From positions 1-40,242 of the forward strand of contig CAMVHR010000024.1 of the NCBI GenBank assembly GCA_947167345.1: DNA of 40,242 nt, read 5' to 3'. The position numbers were made by a program, and so were the translations under genes. Origin of the DNA: an uncultured Treponema sp. (GTDB lineage: Bacteria > Spirochaetota > Spirochaetia > Treponematales > Treponemataceae). Positions 1 to 40,242 of this stretch are shown piece by piece. The notes beneath the pieces were generated by a model, which was not told where the DNA came from, ran no database searches, and saw nothing but the letters and a program-made list of their open reading frames with translations. Each line of letters starts with the position of its first letter. The stretch's first letter is position 1.

Positions 1-20
1 ATCATGCAGATAAACTTTGA

Positions 21-131
21 GAATTATGCAATAAAACAGTAAAAAATGTTATCATTCCTACAAGCTATTCATATAAGGTTTCTGCACAGGAAATTTTAGC
101 CGAAATTGTAACTTTTACACATAAGAAATAA
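21..131 (+). pseudogene. Possible 3' end of a gene entering from the left edge, interrupted
   Basis: A reading frame running to a TAA at 129-131 encodes a plausible globular C-terminus containing VIIPTSYSYKVSAQEILAEI. The same frame has a TGA at 18-20, so it cannot be followed back to the window edge. It may be the end of an upstream gene with a frameshift or stop near its 3' end, or a chance open frame. The C-terminal pattern is of a kind seen in sugar-cluster enzymes, but I cannot assign a family. It lies 36 bases before the WbaP-like gene on the same strand. Confidence 0.25.
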
Positions 132-167
132 TTTTATTTAAAGGGTCTTTCATTAAGATAATATATC

Positions 168-1589
168 ATGACAGAAACTGAATTTGAAAAGGATTTTCAT
201 CATCATTTTAAAAGAACTACTTCATTTTTTTCAGGTCTTGCCCTAGCTTTGGTAGATGCAGTCATTGTTTTTTTATGCATCGGAACAGGTTTTTTCATAG
301 TAAATCTTATAAGCCCGCCTTCAATAAATTTTCGTTCCTTTATTGAATATTCTTTATACCTGCCCTTTATCCTTATTGTTTTTTATGCTGCAAACATGTA
401 TCCAGGTATATTAATTGCTCCTCAACAAGAAGTAAAGCGATTTTCCCTATGTACGTTTTTTGCTTTTATGGGAATTGCAATGAGCATCAATCTTGAATCG
501 CGCTACAGATGGCCTGTTGCCCTCGCACTTGTGACAGGATGGCCATTTGCAACAATACTATTACCGTCCGGTCGAGAAGCTTCAAGAATATTCTTTGGCA
601 AAAGGCATTGGTGGGGAGTACCGGCTGTTGTATATTCCAAAGGAACTAACGCTTACACAATAGTAAACAGACTTTTAAAAAACCGTAACTTCGGATATAT
701 TCCGGTTGTAATAATAGTAGATAGAGACATAAATGCCGACAACTATCAAGGCGTGCCGGTTTTTTATGATACAGAGGTATTAAGAGAAACTATAAAACGA
801 CTGAACATAAAAGTTGCTATAGTTTGTGACTATGATAAGGATATTGAGAAGATAAAGATGAATTACAGATATATGATACAAGTACCGAAAAATCAGCTGG
901 CAACAAACATGTCCTTGAACATGAGGGATTTTGGAGGAATTCTTGGTTTTTCTTCAACAAATTACCTTACAAAAAGTGCATCCCTTTTTGCAAAACGCTG
1001 CATAGATTTATTTTTATGCCTTGTGGCATCTCCTTTTGTTCTTATTCTTACAGGAATTATTGCACTCATAATAAAAAAGACATCGCCAGGACCTGTTTTT
1101 TACGGCCACAAAAGAATTGGAAAGGATCACAAGACAATTACATGTTGGAAATTCCGTTCCATGGTAACAGATGCAGAAAAGCAATTGCAGGACATACTTG
1201 CTACAGACCCTGTACGCGCAGCTGAATGGGAAAAAGACAGAAAATTTACAGATGATCCGAGAGTAACACCTTTTGGAAAATTCTTAAGGAGAACCAGCCT
1301 TGATGAATTGCCACAACTTTGGAATATTTTTAAAGGAGAAATGTCTTTTGTAGGGCCACGTCCAGTAACAGAACCTGAATTGGTAAAATACGGAAAATAT
1401 GCGGATTATGTTCTTTCTGTACAGCCTGGACTTAGCGGCATGTGGCAAATTTCAGGAAGAAGTGATACAGGTTATGAAGAAAGAATTACATTGGACACTT
1501 ATTACATACAAAACTGGTCTGTATGGCTTGATATTTGGATTATTCTAAAAACAGTCTGGGTTGTACTGAAAGGAAGTGGAGCTTATTAG
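168..1589 (+). CDS. WbaP-like undecaprenyl-phosphate sugar-1-phosphate transferase
   Basis: 473 aa, the usual size of full-length WbaP/RfbP-type enzymes, which move a hexose-1-phosphate from a nucleotide sugar to undecaprenyl phosphate and so start O-antigen or capsule repeat-unit synthesis at the inner membrane. Residues about 20-140 hold several hydrophobic segments, followed by a soluble CoA-binding-like region (about 150-250). The C-terminal catalytic domain starts at KRCIDLFL (about 277) and shows GPVFYGHKRIG, WKFRSM, RRTSLDELPQLWN, MSFVGPRPV and PGLSGMWQISGRSD, all hallmarks of the bacterial sugar transferase family. The sugar cannot be read from sequence. No Shine-Dalgarno lies close to the ATG; an AAGGG is about 20 bases upstream. 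The next gene begins 4 bases after the stop, so the two are probably co-transcribed. Confidence 0.9.
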   Translation: MTETEFEKDFHHHFKRTTSFFSGLALALVDAVIVFLCIGTGFFIVNLISPPSINFRSFIEYSLYLPFILIVFYAANMYPGILIAPQQEVKRFSLCTFFAFMGIAMSINLESRYRWPVALALVTGWPFATILLPSGREASRIFFGKRHWWGVPAVVYSKGTNAYTIVNRLLKNRNFGYIPVVIIVDRDINADNYQGVPVFYDTEVLRETIKRLNIKVAIVCDYDKDIEKIKMNYRYMIQVPKNQLATNMSLNMRDFGGILGFSSTNYLTKSASLFAKRCIDLFLCLVASPFVLILTGIIALIIKKTSPGPVFYGHKRIGKDHKTITCWKFRSMVTDAEKQLQDILATDPVRAAEWEKDRKFTDDPRVTPFGKFLRRTSLDELPQLWNIFKGEMSFVGPRPVTEPELVKYGKYADYVLSVQPGLSGMWQISGRSDTGYEERITLDTYYIQNWSVWLDIWIILKTVWVVLKGSGAY

Positions 1590-1593
1590 ATAG

Positions 1594-3168
1594 ATGAAAA
1601 TAAAAATTAAATGTATTTTAATTTTTATATTACTCTCTTTTCTATCTGATTTTTATGTTTTCTCAATTTCTGCAAAAAAATATAAGTTGGATATTGTTGA
1701 TTTTATCTCTAACGGAAAAACGAATCCGTCTATCTTAAGACAAAAAATTACACCAATAAATACAGATAGACTTTATTCGAGTCTCGAAGAACTGGAAATT
1801 GCATTAGCAAACATAAAGCAGGAAATTGAAAATACAAGGCTGCTGACAAACATAACATATAATTATGAATTAACAGAACTTCAGGAAAATGGAATTCAGC
1901 TTGTAAAGGCAATATTTTCATTTTATGATACAGAATCTTTTGTCATCATTCCCTGCCCGTCTGTAGATTCAAACAGTGGTTCTTCATTGAGAATTATCAT
2001 GCAGGATCAGAATTTTCTTGGCCTTATGAATCCTCTCAGAATAGGTGCAATCGGACAGCTGGGAACAGAAAAAGAACCAGATAACATGTCAAAACTTACT
2101 CTTGGAGGATATTTCAATTATGCGTATCCATTCTCTGTAGGCGCAACAAAAAATTCCTGGATAAATATGTTTAACATAAACTGGACATTAGATGAGGGAA
2201 AACCAGATTTTGCAGCCTCAACTGGCCTCGACATAGGAATTCCTGTCGGAAACAATTTTCTAAAGTTTGACTTCATCCAATCTGTGTTTCAAAATTCTGA
2301 TTACAAAAAATATGATGATGATTTCTACTTTAGTGAAACAGGAATGATTTCAATGCCTATGCTGATAGGGCTACTTAATGACAAGGCAACAGTTACTTAT
2401 ACTCCGTTTGTACAAGTAACATATAACTGGGATTTTGACGGAATTGATGAAAATAATAAAAAACTAAGGGACACTCCAAAACTGACAGCCGGACAGAGGA
2501 CTTCAATTAAACATGTTGATTGGGTTGGTAATTTCAGAAACGGTTATTTTATTTCAACGACACAATCACTGTCTAGAAACTTTAATTCAAACTCAGCTGA
2601 AAAACTATCAGATATGTATATTCCATATCTATCTGTGAATGCTAGTTTTTACAAAAGCTATAAAAATATAATAGGAATAGAAGCAAATCTAAATTTTTTT
2701 ACAATGGTAAATTCTGTCATGAATATAGGTCCTCAATTGAGAGGTATTCTTGATAAGCAGATTTTCAAGGATTTTGTTATTGATGAAGATAACTTTGCGT
2801 TGGAAACGGAAAGTGCCCTCACATTTAACATTGGAATACCAATTCATGTATTTTCAACACACTGGCTAGACTGGTTCAATATAAAGAATACAGATTCAGG
2901 ATTGGGTAAACTGTTAAGCTACATAGGATTTGAATTGCACATATCTCCATTTTTAGATATCGGATTATTAAAAAACAGGGGTACTGGTGAATATTTCAGC
3001 ATAAGGAATGGATTATATGCTGGAGGCTTTGAACTTATTTTATATCCAGAAAAATGGAAAAGTTATGCAATCAGAGCAAGTCTTGGATTTGATTTAAGTA
3101 AAAACAAAAAATGGCGTTCTCCTATGAAAGATTATGAGCTTTTCATTGGAGTCGGCCATCTTTTCTGA
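1594..3168 (+). CDS. Predicted outer-membrane beta-barrel protein of unknown function
   Basis: 524 aa. It begins with a signal peptide (Lys-rich start, hydrophobic core to about residue 24, likely cleavage near SISAKK). A short helical stretch follows at about 60-95, then a long run of alternating polar/aromatic segments typical of transmembrane beta-strands. The chain ends in GVGHLF; a terminal Phe is the usual BamA recognition signal of outer-membrane proteins. I do not recognise a named family. It starts 4 bases after the sugar transferase stop without its own Shine-Dalgarno, which suggests translational coupling. It converges on the minus-strand gene that ends at 3181, only 12 bases away, with no clear terminator between. 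A role in surface polysaccharide or envelope biology is only a guess from position. Confidence 0.7.
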   Translation: MKIKIKCILIFILLSFLSDFYVFSISAKKYKLDIVDFISNGKTNPSILRQKITPINTDRLYSSLEELEIALANIKQEIENTRLLTNITYNYELTELQENGIQLVKAIFSFYDTESFVIIPCPSVDSNSGSSLRIIMQDQNFLGLMNPLRIGAIGQLGTEKEPDNMSKLTLGGYFNYAYPFSVGATKNSWINMFNINWTLDEGKPDFAASTGLDIGIPVGNNFLKFDFIQSVFQNSDYKKYDDDFYFSETGMISMPMLIGLLNDKATVTYTPFVQVTYNWDFDGIDENNKKLRDTPKLTAGQRTSIKHVDWVGNFRNGYFISTTQSLSRNFNSNSAEKLSDMYIPYLSVNASFYKSYKNIIGIEANLNFFTMVNSVMNIGPQLRGILDKQIFKDFVIDEDNFALETESALTFNIGIPIHVFSTHWLDWFNIKNTDSGLGKLLSYIGFELHISPFLDIGLLKNRGTGEYFSIRNGLYAGGFELILYPEKWKSYAIRASLGFDLSKNKKWRSPMKDYELFIGVGHLF

Positions 3169-3180
3169 ATCAGTATTAAC

Positions 3181-4299
3181 TTATTTTTCTATAGAAGCCA
3201 ATTTTACAGAAGATTTCTTTTTCCAATATTCTTCAGGCTCATATTTTGACAATATATCCAGTAACGATTTTGCAAATATCTTATTTTCACAGCCTGTACT
3301 TGTAACAGCTAGATTATAAAACAGTTTCCAAATTTCATTATCATTGCCCCAGTTGACAATGTCACTATATAAACTAGCTTTCTGCAACAAATCAGCAAAA
3401 TCTGTATAAGAATAATCAATCAGGCGATCTTTTAAAACCTCTTCAATCTTCGTTACAGCAGCAATACTTCCAAGAGCAGCACAGCGCAATGCCTTTTCAT
3501 CATGACCAATGTTAGAATAATATTCATTAAGCAATACAAGTGCTTTTATGGAAATATCATTTTCACTCCGATACAAAAGAAAGAATTTATGGACGGAATC
3601 GCTCTTATTTTGATTTATAATGCGGACAAGCGCATTCATAAAACCTTCATCTGTGTAAAAACTATCATCCTTAAGGACAGCAAGTAACTTTTGCTCATAG
3701 TTTGAATTATCATCCTTCATTTCTGAAATTTCAGCCATTTCATAAAGGATGTCATATTTTACATCAGGAACGTCCAAACGCTTTAAGTTATCATAAGCCC
3801 GAATCAAATACTGATATGCCAAATCAGTCTCACCTTCAAGCTTATATATCTTTCCTATAAGATAATCAGCCTCTGGATAAATATAATCATCATCAACCCA
3901 CTTACAAAGCTCAGAAAATTTTCCATGAAAAAAATCCATTCCATAAGAATCTATGTTCTTATTTATGATTGAAACAGCATCATCATAGCTTTTGTCTTTT
4001 AAGACAGGAAGAATTTCTTCAAGATAATCACCAGCTTTTCTTACTTTATAGTTTTTTTGAGTCTGATCAAGGACAAAACTTTCCCATTCAGCGATTTCCT
4101 TTTTTTTCTGCTTTGCATTTTCTGCAAGTTTTATTGCATTTCCATATTCAGCAGAATCATAGGCATTCTGGGCCTGCTTTAATATATACCAAAATTCATC
4201 TCCAGAAGGTTTTCGTACAGAATTAATATGCTGGGCAGAAATAAAATAACTTATTACACTATAAAATACAAAAAGCCAAATAAAAAACTTAGTTTTCAT
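3181..4299 (-). CDS. Secreted TPR-like helical repeat protein, function unknown
   Basis: 372 aa. The N-terminus is a signal peptide (MKTKF, then a hydrophobic core ending near FISAQH), so the protein is probably periplasmic. The rest is nearly all helical, with TPR-like pairs such as FWYILKQAQNAYDSAEYGNA (about 36-55) and YLIGKIYKLEGETDLAYQYL (about 146-165), which fits a protein-protein interaction scaffold. I recognise no catalytic motif. An AGGAGA lies about 11 bases before the ATG. The gene follows ispG on the same strand with a gap of about 32 bases, so it may be the last gene of that transcript. Secreted TPR proteins are common in treponemes, but no specific role can be given. Confidence 0.65.
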   Translation of the reverse strand: MKTKFFIWLFVFYSVISYFISAQHINSVRKPSGDEFWYILKQAQNAYDSAEYGNAIKLAENAKQKKKEIAEWESFVLDQTQKNYKVRKAGDYLEEILPVLKDKSYDDAVSIINKNIDSYGMDFFHGKFSELCKWVDDDYIYPEADYLIGKIYKLEGETDLAYQYLIRAYDNLKRLDVPDVKYDILYEMAEISEMKDDNSNYEQKLLAVLKDDSFYTDEGFMNALVRIINQNKSDSVHKFFLLYRSENDISIKALVLLNEYYSNIGHDEKALRCAALGSIAAVTKIEEVLKDRLIDYSYTDFADLLQKASLYSDIVNWGNDNEIWKLFYNLAVTSTGCENKIFAKSLLDILSKYEPEEYWKKKSSVKLASIEK

Positions 4300-4331
4300 C
4301 AGATATAAAGTCTCCTAAACCTTTCTGAAGG

Positions 4332-5423
4332 CTATAAACTTTCCAATTCTTTCCTAAATTCAGTATCGGCATCTTTAGCTGGAACTGTTCGTATAATTTT
4401 ACCTTTTTTAAAAATTATAACTTTATCGGCTCCACCTGCAATGCCTAAATCTGCATGTTTTCCTTCTCCAGGTCCATTAACAACACATCCCATGACAGCA
4501 ATAGTTACATCTTTTTTCAAAGAATATAATTCATTCTGCCATCGTGCCACAAATGAATGCACATCAAATCCAAGACGCCCGCAACGAGGACAACTTACAA
4601 GAGTTACGCCACCTTTTCGCTTTCCACACTCATGAAGAATTTCTCTTCCAGCAAGAACTTCATTTTCGGGAGAAGAGGAAAGACTTACACGAATTGTATC
4701 TCCAATATCATCTTTTAGCAGTTGGCTAAAAGCAAGTGTAGATTTTACAATACCAGATATTAGAGGTCCAGCCTCTGTAACACCTATGTGCAGCGGAATA
4801 TCACTTTTTTTTGAAAAAGCTCTGTTAGCCGTTATGGTTTCTTCAACAGAAGAAGACTTCATGCTCACAACAACATCCTTAAAACCAAGCTCATCGAATA
4901 CTTCAACTTCCCTCAAAGCCGTCTGAGCAAGAGCTTTTGCCCTGTCAAGTTTTTTATCTAATACAAGGGCTTCCAAATCTTTTGGAAGACTTCCAGAATT
5001 TACACCAATGCGAATGGCTACATTTTTTTCTTTGCAAGCATCAACAACAGCTTTTACTTTCTCTTTATTTCCTATATTACCAGGATTAATTCGAATAACA
5101 GAAACAAATCCTTTTAGACATTCTAGTGCCAATCTGTAATCAAAATGTATATCTGCAACAAGAGGAACATCAGTATGACTTGCAATAACGCAAAGAGATC
5201 TTGCACTTTCAATATCAGGAACTGCAAATCTTATTATATCGCAACCCAAAGATTTCAACATATTTATTTGCTTGATAATGGAAAATAACTTCTCAGAACC
5301 TTCAAATACGTCAACTATGCCTTCTTTCCACATTGTCTGAATAGAAACAGGATTATCACCACCTATTCTTACTTGTTTTATATTATTTTTTCCACCGATC
5401 GTAACAACTCGTGATTTACTCAT
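4332..5423 (-). CDS. ispG: 4-hydroxy-3-methylbut-2-en-1-yl diphosphate synthase (flavodoxin/ferredoxin)
   Basis: 363 aa, the length of the short bacterial IspG/GcpE form. It performs the penultimate step of the MEP isoprenoid pathway, reductively opening methylerythritol cyclodiphosphate with a [4Fe-4S] cluster. The TIM-barrel part is recognisable from IGGDNPVSIQTM, DIIRFAVPD, PLVADIHFDYRLAL and RINPGNIG. The cluster-binding part carries CPRCGR (Cys278, Cys281) and CVVNGPGE (Cys313, Glu320), the three cluster cysteines and the catalytic Glu. The N-terminal motif, usually VQSMTNTDT, reads IQTMWKEGI here, a mild departure. An AAGG lies about 8 bases before the ATG. The upstream gap (5424-5516) holds a hairpin described separately. 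Confidence 0.96.
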   Translation of the reverse strand: MSKSRVVTIGGKNNIKQVRIGGDNPVSIQTMWKEGIVDVFEGSEKLFSIIKQINMLKSLGCDIIRFAVPDIESARSLCVIASHTDVPLVADIHFDYRLALECLKGFVSVIRINPGNIGNKEKVKAVVDACKEKNVAIRIGVNSGSLPKDLEALVLDKKLDRAKALAQTALREVEVFDELGFKDVVVSMKSSSVEETITANRAFSKKSDIPLHIGVTEAGPLISGIVKSTLAFSQLLKDDIGDTIRVSLSSSPENEVLAGREILHECGKRKGGVTLVSCPRCGRLGFDVHSFVARWQNELYSLKKDVTIAVMGCVVNGPGEGKHADLGIAGGADKVIIFKKGKIIRTVPAKDADTEFRKELESL

Positions 5424-5445
5424 AGGAATGCCTTATAATAGAATT

Positions 5446-5491
5446 AGGGCATTACCGCTGCACAAACATCAGTAATGCCCTTTTATTTTTT
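5446..5491 (+). terminator. Rho-independent terminator reading on the plus strand
   Basis: A perfect 10-bp stem (AGGGCATTAC at 5446-5455 with GTAATGCCCT at 5472-5481) closes a 16-nt loop and is followed by TTTTATTTTTT. The T tract is on the plus strand, although both neighbouring genes (ispG and the V-ATPase K gene) are on the minus strand. On the minus strand the stem is followed only by AATTCTATTAT, a poor terminator tail. A TATAAT at 5434-5439 directly precedes the stem on the plus strand. Confidence 0.6.
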
Positions 5492-5516
5492 AGTCAAATA
5501 AAAACAATATGTTTTA

Positions 5517-5948
5517 TTATGCTATCATGCCGAAAACCATTGCAAACAAAGCAACAGTTTCACAAAGACCAACTACCATGATGTAGTTTGTAAAGCCTTT
5601 TCCTGTTTCAGCAAGGGCATCGCTACCTGCTGCACCAGCTTTTCCCTGTGCAATAGCAGACATACACATAGCCAAACCAGCAGCAAGACCAAGACCAAGA
5701 GAGAACAAAGGATCAAGCTGACTTGCAAGAACCTTACCCTTCATAGAATTCATCAAAAGGAAGCCGTAAATTGTCTGAGTCAAAGGGGCACCTGCAAAAA
5801 CAACAAGAAGAAAAGGAGCAGGCTTGTTGTTAAGATAACATCTCTTCCATGCACCAATTGCACCTTGACCAGCAATACCAATACCGATAGCACTACCCAT
5901 AGCTGCTATACCCATTACCAAACCAGCACCAATCATACCCCAGTTCAT
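5517..5948 (-). CDS. atpK: V-type ATPase subunit K (membrane rotor proteolipid)
   Basis: 143 aa with four hydrophobic helices arranged as two hairpins, the duplicated 16-kDa proteolipid form. It builds the membrane rotor ring that carries the coupling ion. Helix 2 has LTQTIYGF (Thr57, Gln58), helix 3 has SAIAQGK (Gln101), and helix 4 has GLCETVAL with the ion-carrying Glu130. In Enterococcus hirae NtpK, Thr, Gln, Gln and Glu at these places bind Na+, so Na+ coupling is inferred. Unlike the rest of the operon, the gene is separated from its upstream neighbour (subunit I) by 120 bases with a promoter-like element and dyads. It has a strong AAGGAG ahead of the ATG. High separate expression would suit a ring subunit present in many copies. 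Confidence 0.95.
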   Translation of the reverse strand: MNWGMIGAGLVMGIAAMGSAIGIGIAGQGAIGAWKRCYLNNKPAPFLLVVFAGAPLTQTIYGFLLMNSMKGKVLASQLDPLFSLGLGLAAGLAMCMSAIAQGKAGAAGSDALAETGKGFTNYIMVVGLCETVALFAMVFGMIA

Positions 5949-5962
5949 AAATTACTCCTTAT

Positions 5963-5978
5963 TCACAGTTATCTGTGA
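5963..5978 (-). promoter_or_regulatory. Dyad just upstream of the atpK ribosome-binding site
   Basis: The sequence TCACAG-4-CTGTGA (minus strand) is a perfect 6-bp inverted repeat lying 10 bases upstream of the AAGGAG of atpK. In RNA it would form a small hairpin that leaves the ribosome-binding site free. Whether it regulates anything is not shown by the sequence. Confidence 0.4.
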
Positions 5979-5998
5979 TTATTTATTCAAAATTTCAA

Positions 5999-6024
5999 GA
6001 TGAATACTCATATTCATCATTATA
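5999..6024 (-). promoter_or_regulatory. Extended -10 promoter of atpK with an overlapping palindrome
   Basis: On the minus strand TGGTATAAT (TATAAT at 6024-6019) is a perfect extended -10; the -35 region is poor. Directly downstream, at 6018-5999, GATGAATA-4-TATTCATC is a perfect 8-bp palindrome covering the predicted start site (about 6012). This is where a repressor operator would be expected. A further 8-bp hairpin (TTAGGAAT-4-ATTCCTAA, 6041-6060) lies just after the end of the subunit I gene. Confidence 0.5.
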
Positions 6025-6068
6025 CCAAAATTACAACATATTAGGAATAAAAATTCCTAAAACCATTT

Positions 6069-8006
6069 TTATTCTTCAGGCTCTTTAAAAGGTCTGTATT
6101 TAGTTCCGCTCCATGCCATTCCAAGATGCTGAGAGAATTCAAGAGTATTCAATCGAACGCCATGAACTATGACAGAAAGCAAATTCAAAATCATATTCAA
6201 ACCATGACCAAACACAAGCAGTACTATTGCAAAAATAACAATTGCAAGTTTTCCAAACATAGGTCCAGCCATATTATTTACAGTCTGACTGATTGCAGCT
6301 CCAGCCAGTCCAACAGCCCAAAGACGAATATAAGAAACTATATCACTAAAGACATTTACAACTCCAAGCAATACACTGATTATATTCTTACAGCTCTCCA
6401 GTACAGATTTACCTACACTTCCCTCATAATTCGAGAAAATAAAGCTTAAGATAAAACCAACCAGCAATACGCCAATCGCAATAATAGGAATGCTTGAAGG
6501 TAGATGTATAGCTCCCCTAAAAATAGGAATTGGAACACCATTATCTGCTAAAGGAAAACGACTGCCGTCAACAACCATATTCATAACGACATAGAACATT
6601 CCCCACAGCTGCAATAGCGATCCCAAATCACCAAGGCACTTCAAACTCTTTTTGTCCGCAAAAAAACATTTTATATGAGCAATACTCAACTGTATTATTG
6701 CAAGCATAAAACAAAATACTTTCTGATTATTCTCATAGTTATCAGGATTTTTCGCAGACGAAACAGGGTAGAATGAAAGATTTACCAATGCATCAGGAAG
6801 CTTTGATGAATCAATTCCGAACCAAGAGCATGTCATAATGCCCCAAAGGCATGTACACAAACCTAACACAGTAACAAGAGCCGGAAGTGCTCTTTTTCCA
6901 TGTTTGCTCTTTCCAAACAGAACAAATCCAACAATAGTAACAAGAGCTCCATATCCAGCATCTCCAAATATCATTGCAAAGAAAATGCAAAAGAACAAGA
7001 GGAACCAACCGGAAATATCAAACTCATGATAGCCAGGAGTTACATCCAAAAAGTCAGTAAGCGGATAAATTATACTTACTAGCTTTGAGTTATGTAACTT
7101 TGTTGGAACAGGATCATCATAAGCAGGATCTGAAGCAGTATAAGCCCATGAATTAGTTATACAGAGCTGCTTAAATTTATCCATTGAATCAACAGGAACA
7201 TATCCTGTTACCCATGCAAGTTTCGTTACTGATGCCGAATCATTTTCATTGCTTTCTTCATCAGCCTCCTCATGAGACATTCCACTGTATACATTCTCAA
7301 ATTCAATATCAAGAGCCAAATTCTTTTTATAGGATTTAAGTGTATCAAGGTATTTCTTGTCATCAAGAAGTTCACTTTCTATACGCGAAATTTCCTGCTT
7401 ACACTTCAAGATATTCTCACGGATAGAATTAGTTGACAACTCTGGCATTGGAACAGCATAAGCTTCAGGAGGCAAATCAGAAGGACGTTCTGTTACTTCT
7501 GTATCAGAAAGCAGAAGGAAGCGAACAGTCTTTGCATAACTATTTACCTTGATAGTTCTTACACCATCCCCAATACAAGAATACTTATCCTCTGGAATTT
7601 CATAGGGATAAACAAAAATTCCATTTTCTTCAAGAGCTGAAAAAGACTCAGGATCGACTTCTCCCCACTTTGAAAGCCTTTCAAGCTCATTTGACCCCTG
7701 TGAAATGCTATCAAGAAGAGATTTTTTTCGATCGCTCAAAGCAACAATATTTGACGCTATTTCAGAAGCAGCATCTTTTTCAAGAGAAAGTTGCTTTATT
7801 ACTTTCTGCTTAGAAACCTTTATTTCTTCCAAAATTGAAATAGCTTTATCTGTTGTTGCAGAAGCCTCCTTATATGAAGACAAAACAGAACCAGAACCTT
7901 CCAAAGACTCCAAATGCACAACACCTGCTTTTCTAAGCTGCTTCAGAGACTCTTTTCTTGTAGAATCAAGTACAACAATTGAAACCTTTTTCATAGGTAC
8001 AATCAT
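6069..8006 (-). CDS. atpI: V-type ATPase subunit I (stator membrane subunit, a-subunit homologue)
   Basis: 645 aa. The N-terminal half is soluble and rich in coiled coil (about residues 40-130 and 190-230), forming the peripheral-stalk contact. The C-terminal half carries about seven membrane helices. The essential ion-channel arginine lies in DIVSYIRLWAVGLAG near residue 565. The subunit holds the half channels that pass the ion to the K ring. The ATG overlaps the subunit D stop as ATGA, with AAGGAGG 7 bases upstream, supporting this start and translational coupling. The length is typical of bacterial and archaeal I subunits. A 120-base gap separates it from subunit K. Confidence 0.95.
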   Translation of the reverse strand: MIVPMKKVSIVVLDSTRKESLKQLRKAGVVHLESLEGSGSVLSSYKEASATTDKAISILEEIKVSKQKVIKQLSLEKDAASEIASNIVALSDRKKSLLDSISQGSNELERLSKWGEVDPESFSALEENGIFVYPYEIPEDKYSCIGDGVRTIKVNSYAKTVRFLLLSDTEVTERPSDLPPEAYAVPMPELSTNSIRENILKCKQEISRIESELLDDKKYLDTLKSYKKNLALDIEFENVYSGMSHEEADEESNENDSASVTKLAWVTGYVPVDSMDKFKQLCITNSWAYTASDPAYDDPVPTKLHNSKLVSIIYPLTDFLDVTPGYHEFDISGWFLLFFCIFFAMIFGDAGYGALVTIVGFVLFGKSKHGKRALPALVTVLGLCTCLWGIMTCSWFGIDSSKLPDALVNLSFYPVSSAKNPDNYENNQKVFCFMLAIIQLSIAHIKCFFADKKSLKCLGDLGSLLQLWGMFYVVMNMVVDGSRFPLADNGVPIPIFRGAIHLPSSIPIIAIGVLLVGFILSFIFSNYEGSVGKSVLESCKNIISVLLGVVNVFSDIVSYIRLWAVGLAGAAISQTVNNMAGPMFGKLAIVIFAIVLLVFGHGLNMILNLLSVIVHGVRLNTLEFSQHLGMAWSGTKYRPFKEPEE

Positions 8007-8620
8007 TCTTCAGCCTCCTTAGAGCTTACCCGCTCAAGTTTTCTCTTTGAAATCTTACTGCGAACGACTGCTGCAACCTGTTCATCACCAAGAAATACAT
8101 TAATACGCTTAATGTTTGTCTTAGTTTCAGGAATTTTTACCTTTTCAAACAGATTAACCCTCTGTGTAGTCGTTCTAAGCTCCTGAGAAAGCAGACGAAC
8201 CTGCTCATCAAGAACTTCGGCCTGCAAATCAAGTTCCAAAGCTTTTTCCATTCGGTCTGCAGCCATATCTATCCATAAAGGTGTTTTATAAAGATCATAA
8301 TCTCCACGACCAAAATCAGCACCTTCATAAATTGGAATTTTTACACCGGCTATATTCCCCCAGCCCTTCTTGATATTCTTTACAGTTACCATGCCAGGCC
8401 TAAAGGCTTCTTTTTCACCAAAAACAGAAATCCATTTCTCAAAATCTTCTTCTAGAGATTTCTTTTGAGCACGAACCTCTTTGGCTTTTTCATCTATAGT
8501 ACGGATCTCAGACTGCAGCTGTTGTTTTTTGAGTGTAAGCGTAGGAAGATAACGCTGATACATTTTCAGAGAATCTTTCTGAGCCTTTAACTCATTTTTT
8601 GTCAGCTTAATCTTTGCCAT
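8003..8620 (-). CDS. atpD: V-type ATPase subunit D (central rotor shaft)
   Basis: 205 aa, close to the usual size. It is the coiled-coil shaft turned inside the A3B3 head, the counterpart of F-type gamma. Sequence support is the opening KIKLTKNELKAQKDSLKMYQRYLPTLTLKKQQL pattern (residues 3-35, described here only in part: LTKNEL and LPTLTLKKQQL) and the C-terminal long helix ending in TKTNIKRINVFLGDEQ. GAGGATG lies just upstream of the ATG. It sits 13 bases after subunit B and overlaps subunit I by 4 bases. Confidence 0.94.
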   Translation of the reverse strand: MAKIKLTKNELKAQKDSLKMYQRYLPTLTLKKQQLQSEIRTIDEKAKEVRAQKKSLEEDFEKWISVFGEKEAFRPGMVTVKNIKKGWGNIAGVKIPIYEGADFGRGDYDLYKTPLWIDMAADRMEKALELDLQAEVLDEQVRLLSQELRTTTQRVNLFEKVKIPETKTNIKRINVFLGDEQVAAVVRSKISKRKLERVSSKEAEE

Positions 8621-8633
8621 TCAGCATCCTCGT

Positions 8634-9929
8634 TTAGTTTGCAGGCCAGAACTGCTCAATAAGATCAGTTTTCAGTCCAGTTTCGTTTTTCTCAAAACAT
8701 TTAGACAAAATCTTCCAACCATTATCCAAAGCTTCTTCCAATGGAATATTAACACTTAAGTCCATCATCTGAGCTTCAAACAATTCTCCATACTTCAAGA
8801 GTTTTTCATCCCATGCACTCATATTAAAGCCCATGCTCTTCTTTTCCAGAGTATCTTTATAAGAGGCATAAAGACGAATCATACCATCCATAAGGGCTCG
8901 ATGATCTTTACGAGTTTTGCCGTTAACCTGCTGCTTAAGACGTGACAACGAACCAAAAGGCTCAATATGACCACCCTTAAGATAGAACTGTCCTTCAGTA
9001 ATATAACCAGTATTATCAGGAACAGGATGTGTAACATCATCACCAGGCATTGTTGTAACAGCAAGGATCGTAACAGAACCTGAATCTGAAAAGTCAACAG
9101 CCTTTTCATAACGTGCTGCAAGCTGCGAATACAAATCTCCAGGATAACCACGGTTTGAAGGAACCTGTTCCTGTGTAATTGCAACTTCCTTCATTGAGTC
9201 TGCAAAGTTTGTCATATCTGTCAAAAGACAGAGAACATTCTTTCCCTGAAGAGCAAACTGTTCTGCAACTGCAAGTGACAAATCAGGAATTTTCATACAT
9301 TCTACAGTCGGATCAGCAGCCGTATGAATGAACATGACTGTCTTGCTTAAAGCACCACCCTCTTCAAGAGTATTCTTGAAATAAAGATAGTCATCATATT
9401 TCAATCCCATTCCACCAAGAACAATGACATCAACTTCTGCCTGCATGGCAATACGAGCCAAAAGCTGATTGTACGGTTCACCTGAAATTGAGAAAATAGG
9501 AAGTTTCTGAGAAACAACCAATGTATTGAAAATATCAATCATTGGAATACCTGTTCGAATCATTCTTGTTGGAACAATACGTTTTGAAGGGTTTACAGAA
9601 GGACCTCCAATTTCAACAAGATTATCTACAAGAGCAGGTCCATGATCTCTTGGCTCAGCAGAACCATTGAAAATGCGACCAAGAAGATTTTCACTAAATG
9701 AAACTCGCATTTCCTGACCAAGGAAACGAATCTGATCATTCGTAGAAACACCACGTCCACCAGCAAATACCTGCAAAGAAACCAAATCACCATCAATTTT
9801 GTTTACTTCTGCCAAAGATTTACCGAAACGAGTGGTAATTTCTGCAAGTTCATTTAATTTAACACCTTTAGCACGAACAGTGATAACACTACCGTTAATA
9901 CTTTCGATTTTGCTATAAACTTTATTCAT
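8634..9929 (-). CDS. atpB: V-type ATPase subunit B (non-catalytic head subunit)
   Basis: 431 aa. It forms the A3B3 head with subunit A. Residues 1-75 are the beta-barrel domain; the nucleotide-binding fold follows with [13 protein letters not shown] in place of a true P loop, as expected for the non-catalytic B subunit, and with [19 protein letters not shown] and [20 protein letters not shown]. The ATG shares one base with the subunit A stop (TAATG), a tight coupling junction. It is slightly shorter than the approximately 460 aa of many archaeal B subunits, mainly at the ends. Confidence 0.95.
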
Positions 9930-11698
9930 TACTCACCGTCCTTAAGAAGAACCTTTACTTCATCAGTTATCTGAGCATTCACAGAAGCAAGCAATTTATC
10001 AATTGATGCTTCATGAGATTTAAATTCAGCACTCTGAAATTTAGTATAGTTCATATCAGTAAATTCCTGACGCAATTTATTAAAGAATGTTCGAGCCTCA
10101 TCCTTTTCTTTTACATCAAAAGTTGAACCCAATACACCGACAATCTTTGCAAACACATATTTCTGACGTTCAGGACTTGAAGCACCTTCTGTTTCATCAA
10201 AAGAATCCTGCTGCATATAAACAGCATCAAGGAATTCACTCTTTAAATAAACAATAAAGTCTTCAAGGGAAGTACCTTCCTCGCCGACAACCTTCATCAT
10301 CTGATTTACTTCAGAACCTCGTCTGTAAAGGCCTCTAGCGTATTCTACCCTATCCTCTTTCTGCACGGACTTATATTTTGACCATGAATCAAGAGGATCA
10401 ATAGCAGGATAACGACGAGCATCTGAACGCTCCCTTGAAAGACCATGAAATGCACCAACTACTTTTAGAGTAGCCTGCGTAACAGGTTCTTCAAAGTTAC
10501 CGCCAGCAGGAGAAACCGTACCACCAATTGTAACAGAACCAGTATTTCCATCACGAAGCTTTACAATACCAGCTCGTTCATAGAACGATGCAATTGTACT
10601 TTCAAGATATGCAGGGAAAGCTTCCTCTCCAGGAATCTCTTCCAAACGACCTGACATTTCACGCATAGCCTGAGCCCAACGAGAAGTTGAATCTGCAAGC
10701 ATAAGAACATTAAGACCCATCTGTCTATAATACTCTGCAAGAGTAACAGCCGTATAAACAGAAGCTTCACGAGAAGCTACAGGCATTGAAGATGTATTAC
10801 AAATGATAATCGTTCGCTCCATCAACGAACGTCCTGTACGAGGATCTTTAAGCTCTGGGAATTCCGTAAGAGTTTCTACGACTTCACCAGCACGCTCTCC
10901 GCAAGCTGCAACAATAACGATATCAACATCTGCATTACGGCTTGTTGTATGCTGAAGAACTGTCTTACCTGCACCAAACGGGCCAGGAATACAATATGTT
11001 CCACCAAGTGCTACAGGGAAGAATGTGTCTATAAGACGAACCTTTGTAACCATAGGTTTTTCAGGACGCAGACGCTCAGCATAACAGTTTACAGCTCTCT
11101 TTACAGGCCATTTAAAACTCATGCAGATATCATGAGTCTTACCTTTTTCATCAACGAGAGTTGCAATAGTATCATGAATTTTATAAGAACCAGCTTTTAC
11201 AACAGTCTTTACAGTGTATGTTCCCAAAAATCCATAAGGAACCTGAATCTTATGAGTAAAAGGACCTTCTGGAACAGAACCTACAGAATCACCAGCCATT
11301 ACTTTATCACCAGGCTGTACTGAAGGAGTAAAATCCCATTCCTTTTTATCATCAAGAGCAGGGAGATAAACACCTCGTTCCAAGAAATAACCAGAATGCT
11401 CTGCAAGAAGAGGAAGAGGATTCTGCAATCCATCATAAACCTGACCAAGCAAACCAGGCCCAATTTCAACGCTTAACAAATCTCCAGTAAACACTACAGT
11501 ACAATCTGTGGAAATGCCTTTCGTCATTTCATAAATCTGCATCTGTGCAGTGTTTCCACGGATTCGAATAACTTCACCCTTTAAATTTTGATTACCAACT
11601 TTAACATAGCCTACTTCATTAAGGGCGACCTTACCGTCAAATTCAACAGAAACCATGTTTCCATTGACGGCAACAACCTTTCCTTTTGTTTCAGTCAT
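9929..11698 (-). CDS. atpA: V-type ATPase subunit A (catalytic head subunit)
   Basis: 589 aa, the usual size. It hydrolyses (or makes) ATP in the cytosolic head. The sequence shows the N-terminal barrel, the A-specific bulge (about 110-190), the P loop GPFGAGKT (residues 239-246), the ACGERAGEV Glu region, [16 protein letters not shown], and the [19 protein letters not shown] stretch typical of A subunits. GGAG stands 7 bases before the ATG, which overlaps the DUF2764 stop as ATGA. All catalytic motifs are intact. Confidence 0.96.
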
Positions 11699-12243
11699 TT
11701 ATTTTCTCCAAGAATATCTTCATAGATTTTATGATAAGAAGCCAAACCTTCATCCCGAGTAAACTTCTTCATTCTTTCTGTGAGCATAAGACGCAAACCA
11801 TAACTAAACACAGCATCAACAGAAAAAAAATCCAACGGAGTTATTTTGTCAAGAACGCTAAGCCTGTATTCATTCAAATACTGCTCAGCAGACAAAGGAC
11901 TGTCCATTCCGGTTGCAGTTCGTGCAGCCTGAACAATTTCTCCATCAAATACAGCAGGAATATCTTTAGCATCTTTTTTCATTTTCAGAGCCCTAAGCGT
12001 AGCAAGAGCAAAACGAAGATCCCGTTCCTTACGATACCACTCATCTAAGAAAACAGATCCCGTTGAGACAGCATCCAAAGGAGGTTCCAATGACAAAGAA
12101 GCAACTATACAGGCATTTTTTTCAGACATAAATCTCTGACACAAATCCTTATAGTACTCTGTCGTAATAGGAAGCTTTGCACCACTGTCATCATCAGCTT
12201 TAAACGCAGGGAGCTGAGATACTAAATAATAGAGATGTTCCAC
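11695..12243 (-). CDS. DUF2764 family protein of the V-ATPase operon
   Basis: 182 aa, soluble and mostly helical. Proteins of this family sit between the E and A genes in V-ATPase operons of spirochaetes and some Bacteroidetes. The central motif EWYRKERDLRFALATLRALK (about residues 68-87) recalls the arginine-rich helices of V-ATPase subunit C, which is otherwise missing here. I therefore infer that it fills the place of subunit C, linking the head to the K ring; that is a hypothesis, not a demonstrated role. It begins with GTG, sharing one base with the subunit E stop (TAGTG), and overlaps subunit A by 4 bases, so expression is tightly tied to the operon. Confidence 0.85.
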   Translation of the reverse strand: MEHLYYLVSQLPAFKADDDSGAKLPITTEYYKDLCQRFMSEKNACIVASLSLEPPLDAVSTGSVFLDEWYRKERDLRFALATLRALKMKKDAKDIPAVFDGEIVQAARTATGMDSPLSAEQYLNEYRLSVLDKITPLDFFSVDAVFSYGLRLMLTERMKKFTRDEGLASYHKIYEDILGENK

Positions 12244-12977
12244 TATTTCTTTTCCTTCTTTTCTTTAGTTGTAGAAGTTCTCTTTTTTGCAGCAGTTTTC
12301 TTTGCAGGCTTTTCTTCCTGCTCTGCATCAAAAGCAGTTTCCTCCTCAACAGATTCATTAGGGATTCCTGCAGCGGCATTCTTCATTAATTCAGTTGTTT
12401 TTGGATTTAAATAAGAACTGAACAATTCAGCGACACTTTCTGCACTAAAATCATAAAATGCACTTCCATCTTTAGCTCCAATCCTGAAACCAGAAGACAG
12501 AGAGTCATCACTCTTCAACTCAAGACCTTTTGAAATATGAGATTTCAATGCTGTCTTCAATCCAGATTCAAGTGCCTTCAAATCTTTAGAAGAAAGAAGC
12601 ACAGACAAATCTTTTGTATCAGGACTTGCAACCCATGCCTTTACAGTTTCAGGAATAAGCTTTTTAAGCAAATCCTTATCATAAGCTTTTGCAATTCCAT
12701 TACCAACAAGTGCAGAAAGTTCTTTATTAATACCATCACGGAAAGAGATAATCAAATTACGGCCGGCTTGAGTAATTGCGTCCTCACTGGCTTTTTCCAT
12801 GCGGGCAGTTTCAACTTTTGCATTCTTTATGATGCTGTCAGCTTTTTCTTCAGCCTCAGTTATAATAGAAGCTGCTTTTTTTTCTGCTTCAGCAATAATA
12901 TTCTGAGCAGATGTTGTTGCGCTGGCTACACCGTCTTTTCTAATCTTATCGATTAGTTCCTGTAACTGGACGTCCAT
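12243..12977 (-). CDS. atpE: V-type ATPase subunit E (peripheral stalk)
   Basis: 244 aa. The N-terminal half (about 1-110) is a long Ala/Lys/Glu-rich coiled coil (IIAEAEKKAASIITEAEEKA), and the second half is the alpha/beta head-binding domain, the normal plan of the peripheral-stalk subunit E. The usual partner subunit G is not encoded nearby. The last 20-25 residues are a Lys/Thr-rich tail (KPAKKTAAKKRTSTTKEKKE) that goes beyond the typical family length of about 200 aa and is probably disordered. GAGAGG precedes the ATG. It is the first gene of the V-ATPase set and lies 29 bases after galM without an obvious terminator, so some read-through from upstream is possible. Confidence 0.9.
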   Translation of the reverse strand: MDVQLQELIDKIRKDGVASATTSAQNIIAEAEKKAASIITEAEEKADSIIKNAKVETARMEKASEDAITQAGRNLIISFRDGINKELSALVGNGIAKAYDKDLLKKLIPETVKAWVASPDTKDLSVLLSSKDLKALESGLKTALKSHISKGLELKSDDSLSSGFRIGAKDGSAFYDFSAESVAELFSSYLNPKTTELMKNAAAGIPNESVEEETAFDAEQEEKPAKKTAAKKRTSTTKEKKEKK

Positions 12978-13006
12978 TGTGACCTCTCTTTAAAAAAAAT
13001 TACAAA

Positions 13007-14056
13007 TTAAAATACAAATGCATACTGTGTAACCTGATGATATTCTTTATCAGGATAAACAATTGCAGAAGGGAAACTGCTTTTATTAGGAGCATCAGGA
13101 TATGCTTCTGTCTCAAGACATAATCCATCATGCTTATTATATATAAAGCCGTTTTTTCCCTGTATGTTATTAATAAAATTTCCAGCATAAAACTGGATAC
13201 CTGGTTTTGTAGTCTTAACCGTCATTTTACGACCACTAGCAGGATCTTCAACTTCTGCAGCCATCCGCAAATTTCCATCATCTTTAAATCCATCAATGCA
13301 GAAACAATGGTCATAGCCTACACCAACTTTAGCTAAATCTGCACCAATAAGTTTTTCATTTGTAAAATCAAATGGAGTTCCAGCCACATTTATAATCTTT
13401 CCTGTAGGAATAAGCTTATCATCAACGTCAAGATAACTGGAACAATAAAGCTTTAACTTCTGATCGGCAACAGACCCCCCATCATGCCCCTTTAAATTAA
13501 AATATGCATGATTTGTTATATTAATAGGAGTAGCTTTATCTGTTATACCTCTATATTCCAATGTAATTTCATTATTTTCATTAAGCGTATATACTATGGA
13601 AAAATCTACATTACCAGGGAAGCCTTGCTCACCATCACGGCTTTTTTTTACAAATTCTACCCCTACCCCATAAGAAGTCTTTATTTTTCTAGATTTCCAA
13701 ACTTCCTTATCCCATCTGTCAAAACCACCGTGTAAAGTATTTACACCGTTATCATTTTTATCCAGAGTATAAGTAGTGCCTTCAAGGTTAAAAGACGCTC
13801 CTCCGATTCTATTTGCAAACCGACCGACAATTGCACCAAAACTTGAAGTATTTGTTACAAAACCATCAAGAGTAGAAAACCCAAGAGTAACATCAACATG
13901 TTTTTTCTTTCGATCAGGAACAATAATACTGGTTATTATACAACCATAATCAGTAACGGAAAAACTCATGCGTCCGTTAGATACAGTATAAAGATGTACT
14001 TTTTTTCCATCTGACAAAAGTCCAAAACGACTCTTTTTTACTTTTATGCCTACCAT
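13007..14056 (-). CDS. galM: Aldose 1-epimerase (mutarotase)
   Basis: 349 aa, the standard length. It interconverts the alpha and beta anomers of aldoses such as galactose and glucose. Key motifs are GRFANRIGGA (about 77-86), NTLHGG with the substrate-binding His, NITNHAYFNLKGH with the catalytic His (about 176-188), TPFDFT, GYDHCF, and LCLETEAYPDAPN with the catalytic Glu near residue 313. No good Shine-Dalgarno precedes the ATG; a TAGGT directly abuts it. It sits between the end of the flagellar array (22 bases upstream) and the V-ATPase operon (29 bases downstream) on the same strand, so it may be co-transcribed with either, although it has no evident functional link to them. Confidence 0.95.
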   Translation of the reverse strand: MVGIKVKKSRFGLLSDGKKVHLYTVSNGRMSFSVTDYGCIITSIIVPDRKKKHVDVTLGFSTLDGFVTNTSSFGAIVGRFANRIGGASFNLEGTTYTLDKNDNGVNTLHGGFDRWDKEVWKSRKIKTSYGVGVEFVKKSRDGEQGFPGNVDFSIVYTLNENNEITLEYRGITDKATPINITNHAYFNLKGHDGGSVADQKLKLYCSSYLDVDDKLIPTGKIINVAGTPFDFTNEKLIGADLAKVGVGYDHCFCIDGFKDDGNLRMAAEVEDPASGRKMTVKTTKPGIQFYAGNFINNIQGKNGFIYNKHDGLCLETEAYPDAPNKSSFPSAIVYPDKEYHQVTQYAFVF

Positions 14057-14078
14057 ACCTATTAATTATACTTTGTTT

Positions 14079-14705
14079 TTATGAAAATTCAAGAATAATT
14101 TTTACTTCTTGAGTACTTTTTCCTGTTTCAGCAGCAATTTCTTCAACGGAGTACCCTAAATCCCTTAATTCATGTACAACAGCTTTAAAATCTTTTTTAG
14201 GTTTCACTAATTCATCTGCTATACTTACAAAAGGAACATCTTCAATATCTTCTTTATTTTTATTTTGCAATGAATTCTGAGTAAAGTCAGCCACGCTTGA
14301 ATACGAAGCCTGCTCTTTCTGATATGCACGTACAGGAGGATAAATCTTTGAAACAGCAGGCTTTAAATCTGCATAAACTTTCTCTTCAAAAGTTTTTGAG
14401 CGTTCCGCCTGTTCAGCTTCATTTTTTAGTATCTCATTTTTTTTTACGATATCAATTTTATCCTGAAGAATTAAAATTTTATTATCAGCTTCTGCAGAAA
14501 CAAACTTCAACTCCTTTATACGTTCATTAATAAGCTTTATATTTCTATCAGTAGCAGAATCAATTTGAATAAGCAATGAATTTAATTTCAACTTAACACT
14601 TTCTATTATGCCGTCTGTCGAGAATATTTTTTTAAATCGACTAAAAACAAAACACCAAGAAATAATATTTACAATGTAAAGAATTATAATAAGAGCAACA
14701 GCCAT
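14079..14705 (-). CDS. Membrane-anchored coiled-coil protein with C-terminal HTH-like segment (DUF6115/DUF2802-like)
   Basis: 208 aa. Residues 4-24 form one membrane helix, about 30-100 a coiled coil, about 100-165 a low-order linker, and the last 35 residues a helix-turn-helix-like unit (LRDLGYSVEEIAAETGKSTQ). This layout resembles small proteins of the DUF6115/DUF2802 type found at the ends of flagellar operons in several phyla. The function is unknown, and an anchored adaptor rather than a transcription factor seems likely. The gene follows the 112-aa protein by 15 bases at the end of the flagellar array. Confidence 0.6.
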   Translation of the reverse strand: MAVALIIILYIVNIISWCFVFSRFKKIFSTDGIIESVKLKLNSLLIQIDSATDRNIKLINERIKELKFVSAEADNKILILQDKIDIVKKNEILKNEAEQAERSKTFEEKVYADLKPAVSKIYPPVRAYQKEQASYSSVADFTQNSLQNKNKEDIEDVPFVSIADELVKPKKDFKAVVHELRDLGYSVEEIAAETGKSTQEVKIILEFS

Positions 14706-14720
14706 TTTTAAATATTAAAA

Positions 14721-15059
14721 TTAACCCGTTATATCAATAATCTTTCCAAGCATGGGATCCTTAAATTCTTTCTGCTCAGGAAGATTCTGATCTTCTTCAT
14801 CCTTTTTTTTCCTAGAACCAGAATACAGTCCCTGCCCACCAGAACCACCCTGATCTAAATTATTCTTTATTTTATTAGAATCAATATCTTTCTGAGCGGC
14901 ATTCTGCACAATCTTTGATTTTTCAAGATTTTCAGCTGCAGCTTTATCTCGTCCATGCTGATTGGCAAATTGCACACTATGATTCTGAGACGCATTAAAT
15001 TTTGCCACATTATCCATCTGAGAATAGATAACAGATAAATCAATTGGTTGAATAGCCAT
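14721..15059 (-). CDS. Small polar protein at the end of the flagellar array, function unknown
   Basis: 112 aa, hydrophilic, with no membrane segment or signal peptide. The N-terminal 20 residues (MAIQPIDLSVIYSQMDNVAK) look ordered. The rest is Gln/Asn/Lys-rich, with a Gly-rich patch (about 71-80) and a basic-acidic switch (SRKKKDEEDQ). I do not recognise a named family. The ATG at 15059 has AGGAG 6 bases upstream and lies inside the last 20 bases of the FapA gene, so translation is probably coupled. The position suggests a flagellar accessory role, but nothing in the sequence proves it. Confidence 0.6.
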   Translation of the reverse strand: MAIQPIDLSVIYSQMDNVAKFNASQNHSVQFANQHGRDKAAAENLEKSKIVQNAAQKDIDSNKIKNNLDQGGSGGQGLYSGSRKKKDEEDQNLPEQKEFKDPMLGKIIDITG

Positions 15060-17013
15060 CAGGAGCTCCTACGTCACTTGTAACCTGAGACTGATCGTAT
15101 TTACCGCGCCGTACAAAATTATTTTCAAAGTAGAATGAAACAGCCTTACAATCAGTTTTTATTTCATCTAATTCATCACGAACATAAATTTTTGTACCTG
15201 CATAGACAGTACCACTCGCATTAACTCTACCAACAACCTTCAACTCTCTCAAACGCTGCTGTATAGTGTTAATTTCCTCCGTCATTGCATCGCTCTTTTC
15301 TACAATCTCAGCTTTCTGCTCCTTAAATTTCATAAGGGCTTCTTCTTTCTCTTTTGGAATTGAACGTCTGATTTCCTTTTGATTTTCCAATGTGTTAATA
15401 TTAAGATCTATTTCGTCAAGTTCCTTTGCAAGTTCTGTCTGTTGAGTCTGAAGCTCCGTAAGACGCTGTTTTGCTTCCGGATCAAAACCGACTTCCAAAA
15501 TAGTCTCAGCACCACCGGCTGGTGAACCTATATTCTTAGCAGAAATTTCTTCTGTTGCAAACAGATGACCACCTATAATCTGAGCACGTTTTCCTTTTAG
15601 CAAAATCTTTTTCATTGCAGAAACATCAGCATTCATTATGTTATCATTTACAACAACATACTCACCCGCAGTAACTTTAGTATTCTGAATAAATCGAGCC
15701 CAGACAGATTTTGATGTCTTTATGACACCTTCGTCTCGCCCCATGACCCCCTGTGATATAACAATATCGCCTTCTGCTTCAATTTTACAGTTTCCAACAG
15801 AACCATATACTTCAATGTTTCCATCGGCTTTAATATCATAACCATCTTCAACATTACCCTTTACAATGACAGTACCCATAAACGTAATGTTACCAGTCTT
15901 AATATTAACGCCAGGAACTTCATAAACCTCTTCAACAGTTATCTTATTTCCGACAAGCATAACCTGACCATTCTTTTCTGCAAGAATAGTCCGTCCATCT
16001 TTGTCCATGACAACATTTGAACCGAGCATAACCTGAATATCTTTACCATTCTTAGCTTCAAGATACTTGCCGAATATAGTCTTTCCACCCTTTCCACGCT
16101 CTGCAAGAATCTTTTGAGCAAGTCGCTGACCAGCAACAACATTCTGAATGAGGTTAAGTTCCTTAAAGTTAACCTGTCCATTCTGAGTCTCTTTAAGGCG
16201 CATTTTTGAAGTATCAGTTTCAAAGTCATAGGCAATATATGCATCATGACCATCGACAGGCTTTATGGCAGTTGCAACTTCATACGGAGTATTGTAAACA
16301 GGATTATCTACAAACTCTGAAATTTTTTCCATATCAATACCAGCAACAACACCTTGAGTCTGCAAAGCTTTTTTTATCATCTCTACAGAAATCTCACTAC
16401 CTCCAGTAGCAGGAGGTGTAACTGTAATTGTCGCATACATCTCGTCTTTTGGAATATCAACAGCCATAGTCGCATCGGCCGCGGCAACATGCTTATAACT
16501 TCCAACAACGACATATTCTTCGGAAGAGCCTTCCTTACATATTTTCTTTATAAGAGGCTCATCAATATCAGTAGTATCGCTTCTCTTTGCAGCAGAAAGA
16601 ACTTCTCCTTGTGACACAGGAGAACCTGAACCAATAGGCAACAATACTTTGAGGAATATTTCGCTGCCAAAATGACGGAGATAAAAAAGACCATCTCTGT
16701 CAACAATTTTATTTTCTTCAGCAACCTGTGAAGCTGCCATTTCTTCCTGTTTTTTAGCTTCCATCTTTTTCTGGACAATAGATGGATTTTCATAAATACG
16801 AAGTTTCCAAGGTTTTCTTGCAAGACCGGCTACTCCTTGAAAACCTTTTTCTTCAACTTCATACTGAAGATTAGCAATTTTTGTCTCAAGCTGGACCGCT
16901 GCATCTTCCAAGCATTCTTCAATTGTATCTGCACGAACTACAACACTGTGTATTTCCTTATCAACTGAGAGTTTTTGTTCAAGATCTGTACGCAGTTTTT
17001 CCAGATTGATCAT
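15040..17013 (-). CDS. FapA/DUF342 family protein with N-terminal Jag_N-like domain
   Basis: 657 aa. Residues about 8-75 resemble the Jag_N domain (alternating helix, then YEVEEKGFQGVAGLARKPWKLRIYE, of which GFQGVAGLARKPWKL is the core), a module that often precedes RNA- or envelope-linked proteins. The middle and C-terminal parts match the DUF342/FapA plan: a beta-solenoid-like run with repeated Gly and Val (GNITFMGTVIVKGNVEDGYD, about 375-394) followed by a coiled coil (about 535-600) and a final beta segment. Proteins of this family are encoded next to flagellar or polar-localisation genes in many bacteria and are called flagellar assembly protein A; the biochemical role is unknown. GAGGTG precedes the ATG. 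It lies 13 bases after the sigma-28 gene. Confidence 0.8.
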   Translation of the reverse strand: MINLEKLRTDLEQKLSVDKEIHSVVVRADTIEECLEDAAVQLETKIANLQYEVEEKGFQGVAGLARKPWKLRIYENPSIVQKKMEAKKQEEMAASQVAEENKIVDRDGLFYLRHFGSEIFLKVLLPIGSGSPVSQGEVLSAAKRSDTTDIDEPLIKKICKEGSSEEYVVVGSYKHVAAADATMAVDIPKDEMYATITVTPPATGGSEISVEMIKKALQTQGVVAGIDMEKISEFVDNPVYNTPYEVATAIKPVDGHDAYIAYDFETDTSKMRLKETQNGQVNFKELNLIQNVVAGQRLAQKILAERGKGGKTIFGKYLEAKNGKDIQVMLGSNVVMDKDGRTILAEKNGQVMLVGNKITVEEVYEVPGVNIKTGNITFMGTVIVKGNVEDGYDIKADGNIEVYGSVGNCKIEAEGDIVISQGVMGRDEGVIKTSKSVWARFIQNTKVTAGEYVVVNDNIMNADVSAMKKILLKGKRAQIIGGHLFATEEISAKNIGSPAGGAETILEVGFDPEAKQRLTELQTQQTELAKELDEIDLNINTLENQKEIRRSIPKEKEEALMKFKEQKAEIVEKSDAMTEEINTIQQRLRELKVVGRVNASGTVYAGTKIYVRDELDEIKTDCKAVSFYFENNFVRRGKYDQSQVTSDVGAPDGYSTN

Positions 17014-17026
17014 GTATTACACCTCT

Positions 17027-17809
17027 TTAAAAAATTCCCTTTCTTAAACTTGTCAGTTTAGCCTTAAGCCGGACATTTGCCTTTGAATGCAACTGGCTTA
17101 TGCGACTTTCACTAACATTAAGAACCTGACCTATTTCCCTAAAAGTTAAATCTTCATGATAATAAAGAACTATAACCATCTTTTCATTATCGGGAAGTTC
17201 ATTTATAGCCTGTATTATAACTTTTCGAATTTCCTCCCGTTCTACAATAACATCAGGATTAAGACTATTCGGAGCTTCAATATTATCTCCAATTGACAGA
17301 TGCTCGCTATCATCGCCTGAATACCAGACATCATTTAAAGAAAGGATGCTTGTACCGCTAACTTTCATTATGGTACTTTCATATTCACTTTCAGTCATTC
17401 CCATAGCCTTTGCTATTTCACTATCAGAAGCGGTTCTTCCCAATTTAGCTTCAAGCTCAACTATAGTATCTTCAATTTCCCGTGATTTTTGGCGCACAGA
17501 ACGTGGAACCCAGTCCAATTCGCGCAATTCATCAAAAATAGCTCCGCGAATGCGGGTAACAGCATACGTTTTAAACTTTACATTTTTTTCAGGATCATAT
17601 TTATTGATAGCATCCAGCAAACCAAACTGACCAAATCCAACCAAATCATCAAATTCAACATTATCAGGCATTCCAGAGGAAACCTTTCCTGCCACATATT
17701 TAACGAGAGGCATATATTGTCTGATAAATTTGTCCCGAATAGCAGAAGATTTTGTCTTCTTGAATTCATGCCAGAGTTCATCTTCTGTTTTCTCGTCTAA
17801 ATTTGACAT
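17027..17809 (-). CDS. fliA: RNA polymerase sigma-28 factor, FliA/WhiG family
   Basis: 260 aa. Region 2 is seen in YMPLVKYVAGKVSSGMP, DDLVGFGQFGLLDAINKYDP and FKTYAVTRIRGAIFDELREL (about 30-105), region 3 in SVRQKSREIEDTI, and region 4 with its helix-turn-helix LTFREIGQVLNVSESRISQL (about 222-241). These are typical of the sigma-28 group that reads late flagellar genes with the TAAA-N15-GCCGATAA promoter. Two good matches to that promoter lie in this same gene block, in front of motA and fliL, which implies that the sigma factor feeds back on its own operon. The leader contains GTGGGAG close to the ATG. Confidence 0.95.
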   Translation of the reverse strand: MSNLDEKTEDELWHEFKKTKSSAIRDKFIRQYMPLVKYVAGKVSSGMPDNVEFDDLVGFGQFGLLDAINKYDPEKNVKFKTYAVTRIRGAIFDELRELDWVPRSVRQKSREIEDTIVELEAKLGRTASDSEIAKAMGMTESEYESTIMKVSGTSILSLNDVWYSGDDSEHLSIGDNIEAPNSLNPDVIVEREEIRKVIIQAINELPDNEKMVIVLYYHEDLTFREIGQVLNVSESRISQLHSKANVRLKAKLTSLRKGIF

Positions 17810-17833
17810 TCTCCCACACCCTTATATTAAAAA

Positions 17834-18685
17834 TCAATCTTCCCGCTTTAATACCGTACGAATAGCTTTAGCCAAGGTTTCTGTATCATGATCCTTAGCT
17901 TTTGTTCCATCTGCAAATACGACTCGTCCTTCATCAGAAGAATCCATGCCATCCTGTGCAAATTCACTGTCCTCGATAACATCATCATCAAGATCGTCTG
18001 CATCACCAAAACTGTCCAAATCAGGGAGTGCATCAATTTCTTTTTTTTCTGCAACTCGCTCTGCACGTCTTGCCGCAACAGCAGGTGAAACATTATTATC
18101 TGCAACAGGTTTAGCAGTATTATCAGAAGCTTCATTTTCAACAGAAGCAGGGGAAGATTCAGCAGAAGCCATATTAGCTAAGGAAACAGGTTTAAAAGCA
18201 GGTTTTTCAGCAGCAGGCATGGCAGAATTTTTAGCTACAGAAGCAGGCTCTGCTATGACAGGTTCAGAAGCATCTGATTTTGGTTTAGAACCAACAACTG
18301 AAGGTTTTATGCTGCCCGAAGTTTCTTTTTTATCTTGCTTGACACTTTTTGTATCTGATTCTGACAATTTAAATCTATTATTCGCAACAGAGAAAGCAAG
18401 AGCATCTCCGTCATCAGTCAATTCTGCATCGTCAATAGTAATATCAACTTTTCCACCGAGCCGAGAATCCGTTTTAGGTGTATCAGAAGAGAAATCTATC
18501 GAAGAACCGTCATTAAGAAACTTTTCATATACAAAATCAATAACAACAGCACCTGCTGCAAAAATAACACAAAAAATAAACCCTTTAAGAAGAGCCGTTC
18601 CAAGTCTATGATTAACAACAATACTTATAAAAAAGGATAATGCAAATCCAAATACTGCTGGAACAACAATATTTTTCAATTTCAT
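17834..18685 (-). CDS. Membrane-anchored Ala/Ser-rich protein between flhG and fliA, function unknown
   Basis: 283 aa. Two membrane helices near the N-terminus (about 8-24 and 33-52) are followed by a long low-complexity Ala/Ser/Lys/Pro region (about 110-205). Next come an arginine/glutamate helix (VAARRAERVAEKKEIDAL), an acidic patch (FGDADDLDDDVIEDSE) and a short ordered C-terminus ending DTETLAKAIRTVLKRED. The family is unknown to me. Both end regions look ordered and the middle looks like a flexible tether. GGAGGAGG lies well placed before the ATG. It has its own 75-base leader with a possible promoter, and sits between the polar ATPase FlhG and the sigma-28 gene, so an accessory role in flagellar placement or sigma control is plausible. 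Confidence 0.65.
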   Translation of the reverse strand: MKLKNIVVPAVFGFALSFFISIVVNHRLGTALLKGFIFCVIFAAGAVVIDFVYEKFLNDGSSIDFSSDTPKTDSRLGGKVDITIDDAELTDDGDALAFSVANNRFKLSESDTKSVKQDKKETSGSIKPSVVGSKPKSDASEPVIAEPASVAKNSAMPAAEKPAFKPVSLANMASAESSPASVENEASDNTAKPVADNNVSPAVAARRAERVAEKKEIDALPDLDSFGDADDLDDDVIEDSEFAQDGMDSSDEGRVVFADGTKAKDHDTETLAKAIRTVLKRED

Positions 18686-18716
18686 TTATATCCTCCTCCA
18701 CTATTCATACTATACT

Positions 18717-18745
18717 ATGGTACGGCAAAAATCCTTTATGGTCAA
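18717..18745 (-). promoter_or_regulatory. Possible sigma-70 promoter upstream of the membrane protein and fliA
   Basis: On the minus strand TTGACC (18745-18740), a 17-base spacer and TACCAT (18722-18717) form a fair vegetative promoter in the 75-base gap after flhG. It would allow the downstream genes, including the sigma-28 gene, to be expressed apart from the long upstream array. The -10 is imperfect. Confidence 0.4.
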
Positions 18746-18760
18746 GTTAAAGTATTATTT

Positions 18761-19624
18761 TCAGTGTTTTTTTCTTCCTGCAACAAATTTCTGAAGGAAA
18801 TTATTTACTCCAGAATTAGTGCTTAATTCTGTTTTTTCTATTCTTCCAACAATATGAGTAAGGCAAACAGAAGGTTTTGAAGTGGGATTTACTATCATAA
18901 AAGGTTTTTGTCTGATTACAGAAGCCTGAACCACAGGATCTTCATATATAAAACCTATATAATCCACTTTATAATTAAGGAACTGTCCTACAATAGTAAT
19001 AATTCTTTCAGAAATACGTTTTCCTTCATCAGCGGAATGAACCCTGTTAACCAGCAGGCGAAGGTTCAATTCCTGATTTACAAGCTCTGTTGTAATAATC
19101 TTTATGACACCATAAGCATCAGTAATCGCAGTAGGTTCTGGAGTTGTAACAATATAAACTTCATCAGCAGCAGCAATAAATTGAAGGACATTGTTTGCAA
19201 TACCTGCACCAGTATCAATGATTATTATATCAGCATCTCCCAACGACGCAAATTCATTTGCAAATTTATTCAAATCCTCTTTTGAAAGATTTGCAAGTTT
19301 TGAAAAGCCATTTGCACCAGCAATAAAACGAATTCCATATTCTGTATCCAAAATAATTTCACTCATTTTTTTCTGACCGTTTATTACCTGCATCAAATTA
19401 TATTGGGGAACAATATTAAGAAGGACATTAACATTTGCCATGCCCATATCACCATCAATCAAAATAACTCTCTTACCAAGCTGTGCATACGTAATAGCCA
19501 TATTAATTGCAATATTTGTTTTTCCAACACCACCTTTTCCGCTTGTAATGGCAATTATTCTTGTTTTATGTTCTGCAACTTCATTCTTCATAAAAGCCCG
19601 GAGTTCACTCATCTGTTCTTCCAT
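18761..19624 (-). CDS. flhG: Flagellar number regulator, MinD/ParA-type ATPase FlhG
   Basis: 287 aa. The deviant Walker A motif SGKGGVGKT (about 28-36) and DGDMGMANVNVLL (about 58-70) place it in the MinD/FlhG family. At the N-terminus EQMSELR (about 3-9) resembles the DQAxxLR motif with which FlhG stimulates the FlhF GTPase. Together with FlhF it sets where and how many flagella are made; in spirochaetes these are the periplasmic flagella at the cell poles. The ATG follows directly on the flhF stop, with GAGGA 7 bases upstream. The C-terminus (VAGRKKH) is basic and may be the membrane-binding helix. Confidence 0.93.
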   Translation of the reverse strand: MEEQMSELRAFMKNEVAEHKTRIIAITSGKGGVGKTNIAINMAITYAQLGKRVILIDGDMGMANVNVLLNIVPQYNLMQVINGQKKMSEIILDTEYGIRFIAGANGFSKLANLSKEDLNKFANEFASLGDADIIIIDTGAGIANNVLQFIAAADEVYIVTTPEPTAITDAYGVIKIITTELVNQELNLRLLVNRVHSADEGKRISERIITIVGQFLNYKVDYIGFIYEDPVVQASVIRQKPFMIVNPTSKPSVCLTHIVGRIEKTELSTNSGVNNFLQKFVAGRKKH

Positions 19625-20980
19625 TTATTTTTCCTCTGCTGTTTCATTTGGGAATTGCTGTAAAATATGATTTTCGTCAACATCAAATCCATCTAAGGTT
19701 TTCAAGAAATATAAGTGTGATGCAGGTTCAAGAGTATTCAAGACCTCCTGTCCCGTTGTAATCCATGAAATAGACTTTCCTTTTTCATGAAGTACACTTA
19801 ATATATTACCATAAGTAGAAGTTTCGTCACACTTTGTAATAATTACAGATCTAAAATTAAACTGTTCATAGTTTCTAAGGATTTTCTCCAAATCCTTAGT
19901 CTTTGTACTTGCACTTACCGCAAGAAAAATATCTGCATGCATTTTAGGAATATCAAGCATCTTCACTAAACCTGCAATATTTTTATTATCATTAGGACTA
20001 AATCCACTTGTATCTATAAAGATAAATTTTACTTTCGGATCATTATATTGTCTGTACAAAGTCTCCAAATCATCTTTTGTTCCTGCTTTTTCTACAGACA
20101 CATCAAGAGCCTCGCCATAATGCTCGAGTTGCTCTGCAGCTGCGACACGCATATTATCAATCGTAATCATGTGCATGACAGGCTCTTGACCTTTAGGCAC
20201 ATTATTCTTTCGTGAAAGATACTTAACTTTTGAAGCCATTTTTGCAATTGTTGTAGTCTTTCCAACACCTGTTGGACCTACAATTACAATAATATGAGGA
20301 GACTTTCCTTTATATTTACCTGCAATCTTTATATTCTCGCCAATCCAGTCAACGACAGAATTCTTAACAAGCTCGAAATCATCAAGCTCTTCAATAGAAA
20401 ATTCCTTACGGAGCCTATTTTTTATTTCTTCTATGTAAAAAGGACTGAATTCATTCTGAACAAGCAGTTTTTCTAATTTTACTATGGAAGGATGCTCTTC
20501 TCTTTCAGCAGTCTTCATTGAAAGAGTATCGATCTTGCTTTTTATTTCTTCAAGCTGCTTATTAACCTGAGCATTCTTAAGCAAATCCTTTATAGCATTC
20601 TGAGCAGGGGAATCAATTTGCTGCTTCAAGATATTATTACGTGCCGTTACAAAATCTTCCCTAGAAGAAGCCGGTGCTCCAGATGTTCGGTTCATTCCAG
20701 ACAGAATTTCTCCATAATTTGACTGTACCCCAGAATAATAATCTGAAGGCTTTGAAAGAGAAACAGTATTTTTTGTAATGTACGTAGCCTCAACTACAGG
20801 TTTAGGAGAAAGAAGCCCTCCCAGTCTTGGTTGCATAACAGTTCTGTAGCCTACAATTTCATAATCAGTACTAAACTGTTTATAAAGCTGTTCCTTACAG
20901 GCTTCCAATGTAGGACCTGTAATCTTTAACTGTATAGGAGTAGATGAAACCTGCTGATTAAATGACCTGTTATTATACAT
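19625..20980 (-). CDS. flhF: Flagellar biosynthesis SRP-type GTPase FlhF
   Basis: 451 aa with the start at 20980. An earlier in-frame TTG (20992) gives four more residues, but GGAG stands 6 bases before the ATG at 20980, which I prefer. The N-terminal B region (about 1-120) contains KITGPTLEACKEQLYKQF. A helical N domain follows, then the GTPase domain with the P loop VGPTGVGKTTT, the IDTSGFSPND G3 region and ITKCDE as the G4-like motif. FlhF is the SRP-family GTPase that directs flagellar assembly to the pole, working with FlhG. Its first codons overlap the flhA end by 8 bases. Confidence 0.94.
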   Translation of the reverse strand: MYNNRSFNQQVSSTPIQLKITGPTLEACKEQLYKQFSTDYEIVGYRTVMQPRLGGLLSPKPVVEATYITKNTVSLSKPSDYYSGVQSNYGEILSGMNRTSGAPASSREDFVTARNNILKQQIDSPAQNAIKDLLKNAQVNKQLEEIKSKIDTLSMKTAEREEHPSIVKLEKLLVQNEFSPFYIEEIKNRLRKEFSIEELDDFELVKNSVVDWIGENIKIAGKYKGKSPHIIVIVGPTGVGKTTTIAKMASKVKYLSRKNNVPKGQEPVMHMITIDNMRVAAAEQLEHYGEALDVSVEKAGTKDDLETLYRQYNDPKVKFIFIDTSGFSPNDNKNIAGLVKMLDIPKMHADIFLAVSASTKTKDLEKILRNYEQFNFRSVIITKCDETSTYGNILSVLHEKGKSISWITTGQEVLNTLEPASHLYFLKTLDGFDVDENHILQQFPNETAEEK

Positions 20981-23102
20981 CAATATCTCCAATAGTTTCT
21001 ACCTTTATATCACTACCAGCTGCCATTACTTCACTTATTGAAATAACAACAAGACCAGGGATTTCTCTTTCCGTAGAAGATTTTACCAATTGACGAACTT
21101 CATCAGCACACAAAACAATCGGCAGATAGTTTCTATCTCTTACAGCCGCAATTGAAGCACTCATAACCTCAATATATTTTCTTCCATCAACAGGATCAAA
21201 ACCGACAAAAGGCTTTTGTCCAGGAATTTCACACTTATGCTCAAGGATTTTTTCTGACAAAGACTGAGACAAGCGCAAAACATGTAGAATCTTCTGATCA
21301 TCAGCATACTGAAGGCATATTTGAGCACCAAGTGCCTGACGCACTTTCTCTGTAAGAAAATAAGGATCCCGTGTAAGGGGGGCAAAATTTGCAAGAGTTT
21401 CAAGAATTGAAACCATATTTCTTATGCTAACCTGCTCTGAAAGCAGATTCTTAAGAACAGCTTCAATTTCACCATAAGTATATTTATGCTCTCCAGAAAG
21501 AACTTCATCAACAACAACAGGATTTGTCTCTTTAATCTTTGATACAATAGTACTGACTTCCTGTCGTGTAAGAATTTCCGCAGCATGTTTCTTAATGATC
21601 TCTGTTAAATGAGTAGCAATGATAGTCGGAGGATCTATTACCGCATAGCCAGCTTTTTCTGCTTCAACACGCCTATCTTCAGGAATCCATAAGGCTTCCA
21701 TGCCAAAAGCAGGATCCTGAGTACGTTCTCCCCTCAACTCCTTATCTTTTGGAACATTACCAGTATTAAGACACATATAATATCCCAACTTCAGGCGTGC
21801 GCGACCAACTTCTATACCGCGAATCTTGAACGAATATTCCTCAGAATCAATGGCCATGCTGTCTCTAATACGAATCGGAGGAACAACAAGTCCAAGATCC
21901 AATGCCTGTTCTTTTCGTATTCTTGTAACACGTTCAAGAAGCTCAGCACCTTTTTCTTTATCAACAAGAGGAACAAGAGTATAACCAAGCTCAAGGGAAA
22001 GAGGAGGAAGAGTTGCAACAGGAGACATTTCCTCACCAGAAGCGCCGGCTGTTCCAGATTTACCACCAGAAGAAGACTGAGAAACAAGCTCTTTTTCTGC
22101 TTTTTTCTGCATAAGGCTTGACTGTCGTATTCCAATATAAATAAACAGAAGTCCAACAGGAATAAGAACGACAGCAGAACCATTATGAAATGCAATTCCC
22201 ATAACGACAAGGGCAATGCCAACAATAAGATATGCTGTACCGTCTACATTGAAGTTCTTCTTCAACTGATCACCGATAACTTCTTCCGCACTACCGCCTG
22301 TAACAAGGATACCAGTTGCAAATGACAGCATAAGGGCAGGAAGCTGGGACATGAGACCATCACCAATAGTAAGCTTGACATAGCTTTCCAAGGCATCATT
22401 AAATTTCATTCCGCCCCAGACCATACCAATAATAAAGCCACCTATCAGATTCAATGCTGTTATGAATATTCCTGCCTTAACATTTCCGCTGACAAATTTT
22501 GAAGCTCCATCCATAGCAGAATAAAAGTCAACTTCCTGCCTTATTTTTTCTTTTTTAGCAGCAGCTTCCTGCTCTGTTATTGCACCAGAGTTCAACTCAT
22601 TCTGGATGTCAAACATTTTATTATTCATACTGTCCAAAGTAAAGCGAGCTGTTACTTCGGAAACACGAGTTGCACCTTTAGTGACAACAATAACCTGGAC
22701 AACAATAAGAATAATAAAAATAATAAAACCTACAAGAACATTACCGCCCGTGGCTATACTGGCAAAGGACTTCACCATTTCGCTTTGCGTATTCATAAAA
22801 ACAATAGGACTAGGAGCCCTGTTAGTAAGGATAAGCCTTGTAGAAGTAATATTTATAGCAAGACCAAATAATGTTATGAGAAGGATAAGGCGTGGAAATG
22901 AGGTAAATTCAGAAGCTCTTTTTGTATAAATAACTGTAAGAAGTACTGTCAAAGAAACAGCCATGTTCATTACCATTGCAAGGTCAACCAGACCTTTAGG
23001 AATTGGAATGAACATCATTAAAACCGTAATTACAACAGCTATTGCAATACCACTATTCTGAGAAGAAAGCATTCTGTTAAAAAGACTTTGCCTTTCTGCC
23101 AT
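20973..23102 (-). CDS. flhA: Flagellar type III export gate protein FlhA
   Basis: 709 aa, the full family length. The N-terminal half holds about eight membrane helices (about 15-330). It includes the family signature in the loop after helix 3, ASEFTSFPRLILLITLFGLA (about 63-82), and an acidic/basic stretch MDGASKFVSGNVKAGIF. The C-terminal cytosolic domain (about 370-700) binds substrate-chaperone complexes and shows LGYTLVPLVD and GRKYIEVMSAS. It is the main export gate component. GGGTGGGA precedes the ATG; this leader is exactly complementary to part of the small RNA candidate at 33791-33881. The next gene, flhF, overlaps it by 8 bases. Confidence 0.96.
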   Translation of the reverse strand: MAERQSLFNRMLSSQNSGIAIAVVITVLMMFIPIPKGLVDLAMVMNMAVSLTVLLTVIYTKRASEFTSFPRLILLITLFGLAINITSTRLILTNRAPSPIVFMNTQSEMVKSFASIATGGNVLVGFIIFIILIVVQVIVVTKGATRVSEVTARFTLDSMNNKMFDIQNELNSGAITEQEAAAKKEKIRQEVDFYSAMDGASKFVSGNVKAGIFITALNLIGGFIIGMVWGGMKFNDALESYVKLTIGDGLMSQLPALMLSFATGILVTGGSAEEVIGDQLKKNFNVDGTAYLIVGIALVVMGIAFHNGSAVVLIPVGLLFIYIGIRQSSLMQKKAEKELVSQSSSGGKSGTAGASGEEMSPVATLPPLSLELGYTLVPLVDKEKGAELLERVTRIRKEQALDLGLVVPPIRIRDSMAIDSEEYSFKIRGIEVGRARLKLGYYMCLNTGNVPKDKELRGERTQDPAFGMEALWIPEDRRVEAEKAGYAVIDPPTIIATHLTEIIKKHAAEILTRQEVSTIVSKIKETNPVVVDEVLSGEHKYTYGEIEAVLKNLLSEQVSIRNMVSILETLANFAPLTRDPYFLTEKVRQALGAQICLQYADDQKILHVLRLSQSLSEKILEHKCEIPGQKPFVGFDPVDGRKYIEVMSASIAAVRDRNYLPIVLCADEVRQLVKSSTEREIPGLVVISISEVMAAGSDIKVETIGDIDV

Positions 23103-23116
23103 TTAAATCCCACCCT

Positions 23117-24211
23117 TTATGAATTACGTTTCTTTTTTTCCATATAGCCTATCTGAGCATAAACAACAGATACAACTTTATAATAAGCCTCAGGTATTAT
23201 ATCACCAAGTTTAGTGTCTGTATAGAGACCACGAGCTAAAGACCTATTTTCAACTATAGGAACATCAGCTTCCTTTGCAATGCGTCTCATGTTCAAGGCA
23301 GTCATATCTTCGCCTTTTGCCGTCACCTGAGGGGCTTCCTTCTGCCACTGAAGGGCCACTGCAAAATGAGTAGGGTTAGTAATAAGAACATCAGCCTCCC
23401 TGACAGCTTTTGGCATATTTTGCTGAAGCATTTCCCTTTGGGCAGCTTCAAGCCGATTTTTTACTTCAGGATCTCCTTCCATCTCCTTAAATTCTTCTTT
23501 TACTTCCTGCTTTGTCATTTTCATTTCTTCAATAAACTGCCGCTTCTGGACAAGGTAATCCGCAACACCAATAATTACAAGGAACAAAGCAGCAACAATC
23601 ATAATCTGAGCTGCAATTCTGCCTACAAAACGGAGGGCAAGAACAGCACCTCCTACATGAATCATTTCAAGAAGATGCTTTATATTATATCGTATTAACA
23701 GATAGGCAGAAAATGCAATGACACATACCTTCAAAAGAGACTTTACAACATTGAAAGCCCCTTCAAAAGAAAACATCGTTCTTTTCAAGTACTTTCCAAT
23801 ATTAGGAATAAGCTTGTCAAACTTCGGAACAATAAGCTTAGTCGCATATATAAAACCTTTATTTTGAATTAAATTTGCCACAACGCCAATAATACCACCA
23901 ACTATGCAAAACGGAAGAGTAAGAACAAGAAAATAACGTAAAAAAATAATGGCAAAACGCTTGTCATCTATACGTGATGCAAGGATATTGTTAAAATAAA
24001 AAATCATTACTTCTTCAAGCTTTCGCTCTATCCAAGGTCCCATCATCACAAGCATAAACACAATGAAAAGAAGAATTATGCTGCCATTCAGTTCCTGACT
24101 TTTTGGAACACGACCTTCTTCATCACGAGCTTTCCGAAGTTTATATTCTGAAGGCTGCTCAGTTTTTCCCTCATCTTCTGCGGAAAACCACTGCAAATCA
24201 ATCTGACTCAC
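23117..24211 (-). CDS. flhB: Flagellar export switch protein FlhB
   Basis: 364 aa. The N-terminal half has four membrane helices, and the C-terminal cytosolic part carries the autocleavage site NPTH (Asn279-His282), where FlhB-type proteins cut themselves to switch export from hook to filament substrates. The opening SAEDEGKTEQPSEYKLRKAR is the typical FlhB start. It begins with GTG, overlapping the fliR stop as GTGA; the run GGAGGAGGAG just upstream supports the GTG. The C-terminus is basic (KKKRNS). Confidence 0.96.
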   Translation of the reverse strand: MSQIDLQWFSAEDEGKTEQPSEYKLRKARDEEGRVPKSQELNGSIILLFIVFMLVMMGPWIERKLEEVMIFYFNNILASRIDDKRFAIIFLRYFLVLTLPFCIVGGIIGVVANLIQNKGFIYATKLIVPKFDKLIPNIGKYLKRTMFSFEGAFNVVKSLLKVCVIAFSAYLLIRYNIKHLLEMIHVGGAVLALRFVGRIAAQIMIVAALFLVIIGVADYLVQKRQFIEEMKMTKQEVKEEFKEMEGDPEVKNRLEAAQREMLQQNMPKAVREADVLITNPTHFAVALQWQKEAPQVTAKGEDMTALNMRRIAKEADVPIVENRSLARGLYTDTKLGDIIPEAYYKVVSVVYAQIGYMEKKKRNS

Positions 24212-25032
24212 TCAACTCCTCCTCCACCAAGTTGCACGAACAACTTTTCCAAATGAATGAATCCTGTTTCAAAACTATTTTCAAAAAACTCACAGATAGA
24301 AGGCATCAAAACATTAAGAAGAAAAAAACTTGTAAGCATAAGGATTGGAAATCCTTCCGCAAGAAGATTCATCTGAGGTGCAGCCTTTGCAAGCATGCCC
24401 ATGCAAACATTTATCAAAAACAAAGTTCCCATGAGCGGAAGCGCAATTGTAAGGGAATCTTTAAAAAGAATTGTAAGACTTGAAAGCATGAATGAAGAAA
24501 GTCGATCTGTGTGGTCAATAATTGAAAAAACATTAAGCGACTTAAAACTTGTAACAAGGCCACCTAAAAATAGCCTCTGAAACCAATGATTCTGCAGAAA
24601 TATGAGCAAAGCCATAAAATTAAAGAACTCTCCCATAAGGGGATTTTCAACTTCACTTAATGAATCATAGACCTGGCTTGCAGAAAAACCCATTTGAAAA
24701 GCAAAAAACTGCCCAGCTGTACTAAATGCAGAAAAAATAATTGATACATAAAAGCCGACAATAAGTCCGATAAGAACTTCACCGATAAGAACAAAGATAT
24801 ATTCCTGCGTAAATCTACCTGTGGATGAAATATAAGAAGAATATGCAGAATATGTTCCAGATGTCAATGAAATTTGAGGAAATATAAAATATGCCATGTA
24901 TCCGGCAAGTGCAAATTTTGCAAAACGAGGAACTCTTTTAGAAGAAAACATAGGGCACACCATTATTAGAGCAAAACATCTTGCAGAAACAAGAAAGAAT
25001 ACAGGTGCATTTTCCACGACAGTTTCTAACAT
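24208..25032 (-). CDS. fliR: Flagellar export gate protein FliR
   Basis: 274 aa, close to the family norm of about 260. It has around six hydrophobic segments, with the typical early motif SARCFALIMVCPMFSSKRVP (about 16-35) and QMGFSASQVYDSLSEVENP (about 112-130), and ends in GGGGVE. It forms the export channel with FliP and FliQ. The ATG is 16 bases after the fliQ stop with GGGGTGAG close by. It overlaps flhB by 4 bases. Confidence 0.95.
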   Translation of the reverse strand: MLETVVENAPVFFLVSARCFALIMVCPMFSSKRVPRFAKFALAGYMAYFIFPQISLTSGTYSAYSSYISSTGRFTQEYIFVLIGEVLIGLIVGFYVSIIFSAFSTAGQFFAFQMGFSASQVYDSLSEVENPLMGEFFNFMALLIFLQNHWFQRLFLGGLVTSFKSLNVFSIIDHTDRLSSFMLSSLTILFKDSLTIALPLMGTLFLINVCMGMLAKAAPQMNLLAEGFPILMLTSFFLLNVLMPSICEFFENSFETGFIHLEKLFVQLGGGGVE

Positions 25033-25048
25033 CTCACCCCATACCTAA

Positions 25049-25318
25049 CTATCTTGCCATTTTTGGTATCTCATTATAAAGATTTATCATATAAGTTCTT
25101 AATTCCGTAAACATCCACCCGCCAAGCAGAGCAAGAACAAGTAAAATAACAGCCAGTTTCGGAAGAAATGTAAGCGTAGATTCCTGAATGGAAGTAGTAG
25201 CCTGAAATATTGCAACTACAAGACCAATAATTAATGCCCCTCCAAGAATCGGAGCACATAATTTAAAGACCAAAAAAATTCCCGACTGCATTATGCCTGT
25301 AATAGTATTAAGATTCAT
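25049..25318 (-). CDS. fliQ: Flagellar export gate protein FliQ
   Basis: 89 aa, exactly the usual FliQ size, when started at the ATG at 25318. A longer reading from a TTG at 25333 would place the Shine-Dalgarno (GGAGG) inside the gene, so the downstream ATG with GGAGG 8 bases before it is the real start. Two membrane helices (about 15-38 and 52-75) are separated by the family motif FQATTSIQESTLTFLPK. It joins FliP and FliR in the export channel. Confidence 0.95.
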   Translation of the reverse strand: MNLNTITGIMQSGIFLVFKLCAPILGGALIIGLVVAIFQATTSIQESTLTFLPKLAVILLVLALLGGWMFTELRTYMINLYNEIPKMAR

Positions 25319-25341
25319 TTTCATCTCCTCCAAAGCAATTT

Positions 25342-26175
25342 TTAGTGAATTACGCTCTTAAAGAGTTGCGTTGTAAGAAGTCCCCAACCGTCAACAAGAA
25401 CAAAAAGCATAAGCTTGAACGGCATGGAAATCTGAACAGGTGGCAGCATCATCATTCCCATACTCATCAAAATACTTGCAACAACCATATCAATGACAAT
25501 AAACGGCATGTAAAGCATTACACCTATTTTAAATGCAACAGTAAGTTCATGCAAAATATAAGAAGGAATGAGTACATAAGTCGGAACATCATCAAGGTTA
25601 TCTGGCTTTTCAAGTTTTGCCATATTCATAAATGTTCCAATATAAGAAGTGTCATCTGACATCTGACGATACATAAAAAGCCGTATAGGAGCTTCGGCTT
25701 CTTTATAGGCTTCCGATAAAGATATCTCATTATTGTATAGAGGGGCAAAAGACCTGTCATATACATTCTTAAATGTAGGCCACATACAGAACAGCGTCAT
25801 AAACAAAGCAATACCATTAAGTACAGCAGTAGGAGGAACCTGCTGCAACGACAAAGCTCTTTTTATAAAATCAAGTACAATTGAAAACCTAAGAAAACTT
25901 GTCACAAGAATAATAAGACTTGGAGCTATTGTTAAAAGAGAAAGTAAAAGAAGAAGCTCAACACTGAATGCGACTTCTTTTCCATTTTTTGGAGATGTTG
26001 CAGAAAAAGAAATATTAGGAAAATCAATTCCCGTTGTTTTTTCGGACATTTCTGTAGTTCCATTCGTTGAACCAGACGGAAAATTCTCATTACCGGCAGA
26101 CTGGGCAGATAATGAAAAAGAACATGCAAACAGCATCAGGAAAATAAGCACAATTTTACATATCTTAATCTTCAT
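25342..26175 (-). CDS. fliP: Flagellar export gate protein FliP
   Basis: 277 aa. FliP is made with a signal peptide, and here MKIKICKIVLIFLMLFACSF with SLSAQS after it shows this clearly. After a polar linker (about 26-70) come four membrane helices with the family motifs SFLRFSIVLDFIKRALS (about 107-123) and RQMSDDTSYIGTFM, plus VPTYVLIPSYILHELTVAFK before the last pair. Five copies form the channel core. GGAGAG lies before the ATG, 3 bases after the fliO stop. Confidence 0.96.
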   Translation of the reverse strand: MKIKICKIVLIFLMLFACSFSLSAQSAGNENFPSGSTNGTTEMSEKTTGIDFPNISFSATSPKNGKEVAFSVELLLLLSLLTIAPSLIILVTSFLRFSIVLDFIKRALSLQQVPPTAVLNGIALFMTLFCMWPTFKNVYDRSFAPLYNNEISLSEAYKEAEAPIRLFMYRQMSDDTSYIGTFMNMAKLEKPDNLDDVPTYVLIPSYILHELTVAFKIGVMLYMPFIVIDMVVASILMSMGMMMLPPVQISMPFKLMLFVLVDGWGLLTTQLFKSVIH

Positions 26176-26178
26176 ATC

Positions 26179-26823
26179 TTACTCTCCACTATCCAAATTC
26201 TGTTCTTGTTTACCGAGAGAATTCAAAATTCTCTCGGAATCACTATTTTCAAAGATATTTTTCTTAGAAGAAGGCATAAATAAAGAAAGAACATCTGCAA
26301 AATTCTTAGGACGGGCTGTATTATCATGCTTATCTGCATAAAGATTAAGGGCATCTATCAGTTCTTTATCTTTGATTTCAGAAATCAGATTTATTGAATT
26401 ATCTGTAACTCCAATAAGAAATGCAGTGTCAATAAGGGTAACAATCTGAACAGATTTTCCATTACCTAACGAAAGCGACGAAACTTTCCGTAAAAAAGTA
26501 TCATCATTTAAGACTGATACTTTTCCAGAAGCCTTTAGAAAACGGAATACTGCATAAATAAGGGCAATAACTATCAAGAGCATGACAATCATGCGCACAT
26601 ATATACCGATTCCACCCGTTGAATACGGAGCATCAGCAACATTAGTACTCCCTGAATCCGTCATAATCGGAAGCTTAGATTCATCTTCTTCAGTAAAAAT
26701 TGATTTTTCATTTTGAGAATTTTCAATTTGAACAGTCTGAGAATCATCCGCATTTTTAGTTGCAGATTGTGCACTAGAGAAAGGAATTAAAAACAAGAAT
26801 AAGGCAGCCATAACAACTGCCAT
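26179..26823 (-). CDS. fliO: Flagellar biosynthetic protein FliO (FliZ in spirochaetes)
   Basis: 214 aa from the ATG at 26823. A longer reading begins at 26895, but the ATG at 26823 has AGGTGG just upstream and opens directly with a signal-peptide-like core ending FSSAQS, so I prefer it. A polar segment (about 20-70) is followed by one membrane helix with the sequence YVRMIVMLLIVIALIYAVFR (about 75-94), then a cytosolic FliO domain (GKVSVLNDDTFLRKVSSLSL onward). FliO helps assemble the FliP ring. The periplasmic segment before the helix is typical of the spirochaete version. Confidence 0.8.
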   Translation of the reverse strand: MAVVMAALFLFLIPFSSAQSATKNADDSQTVQIENSQNEKSIFTEEDESKLPIMTDSGSTNVADAPYSTGGIGIYVRMIVMLLIVIALIYAVFRFLKASGKVSVLNDDTFLRKVSSLSLGNGKSVQIVTLIDTAFLIGVTDNSINLISEIKDKELIDALNLYADKHDNTARPKNFADVLSLFMPSSKKNIFENSDSERILNSLGKQEQNLDSGE

Positions 26824-26921
26824 TTTCCACCTAGAGTAAATCGTAATATCCCCCACCCATAAATAAACTGTTCTGCCCAATATTACTATCCCCATAGCAA
26901 GGCAGAACAGGTCATATCCAA

Positions 26922-28076
26922 CTACATCTGGCTCGTTACATGTTCGATAGCAGGAAGAATTTCCGTTACACGAACACCAAAGTTTTCGTCAATAACTACA
27001 ACTTCGCCTTTTGCAATAGGCTTATGGTTTACTAATATATCTACCGGCTCACCAGCCAATTTATCAAGTTCAATAATAGTTCCTTCACCCATACCAAGGA
27101 TTTCTTTTATGGTTTTCTTTGTACGACCGAGTTCTACGGTCATCTCCATAAAGACATCCATGATAAGACCGATATTACCCTGCTCCGCACTTCCCATTAC
27201 AGGCTGCAAGTTAGGGAACTGCAGTGACTGAACGTTTGGCGGTGTACCAATCATACCATTCATATTAACTCCCATCTGAGGCATCATACCCGGTTGTGCC
27301 ATCATGTTAGGCTGACCCATCATTGCTGGCTGTGCCATCATGTTAGGTTGTCCCATCATCTGCGCCCCACCCATCATTGCGCCCATACCAAGACTAGCAG
27401 CATCCTGAGCAGGAGTTGCAGGGGCAGCTCCGCCACCCAATGCTCTTGCCATTCCGTCTGCGACAGAACTGCTTACAGCCTCCCATAAGTTAAATGTCGT
27501 TCCATCAATCGTTATAGGATATGTAAACAATGCAAATTTATTCTGAGGCATACGAACCATAGCTTTTGGCTGATTTACAGCCTCAGGAGGGTTCGCAGCA
27601 AGTCCAGGAAGTTTTCCGCCTGCACTCAAAGACGTTATTTCAGTACCCGAATGATTAGAAACTACTTCTGAAATAACAGACAATGCCATATCATCAAGCG
27701 AAGCATTATCTTCTTTATTAATAAGTCCAACAAGTTTCTGAGCAAATTCAGGAGCCATAACAAACAAATGGTCACCGCTTAAACCTGTTGAGAAATCGTG
27801 CATTACAGCAACAACAGTTTCAGGAATTTTTGCAAGGAACTGATTTCTATCCAATTCCTCTACAGTAGGAGATTCTGCTTTTATTTCAGTTCCTGTCATT
27901 GTATTAAGATTTGCAGAAAGTTTATCTTTGATATCATCTGCAAACTTAGACAGTGTAGGAATATCTATTGCAATCTGAGGATCTGCTTTTGTAGAGCCAC
28001 TGGCATTCAATCCACCTGTATCTACTCCAGACAGCAATGCATCTATTTCTTCCTGTGATATTGATCCTTCACTCAT
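26922..28076 (-). CDS. fliY: Flagellar motor switch protein FliY/FliN
   Basis: 384 aa. The N-terminus SEGSISQEEIDALLSGVDTG resembles the CheY-P-binding peptide of FliM. A CheC/FliY-like domain follows (about 70-215), then a Met/Gln/Pro-rich linker (about 230-275) with two perfect-register 12-residue repeats. A C-terminal SPOA/FliN domain (about 300-380, with LIMDVFMEMTVELGRTKKTI) ends the chain. It is part of the C ring that sets rotation direction. It starts inside the fliM stop (ATGA), with GGAG upstream. The linker repeats may vary in number among strains. Confidence 0.93.
   Translation of the reverse strand: MSEGSISQEEIDALLSGVDTGGLNASGSTKADPQIAIDIPTLSKFADDIKDKLSANLNTMTGTEIKAESPTVEELDRNQFLAKIPETVVAVMHDFSTGLSGDHLFVMAPEFAQKLVGLINKEDNASLDDMALSVISEVVSNHSGTEITSLSAGGKLPGLAANPPEAVNQPKAMVRMPQNKFALFTYPITIDGTTFNLWEAVSSSVADGMARALGGGAAPATPAQDAASLGMGAMMGGAQMMGQPNMMAQPAMMGQPNMMAQPGMMPQMGVNMNGMIGTPPNVQSLQFPNLQPVMGSAEQGNIGLIMDVFMEMTVELGRTKKTIKEILGMGEGTIIELDKLAGEPVDILVNHKPIAKGEVVVIDENFGVRVTEILPAIEHVTSQM
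27288..27359 (-). repeat. Two 36-bp tandem repeats inside fliY
   Basis: Residues 240-251 (MMGQPNMMAQPA) and 252-263 (MMGQPNMMAQPG) of FliY are successive copies, encoded by two nearly identical 36-bp units. They make up the flexible Met/Gln/Pro linker between the CheC-like and SPOA domains. Such a repeat can change length by slippage without breaking the frame. Confidence 0.8.
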
Positions 28077-29110
28077 ACAGATTCTTCTCCTTCAGCAGTT
28101 GTTAATTCTTCAAATTCATCGTCATCATCCTGATTGGTTTTTGCAATTACCTGAATTGCCATTTTCTTGCCCACAACACCAGGCTGACAGTAAAATTTCT
28201 TTTTATTACCCACCGCAAGAGTCAATGGGTCTGTGATTTTTGTATTTTGAAGACGAATAACATCGCCCACATGTAAATTTACAACATCACGGATAGGAAC
28301 TTTCTCCGAACCTATTGCAGCAACAAGTTCCATTTCAACATCAGAAAGTTTCTCTTTCAAAGTACCAAGATACTGAGTTGTAGAACTACGCCGTACAGAA
28401 CTAAACCAGAACTGAGAAGACAGCTTTGAAACTATAGGCTCAATTGTAAGATATGGTATACAGATATTCATCATACCTGCCTCATCACCAATCTTAATCT
28501 CAAGCGTTACCAGAATAACCATTTCACTTGGAGGAACAATCTGAGCAAACTGAGGGTTTGTCTCAATCTGCTGCAGTCGTGGACGCAAATCTATTACCTG
28601 AGTCCATGATTCACGCATATTCGCAAGTATGCGGACAATTATACCTTCCATAACAGACTGTTCAATATCAGTAAGGTCTCTGTTAACCTTTCCACCGGTA
28701 TCACCAGAACCTCCGAACAGACGGTCAATCATTATGAATGTAATCTCAGGAGCAATCTCAAGAACTGCATTTCCCTTAAGAGGATCCATATTAACAACCG
28801 CCAGAGTAGTCGGAGTTGGAATGGAACGAATGAACTCCTCATAAGTCAACTGATCAACAGAAGCCACATGGGTATGAACAAGCGTTCGCAACTGCGCAGA
28901 AAGACTTGTAGTGGTAAGACGGGCAAATGTCTCGTGCATATTGGAAACAGTACGAATCTGTTCCTTCGAGAACTTGTCAGGACGTCTAAAGTCGTAGATT
29001 TTAATGCGGCGAGTATCACTAACCGGCTTAAAGTCATCAGACTCACTTTCACCTGTACTTATTGCCTGGAGAAGTTGATCTATTTCATCTTGTGACAGAA
29101 CTTCATTCAT
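28073..29110 (-). CDS. fliM: Flagellar motor switch protein FliM
   Basis: 345 aa, the standard length. The first 20 residues (NEVLSQDEIDQLLQAIS) form the CheY-P-binding peptide. The middle CheC-type domain includes MHETFARLTTTSLSAQLR and the GGSGDTGGKVNRDLT loop, and the C-terminal SPOA domain (about 250-330) has DVVNLHVGDVIRLQNTKITD. It links the chemotaxis signal to the C ring. GGGTGG stands before the ATG. The following gene, fliY, overlaps by 4 bases. Confidence 0.96.
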   Translation of the reverse strand: MNEVLSQDEIDQLLQAISTGESESDDFKPVSDTRRIKIYDFRRPDKFSKEQIRTVSNMHETFARLTTTSLSAQLRTLVHTHVASVDQLTYEEFIRSIPTPTTLAVVNMDPLKGNAVLEIAPEITFIMIDRLFGGSGDTGGKVNRDLTDIEQSVMEGIIVRILANMRESWTQVIDLRPRLQQIETNPQFAQIVPPSEMVILVTLEIKIGDEAGMMNICIPYLTIEPIVSKLSSQFWFSSVRRSSTTQYLGTLKEKLSDVEMELVAAIGSEKVPIRDVVNLHVGDVIRLQNTKITDPLTLAVGNKKKFYCQPGVVGKKMAIQVIAKTNQDDDDEFEELTTAEGEESV

Positions 29111-29143
29111 GTCTTAATCCACCCTATTTTAGTTGCTACTTTA

Positions 29144-29695
29144 TTACTGAGCTACAACGTCTTTTGCTGTAAACATTACAGCCCTAATTCTTGCATTACT
29201 CAGAATGTCATCATTAATCTGATCACGAATCTGCTGTTTCAGTAACTCCTCGTTTTCAGGTCTCAATTCTTCCTGTGTCTTTGTAGAAAAATAACGACGC
29301 AAAAAGTCAATAATCTCAATTCTTCTTGCAGTTATTTCAGTAGAAGCAGCCTTATCATCTTTTTTATATCCAAGGGCCACCTGAACGACAACACTTGCAG
29401 GAATAGCATCATTTGTCTGCGTACGAACCTGATCAAGAGATGTATACCAGTCGTAATCTTCACGCTGAATTGTATATTCTTCGCTAATAGGAATAGCAGT
29501 CTGGGATTTACCATTACCAGTCATAAGCTTAACAGCAATAAATACAACTGTAATAATAAATATGACAGCAGCAAGTGCGATTAAAATCCATTTAAGCAAA
29601 GCTGGAAAGGCACCTTTTAATCCGCCTTTTCCTGAAGAACCACTATCTCCGCCAAGGTCTCCTGCGCCCAAGTCATCTGCATTTTCATCTGCCAT
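29144..29695 (-). CDS. fliL: Flagellar basal-body-associated protein FliL
   Basis: 183 aa. A Gly/Asp-rich cytosolic tail (about 1-30) leads into one membrane helix (ALLKWILIALAAVIFIITVV, about 31-50) and a periplasmic domain that ends RAVMFTAKDVVAQ. FliL proteins form a ring around the stator and support torque. GGAGG lies before the ATG. The 94-base gap before it holds a strong sigma-28 promoter, so fliL and the genes after it can be switched on by the sigma factor encoded later in the same array. Confidence 0.93.
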   Translation of the reverse strand: MADENADDLGAGDLGGDSGSSGKGGLKGAFPALLKWILIALAAVIFIITVVFIAVKLMTGNGKSQTAIPISEEYTIQREDYDWYTSLDQVRTQTNDAIPASVVVQVALGYKKDDKAASTEITARRIEIIDFLRRYFSTKTQEELRPENEELLKQQIRDQINDDILSNARIRAVMFTAKDVVAQ

Positions 29696-29733
29696 AACAT
29701 CCTCCCATTTTATTTAACGTACTTTATATACCT

Positions 29734-29760
29734 TATCGGCAAATTATTCTTTAACTGTAA
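29734..29760 (-). promoter_or_regulatory. Sigma-28 promoter in front of fliL
   Basis: On the minus strand TACAGTTA (29760-29753), 11 bases, then GCCGATAA (29741-29734) match the consensus TAAAGTTT-N11-GCCGATAA at 14 of 16 positions, with an exact -10. The predicted start is near 29727, about 30 bases before the fliL ATG and ahead of its GGAGG. Confidence 0.85.
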
Positions 29761-29783
29761 GAAATTAAAGAAAAATTTACTAA

Positions 29784-29799
29784 ATCCCATTAAAAATGG
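29784..29799 (-). terminator. Weak hairpin at the motB stop codon
   Basis: CCCATT-3-AATGGG (minus strand) straddles the motB TAA. It is followed, some bases later, by AAATTTTTC. The short stem and late T run suggest at most partial termination or an RNA-processing or stability element between motB and fliL. Confidence 0.3.
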
Positions 29800-30512
29800 G
29801 CATCATCCAAAATAATAATGTCAACACGCCTATTATAAGCCCTTCCTTCAGCTGAATCATTACTGAATTTAGGACGGGTATTGGCATATCCAGCCAGAGA
29901 AAACTGATTTTCATTAACACCAAAATCAGAAAGATAATGCAAGACATTTGCAGCACGGGTCGTTGAAAGTTCCCAGTTACTCCTAAAAGCTCCGTCTTCA
30001 GGAACAGGAGTATTATCCGTATGACCTTCGATTCTGAATTTACGATCCTTCATTGCACTGTCATTAAAGAACTGAGAAAGGCGAATAAGAGTTTCCCTTG
30101 TTGCATCTATATTAAGTTCGGCACTCCCCTGTGCAAAGAATGCATCGGAAGCAAGAGAAATTACAATGCCACGCTCATCACTTGTAATAGTAATTTTATT
30201 TGACTTTACATCAGGAGCGAAAATACTGACAGCCTTTTTCATTGTCGGACCGAGAGACTTTCCGCGTTCCATAGAAGAAAGAGAACTGACAACATTACCC
30301 AGATCAGCAAGCCGTCCGTTACTTAAAGAAATTCCACCACCAGTATTATTATTCTGAAGGGAAGCAGAAAGAGCGGCAAGAGCCGCAGAATCAGTTTCTG
30401 TAGGATCATAAAGGGCAACGAAGAAGCAGAGCATGAGCGTAATCATGTCTCCATACGTACCCTGCCACGCAGTGGACGGTTTTTCTGGTTCTTTTTTTTC
30501 TCTTTTTGCCAT
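29790..30512 (-). CDS. motB: Flagellar stator protein MotB
   Basis: 240 aa. The single membrane helix near the N-terminus (about 18-36) contains [19 protein letters not shown]; Asp22 is the ion-binding residue of the stator. The plug and linker region (about 40-110) follows, then the OmpA-like peptidoglycan-binding domain with [16 protein letters not shown] and [19 protein letters not shown]. It anchors the stator to the cell wall. AGGA precedes the ATG, 14 bases after the motA stop. Confidence 0.96.
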
Positions 30513-30526
30513 CTGCCGTTCCTGCC

Positions 30527-31309
30527 TTAGTCCTTAAGAACTTCGCCTTCAATAGCCTTACGGGATTTTGGATCAAGATATGTAAGAAGTTTCTGAGCAA
30601 GAACGCGAGGGTTATCACCCTGCTGAATGGAAAGGATTCCTTCTATGACCATTTCTTTTGCATTCATTTCTGCAGAATTCTGACCAATGAGTTTCTGTGC
30701 CATAGGACCGAACAACCAGTTAGCAACCCAAGAACCGTACAGCGTAGTAATCAAAGCTGTAGCCATGTTAGGACCAAGGGAACTTTTATCTTCAAGGTTA
30801 CGCAACATACCAATAAGACCGATAACGGTACCCATCATTCCGAAACCTGGACCATAACCAGCCCACTGGTTAACAATATTAATATACGTCATGTGACGCT
30901 GCTCAGTCTTTGCCATCTCACTTTCCAAAATGGCACGAATAACATTACCGTCACTACCGTCAACCATCAGACGAAGACCTTCCTTCAAGAACGGATCATC
31001 CAAATCTTCAAGACCTTCTTCCAAAGCAAGAATTCCTTCACGTCTCGCTTTTTCAGACAGAGAGACCATATTCTGGACAATAGCTTTTTCACCATAATCA
31101 AACACTTTCAAAGTGCGGCCAAGAACAGTTCCAACCTTAAGAACCTGATCCATAGGAGCAACAATCCACAGTGAGAAGAAAGAACCCCCGACAGTAACGA
31201 ATACAGACGGAATATCAATAATATTCATAATAGAGCTACCAGAAGAGATAACTCCAAGTACAACAGCTGCAAGTCCGCCGAAAAAACCAATTATTGTAGC
31301 TATATCCAT
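30527..31309 (-). CDS. motA: Flagellar stator protein MotA
   Basis: 260 aa with four membrane helices: two near the N-terminus (about 1-20 and 30-50) and two later (about 150-170 and 185-205), with a large cytosolic loop between. The loop contains [17 protein letters not shown], the region that holds the charged residues contacting Fli[18 protein letters not shown] carries the glycine/proline-rich third helix. It forms the ion channel with MotB. GGAGG lies 12 bases before the ATG, directly after a sigma-28 promoter. Confidence 0.96.
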
Positions 31310-31337
31310 TTAGAAAAAAAGCCTCCCGTTTTTTATA

Positions 31338-31364
31338 TTATCGGACAATTCAGAAAAACATTTA
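31338..31364 (-). promoter_or_regulatory. Sigma-28 promoter in front of motA
   Basis: On the minus strand TAAA (31364-31361), exactly 15 bases, then TCCGATAA (31345-31338) match the TAAA-N15-GCCGATAA consensus with one mismatch in the -10. It lies in the 88-base gap between flbD and motA. The start would be near 31331, before the motA GGAGG. Confidence 0.8.
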
Positions 31365-31397
31365 CACCAATTAACATGAGATGCAAAACAAAAAGTC

Positions 31398-31592
31398 TCA
31401 GAGTTCCTGATTTATCCCAATTTTTCTTCTATATTCTACGATTCTACTTATAACTTCATCAGGCTTTTCCCTGACAACAACTTTTTTACCAGACAGCAAT
31501 GATATTGTTAAATCGGGATTTTCTTCCATACTTTCAATTTGATGAGGATTCACCCAATAAATTTTGCCGTCAAGACGAGTAACTTGAATCAT
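31398..31592 (-). CDS. flbD: FlbD family flagellar protein
   Basis: 64 aa, the normal size of the short FlbD/SwrD family (not the Caulobacter regulator of the same name). The sequence IQVTRLDGKIYWVNPHQIES with VVREKPDEVISRIVEYRRKI later is the family pattern. In Bacillus the homologue SwrD raises flagellar power through the stator; that fits its place before motA. It is the first gene of the array in this window; the usual treponemal neighbours flgE, flgD and fliK are not upstream, since the next gene is divergent. The ribosome-binding site is weak (AGAG next to the ATG). Confidence 0.92.
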   Translation of the reverse strand: MIQVTRLDGKIYWVNPHQIESMEENPDLTISLLSGKKVVVREKPDEVISRIVEYRRKIGINQEL

Positions 31593-31600
31593 ATCTCTAT

Positions 31601-31629
31601 ATAATGTACGATATTGACGTAACCGTCAA
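31601..31629 (-). promoter_or_regulatory. Possible flbD promoter with a dyad at the -35
   Basis: On the minus strand TTGACG (31629-31624), a 17-base spacer and CATTAT (31606-31601) could form a vegetative promoter. The -35 is one arm of a perfect dyad TTGACG-4-CGTCAA (31614-31629). The predicted start falls within two or three bases of the flbD ATG. Confidence 0.4.
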
Positions 31630-31677
31630 GAGCTTTAATAAAAAATCGTTATTTCAATAATTATAACATATTTTATA

Positions 31678-31704
31678 TTGAGATTTTAGATTTTTAATTA
31701 TAAT
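31678..31704 (+). promoter_or_regulatory. Promoter of the two-component genes
   Basis: TTGAGA (31678-31683), a short 15-base spacer and a perfect TATAAT (31699-31704) precede the response regulator. The -10 ends only 9 bases before the ATG and there is no Shine-Dalgarno, so the transcript would begin at or just before the start codon. Confidence 0.5.
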
Positions 31705-31713
31705 CTTTAAAAT

Positions 31714-32403
31714 ATGAAAGCAAAAATTCTTGTGATCGAAGATGTCTTAGAAATGTCTCAACTTATCTGCATGTATCTCGACAAAGACGGATTCGAATCA
31801 GTTCCGTGTGAAACAGCAGAATCTGCACTTGAAAAACTTAAGTCTGGACTAGTACCGGCTCTCGTACTCCTAGATCTAAACCTTCCGGGAATGAGCGGGC
31901 TGGACTTTCTCAAGCACTTTAGGGATAAATATAAAGCTTCAATTCCAGTCATAATTGTTTCCGCAAGAAACAGTGATGAAGATATCATTGCAGGTCTCGG
32001 TTACGGAGCAGACGAATTTGTAACTAAACCATTCAGTCCAAGAGTACTAGTGGCAAGAGTACAGTCAAAACTTAACAGGCAGGCAGAAACAGAAGCTTCT
32101 GTTGAAGAAGTAATATCTTTTGGTCCCTACAGGCTCTTCTGCAACAGTTGCGTATTAAAAAAAGGCAATGAAAAGATTCCTCTTTCCACAAAGGAATATG
32201 ATGTACTTGAATATCTTGTACGCCATGCAGGAGAACCTCTCAACCCTGAAGTAATTTACAATAGCGTATGGAAAAATCAATACGGAGATGTAACTGCGGT
32301 TGCAGTATATGTCCAAAGACTGAGAAAAAAAATCGAAGAAGATCCGACTCAGCCCAAATACATAACAACAATGTTTGGAATGGGATATAAATTCGAAAAA
32401 TAG
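31714..32403 (+). CDS. OmpR/PhoB-family response regulator
   Basis: 229 aa. The receiver domain (1-120) has the acidic pair ED (9-10), the phosphorylated Asp54 in LLDLNLPGMSG, Ser83 in VSARN and Lys105 in VTKPF. The C-terminal winged-helix DNA-binding domain (about 132-227) shows LSTKEYDVLEYLVRHAGEPL and VYVQRLRKKIEED with GMGYKF at the end. It is the DNA-binding output of the two-component pair with the kinase 15 bases downstream. The signal and targets cannot be deduced. It is divergent from flbD across 121 bases, so it could act on the flagellar array, but there is no direct evidence. Confidence 0.94.
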   Translation: MKAKILVIEDVLEMSQLICMYLDKDGFESVPCETAESALEKLKSGLVPALVLLDLNLPGMSGLDFLKHFRDKYKASIPVIIVSARNSDEDIIAGLGYGADEFVTKPFSPRVLVARVQSKLNRQAETEASVEEVISFGPYRLFCNSCVLKKGNEKIPLSTKEYDVLEYLVRHAGEPLNPEVIYNSVWKNQYGDVTAVAVYVQRLRKKIEEDPTQPKYITTMFGMGYKFEK

Positions 32404-32418
32404 GGGAACAAACTATAA

Positions 32419-33801
32419 ATGAAAATTCGTTCTCAACTAATGCTGCTTATAGTATTCATGGTATTCATTCCCTTTGCCTGCATGATGGTCGTTCCGGCAT
32501 ACCGCTATCTCACATCCCCACAGAGACATCTTTTAAAAGGCTACAAGGAAATTCAAGCATTGGGGAACCTTGATTTTACCGAAGAAGACTGGAGTGTCCT
32601 AAAAGATCAGATAAACAAAATACCTCCAAATGTACAGGCACTTGTCTATTATAATTCAATCGTACTTATTTCAACCATACCGGAAGCAAAAGCAGGAACA
32701 GAAATGTCACCTTATGACATTATGGAACTGATAAACAGAACCAGTTGCATGTACGATTATCAGATACAATCCCCAGAGCGCAGCAAGACAGAAAAACCAT
32801 TAACTCACTCATCACGGTATCCTCCTAAGTTTCTTGTATTGAGTCGAGTAAAAATCCAATCCTCAAAAAAACAAAATTTCGGTACATTATTTACAGTAGC
32901 ATTCACAATGCTTTTGATTTTTGAATTCATCTGCATCGCAGGTCTCATAAATCTTTCCAGAACAATTGCAACATCGATCATGCTATTGGAACAGACTTCA
33001 ATGAAAATTGCCAACGGAGAAATTTGCAAGGCAATAGATAGTCCAAACACCCGAAGCAATTCAAACGAAATAACATCCCTTATTAAGAACCTTGAAAAAA
33101 TACGCATTACCATAAAGGATGATCAGGACAGAAGAACAAAATTCCTTATGGGAGTAAGCCACGACTTAAGAACCCCTATTGCATTAATAAAAGGATACAC
33201 AGAAGCAATTACTGACGGAGTAATCAGCGACAAGGACCAAATATCAAAATCATTGTCCATAATACATTCAAAGGCTGACCAACTCGAAACAATGATCAAT
33301 GACCTCATTAATTATGTAAAGCTGAATAATACTGAATGGAAGCAAAGTCTAGAATACATATCACTGTATCCTATACTAAATGAATTTGCATCTTCTGCAA
33401 CAAATACAGCCACAATATACAAACGGAACATCACTGCTGAAATAAACGTAAGCCCTGAGTTCAAAGTATGCATGGATAAAACTCTGTTTAACAGGGCAAT
33501 GGAAAACCTGTTCAGCAATGCATTGCGATACACAAATGACAACGATTCCATCCACATTCAGGCACAAGAAGAACAGGACTGCATCAAGCTGATAATTTCA
33601 GATTCTGGAATAGGAATTGCCGAAAAAGATTTTGAAAATATATATCAAATTTTTTACCGTGGGACAAATTCCAGACGTGAAAGCGGAATGGGAATAGGGC
33701 TTTCTGTTGTAAAGACAATTATAGATGTTCACGGATGGAAAATAGACGTAAAATCAAAATTAAATGAAGGAACAGAATTTACAATAACAATTCCAAAATA
33801 A
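32419..33801 (+). CDS. Sensor histidine kinase
   Basis: 460 aa. A membrane helix (about 5-27), an extracytoplasmic sensor region of about 125 residues, and a second helix (about 155-178) are followed by a HAMP domain, a HisKA domain with the phosphorylated His248 in MGVSHDLRTPIALIKGY, and a HATPase_c domain with NLFSNALRYTN, DSGIGIAEKD and GMGIGLSVVKTI. It pairs with the response regulator just upstream. The sensor region has no recognised ligand fold. An AGGGGAA is about 12 bases before the ATG. Its stop codon lies within the U tract of the minus-strand small-RNA terminator, so the two transcripts converge and may overlap. Confidence 0.94.
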   Translation: MKIRSQLMLLIVFMVFIPFACMMVVPAYRYLTSPQRHLLKGYKEIQALGNLDFTEEDWSVLKDQINKIPPNVQALVYYNSIVLISTIPEAKAGTEMSPYDIMELINRTSCMYDYQIQSPERSKTEKPLTHSSRYPPKFLVLSRVKIQSSKKQNFGTLFTVAFTMLLIFEFICIAGLINLSRTIATSIMLLEQTSMKIANGEICKAIDSPNTRSNSNEITSLIKNLEKIRITIKDDQDRRTKFLMGVSHDLRTPIALIKGYTEAITDGVISDKDQISKSLSIIHSKADQLETMINDLINYVKLNNTEWKQSLEYISLYPILNEFASSATNTATIYKRNITAEINVSPEFKVCMDKTLFNRAMENLFSNALRYTNDNDSIHIQAQEEQDCIKLIISDSGIGIAEKDFENIYQIFYRGTNSRRESGMGIGLSVVKTIIDVHGWKIDVKSKLNEGTEFTITIPK

Positions 33802-33881
33802 AAATGCTCCGTCAGTGGGATTAGTGGGAACTGCCGGAGCATGGGTGGGACAGAGTAAAATAGTGTTAACTACCTTCTCTT
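33791..33881 (-). ncRNA. Candidate small RNA with UCCC motifs (not described to my knowledge)
   Basis: The minus strand of this gap has a full transcription unit: TTGACA, 17 bases, TATTCT, then about 90 bases ending in a strong intrinsic terminator. There is no convincing open reading frame inside. The transcript contains three CCCAC elements: GUCCCACCC before the terminator stem, and UUCCCAC and AAUCCCAC in the 13-nt terminator loop. C-rich single-stranded loops of this kind are known in small RNAs that pair with Shine-Dalgarno sequences, for example the UCCC loops of Staphylococcus RNAs. The segment UCCCACCC is an exact complement of GGGUGGGA ahead of flhA (23108-23115), and AAUCCCAC also pairs there over 8 bases. 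The role is inferred; existence of the transcript is not yet shown. Confidence 0.6.
33795..33842 (-). terminator. Intrinsic terminator of the small RNA candidate
   Basis: Minus strand: ATGCTCCG and CGGAGCAT pair perfectly, a G/A mismatch follows, then CAGT pairs with ACTG around a 13-nt loop (TCCCACTAATCCC). The stem is followed by TTTTTATTTT. On the plus strand the same hairpin is followed by GGGTGGG, so it is not a terminator for the kinase gene in that direction. Confidence 0.8.
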
Positions 33882-33902
33882 TTGTTTAGAATAACACTAT
33901 TT
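33858..33902. promoter_or_regulatory. Inverted repeat flanking the small RNA start site
   Basis: AAATAGTGTTA (33858-33868) and TAACACTATTT (33892-33902) are perfect 11-base arms separated by 23 bases. One arm overlaps the promoter spacer, the other lies about 13-23 bases after the predicted start. Only one arm would be in the RNA, so this looks like a DNA-level operator pair rather than an RNA hairpin. Confidence 0.5.
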
Positions 33903-33916
33903 ATGGTGTATGTCAA
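33888..33916 (-). promoter_or_regulatory. Promoter of the small RNA candidate
   Basis: TTGACA (33916-33911), exactly 17 bases, then TATTCT (33893-33888) on the minus strand: a consensus -35 with a -10 matching 4 of 6. Predicted start near 33881. Confidence 0.7.
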
Positions 33917-33989
33917 CGAAATATAAATAAATTTATTCTACTCTAGCAAAAAAAATTAAAAATTTTAAATCAAATATTATTAATACATA

Positions 33990-34018
33990 TTGACACTTTT
34001 TTATAATATCAATATACT
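33990..34018 (+). promoter_or_regulatory. Sigma-70 promoter of tRNA-Lys
   Basis: A consensus TTGACA (33990-33995), a 17-base spacer and TATACT (34013-34018) stand 26 bases before the tRNA 5' end. This strong element fits a highly transcribed stable RNA. Confidence 0.85.
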
Positions 34019-34043
34019 TTAGACACTTTGGAAACAAAGAGAT

Positions 34044-34116
34044 GGGCTATTAGCTCAGTAGGTAGAGCAACGCCCTTTTAAGGCGTGGGTCTCGTGTTCG
34101 AATCACGAATAGCTCA
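34044..34116 (+). tRNA. trnK: tRNA-Lys (anticodon TTT)
   Basis: A 73-base cloverleaf. The acceptor arms GGGCTAT and ATAGCTC pair with one G-U, the D arm is GCTC/GAGC, the anticodon stem ACGCC/GGCGT encloses CTTTTAA with TTT at 34077-34079, and the T arm TCGTG/CACGA encloses TTCGAAT. The discriminator base is A at 34116. The 3' CCA is not encoded, so it must be added. A single tRNA with its own promoter and terminator. Confidence 0.97.
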
Positions 34117-34120
34117 TTAT

Positions 34121-34155
34121 AAAAGAATCTAGATTTACTCTAGATTCTTTTTTTT
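34121..34155 (+). terminator. Intrinsic terminator after tRNA-Lys
   Basis: AAAAGAATCTAGA (34121-34133) pairs fully with TCTAGATTCTTTT (34139-34151) around the 5-nt loop TTTAC, and a run of T follows to 34155. Confidence 0.9.
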
Positions 34156-34161
34156 GCCCTT

Positions 34162-34223
34162 TTGAAAATTACACAGCCTGCATCATATAGTATTATTGCT
34201 TATAATACATAAATATGTATAAT
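34162..34223 (+). promoter_or_regulatory. Two possible promoters of the PLP enzyme/phosphatase pair
   Basis: First: TTGAAA (34162-34167), 18 bases, TATAGT (34186-34191), giving a leader of about 33 bases. Second: TTGCTT, 16 bases, TATAAT (34218-34223), with the -10 ending only 7 bases before the ATG, which would give a leaderless message. No Shine-Dalgarno is seen before the ATG at 34231. Confidence 0.5.
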
Positions 34224-34230
34224 GTAAAAC

Positions 34231-35256
34231 ATGATTTCATTTGAAAGTGACTATATCGAAGGTGCACATCCTAAAATACTTGAACAATTGCTAAAAACAA
34301 ACCTGGAACAGCTTTCCGGCTATGGACATGATTTCTACACAGACCGTGCAAGAGAAAAAATAAAAAAAGCCTGCAAAAAGGACAATGCAGACGTAGCTTT
34401 TCTTGTTGGCGGAACACAGACAAATCAAATTATCATAGACACAGTATTAAAACCCTACGAAGGCGTTATTGCAGCCACTACAGGTCATGTCAGCACGCAT
34501 GAAGCAGGAGCCATTGAATACACAGGTCATAAAGTTCTCTGCATTCCAGAACACGAAGGCAAAATGAATGCAAAAGAACTGTCTCAATTTATAGAAGATT
34601 TCTACAACGACGGAAATCATGAACACGAAGTATTCCCAGGAATGGTATACATTTCGCAACCTACAGAATACGGAACGATTTATACAAAACAAGAACTTAC
34701 GGACATTCATGAAATCTGTTCTAAGTATAAAATTCCTCTGTACATAGATGGAGCACGCTTAGGTTATGCCCTAATGAGCAAGAAGTCAGACTTAACACTA
34801 AGTGACATTGCTTCCCTTTGTGACATTTTCTACATAGGAGGAACAAAAGTAGGAGCACTCTGCGGTGAAGCAGTAGTCTTTACGCATAACAACAAGCCAG
34901 AACATTTTGAAACACAAATAAAACAGCATGGAGCATTACTTGCAAAAGGACGTTTACTTGGCATTCAATTCGACACACTTTTTACAGATGATTTGTACTT
35001 CAATATAAGCCGCAATGCCATAGAAACAGCAGACATGCTCAAAGAAGCATTTAAAGCACGAAACTATCAGTTCTTCTTAGACTCCCCTACTAACCAGCAG
35101 TTCATCATTCTGGAAAATAAAAAAATGGAAGAGTTGAAAAAAGAAGTATGTTTCAGTTTCTGGCAAAAATATGACGATTCTCACACGGTTGTCCGTTTTG
35201 CAACAAGCTGGGCAACTGCAAAAGAAAATGTAGAAAAGCTTATTACACTGTTATGA
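34231..35256 (+). CDS. Threonine aldolase family PLP-dependent enzyme
   Basis: 341 aa, fold type I. It opens with ISFESDYIEGAHPKILEQLL and continues with the family landmarks FLVGGTQTNQIIID (about 57-70), ATTGHVSTHEAGAIE with the His that stacks on the cofactor (about 85-99), YIDGARLGYAL with the Asp that holds the pyridine nitrogen (about 171-181), and YIGGTKVGALCGEAVV, whose Lys (about 210) is the Schiff-base lysine. Members split beta-hydroxy amino acids, usually threonine or allo-threonine to glycine and acetaldehyde; exact substrate preference is not readable. No Shine-Dalgarno is present. The stop overlaps the phosphatase start as ATGA. Confidence 0.9.
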   Translation: MISFESDYIEGAHPKILEQLLKTNLEQLSGYGHDFYTDRAREKIKKACKKDNADVAFLVGGTQTNQIIIDTVLKPYEGVIAATTGHVSTHEAGAIEYTGHKVLCIPEHEGKMNAKELSQFIEDFYNDGNHEHEVFPGMVYISQPTEYGTIYTKQELTDIHEICSKYKIPLYIDGARLGYALMSKKSDLTLSDIASLCDIFYIGGTKVGALCGEAVVFTHNNKPEHFETQIKQHGALLAKGRLLGIQFDTLFTDDLYFNISRNAIETADMLKEAFKARNYQFFLDSPTNQQFIILENKKMEELKKEVCFSFWQKYDDSHTVVRFATSWATAKENVEKLITLL

Positions 35257-35759
35257 ACAAAATTAATAGAATTCTTTTTGTATGTCACGGCAATATCTGC
35301 CGTTCACCAATGGCAGAATTTGTCATGAAGCAGCTCGTAGACGAAGCAGATCTTGCAGACAAATTCTATATCTATTCAAAAGCCACAAGCACAGAAGAAA
35401 TAGGCAATCCTCCATATCCTCCTGCACGAAGAAAAATGCAGGAGATGGGCATAAGGATGACACCGCATCAAGCTTCCCAGATTACAAGAGATGACTACGC
35501 TGAATATGATTACATTATAGGCATGGACAGCAACAACATCCGAAACATGCTGCGCATTTTCGGCAGTGATCCAGACTGTAAAATTCACAAATTAAGGGAA
35601 TATACGGCACACCCCGGAGACATTGCTGATCCGTGGTATACCGATGATTTTGATACGACTTATGACCAGATTCTTGAAGGATGCAAAGGACTATTAAAAG
35701 CTATTATTCCTTCCCATTCCAACAGTATGTACACAACTTACAGTGATCAAGACCTGTAG
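35253..35759 (+). CDS. Low-molecular-weight protein phosphatase (LMW-PTP family)
   Basis: 168 aa. The P loop CHGNICRS near the start (about 10-17) is the C-x5-R signature of the family, and DPWYTDDFDTTYDQI near the C-terminus supplies the catalytic Asp in DPW. Members remove phosphate from tyrosine or, in some bacteria, arginine residues; the target is not known. The catalytic core is complete at about residue 152, so the last 15 or so residues are an extension. The last 56 bases overlap the 3' end of the PurF-like gene on the other strand. Translation is probably coupled to the upstream aldolase gene through ATGA. Confidence 0.92.
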   Translation: MNKINRILFVCHGNICRSPMAEFVMKQLVDEADLADKFYIYSKATSTEEIGNPPYPPARRKMQEMGIRMTPHQASQITRDDYAEYDYIIGMDSNNIRNMLRIFGSDPDCKIHKLREYTAHPGDIADPWYTDDFDTTYDQILEGCKGLLKAIIPSHSNSMYTTYSDQDL

Positions 35760-37137
35760 AATCAAGCATGTCATCCAGTCTATGAAAACGCAGCGTTGTA
35801 AAATGCAGCTGACGGCGAATTTCTTCCTGCATCTTTTCATATTCTGGAGTATCAGGATCACAGTACTTTGCAAGTGTTTCTTCGCTCACATTATCGCCTT
35901 CAAACTGTTTTACTACACGGCGGGCAATTAAATCCATCTCACTCTTAGATCTACTGAAATTCAAATACTTACAGCCAAACATAATCGGAGGACATGCTGG
36001 ACGCACATGAACTTCCCTTGCACCGCTTTCGTAAAGGAAATCAGTAGTTTCACGCAACTGAGTGCCGCGTACAATAGAATCATCTATCAGAATAATACTT
36101 TTATCCTTTATTAACTGAGGAACAGGAATAAGCTTCATGTGTGCAATAAGATTGCGCTGCTCCTGATTTACAGGCATGAATGAACGTGGCCATGTCGGTG
36201 TATATTTTATGAAAGGCCTTGTAAAAGGAATTCCCGCTTCATTTGCATATCCTACAGCATGTGCCGTACCAGAATCTGGAACCCCAGCAGCACAGTCTGG
36301 ATGAATTTCTGCAAGTTTGTCTCGTTTTGCAAGGTATTTACCACAATTGTACCGCATGGCTTCTACATTAACACCTTCATAGCAGGCTGTAGGATAGCCA
36401 TAATAAATCCACAGGAATGTACAGATTTTCATTTCATTGCTAGGCTTCTGCAGAACTTCATAGCCAGAATCCGTTACAAATACAATTTCTGCAGGTCCCA
36501 GCTCGTGCTCATGTTTATAGCCAAGATTCATATATGCAAAGCTTTCAAAACTAAGACAGAATGCCTGAACAGAACCGTCTTCATTCAATTTCTTGCCAAT
36601 CTGCAAAGGAGTGCGCCCAAGTTTATCTCTTGCTCCAAAAATTCCTTCTGGCGTAGCAACGAGCATAGTAATAGAGCCCTGAATGCGGGACTGAACATAT
36701 TGGATTCCCTGAACAATAGAAGGCTGACTGTTTATCATGGCAAGGATAAGTTCTGTCTGATTAATTTCGCCTCCAGACATTTCCAAAAATGAAATGCCCT
36801 TATCCATCAATTCTTTTGCAAGTTCTTCTTTATTAGTAACAATTCCAACCGTAGTAAGTGCAAAACGTCCAAGATGAGAACGAGCCAAAAGAGGCTGAGG
36901 TTCATAATCAGAAATGCAGCCAATACCGATATGCCCTTTCATCTCGCTGATGTCATTTTCAAATTTAGTGCGGAACGGAGAATTCTGAATATTATGAATT
37001 GCACGCTTAAAATTATTAGTTTCCTGATAAACAGTGAGCCCGCCACGTCGAGTTCCCAAATGGGAATGATAATCAACGCCAAAGAACAAATCAAGTGAAC
37101 AGTCACCTTTAGAGGCAACTCCAAATATTCCGCCCAT
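35704..37137 (-). CDS. purF: PurF-like amidophosphoribosyltransferase with degenerate glutaminase domain
   Basis: 477 aa. The C-terminal half is a clear PurF phosphoribosyltransferase domain with VPDSGTAHAVGYANEAGIPF (about 286-305) and the PRPP loop IILIDDSIVRGTQ (about 348-360). The N-terminal half matches the class II glutaminase fold but opens MGGIFGV where normal enzymes have MCGI(V/F)G, so the Cys nucleophile is Gly. The start is firm: AGGAG sits 7 bases before this ATG. The usual oxyanion NG is also absent (TTVGIVTN at 95-102). Cys239, Cys389, Cys469 and Cys472 align with the four [4Fe-4S] ligands of Bacillus PurF. The reaction would be synthesis of phosphoribosylamine, perhaps from ammonia. 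It could also have a different amine donor or role. Confidence 0.85.
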   Translation of the reverse strand: MGGIFGVASKGDCSLDLFFGVDYHSHLGTRRGGLTVYQETNNFKRAIHNIQNSPFRTKFENDISEMKGHIGIGCISDYEPQPLLARSHLGRFALTTVGIVTNKEELAKELMDKGISFLEMSGGEINQTELILAMINSQPSIVQGIQYVQSRIQGSITMLVATPEGIFGARDKLGRTPLQIGKKLNEDGSVQAFCLSFESFAYMNLGYKHEHELGPAEIVFVTDSGYEVLQKPSNEMKICTFLWIYYGYPTACYEGVNVEAMRYNCGKYLAKRDKLAEIHPDCAAGVPDSGTAHAVGYANEAGIPFTRPFIKYTPTWPRSFMPVNQEQRNLIAHMKLIPVPQLIKDKSIILIDDSIVRGTQLRETTDFLYESGAREVHVRPACPPIMFGCKYLNFSRSKSEMDLIARRVVKQFEGDNVSEETLAKYCDPDTPEYEKMQEEIRRQLHFTTLRFHRLDDMLDSTGLDHCKLCTYCWNGKE

Positions 37138-37199
37138 AGAATTCTCCTATACAACAAAGGAAGTCAGTTTTTTCAGCACAAAACCATAAAAGTTGAAAC

Positions 37200-37228
37200 A
37201 TTATACCTTATTGTTCAGAAAATACCAA
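37200..37228 (-). promoter_or_regulatory. Promoter of the PurF-like gene
   Basis: Minus strand TTGGTA (37228-37223), exactly 17 bases, TATAAT (37205-37200). The predicted leader of about 56 bases ends in AGGAG before the ATG. No known purine riboswitch structure is visible in it. Confidence 0.75.
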
Positions 37229-37254
37229 TGGATTTTGAATGCATTTTAAGACAT

Positions 37255-37995
37255 TTATTTTCGCTGCATAAATTCAAGATACTCTTTATGTACATCAGAC
37301 GGCTTTCCCTGCATTCTAATCTTTCCAGCATCAATCCAAATTGAACGGTCGCATATCTCTTCTATCTGGTTCAGGGCATGAGACACAATAACGATAGTCG
37401 TACCGGCTTCCTTAATCTTCTTAAGATTGTCAAAGCACTTTTTCTGGAATGCTACATCGCCGACAGCAAGAATCTCATCTATAAAAAGAATATCTGCTTC
37501 TACATTTATTGCAACAGCAAAGGCAAGACGCATATACATTCCAGAAGAATAGGTTCTTACAGGGTCGTCAATAAACTGACTAAGCTCAGAAAACTCTATT
37601 ATCTTATCAACACGTGCATCAATTTCCTTTTTTGTAAGCCCGAATATAGAAGCATTTATATAGATGTTTTCACGTCCGCTCATGTCAGGATGAAAGCCAG
37701 CCCCAAGCTCTATAAGGGCAGAGACCTTTCCTTTTATTTCAAGCGAACCTGATGTAGGATACATGATTTTTGTAAGAAGTTTTAATGTCGTACTCTTTCC
37801 GCAACCGTTGTGACCTATAAGGCCTACAGCCTCACCTTTCTTTATTTCAAAAGAAATTCCGTTCAGAACATAGCGTTCCTCATATTTGTTACGATGCCAA
37901 AAAAGAGCCTTTTCTTTTAAAGAAGAACCTTTATCCTTGTAAACCTTAAAAACCTTTACAAGATTTTTTACTTCTATAGAATTTTCATCCTGCAT
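37255..37995 (-). CDS. Polysaccharide ABC exporter, ATP-binding protein (Wzt/TagH type, short form)
   Basis: 246 aa from the ATG at 37995, which has GGAGG 9 bases upstream and follows the permease stop. An upstream in-frame reading would add 49 residues that overlap the permease and look non-native. Motifs: Walker A GLIGHNGCGKSTTLKLLTKI, the Q-loop region SALIELGAGFHPDMSGRENI typical of O-antigen/teichoic acid exporters, the signature RTYSSGMYMRLAFAVA, Walker B DILFIDEILAVGD and the His in IVVSHAL. The long C-terminal carbohydrate-binding domain found in some Wzt proteins is missing, so export probably does not depend on a recognised chain-end cap. Confidence 0.93.
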   Translation of the reverse strand: MQDENSIEVKNLVKVFKVYKDKGSSLKEKALFWHRNKYEERYVLNGISFEIKKGEAVGLIGHNGCGKSTTLKLLTKIMYPTSGSLEIKGKVSALIELGAGFHPDMSGRENIYINASIFGLTKKEIDARVDKIIEFSELSQFIDDPVRTYSSGMYMRLAFAVAINVEADILFIDEILAVGDVAFQKKCFDNLKKIKEAGTTIVIVSHALNQIEEICDRSIWIDAGKIRMQGKPSDVHKEYLEFMQRK

Positions 37996-37996
37996 A

Positions 37997-38791
37997 TTAC
38001 AATTCCTCCGCAAATCCCTTCTGTAGTTTTGAAAAAACAAACTCTCCGACAATAAGGAAAAAGATTCCACAGACAACGGCTCCAAGAAGAGTTGTAACAT
38101 TTGGAACCCTTCGGTAATACAGTATCTGGCGGTAACATTCAAGAATGCCGGCCATAGGATTCATCATATAAATGCGCAACATGAAAGGTGTCACCTTAGG
38201 ACTTTGCGTAATTCGGCTTACAGGATACATTACAGGAGTAAGGAACTGCAGCAACATTGTTATAATGCCCATTATGTGTGCAAGGTCTCGGATATACACT
38301 GTAACTGCGGAAAAAAACAGCGTAATGCCTATGCAAAGGAACAGTTCCACTGCAAAGATTAAAGGCAGATACAATAAAGCTAGAAAATTAAATCCGAGGC
38401 CCGAAAACAATATGACTGCAAAAATTACTATAAAACAGTACAGCATGTTTACGAACGCACTTAGCACGAACGAAACAGGAAGAACTTCGCGTGGAAAATA
38501 TATTTTAGTAACCATGTGACTCGACATGAGTATGCAGTTGCATCCTACAGAAAGACATGTACTAAAGAATATCCACGGCACAAGCCCTACAAAAAGAAAG
38601 ATGTAATAATACTCCAGCCCAGAAGTAAATATGTAATTGAATACGACCGTATAAACACAGAGCTGTAGTAACGGATTCAAAAATGTCCAGAAAAAGCCAA
38701 GCACGGAACCTTTATATCTTCCACGAAGTTCTCTGTGCACCAATCCAAAAATCATCTGTCTGTATGAGTACAATTCCTGTAACTTATTCAT
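37997..38791 (-). CDS. Polysaccharide ABC exporter, membrane permease (Wzm/TagG type)
   Basis: 264 aa with about six membrane helices. The N-terminal amphipathic stretch contains LVHRELRGRYKGSVLGFFWT (about 18-37), and LNPLLQLCVYTVVFNYIF follows, the signature of ABC-2 type polysaccharide permeases. Near the C-terminus MNPMAGILECYRQILYYRR is also typical. It forms the channel for lipid-linked glycan export together with the ATPase encoded 1 base downstream. It overlaps the preceding small gene by 4 bases (ATGA). Confidence 0.94.
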   Translation of the reverse strand: MNKLQELYSYRQMIFGLVHRELRGRYKGSVLGFFWTFLNPLLQLCVYTVVFNYIFTSGLEYYYIFLFVGLVPWIFFSTCLSVGCNCILMSSHMVTKIYFPREVLPVSFVLSAFVNMLYCFIVIFAVILFSGLGFNFLALLYLPLIFAVELFLCIGITLFFSAVTVYIRDLAHIMGIITMLLQFLTPVMYPVSRITQSPKVTPFMLRIYMMNPMAGILECYRQILYYRRVPNVTTLLGAVVCGIFFLIVGEFVFSKLQKGFAEEL

Positions 38792-39192
38792 TTTAACTCC
38801 ATCTTTGCTAAATCTATAAAAGAAAAATCTTCCGGAACAAACCTTCCAGAAAGATTCCTGCTTATGATTTTAAAATTTTTACAAGGCTCATAAAGAACAT
38901 ACAGAGCCTTAAGCATGTCAAACATTTCACTTTCAACACGAACAGGCACAATACGAATTCCTTCACGGGAAAATGAGCGAGCCGTAAAATCCCTTATGCT
39001 CAATGCCGCACAACGAATATTCCTGTCCTTGCAAAAATCAATGACAAGATTGTAAAAATCCATTTCATCATTAAAATTCACTCTTTCTGCAAACAGAATG
39101 TATCTGTGCAGTCGATGAATCCATCTGCCAAACTTTTTCTTAAAGTATGCATCAGCATCCCTAAGAGAAATTTCACTAACAAACATAATCAT
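38788..39192 (-). CDS. Small unknown protein in the polysaccharide export cluster
   Basis: 134 aa from the ATG at 39192, which overlaps the upstream stop as ATGA and has GGGGAG just before it. It is soluble, with a basic first third (YFKKKFGRWIHRLHRYILF, about 15-33), then an alternating alpha/beta pattern with VIDFCKDRNIRCAALSIRDF and IRIVPVRVESEMFDMLKALY. There is no signal peptide or membrane helix. I do not recognise the family. Being sandwiched by 4-base overlaps between a glycosyltransferase-like gene and the exporter permease makes a role in glycan assembly likely, but the sequence alone does not show what it does. Confidence 0.6.
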   Translation of the reverse strand: MIMFVSEISLRDADAYFKKKFGRWIHRLHRYILFAERVNFNDEMDFYNLVIDFCKDRNIRCAALSIRDFTARSFSREGIRIVPVRVESEMFDMLKALYVLYEPCKNFKIISRNLSGRFVPEDFSFIDLAKMELK

Positions 39193-40163
39193 TCTGCTCC
39201 CCTGCAAGCGATTTCTGCAAACACATCATTCAAGACATCCTCATAACAAGACTCATCCATTCCTATCTCATACTCATAAAAGTTTCTTGCACCTGGAAGC
39301 TGAGACAACGTATAAAAAGCCTTACTTTCAAACATGACGTCAACTTTCGGGTAAAAGATGTATTTTTTACATTCGGTCCTGCTTATAAAGTCGCACAGTC
39401 CGCTACGTATACTAAAAAACAGACTTATGCCGTTCATGACCTGACATATATCATTCAACGGCAGACAGCACTGTTTTGTTCCAGGAACAGGAATTTCAGA
39501 AGTGTCAGAAACATTTGTGAATATGTCACAGAACCCGATTTTCTTAAGTCTTGCGACTAATGCAGTCCAAAAAGAAATTGGAAGAATCTTTAGTGATTTT
39601 GCATACGGAGCAATTATTACAGAGCCATCACCAAAGGTAGTTTTTTGGGCAGGAAAATCCTCAACGCCTATTGAAGGGTCTGTAATATCTGACTTAAAGA
39701 TAAAATTCTTATAGCACTGCATAAAATTAAAACCATAGAGGTTTACAATTTTATCCATAAGGCTTGTACGGCAGTAATGGAAATGAAGAATTCTTTTTGA
39801 TTCATCTTCCCAACTAACAAGAATGTATTTTTTCAGCGCATCAAGGTCTTCTACAGTTAAACACTCTGTATTTTTTATGCCGAAAGACTGGGCAATAAAA
39901 GCACATTTTTCAGATGCAACACAAAGTACGTAATCGGATTTGCAGAAAGACTTTTCTGCAAGAAACAAGCTTACAATGTATGCATCACCTAACGAAGTGT
40001 AAGGAAGAACAAAAACACAGTCATGCTCATTCTTTATTCTGTAAAACAACTTTTTGCCCATAGAAAATTTTTCAAGCTCGGCCAAGAATGCCTTTCTGCT
40101 TTGAAAAGACAATCTGATCGGTTTGAGAAAAAGTCTGTATACATAGCAAATCATATTTTTCAA
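39189..40163 (-). CDS. Glycosyltransferase-like protein (GT-B/GT9-like), uncertain
   Basis: 324 aa. The start is TTG at 40163, supported by AGGAGG about 10 bases upstream; the next in-frame ATG is three codons later and too far. Two Rossmann-like halves are seen: an N-terminal one with CVFVLPYTSLGDAYIVSLFL (about 49-68), and a C-terminal one with SVIIAPYAKSLKILPISFWT (about 181-200), the layout of GT-B transferases such as heptosyltransferase-type GT9. The segment LFFSIRSGLCDFIS (about 249-262) occupies the place of the nucleotide-sugar-binding loop. The exact activity is unknown. It is the first gene of the exporter cluster in this window. Confidence 0.55.
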   Translation of the reverse strand: MKNMICYVYRLFLKPIRLSFQSRKAFLAELEKFSMGKKLFYRIKNEHDCVFVLPYTSLGDAYIVSLFLAEKSFCKSDYVLCVASEKCAFIAQSFGIKNTECLTVEDLDALKKYILVSWEDESKRILHFHYCRTSLMDKIVNLYGFNFMQCYKNFIFKSDITDPSIGVEDFPAQKTTFGDGSVIIAPYAKSLKILPISFWTALVARLKKIGFCDIFTNVSDTSEIPVPGTKQCCLPLNDICQVMNGISLFFSIRSGLCDFISRTECKKYIFYPKVDVMFESKAFYTLSQLPGARNFYEYEIGMDESCYEDVLNDVFAEIACRGAE

Positions 40164-40242
40164 ATTAAAAATTCCTCCTTGTAAAAATCTATTTTTTATC
40201 TATTTTTCATTCATTTCTTAAAGCCAGAATCTTCCTTGACAT

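Follow-up and report, generated by a model that had tools for sequence, protein, structure and literature searches.

Between a histidine-kinase gene and a tRNA-Lys gene, the window (the whole 40,242-nucleotide stretch of DNA from an uncultured Treponema sp. that was analysed here) contains a short minus-strand segment which a sequence-only reading had proposed to encode an undescribed small RNA. The locus raises the question of whether such a gene exists, what would control its transcription and which messages it would pair with. We consider the existence of a conserved small-RNA gene here to be highly likely from its sequence and recurrence. The complete proposal, in which a conserved gene of about 85 nt is likely repressed by NrdR and carries UCCCAC motifs that pair with G-rich ribosome-binding sites, blocking translation, is probable as a whole. 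The features of the locus are listed below.

Between the histidine-kinase gene (32419-33801, plus strand) and tRNA-Lys (34043-34117, plus strand), minus strand: predicted small-RNA gene
33911..33916, minus strand: -35 element TTGACA, by sequence; TTGAC is invariant in 18 of 18 aligned copies
33894..33909, minus strand: predicted NrdR box ACACCATAAATAGTGT, filling the -35/-10 spacer; matrix score 14.7
33888..33893, minus strand: -10 element TATTCT, by sequence
33796..33881, minus strand: predicted transcript of about 85 nt, its start estimated from sequence at about 7 nt past the -10 element
33853..33879, minus strand: 5' stem-loop in the predicted fold
33851..33866, minus strand: possible second NrdR box ACACTATTTTACTCTG, half-degenerate (box-like in the left half only) and at 27 bp from box 1
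33843..33850, minus strand: single-stranded UCCCACCC; its CCCAC has a probability of 0.99 of being unpaired
33804..33842, minus strand: terminator hairpin with arms 33842-33831 and 33815-33804 and loop UUCCCACUAAUCCCA (33830-33816)
33800..33804, minus strand: terminator run of five U, overlapping the kinase stop codon (gene 32419-33801, plus strand, convergent)

Promoter, fold and terminator of the predicted RNA

The minus-strand TTGACA-17-TATTCT promoter described by the sequence-only reading is present at 33916-33911 and 33893-33888; it agrees with the consensus at 10 of 12 positions and has a TG ahead of the -10 element. The same reading saw no convincing open reading frame in the 90 or so bases that follow, and 33791-33882 indeed contains no closed frame from ATG that reaches 10 codons. 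This segment folds at -25.4 kcal/mol, against -15.4 ± 3.0 kcal/mol for dinucleotide shuffles (z -3.3), and 1 of 200 shuffles was equally stable. Three CCCAC motifs had been noted, two of them in the terminator loop. They were found at 33849-33845, 33828-33824 and 33819-33815: the first is single-stranded, ahead of the terminator, and the terminator loop contains the other two, though the last motif has its closing C paired.

The strong terminator that had been claimed was likewise recovered as a hairpin with five U. Our terminator scan listed none because it allows loops of 3-8 bases only and the loop here has 15. Among 13 distinct sequences, 6 have both bases of one terminator-stem pair exchanged (U-A to C-G); another pair varies on one side (U-A/U-G), a third is left unpaired by 6 sequences, and seven are invariant. 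Since one pair of the two-sided kind also arises in 301 of 500 shuffles, covariation in this stem supports the structure weakly.

The gene recurs at other loci within the genus

A similarity search with this region located its core in other genomes. That 18-base core of the RNA, TTCCCACTAATCCCACTG, searched with up to 2 mismatches, was found at 28 places in 27 of 274 family genomes. A full promoter and terminator accompany it at 18 of these places, all in the window's genus (14 exact and 4 with one mismatch). The 10 places with two mismatches are without promoter and terminator and were not counted. A covariance model built from the 18 copies recovered five more divergent ones (G233, G230, G220, G243 and G200). 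This brought the short form of the RNA to 23 genomes of the genus, and promoter, loops with their UCCCAC motifs and terminator are kept in all of them; conservation of these parts in close relatives was what the sequence-only reading had made its proposal depend on. The window matches the model at 33793-33883 with 74.3 bits, its sequence being itself part of the training set. Together with six genomes that have a long form, described below, the carriers number 29, with one locus found per genome. The named relatives are Treponema and uncultured Spirochaetaceae metagenome bins, and rumen appears in three of the names.

Predicted folds of the copies agree in exposing several UCCC motifs in loops and single strand. 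Across copies, the probability of being unpaired is 0.83-1.00 for the first terminator-loop CCCAC and 0.64-1.00 for the single-stranded CCCAC, at whose site G118 has ACCACTCCC. A 5' stem-loop is predicted in all 23 short forms, its sequence varying from clade to clade, and CCCAC also occurs within loop A of some Treponema copies. The 18-base loop is identical in 14 genomes; G220 and G200 have the variant TTTCCCACTATTTTCCACTG, in which UCCCAC is retained.

At least six gene contexts were found, through which promoter, UCCCAC motifs and terminator move as a unit. The gene lies beside the kinase and tRNA genes in the window and in G012. In one group it follows an unknown protein and precedes a DUF4912-type gene; G005 and G136 have a DUF5312-type gene downstream; G233 has nrdR upstream, plus the unknown protein seen in the DUF4912 group; and other genes flank the copies of G118, of G220 and of G243/G200. 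These neighbours were judged by eye, except for one DUF4912 and one DUF5312 gene, which were tested. The RNA's own promoter and intrinsic terminator are conserved apart from the neighbouring genes, as in an autonomous small-RNA gene. Because core, promoter and terminator recur in other species at other loci, the layout is not a product of chance; the copies are related by descent, so that these counts and the shuffles overstate independence. A conserved protein without a Pfam match (MTVTLREIRRLQ...; L167:5380-6051, L171:4819-5535) adjoins nrdR in G233 and lies directly upstream of the RNA in many genomes.

No Rfam family matched at the gathering score and none was credible at E up to 1, in line with the description of this conserved RNA with exposed UCCC motifs as new. 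Outside the genus (74 of the 274 family genomes) the only match was in G054, without box or UCCCAC, and a draw of 291 genomes from the order returned the known copies and the G054 match, nothing further. We found no convincing copy beyond the genus in the genomes searched. Covariance-model matches in G140, G226, G159, G054, G104, G216 and G187 were dropped because, by eye, they had no box or UCCCAC series, and a second G230 match was dropped as a contig end overlapping the same locus. Of 20 exact 18-base matches in a wider contig search, seven fell in other phyla, with the rest of the element missing.

These observations bear on two readings in which there would be no small-RNA gene. The segment might be only the terminator or 3' end of the plus-strand kinase gene, facing a chance promoter on the opposite strand, and its hairpin does touch the kinase stop codon; yet no T run follows the hairpin on the plus strand, and in relatives the element keeps its promoter and T run on this same strand among unrelated neighbours. 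We regard this as very improbable. A small encoded peptide is just as hard to credit: the window's clade has an ATG in the terminator stem, whose frame runs past the terminator into the kinase antisense, but most other copies have no ATG at that place and in 21 of the 23 short forms no closed frame starting at ATG attains 10 codons (G220 and G200 having been cut within the loop). A small-RNA gene with its own promoter and terminator is the reading that we carry forward.

A predicted NrdR box fills the promoter spacer

NrdR represses ribonucleotide reductase genes and senses dATP. In all 29 promoters a predicted 16-bp NrdR box lies between the -35 and -10 elements; it had been overlooked in the sequence-only reading and suggests what controls the RNA. 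The scoring matrix derives from 24 unique nrdD-promoter boxes, themselves picked with a hand-set degenerate consensus. The matrix was used in place of a palindrome search by mismatch count because the count did not discriminate: across 25 genomes it exceeded the reversed control in 13, equalled it in 1 and fell below it in 11, and the window's genome gave 12 sites against 21 in its reversed control.

By this matrix the nrdD boxes of the same genomes score 14.3-21.7 and the 29 promoters 10.6-20.6, a range that the 23 short-form promoters span in full, with the box always 7-9 bp after the start of the -35 element. Spacer shuffles average -8.6 (sd 4.9), and for no promoter does more than a fraction of 0.0009 of them match the observed score; the window's score of 14.7 was reached by 0.0001 of 20,000 shuffles. 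Among 74 distinct TTGAC-N17-TAnnnT sites in the fetched loci, 36 score above 10 and the next best scores 1.5. All 36 belong to this RNA family or to loci with ribonucleotide reductase genes; L074, which is among them, has NrdD- and NrdG-like matches below the model cut-offs.

The nrdD promoters combine TTGAC, a first box in the -35/-10 spacer and a second box at 15-16 bp in 16 of 17 carriers examined; in the seventeenth, G118, only box 2 is convincing. The nrdD-type proteins of G136 and G118 score above the cut-off of the anaerobic ribonucleoside-triphosphate reductase model, which is also the best match of nrdD fragments from G000 and G230. In G005, G136, G130 and G173 (L161, L155, L164 and L087), an additional near-perfect NrdR box, besides the usual pair, precedes the nrdD start codon by 39-63 bp. 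G015 has a pair of perfect ACACTATATATAGTGT boxes at L073:1501-1547, their starts separated by 31 bp, beside a gene whose start by eye resembles a flavodoxin.

The regulator itself was found in 25 of the 29 carriers. The window's own genome has a TIGR00244 match of 181 bits. Short ATP-cone frames of NrdR size occur in 16 of 20 carriers searched, and the 11 that were read look like NrdR; TIGR00244 matched in 9 of 13 further carriers. In G012, G230, G111 and G174, drafts that are 77-93% complete, nrdR was not found, the ATP-cone search returning only the nrdD match and TIGR00244 none.

Many promoters have a second half-site at a characteristic distance. A left half-box lies 26-27 bp downstream of box 1 in 21 of the 29, and a right half-box lies upstream, at 15-16 or 25-26 bp, in 12. 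At least one half-box at a fitting spacing is present in 26 promoters, and none in those of G232, G005 and G136. Within 55 bp of box 1, 33 of 35 half-boxes stand at such a spacing (21 of 23 downstream left ones and 12 of 12 upstream right ones); over 1000 rounds of flank shuffling the mean was 0.8 promoters and the maximum 4. Spacers of 14-17 and 24-27 bp are reported to permit binding by NrdR of four species (PMC12051234). Whole 16-mers at the second position mostly have negative or low scores, -13.9 in the window, and our claim is limited to half-sites, most copies having one good predicted box. In one clade the downstream half-box sequence doubles as loop A of the RNA. Given this overlap and the relatedness of the promoters by descent, the spacing is supportive, not proof.

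From the position of the predicted box between the -35 and -10 elements, we infer that the RNA is likely repressed by NrdR, and we hold NrdR control of the small RNA with good confidence on this comparison of promoters. A single NrdR box at Pseudomonas topA is reported to activate (PMC4409342), so the sign of NrdR control of the RNA could differ.

Candidate targets of the UCCCAC motifs

UCCC loops are described as a seed for pairing with ribosome-binding sites (PMC4132741). On the basis of the modelled folds and pairings, it is fairly probable that the small RNA acts in this way. The target proposed from sequence was flhA.

23108..23115, minus strand: candidate target GGGTGGGA, ribosome-binding site of flhA (20973-23102, start at 23102)

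The exact 8-base complement reported before flhA is present, UCCCACCC (33850-33843) facing GGGTGGGA (23115-23108), and the second segment said to pair there, AATCCCAC, is also an 8-base complement at the flhA leader. We ranked leaders by duplex energy with the single-stranded part of the RNA, a measure that leaves out the folding of both RNAs and is set against a background that includes the window's own flhA leader; flhA came among the top 14 of 187 leaders (ranks 1-14) in 18 of 19 carriers and took rank 33 in the remaining one, G243. RNA and flhA match over 8-10 bases in the window's clade (UCCCACCC in G000, AAUCCCACCC in G012 and UUCCCACCC in G200), and G219 and G221 have a 9-base match from another part of the loop. 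Of 14 carriers tested, seven have no perfect match longer than 5-7 bases, and in some the match falls outside the ribosome-binding site.

The ranks thus favour flhA as a target, but its site is as conserved where the RNA was not found. GGGTGGG precedes flhA in 11 of 11 genomes searched, three of them without a detected copy, and the site is equally conserved in G015, G086, G087 and G090, in which no copy was found. Among the 26 flhA leaders listed, GGGTGGG is visible in 23, and the other three have doubtful starts. Being kept in non-carriers, the site may serve translation itself. The flhA ribosome-binding site is unusual and strongly conserved genus-wide (L276-L301), reading GGGTGGGGACT, or GGGTGGGA in the window's clade, with or without the RNA.

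The earlier reading had cautioned that Shine-Dalgarno-like targets are common and that the pairing could arise by chance. In the two genomes counted, occurrences of GTGGGA[AT] upstream of ATG show no enrichment relative to its reverse (38 vs 43 in G000; 41 vs 36 in G012). GGGTGGG before ATG exceeds its reversed pattern in 11 of 11 genomes, clearly in some (14 vs 3 in G000; 15 vs 2 in G130) and narrowly elsewhere (7 vs 6 in G090; 4 vs 3 in G012), an excess that general use in ribosome-binding sites can explain. We name flhA, with low confidence, as the most likely single target found; that it is a true target is doubtful from the sequences compared.

Other leaders were considered. As autoregulatory targets, nrdD (leaders from 17 carriers, ranks 26-237 of 252) and nrdR (10 leaders, ranks 23-253) were rejected: the ranks are middle to bottom in most genomes, so neither is a preferred target. 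The leader of the sigma-28 gene (fliA) has GGGTGTGG in 5 of 9 RNA-bearing genomes and not in three genomes without a detected copy (the start in G018 being doubtful), and its complementarity to the RNA is poor outside the window. A Ser/Thr protein kinase gene (L206:1512-3014; L255) has GAGGTGGGAATA before its start in G012 and G000, another possible pairing site.

A possible link between dNTP pools and translation

In the mechanism that we propose, NrdR would bind and repress the small-RNA promoter at high dATP. When dNTPs are scarce, the RNA would be transcribed, and its C-rich loops would pair antisense with ribosome-binding sites and silence the messages in the manner of LhrC, a flagellar message perhaps among them. 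Its furthest extension, that a fall in dNTPs releases the RNA and switches off flhA and other messages as a post-transcriptional arm of dNTP sensing, is a speculation from sequence that we consider unlikely as it stands. If true, it would offer a mechanism for the link between NrdR and motility reported, without explanation, in E. coli (PMC4898720). Any regulatory RNA under the NrdR operator would extend the influence of the dNTP pool to messages that themselves lack such a box.

Two other readings accept the RNA and differ on what it does or what governs it. The RNA may be real and NrdR-controlled, with C-rich loops that bind an RNA-binding protein or another small RNA. A loop of 18 bases identical in 14 genomes goes beyond the need of a short seed, and the two genomes counted, in which GTGGGA[AT] is not enriched upstream of ATG, point the same way; however, in G220 and G200 the loop varies and UCCCAC stays, and UCCC loops are a known seed for ribosome-binding sites (PMC4132741). 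We consider this reading improbable. It is less probable still that the box serves a different regulator whose 16-bp palindromic operator is similar, which would leave the RNA unconnected to dNTPs. The box is a prediction from sequence, the second boxes are mostly half-sites and four of the 29 carriers yielded no nrdR. Against this, one matrix finds the box both here and in the carriers' own nrdD promoters, at the same position relative to the -35 element, and the half-site spacings fall on helical phases reported for NrdR (PMC12051234). An NrdR-repressed RNA that pairs with ribosome-binding sites is the reading compared below with known systems.

LhrC of Listeria monocytogenes is described as having three UCCC sites, in loop A, in single strand and in the terminator loop, all three of which can bind one mRNA (PMC4132741). 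By that description, the Treponema RNA resembles LhrC in its several UCCC motifs, predicted to be exposed in loops and single strand. It differs in control (LisRK for LhrC, a predicted NrdR box here), in motif (CUCCC with UUUU in LhrC, core UCCCAC here) and in the single locus found per genome; no Rfam family matched it. RsaE, SprD, RNAIII and FsrA, which the same paper names, are described as using a UCCC seed against ribosome-binding sites, as would be the case here.

The promoter resembles those of the NrdR regulon as reported, where 16-bp palindromic boxes overlap the promoter and a second site lies whole helical turns away (PMC12051234, PMC4409342, PMC3848588); it differs in that the regulated product would be an RNA. 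The NrdR-bound loci reported in these papers are nrd operons, nrdR and topA, to which the ribX promoter has been added (PMC4898720), and no small RNA is among them. No NrdR-controlled small RNA appeared in titles and abstract openings of the open-access literature searched, a scope that mostly excludes subscription journals. As far as these sources go, the NrdR literature covers protein genes, above all nrd operons and topA. An RNA under the same operator would give a spirochaete group a small RNA whose signal and seed are predicted and for which a target candidate exists.

A longer form under the same kind of promoter

A search of 200 genus genomes for the -35 element plus box matched 33 genomes, with one match each: 22 short forms, six long forms and five others. 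The reversed control matched six genomes. The short form of G118 was missed because its gap is longer. The long form is carried by G110, G129, G146, G147, G180 and G259 behind the same kind of promoter, with predicted boxes that score 18.0-20.4; G180 was first flagged as a longer form by the matrix scan of fetched loci. Five long forms were folded and measure 137-156 nt. In four of the five, a CCCAC-bearing hairpin stands where the short form has its terminator; G180 has no CCCAC there. Next comes a 20-base segment, GGCCTATCTAACCATCAGGC, between two hairpins (one base differs in G146), and then a terminator with a C-rich loop. The long-form loci are L177, L183, L186, L187, L193 (about 1500-1700, on the strand of the match) and L350.

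The five other promoter matches were left out: G098, G197 and G234 have no such RNA downstream, and G014 and G165 have an xre-like gene downstream. In G165 and G014 (L190:627 and L194:1501), the box-bearing promoter stands before a short inverted repeat and the xre-like gene.
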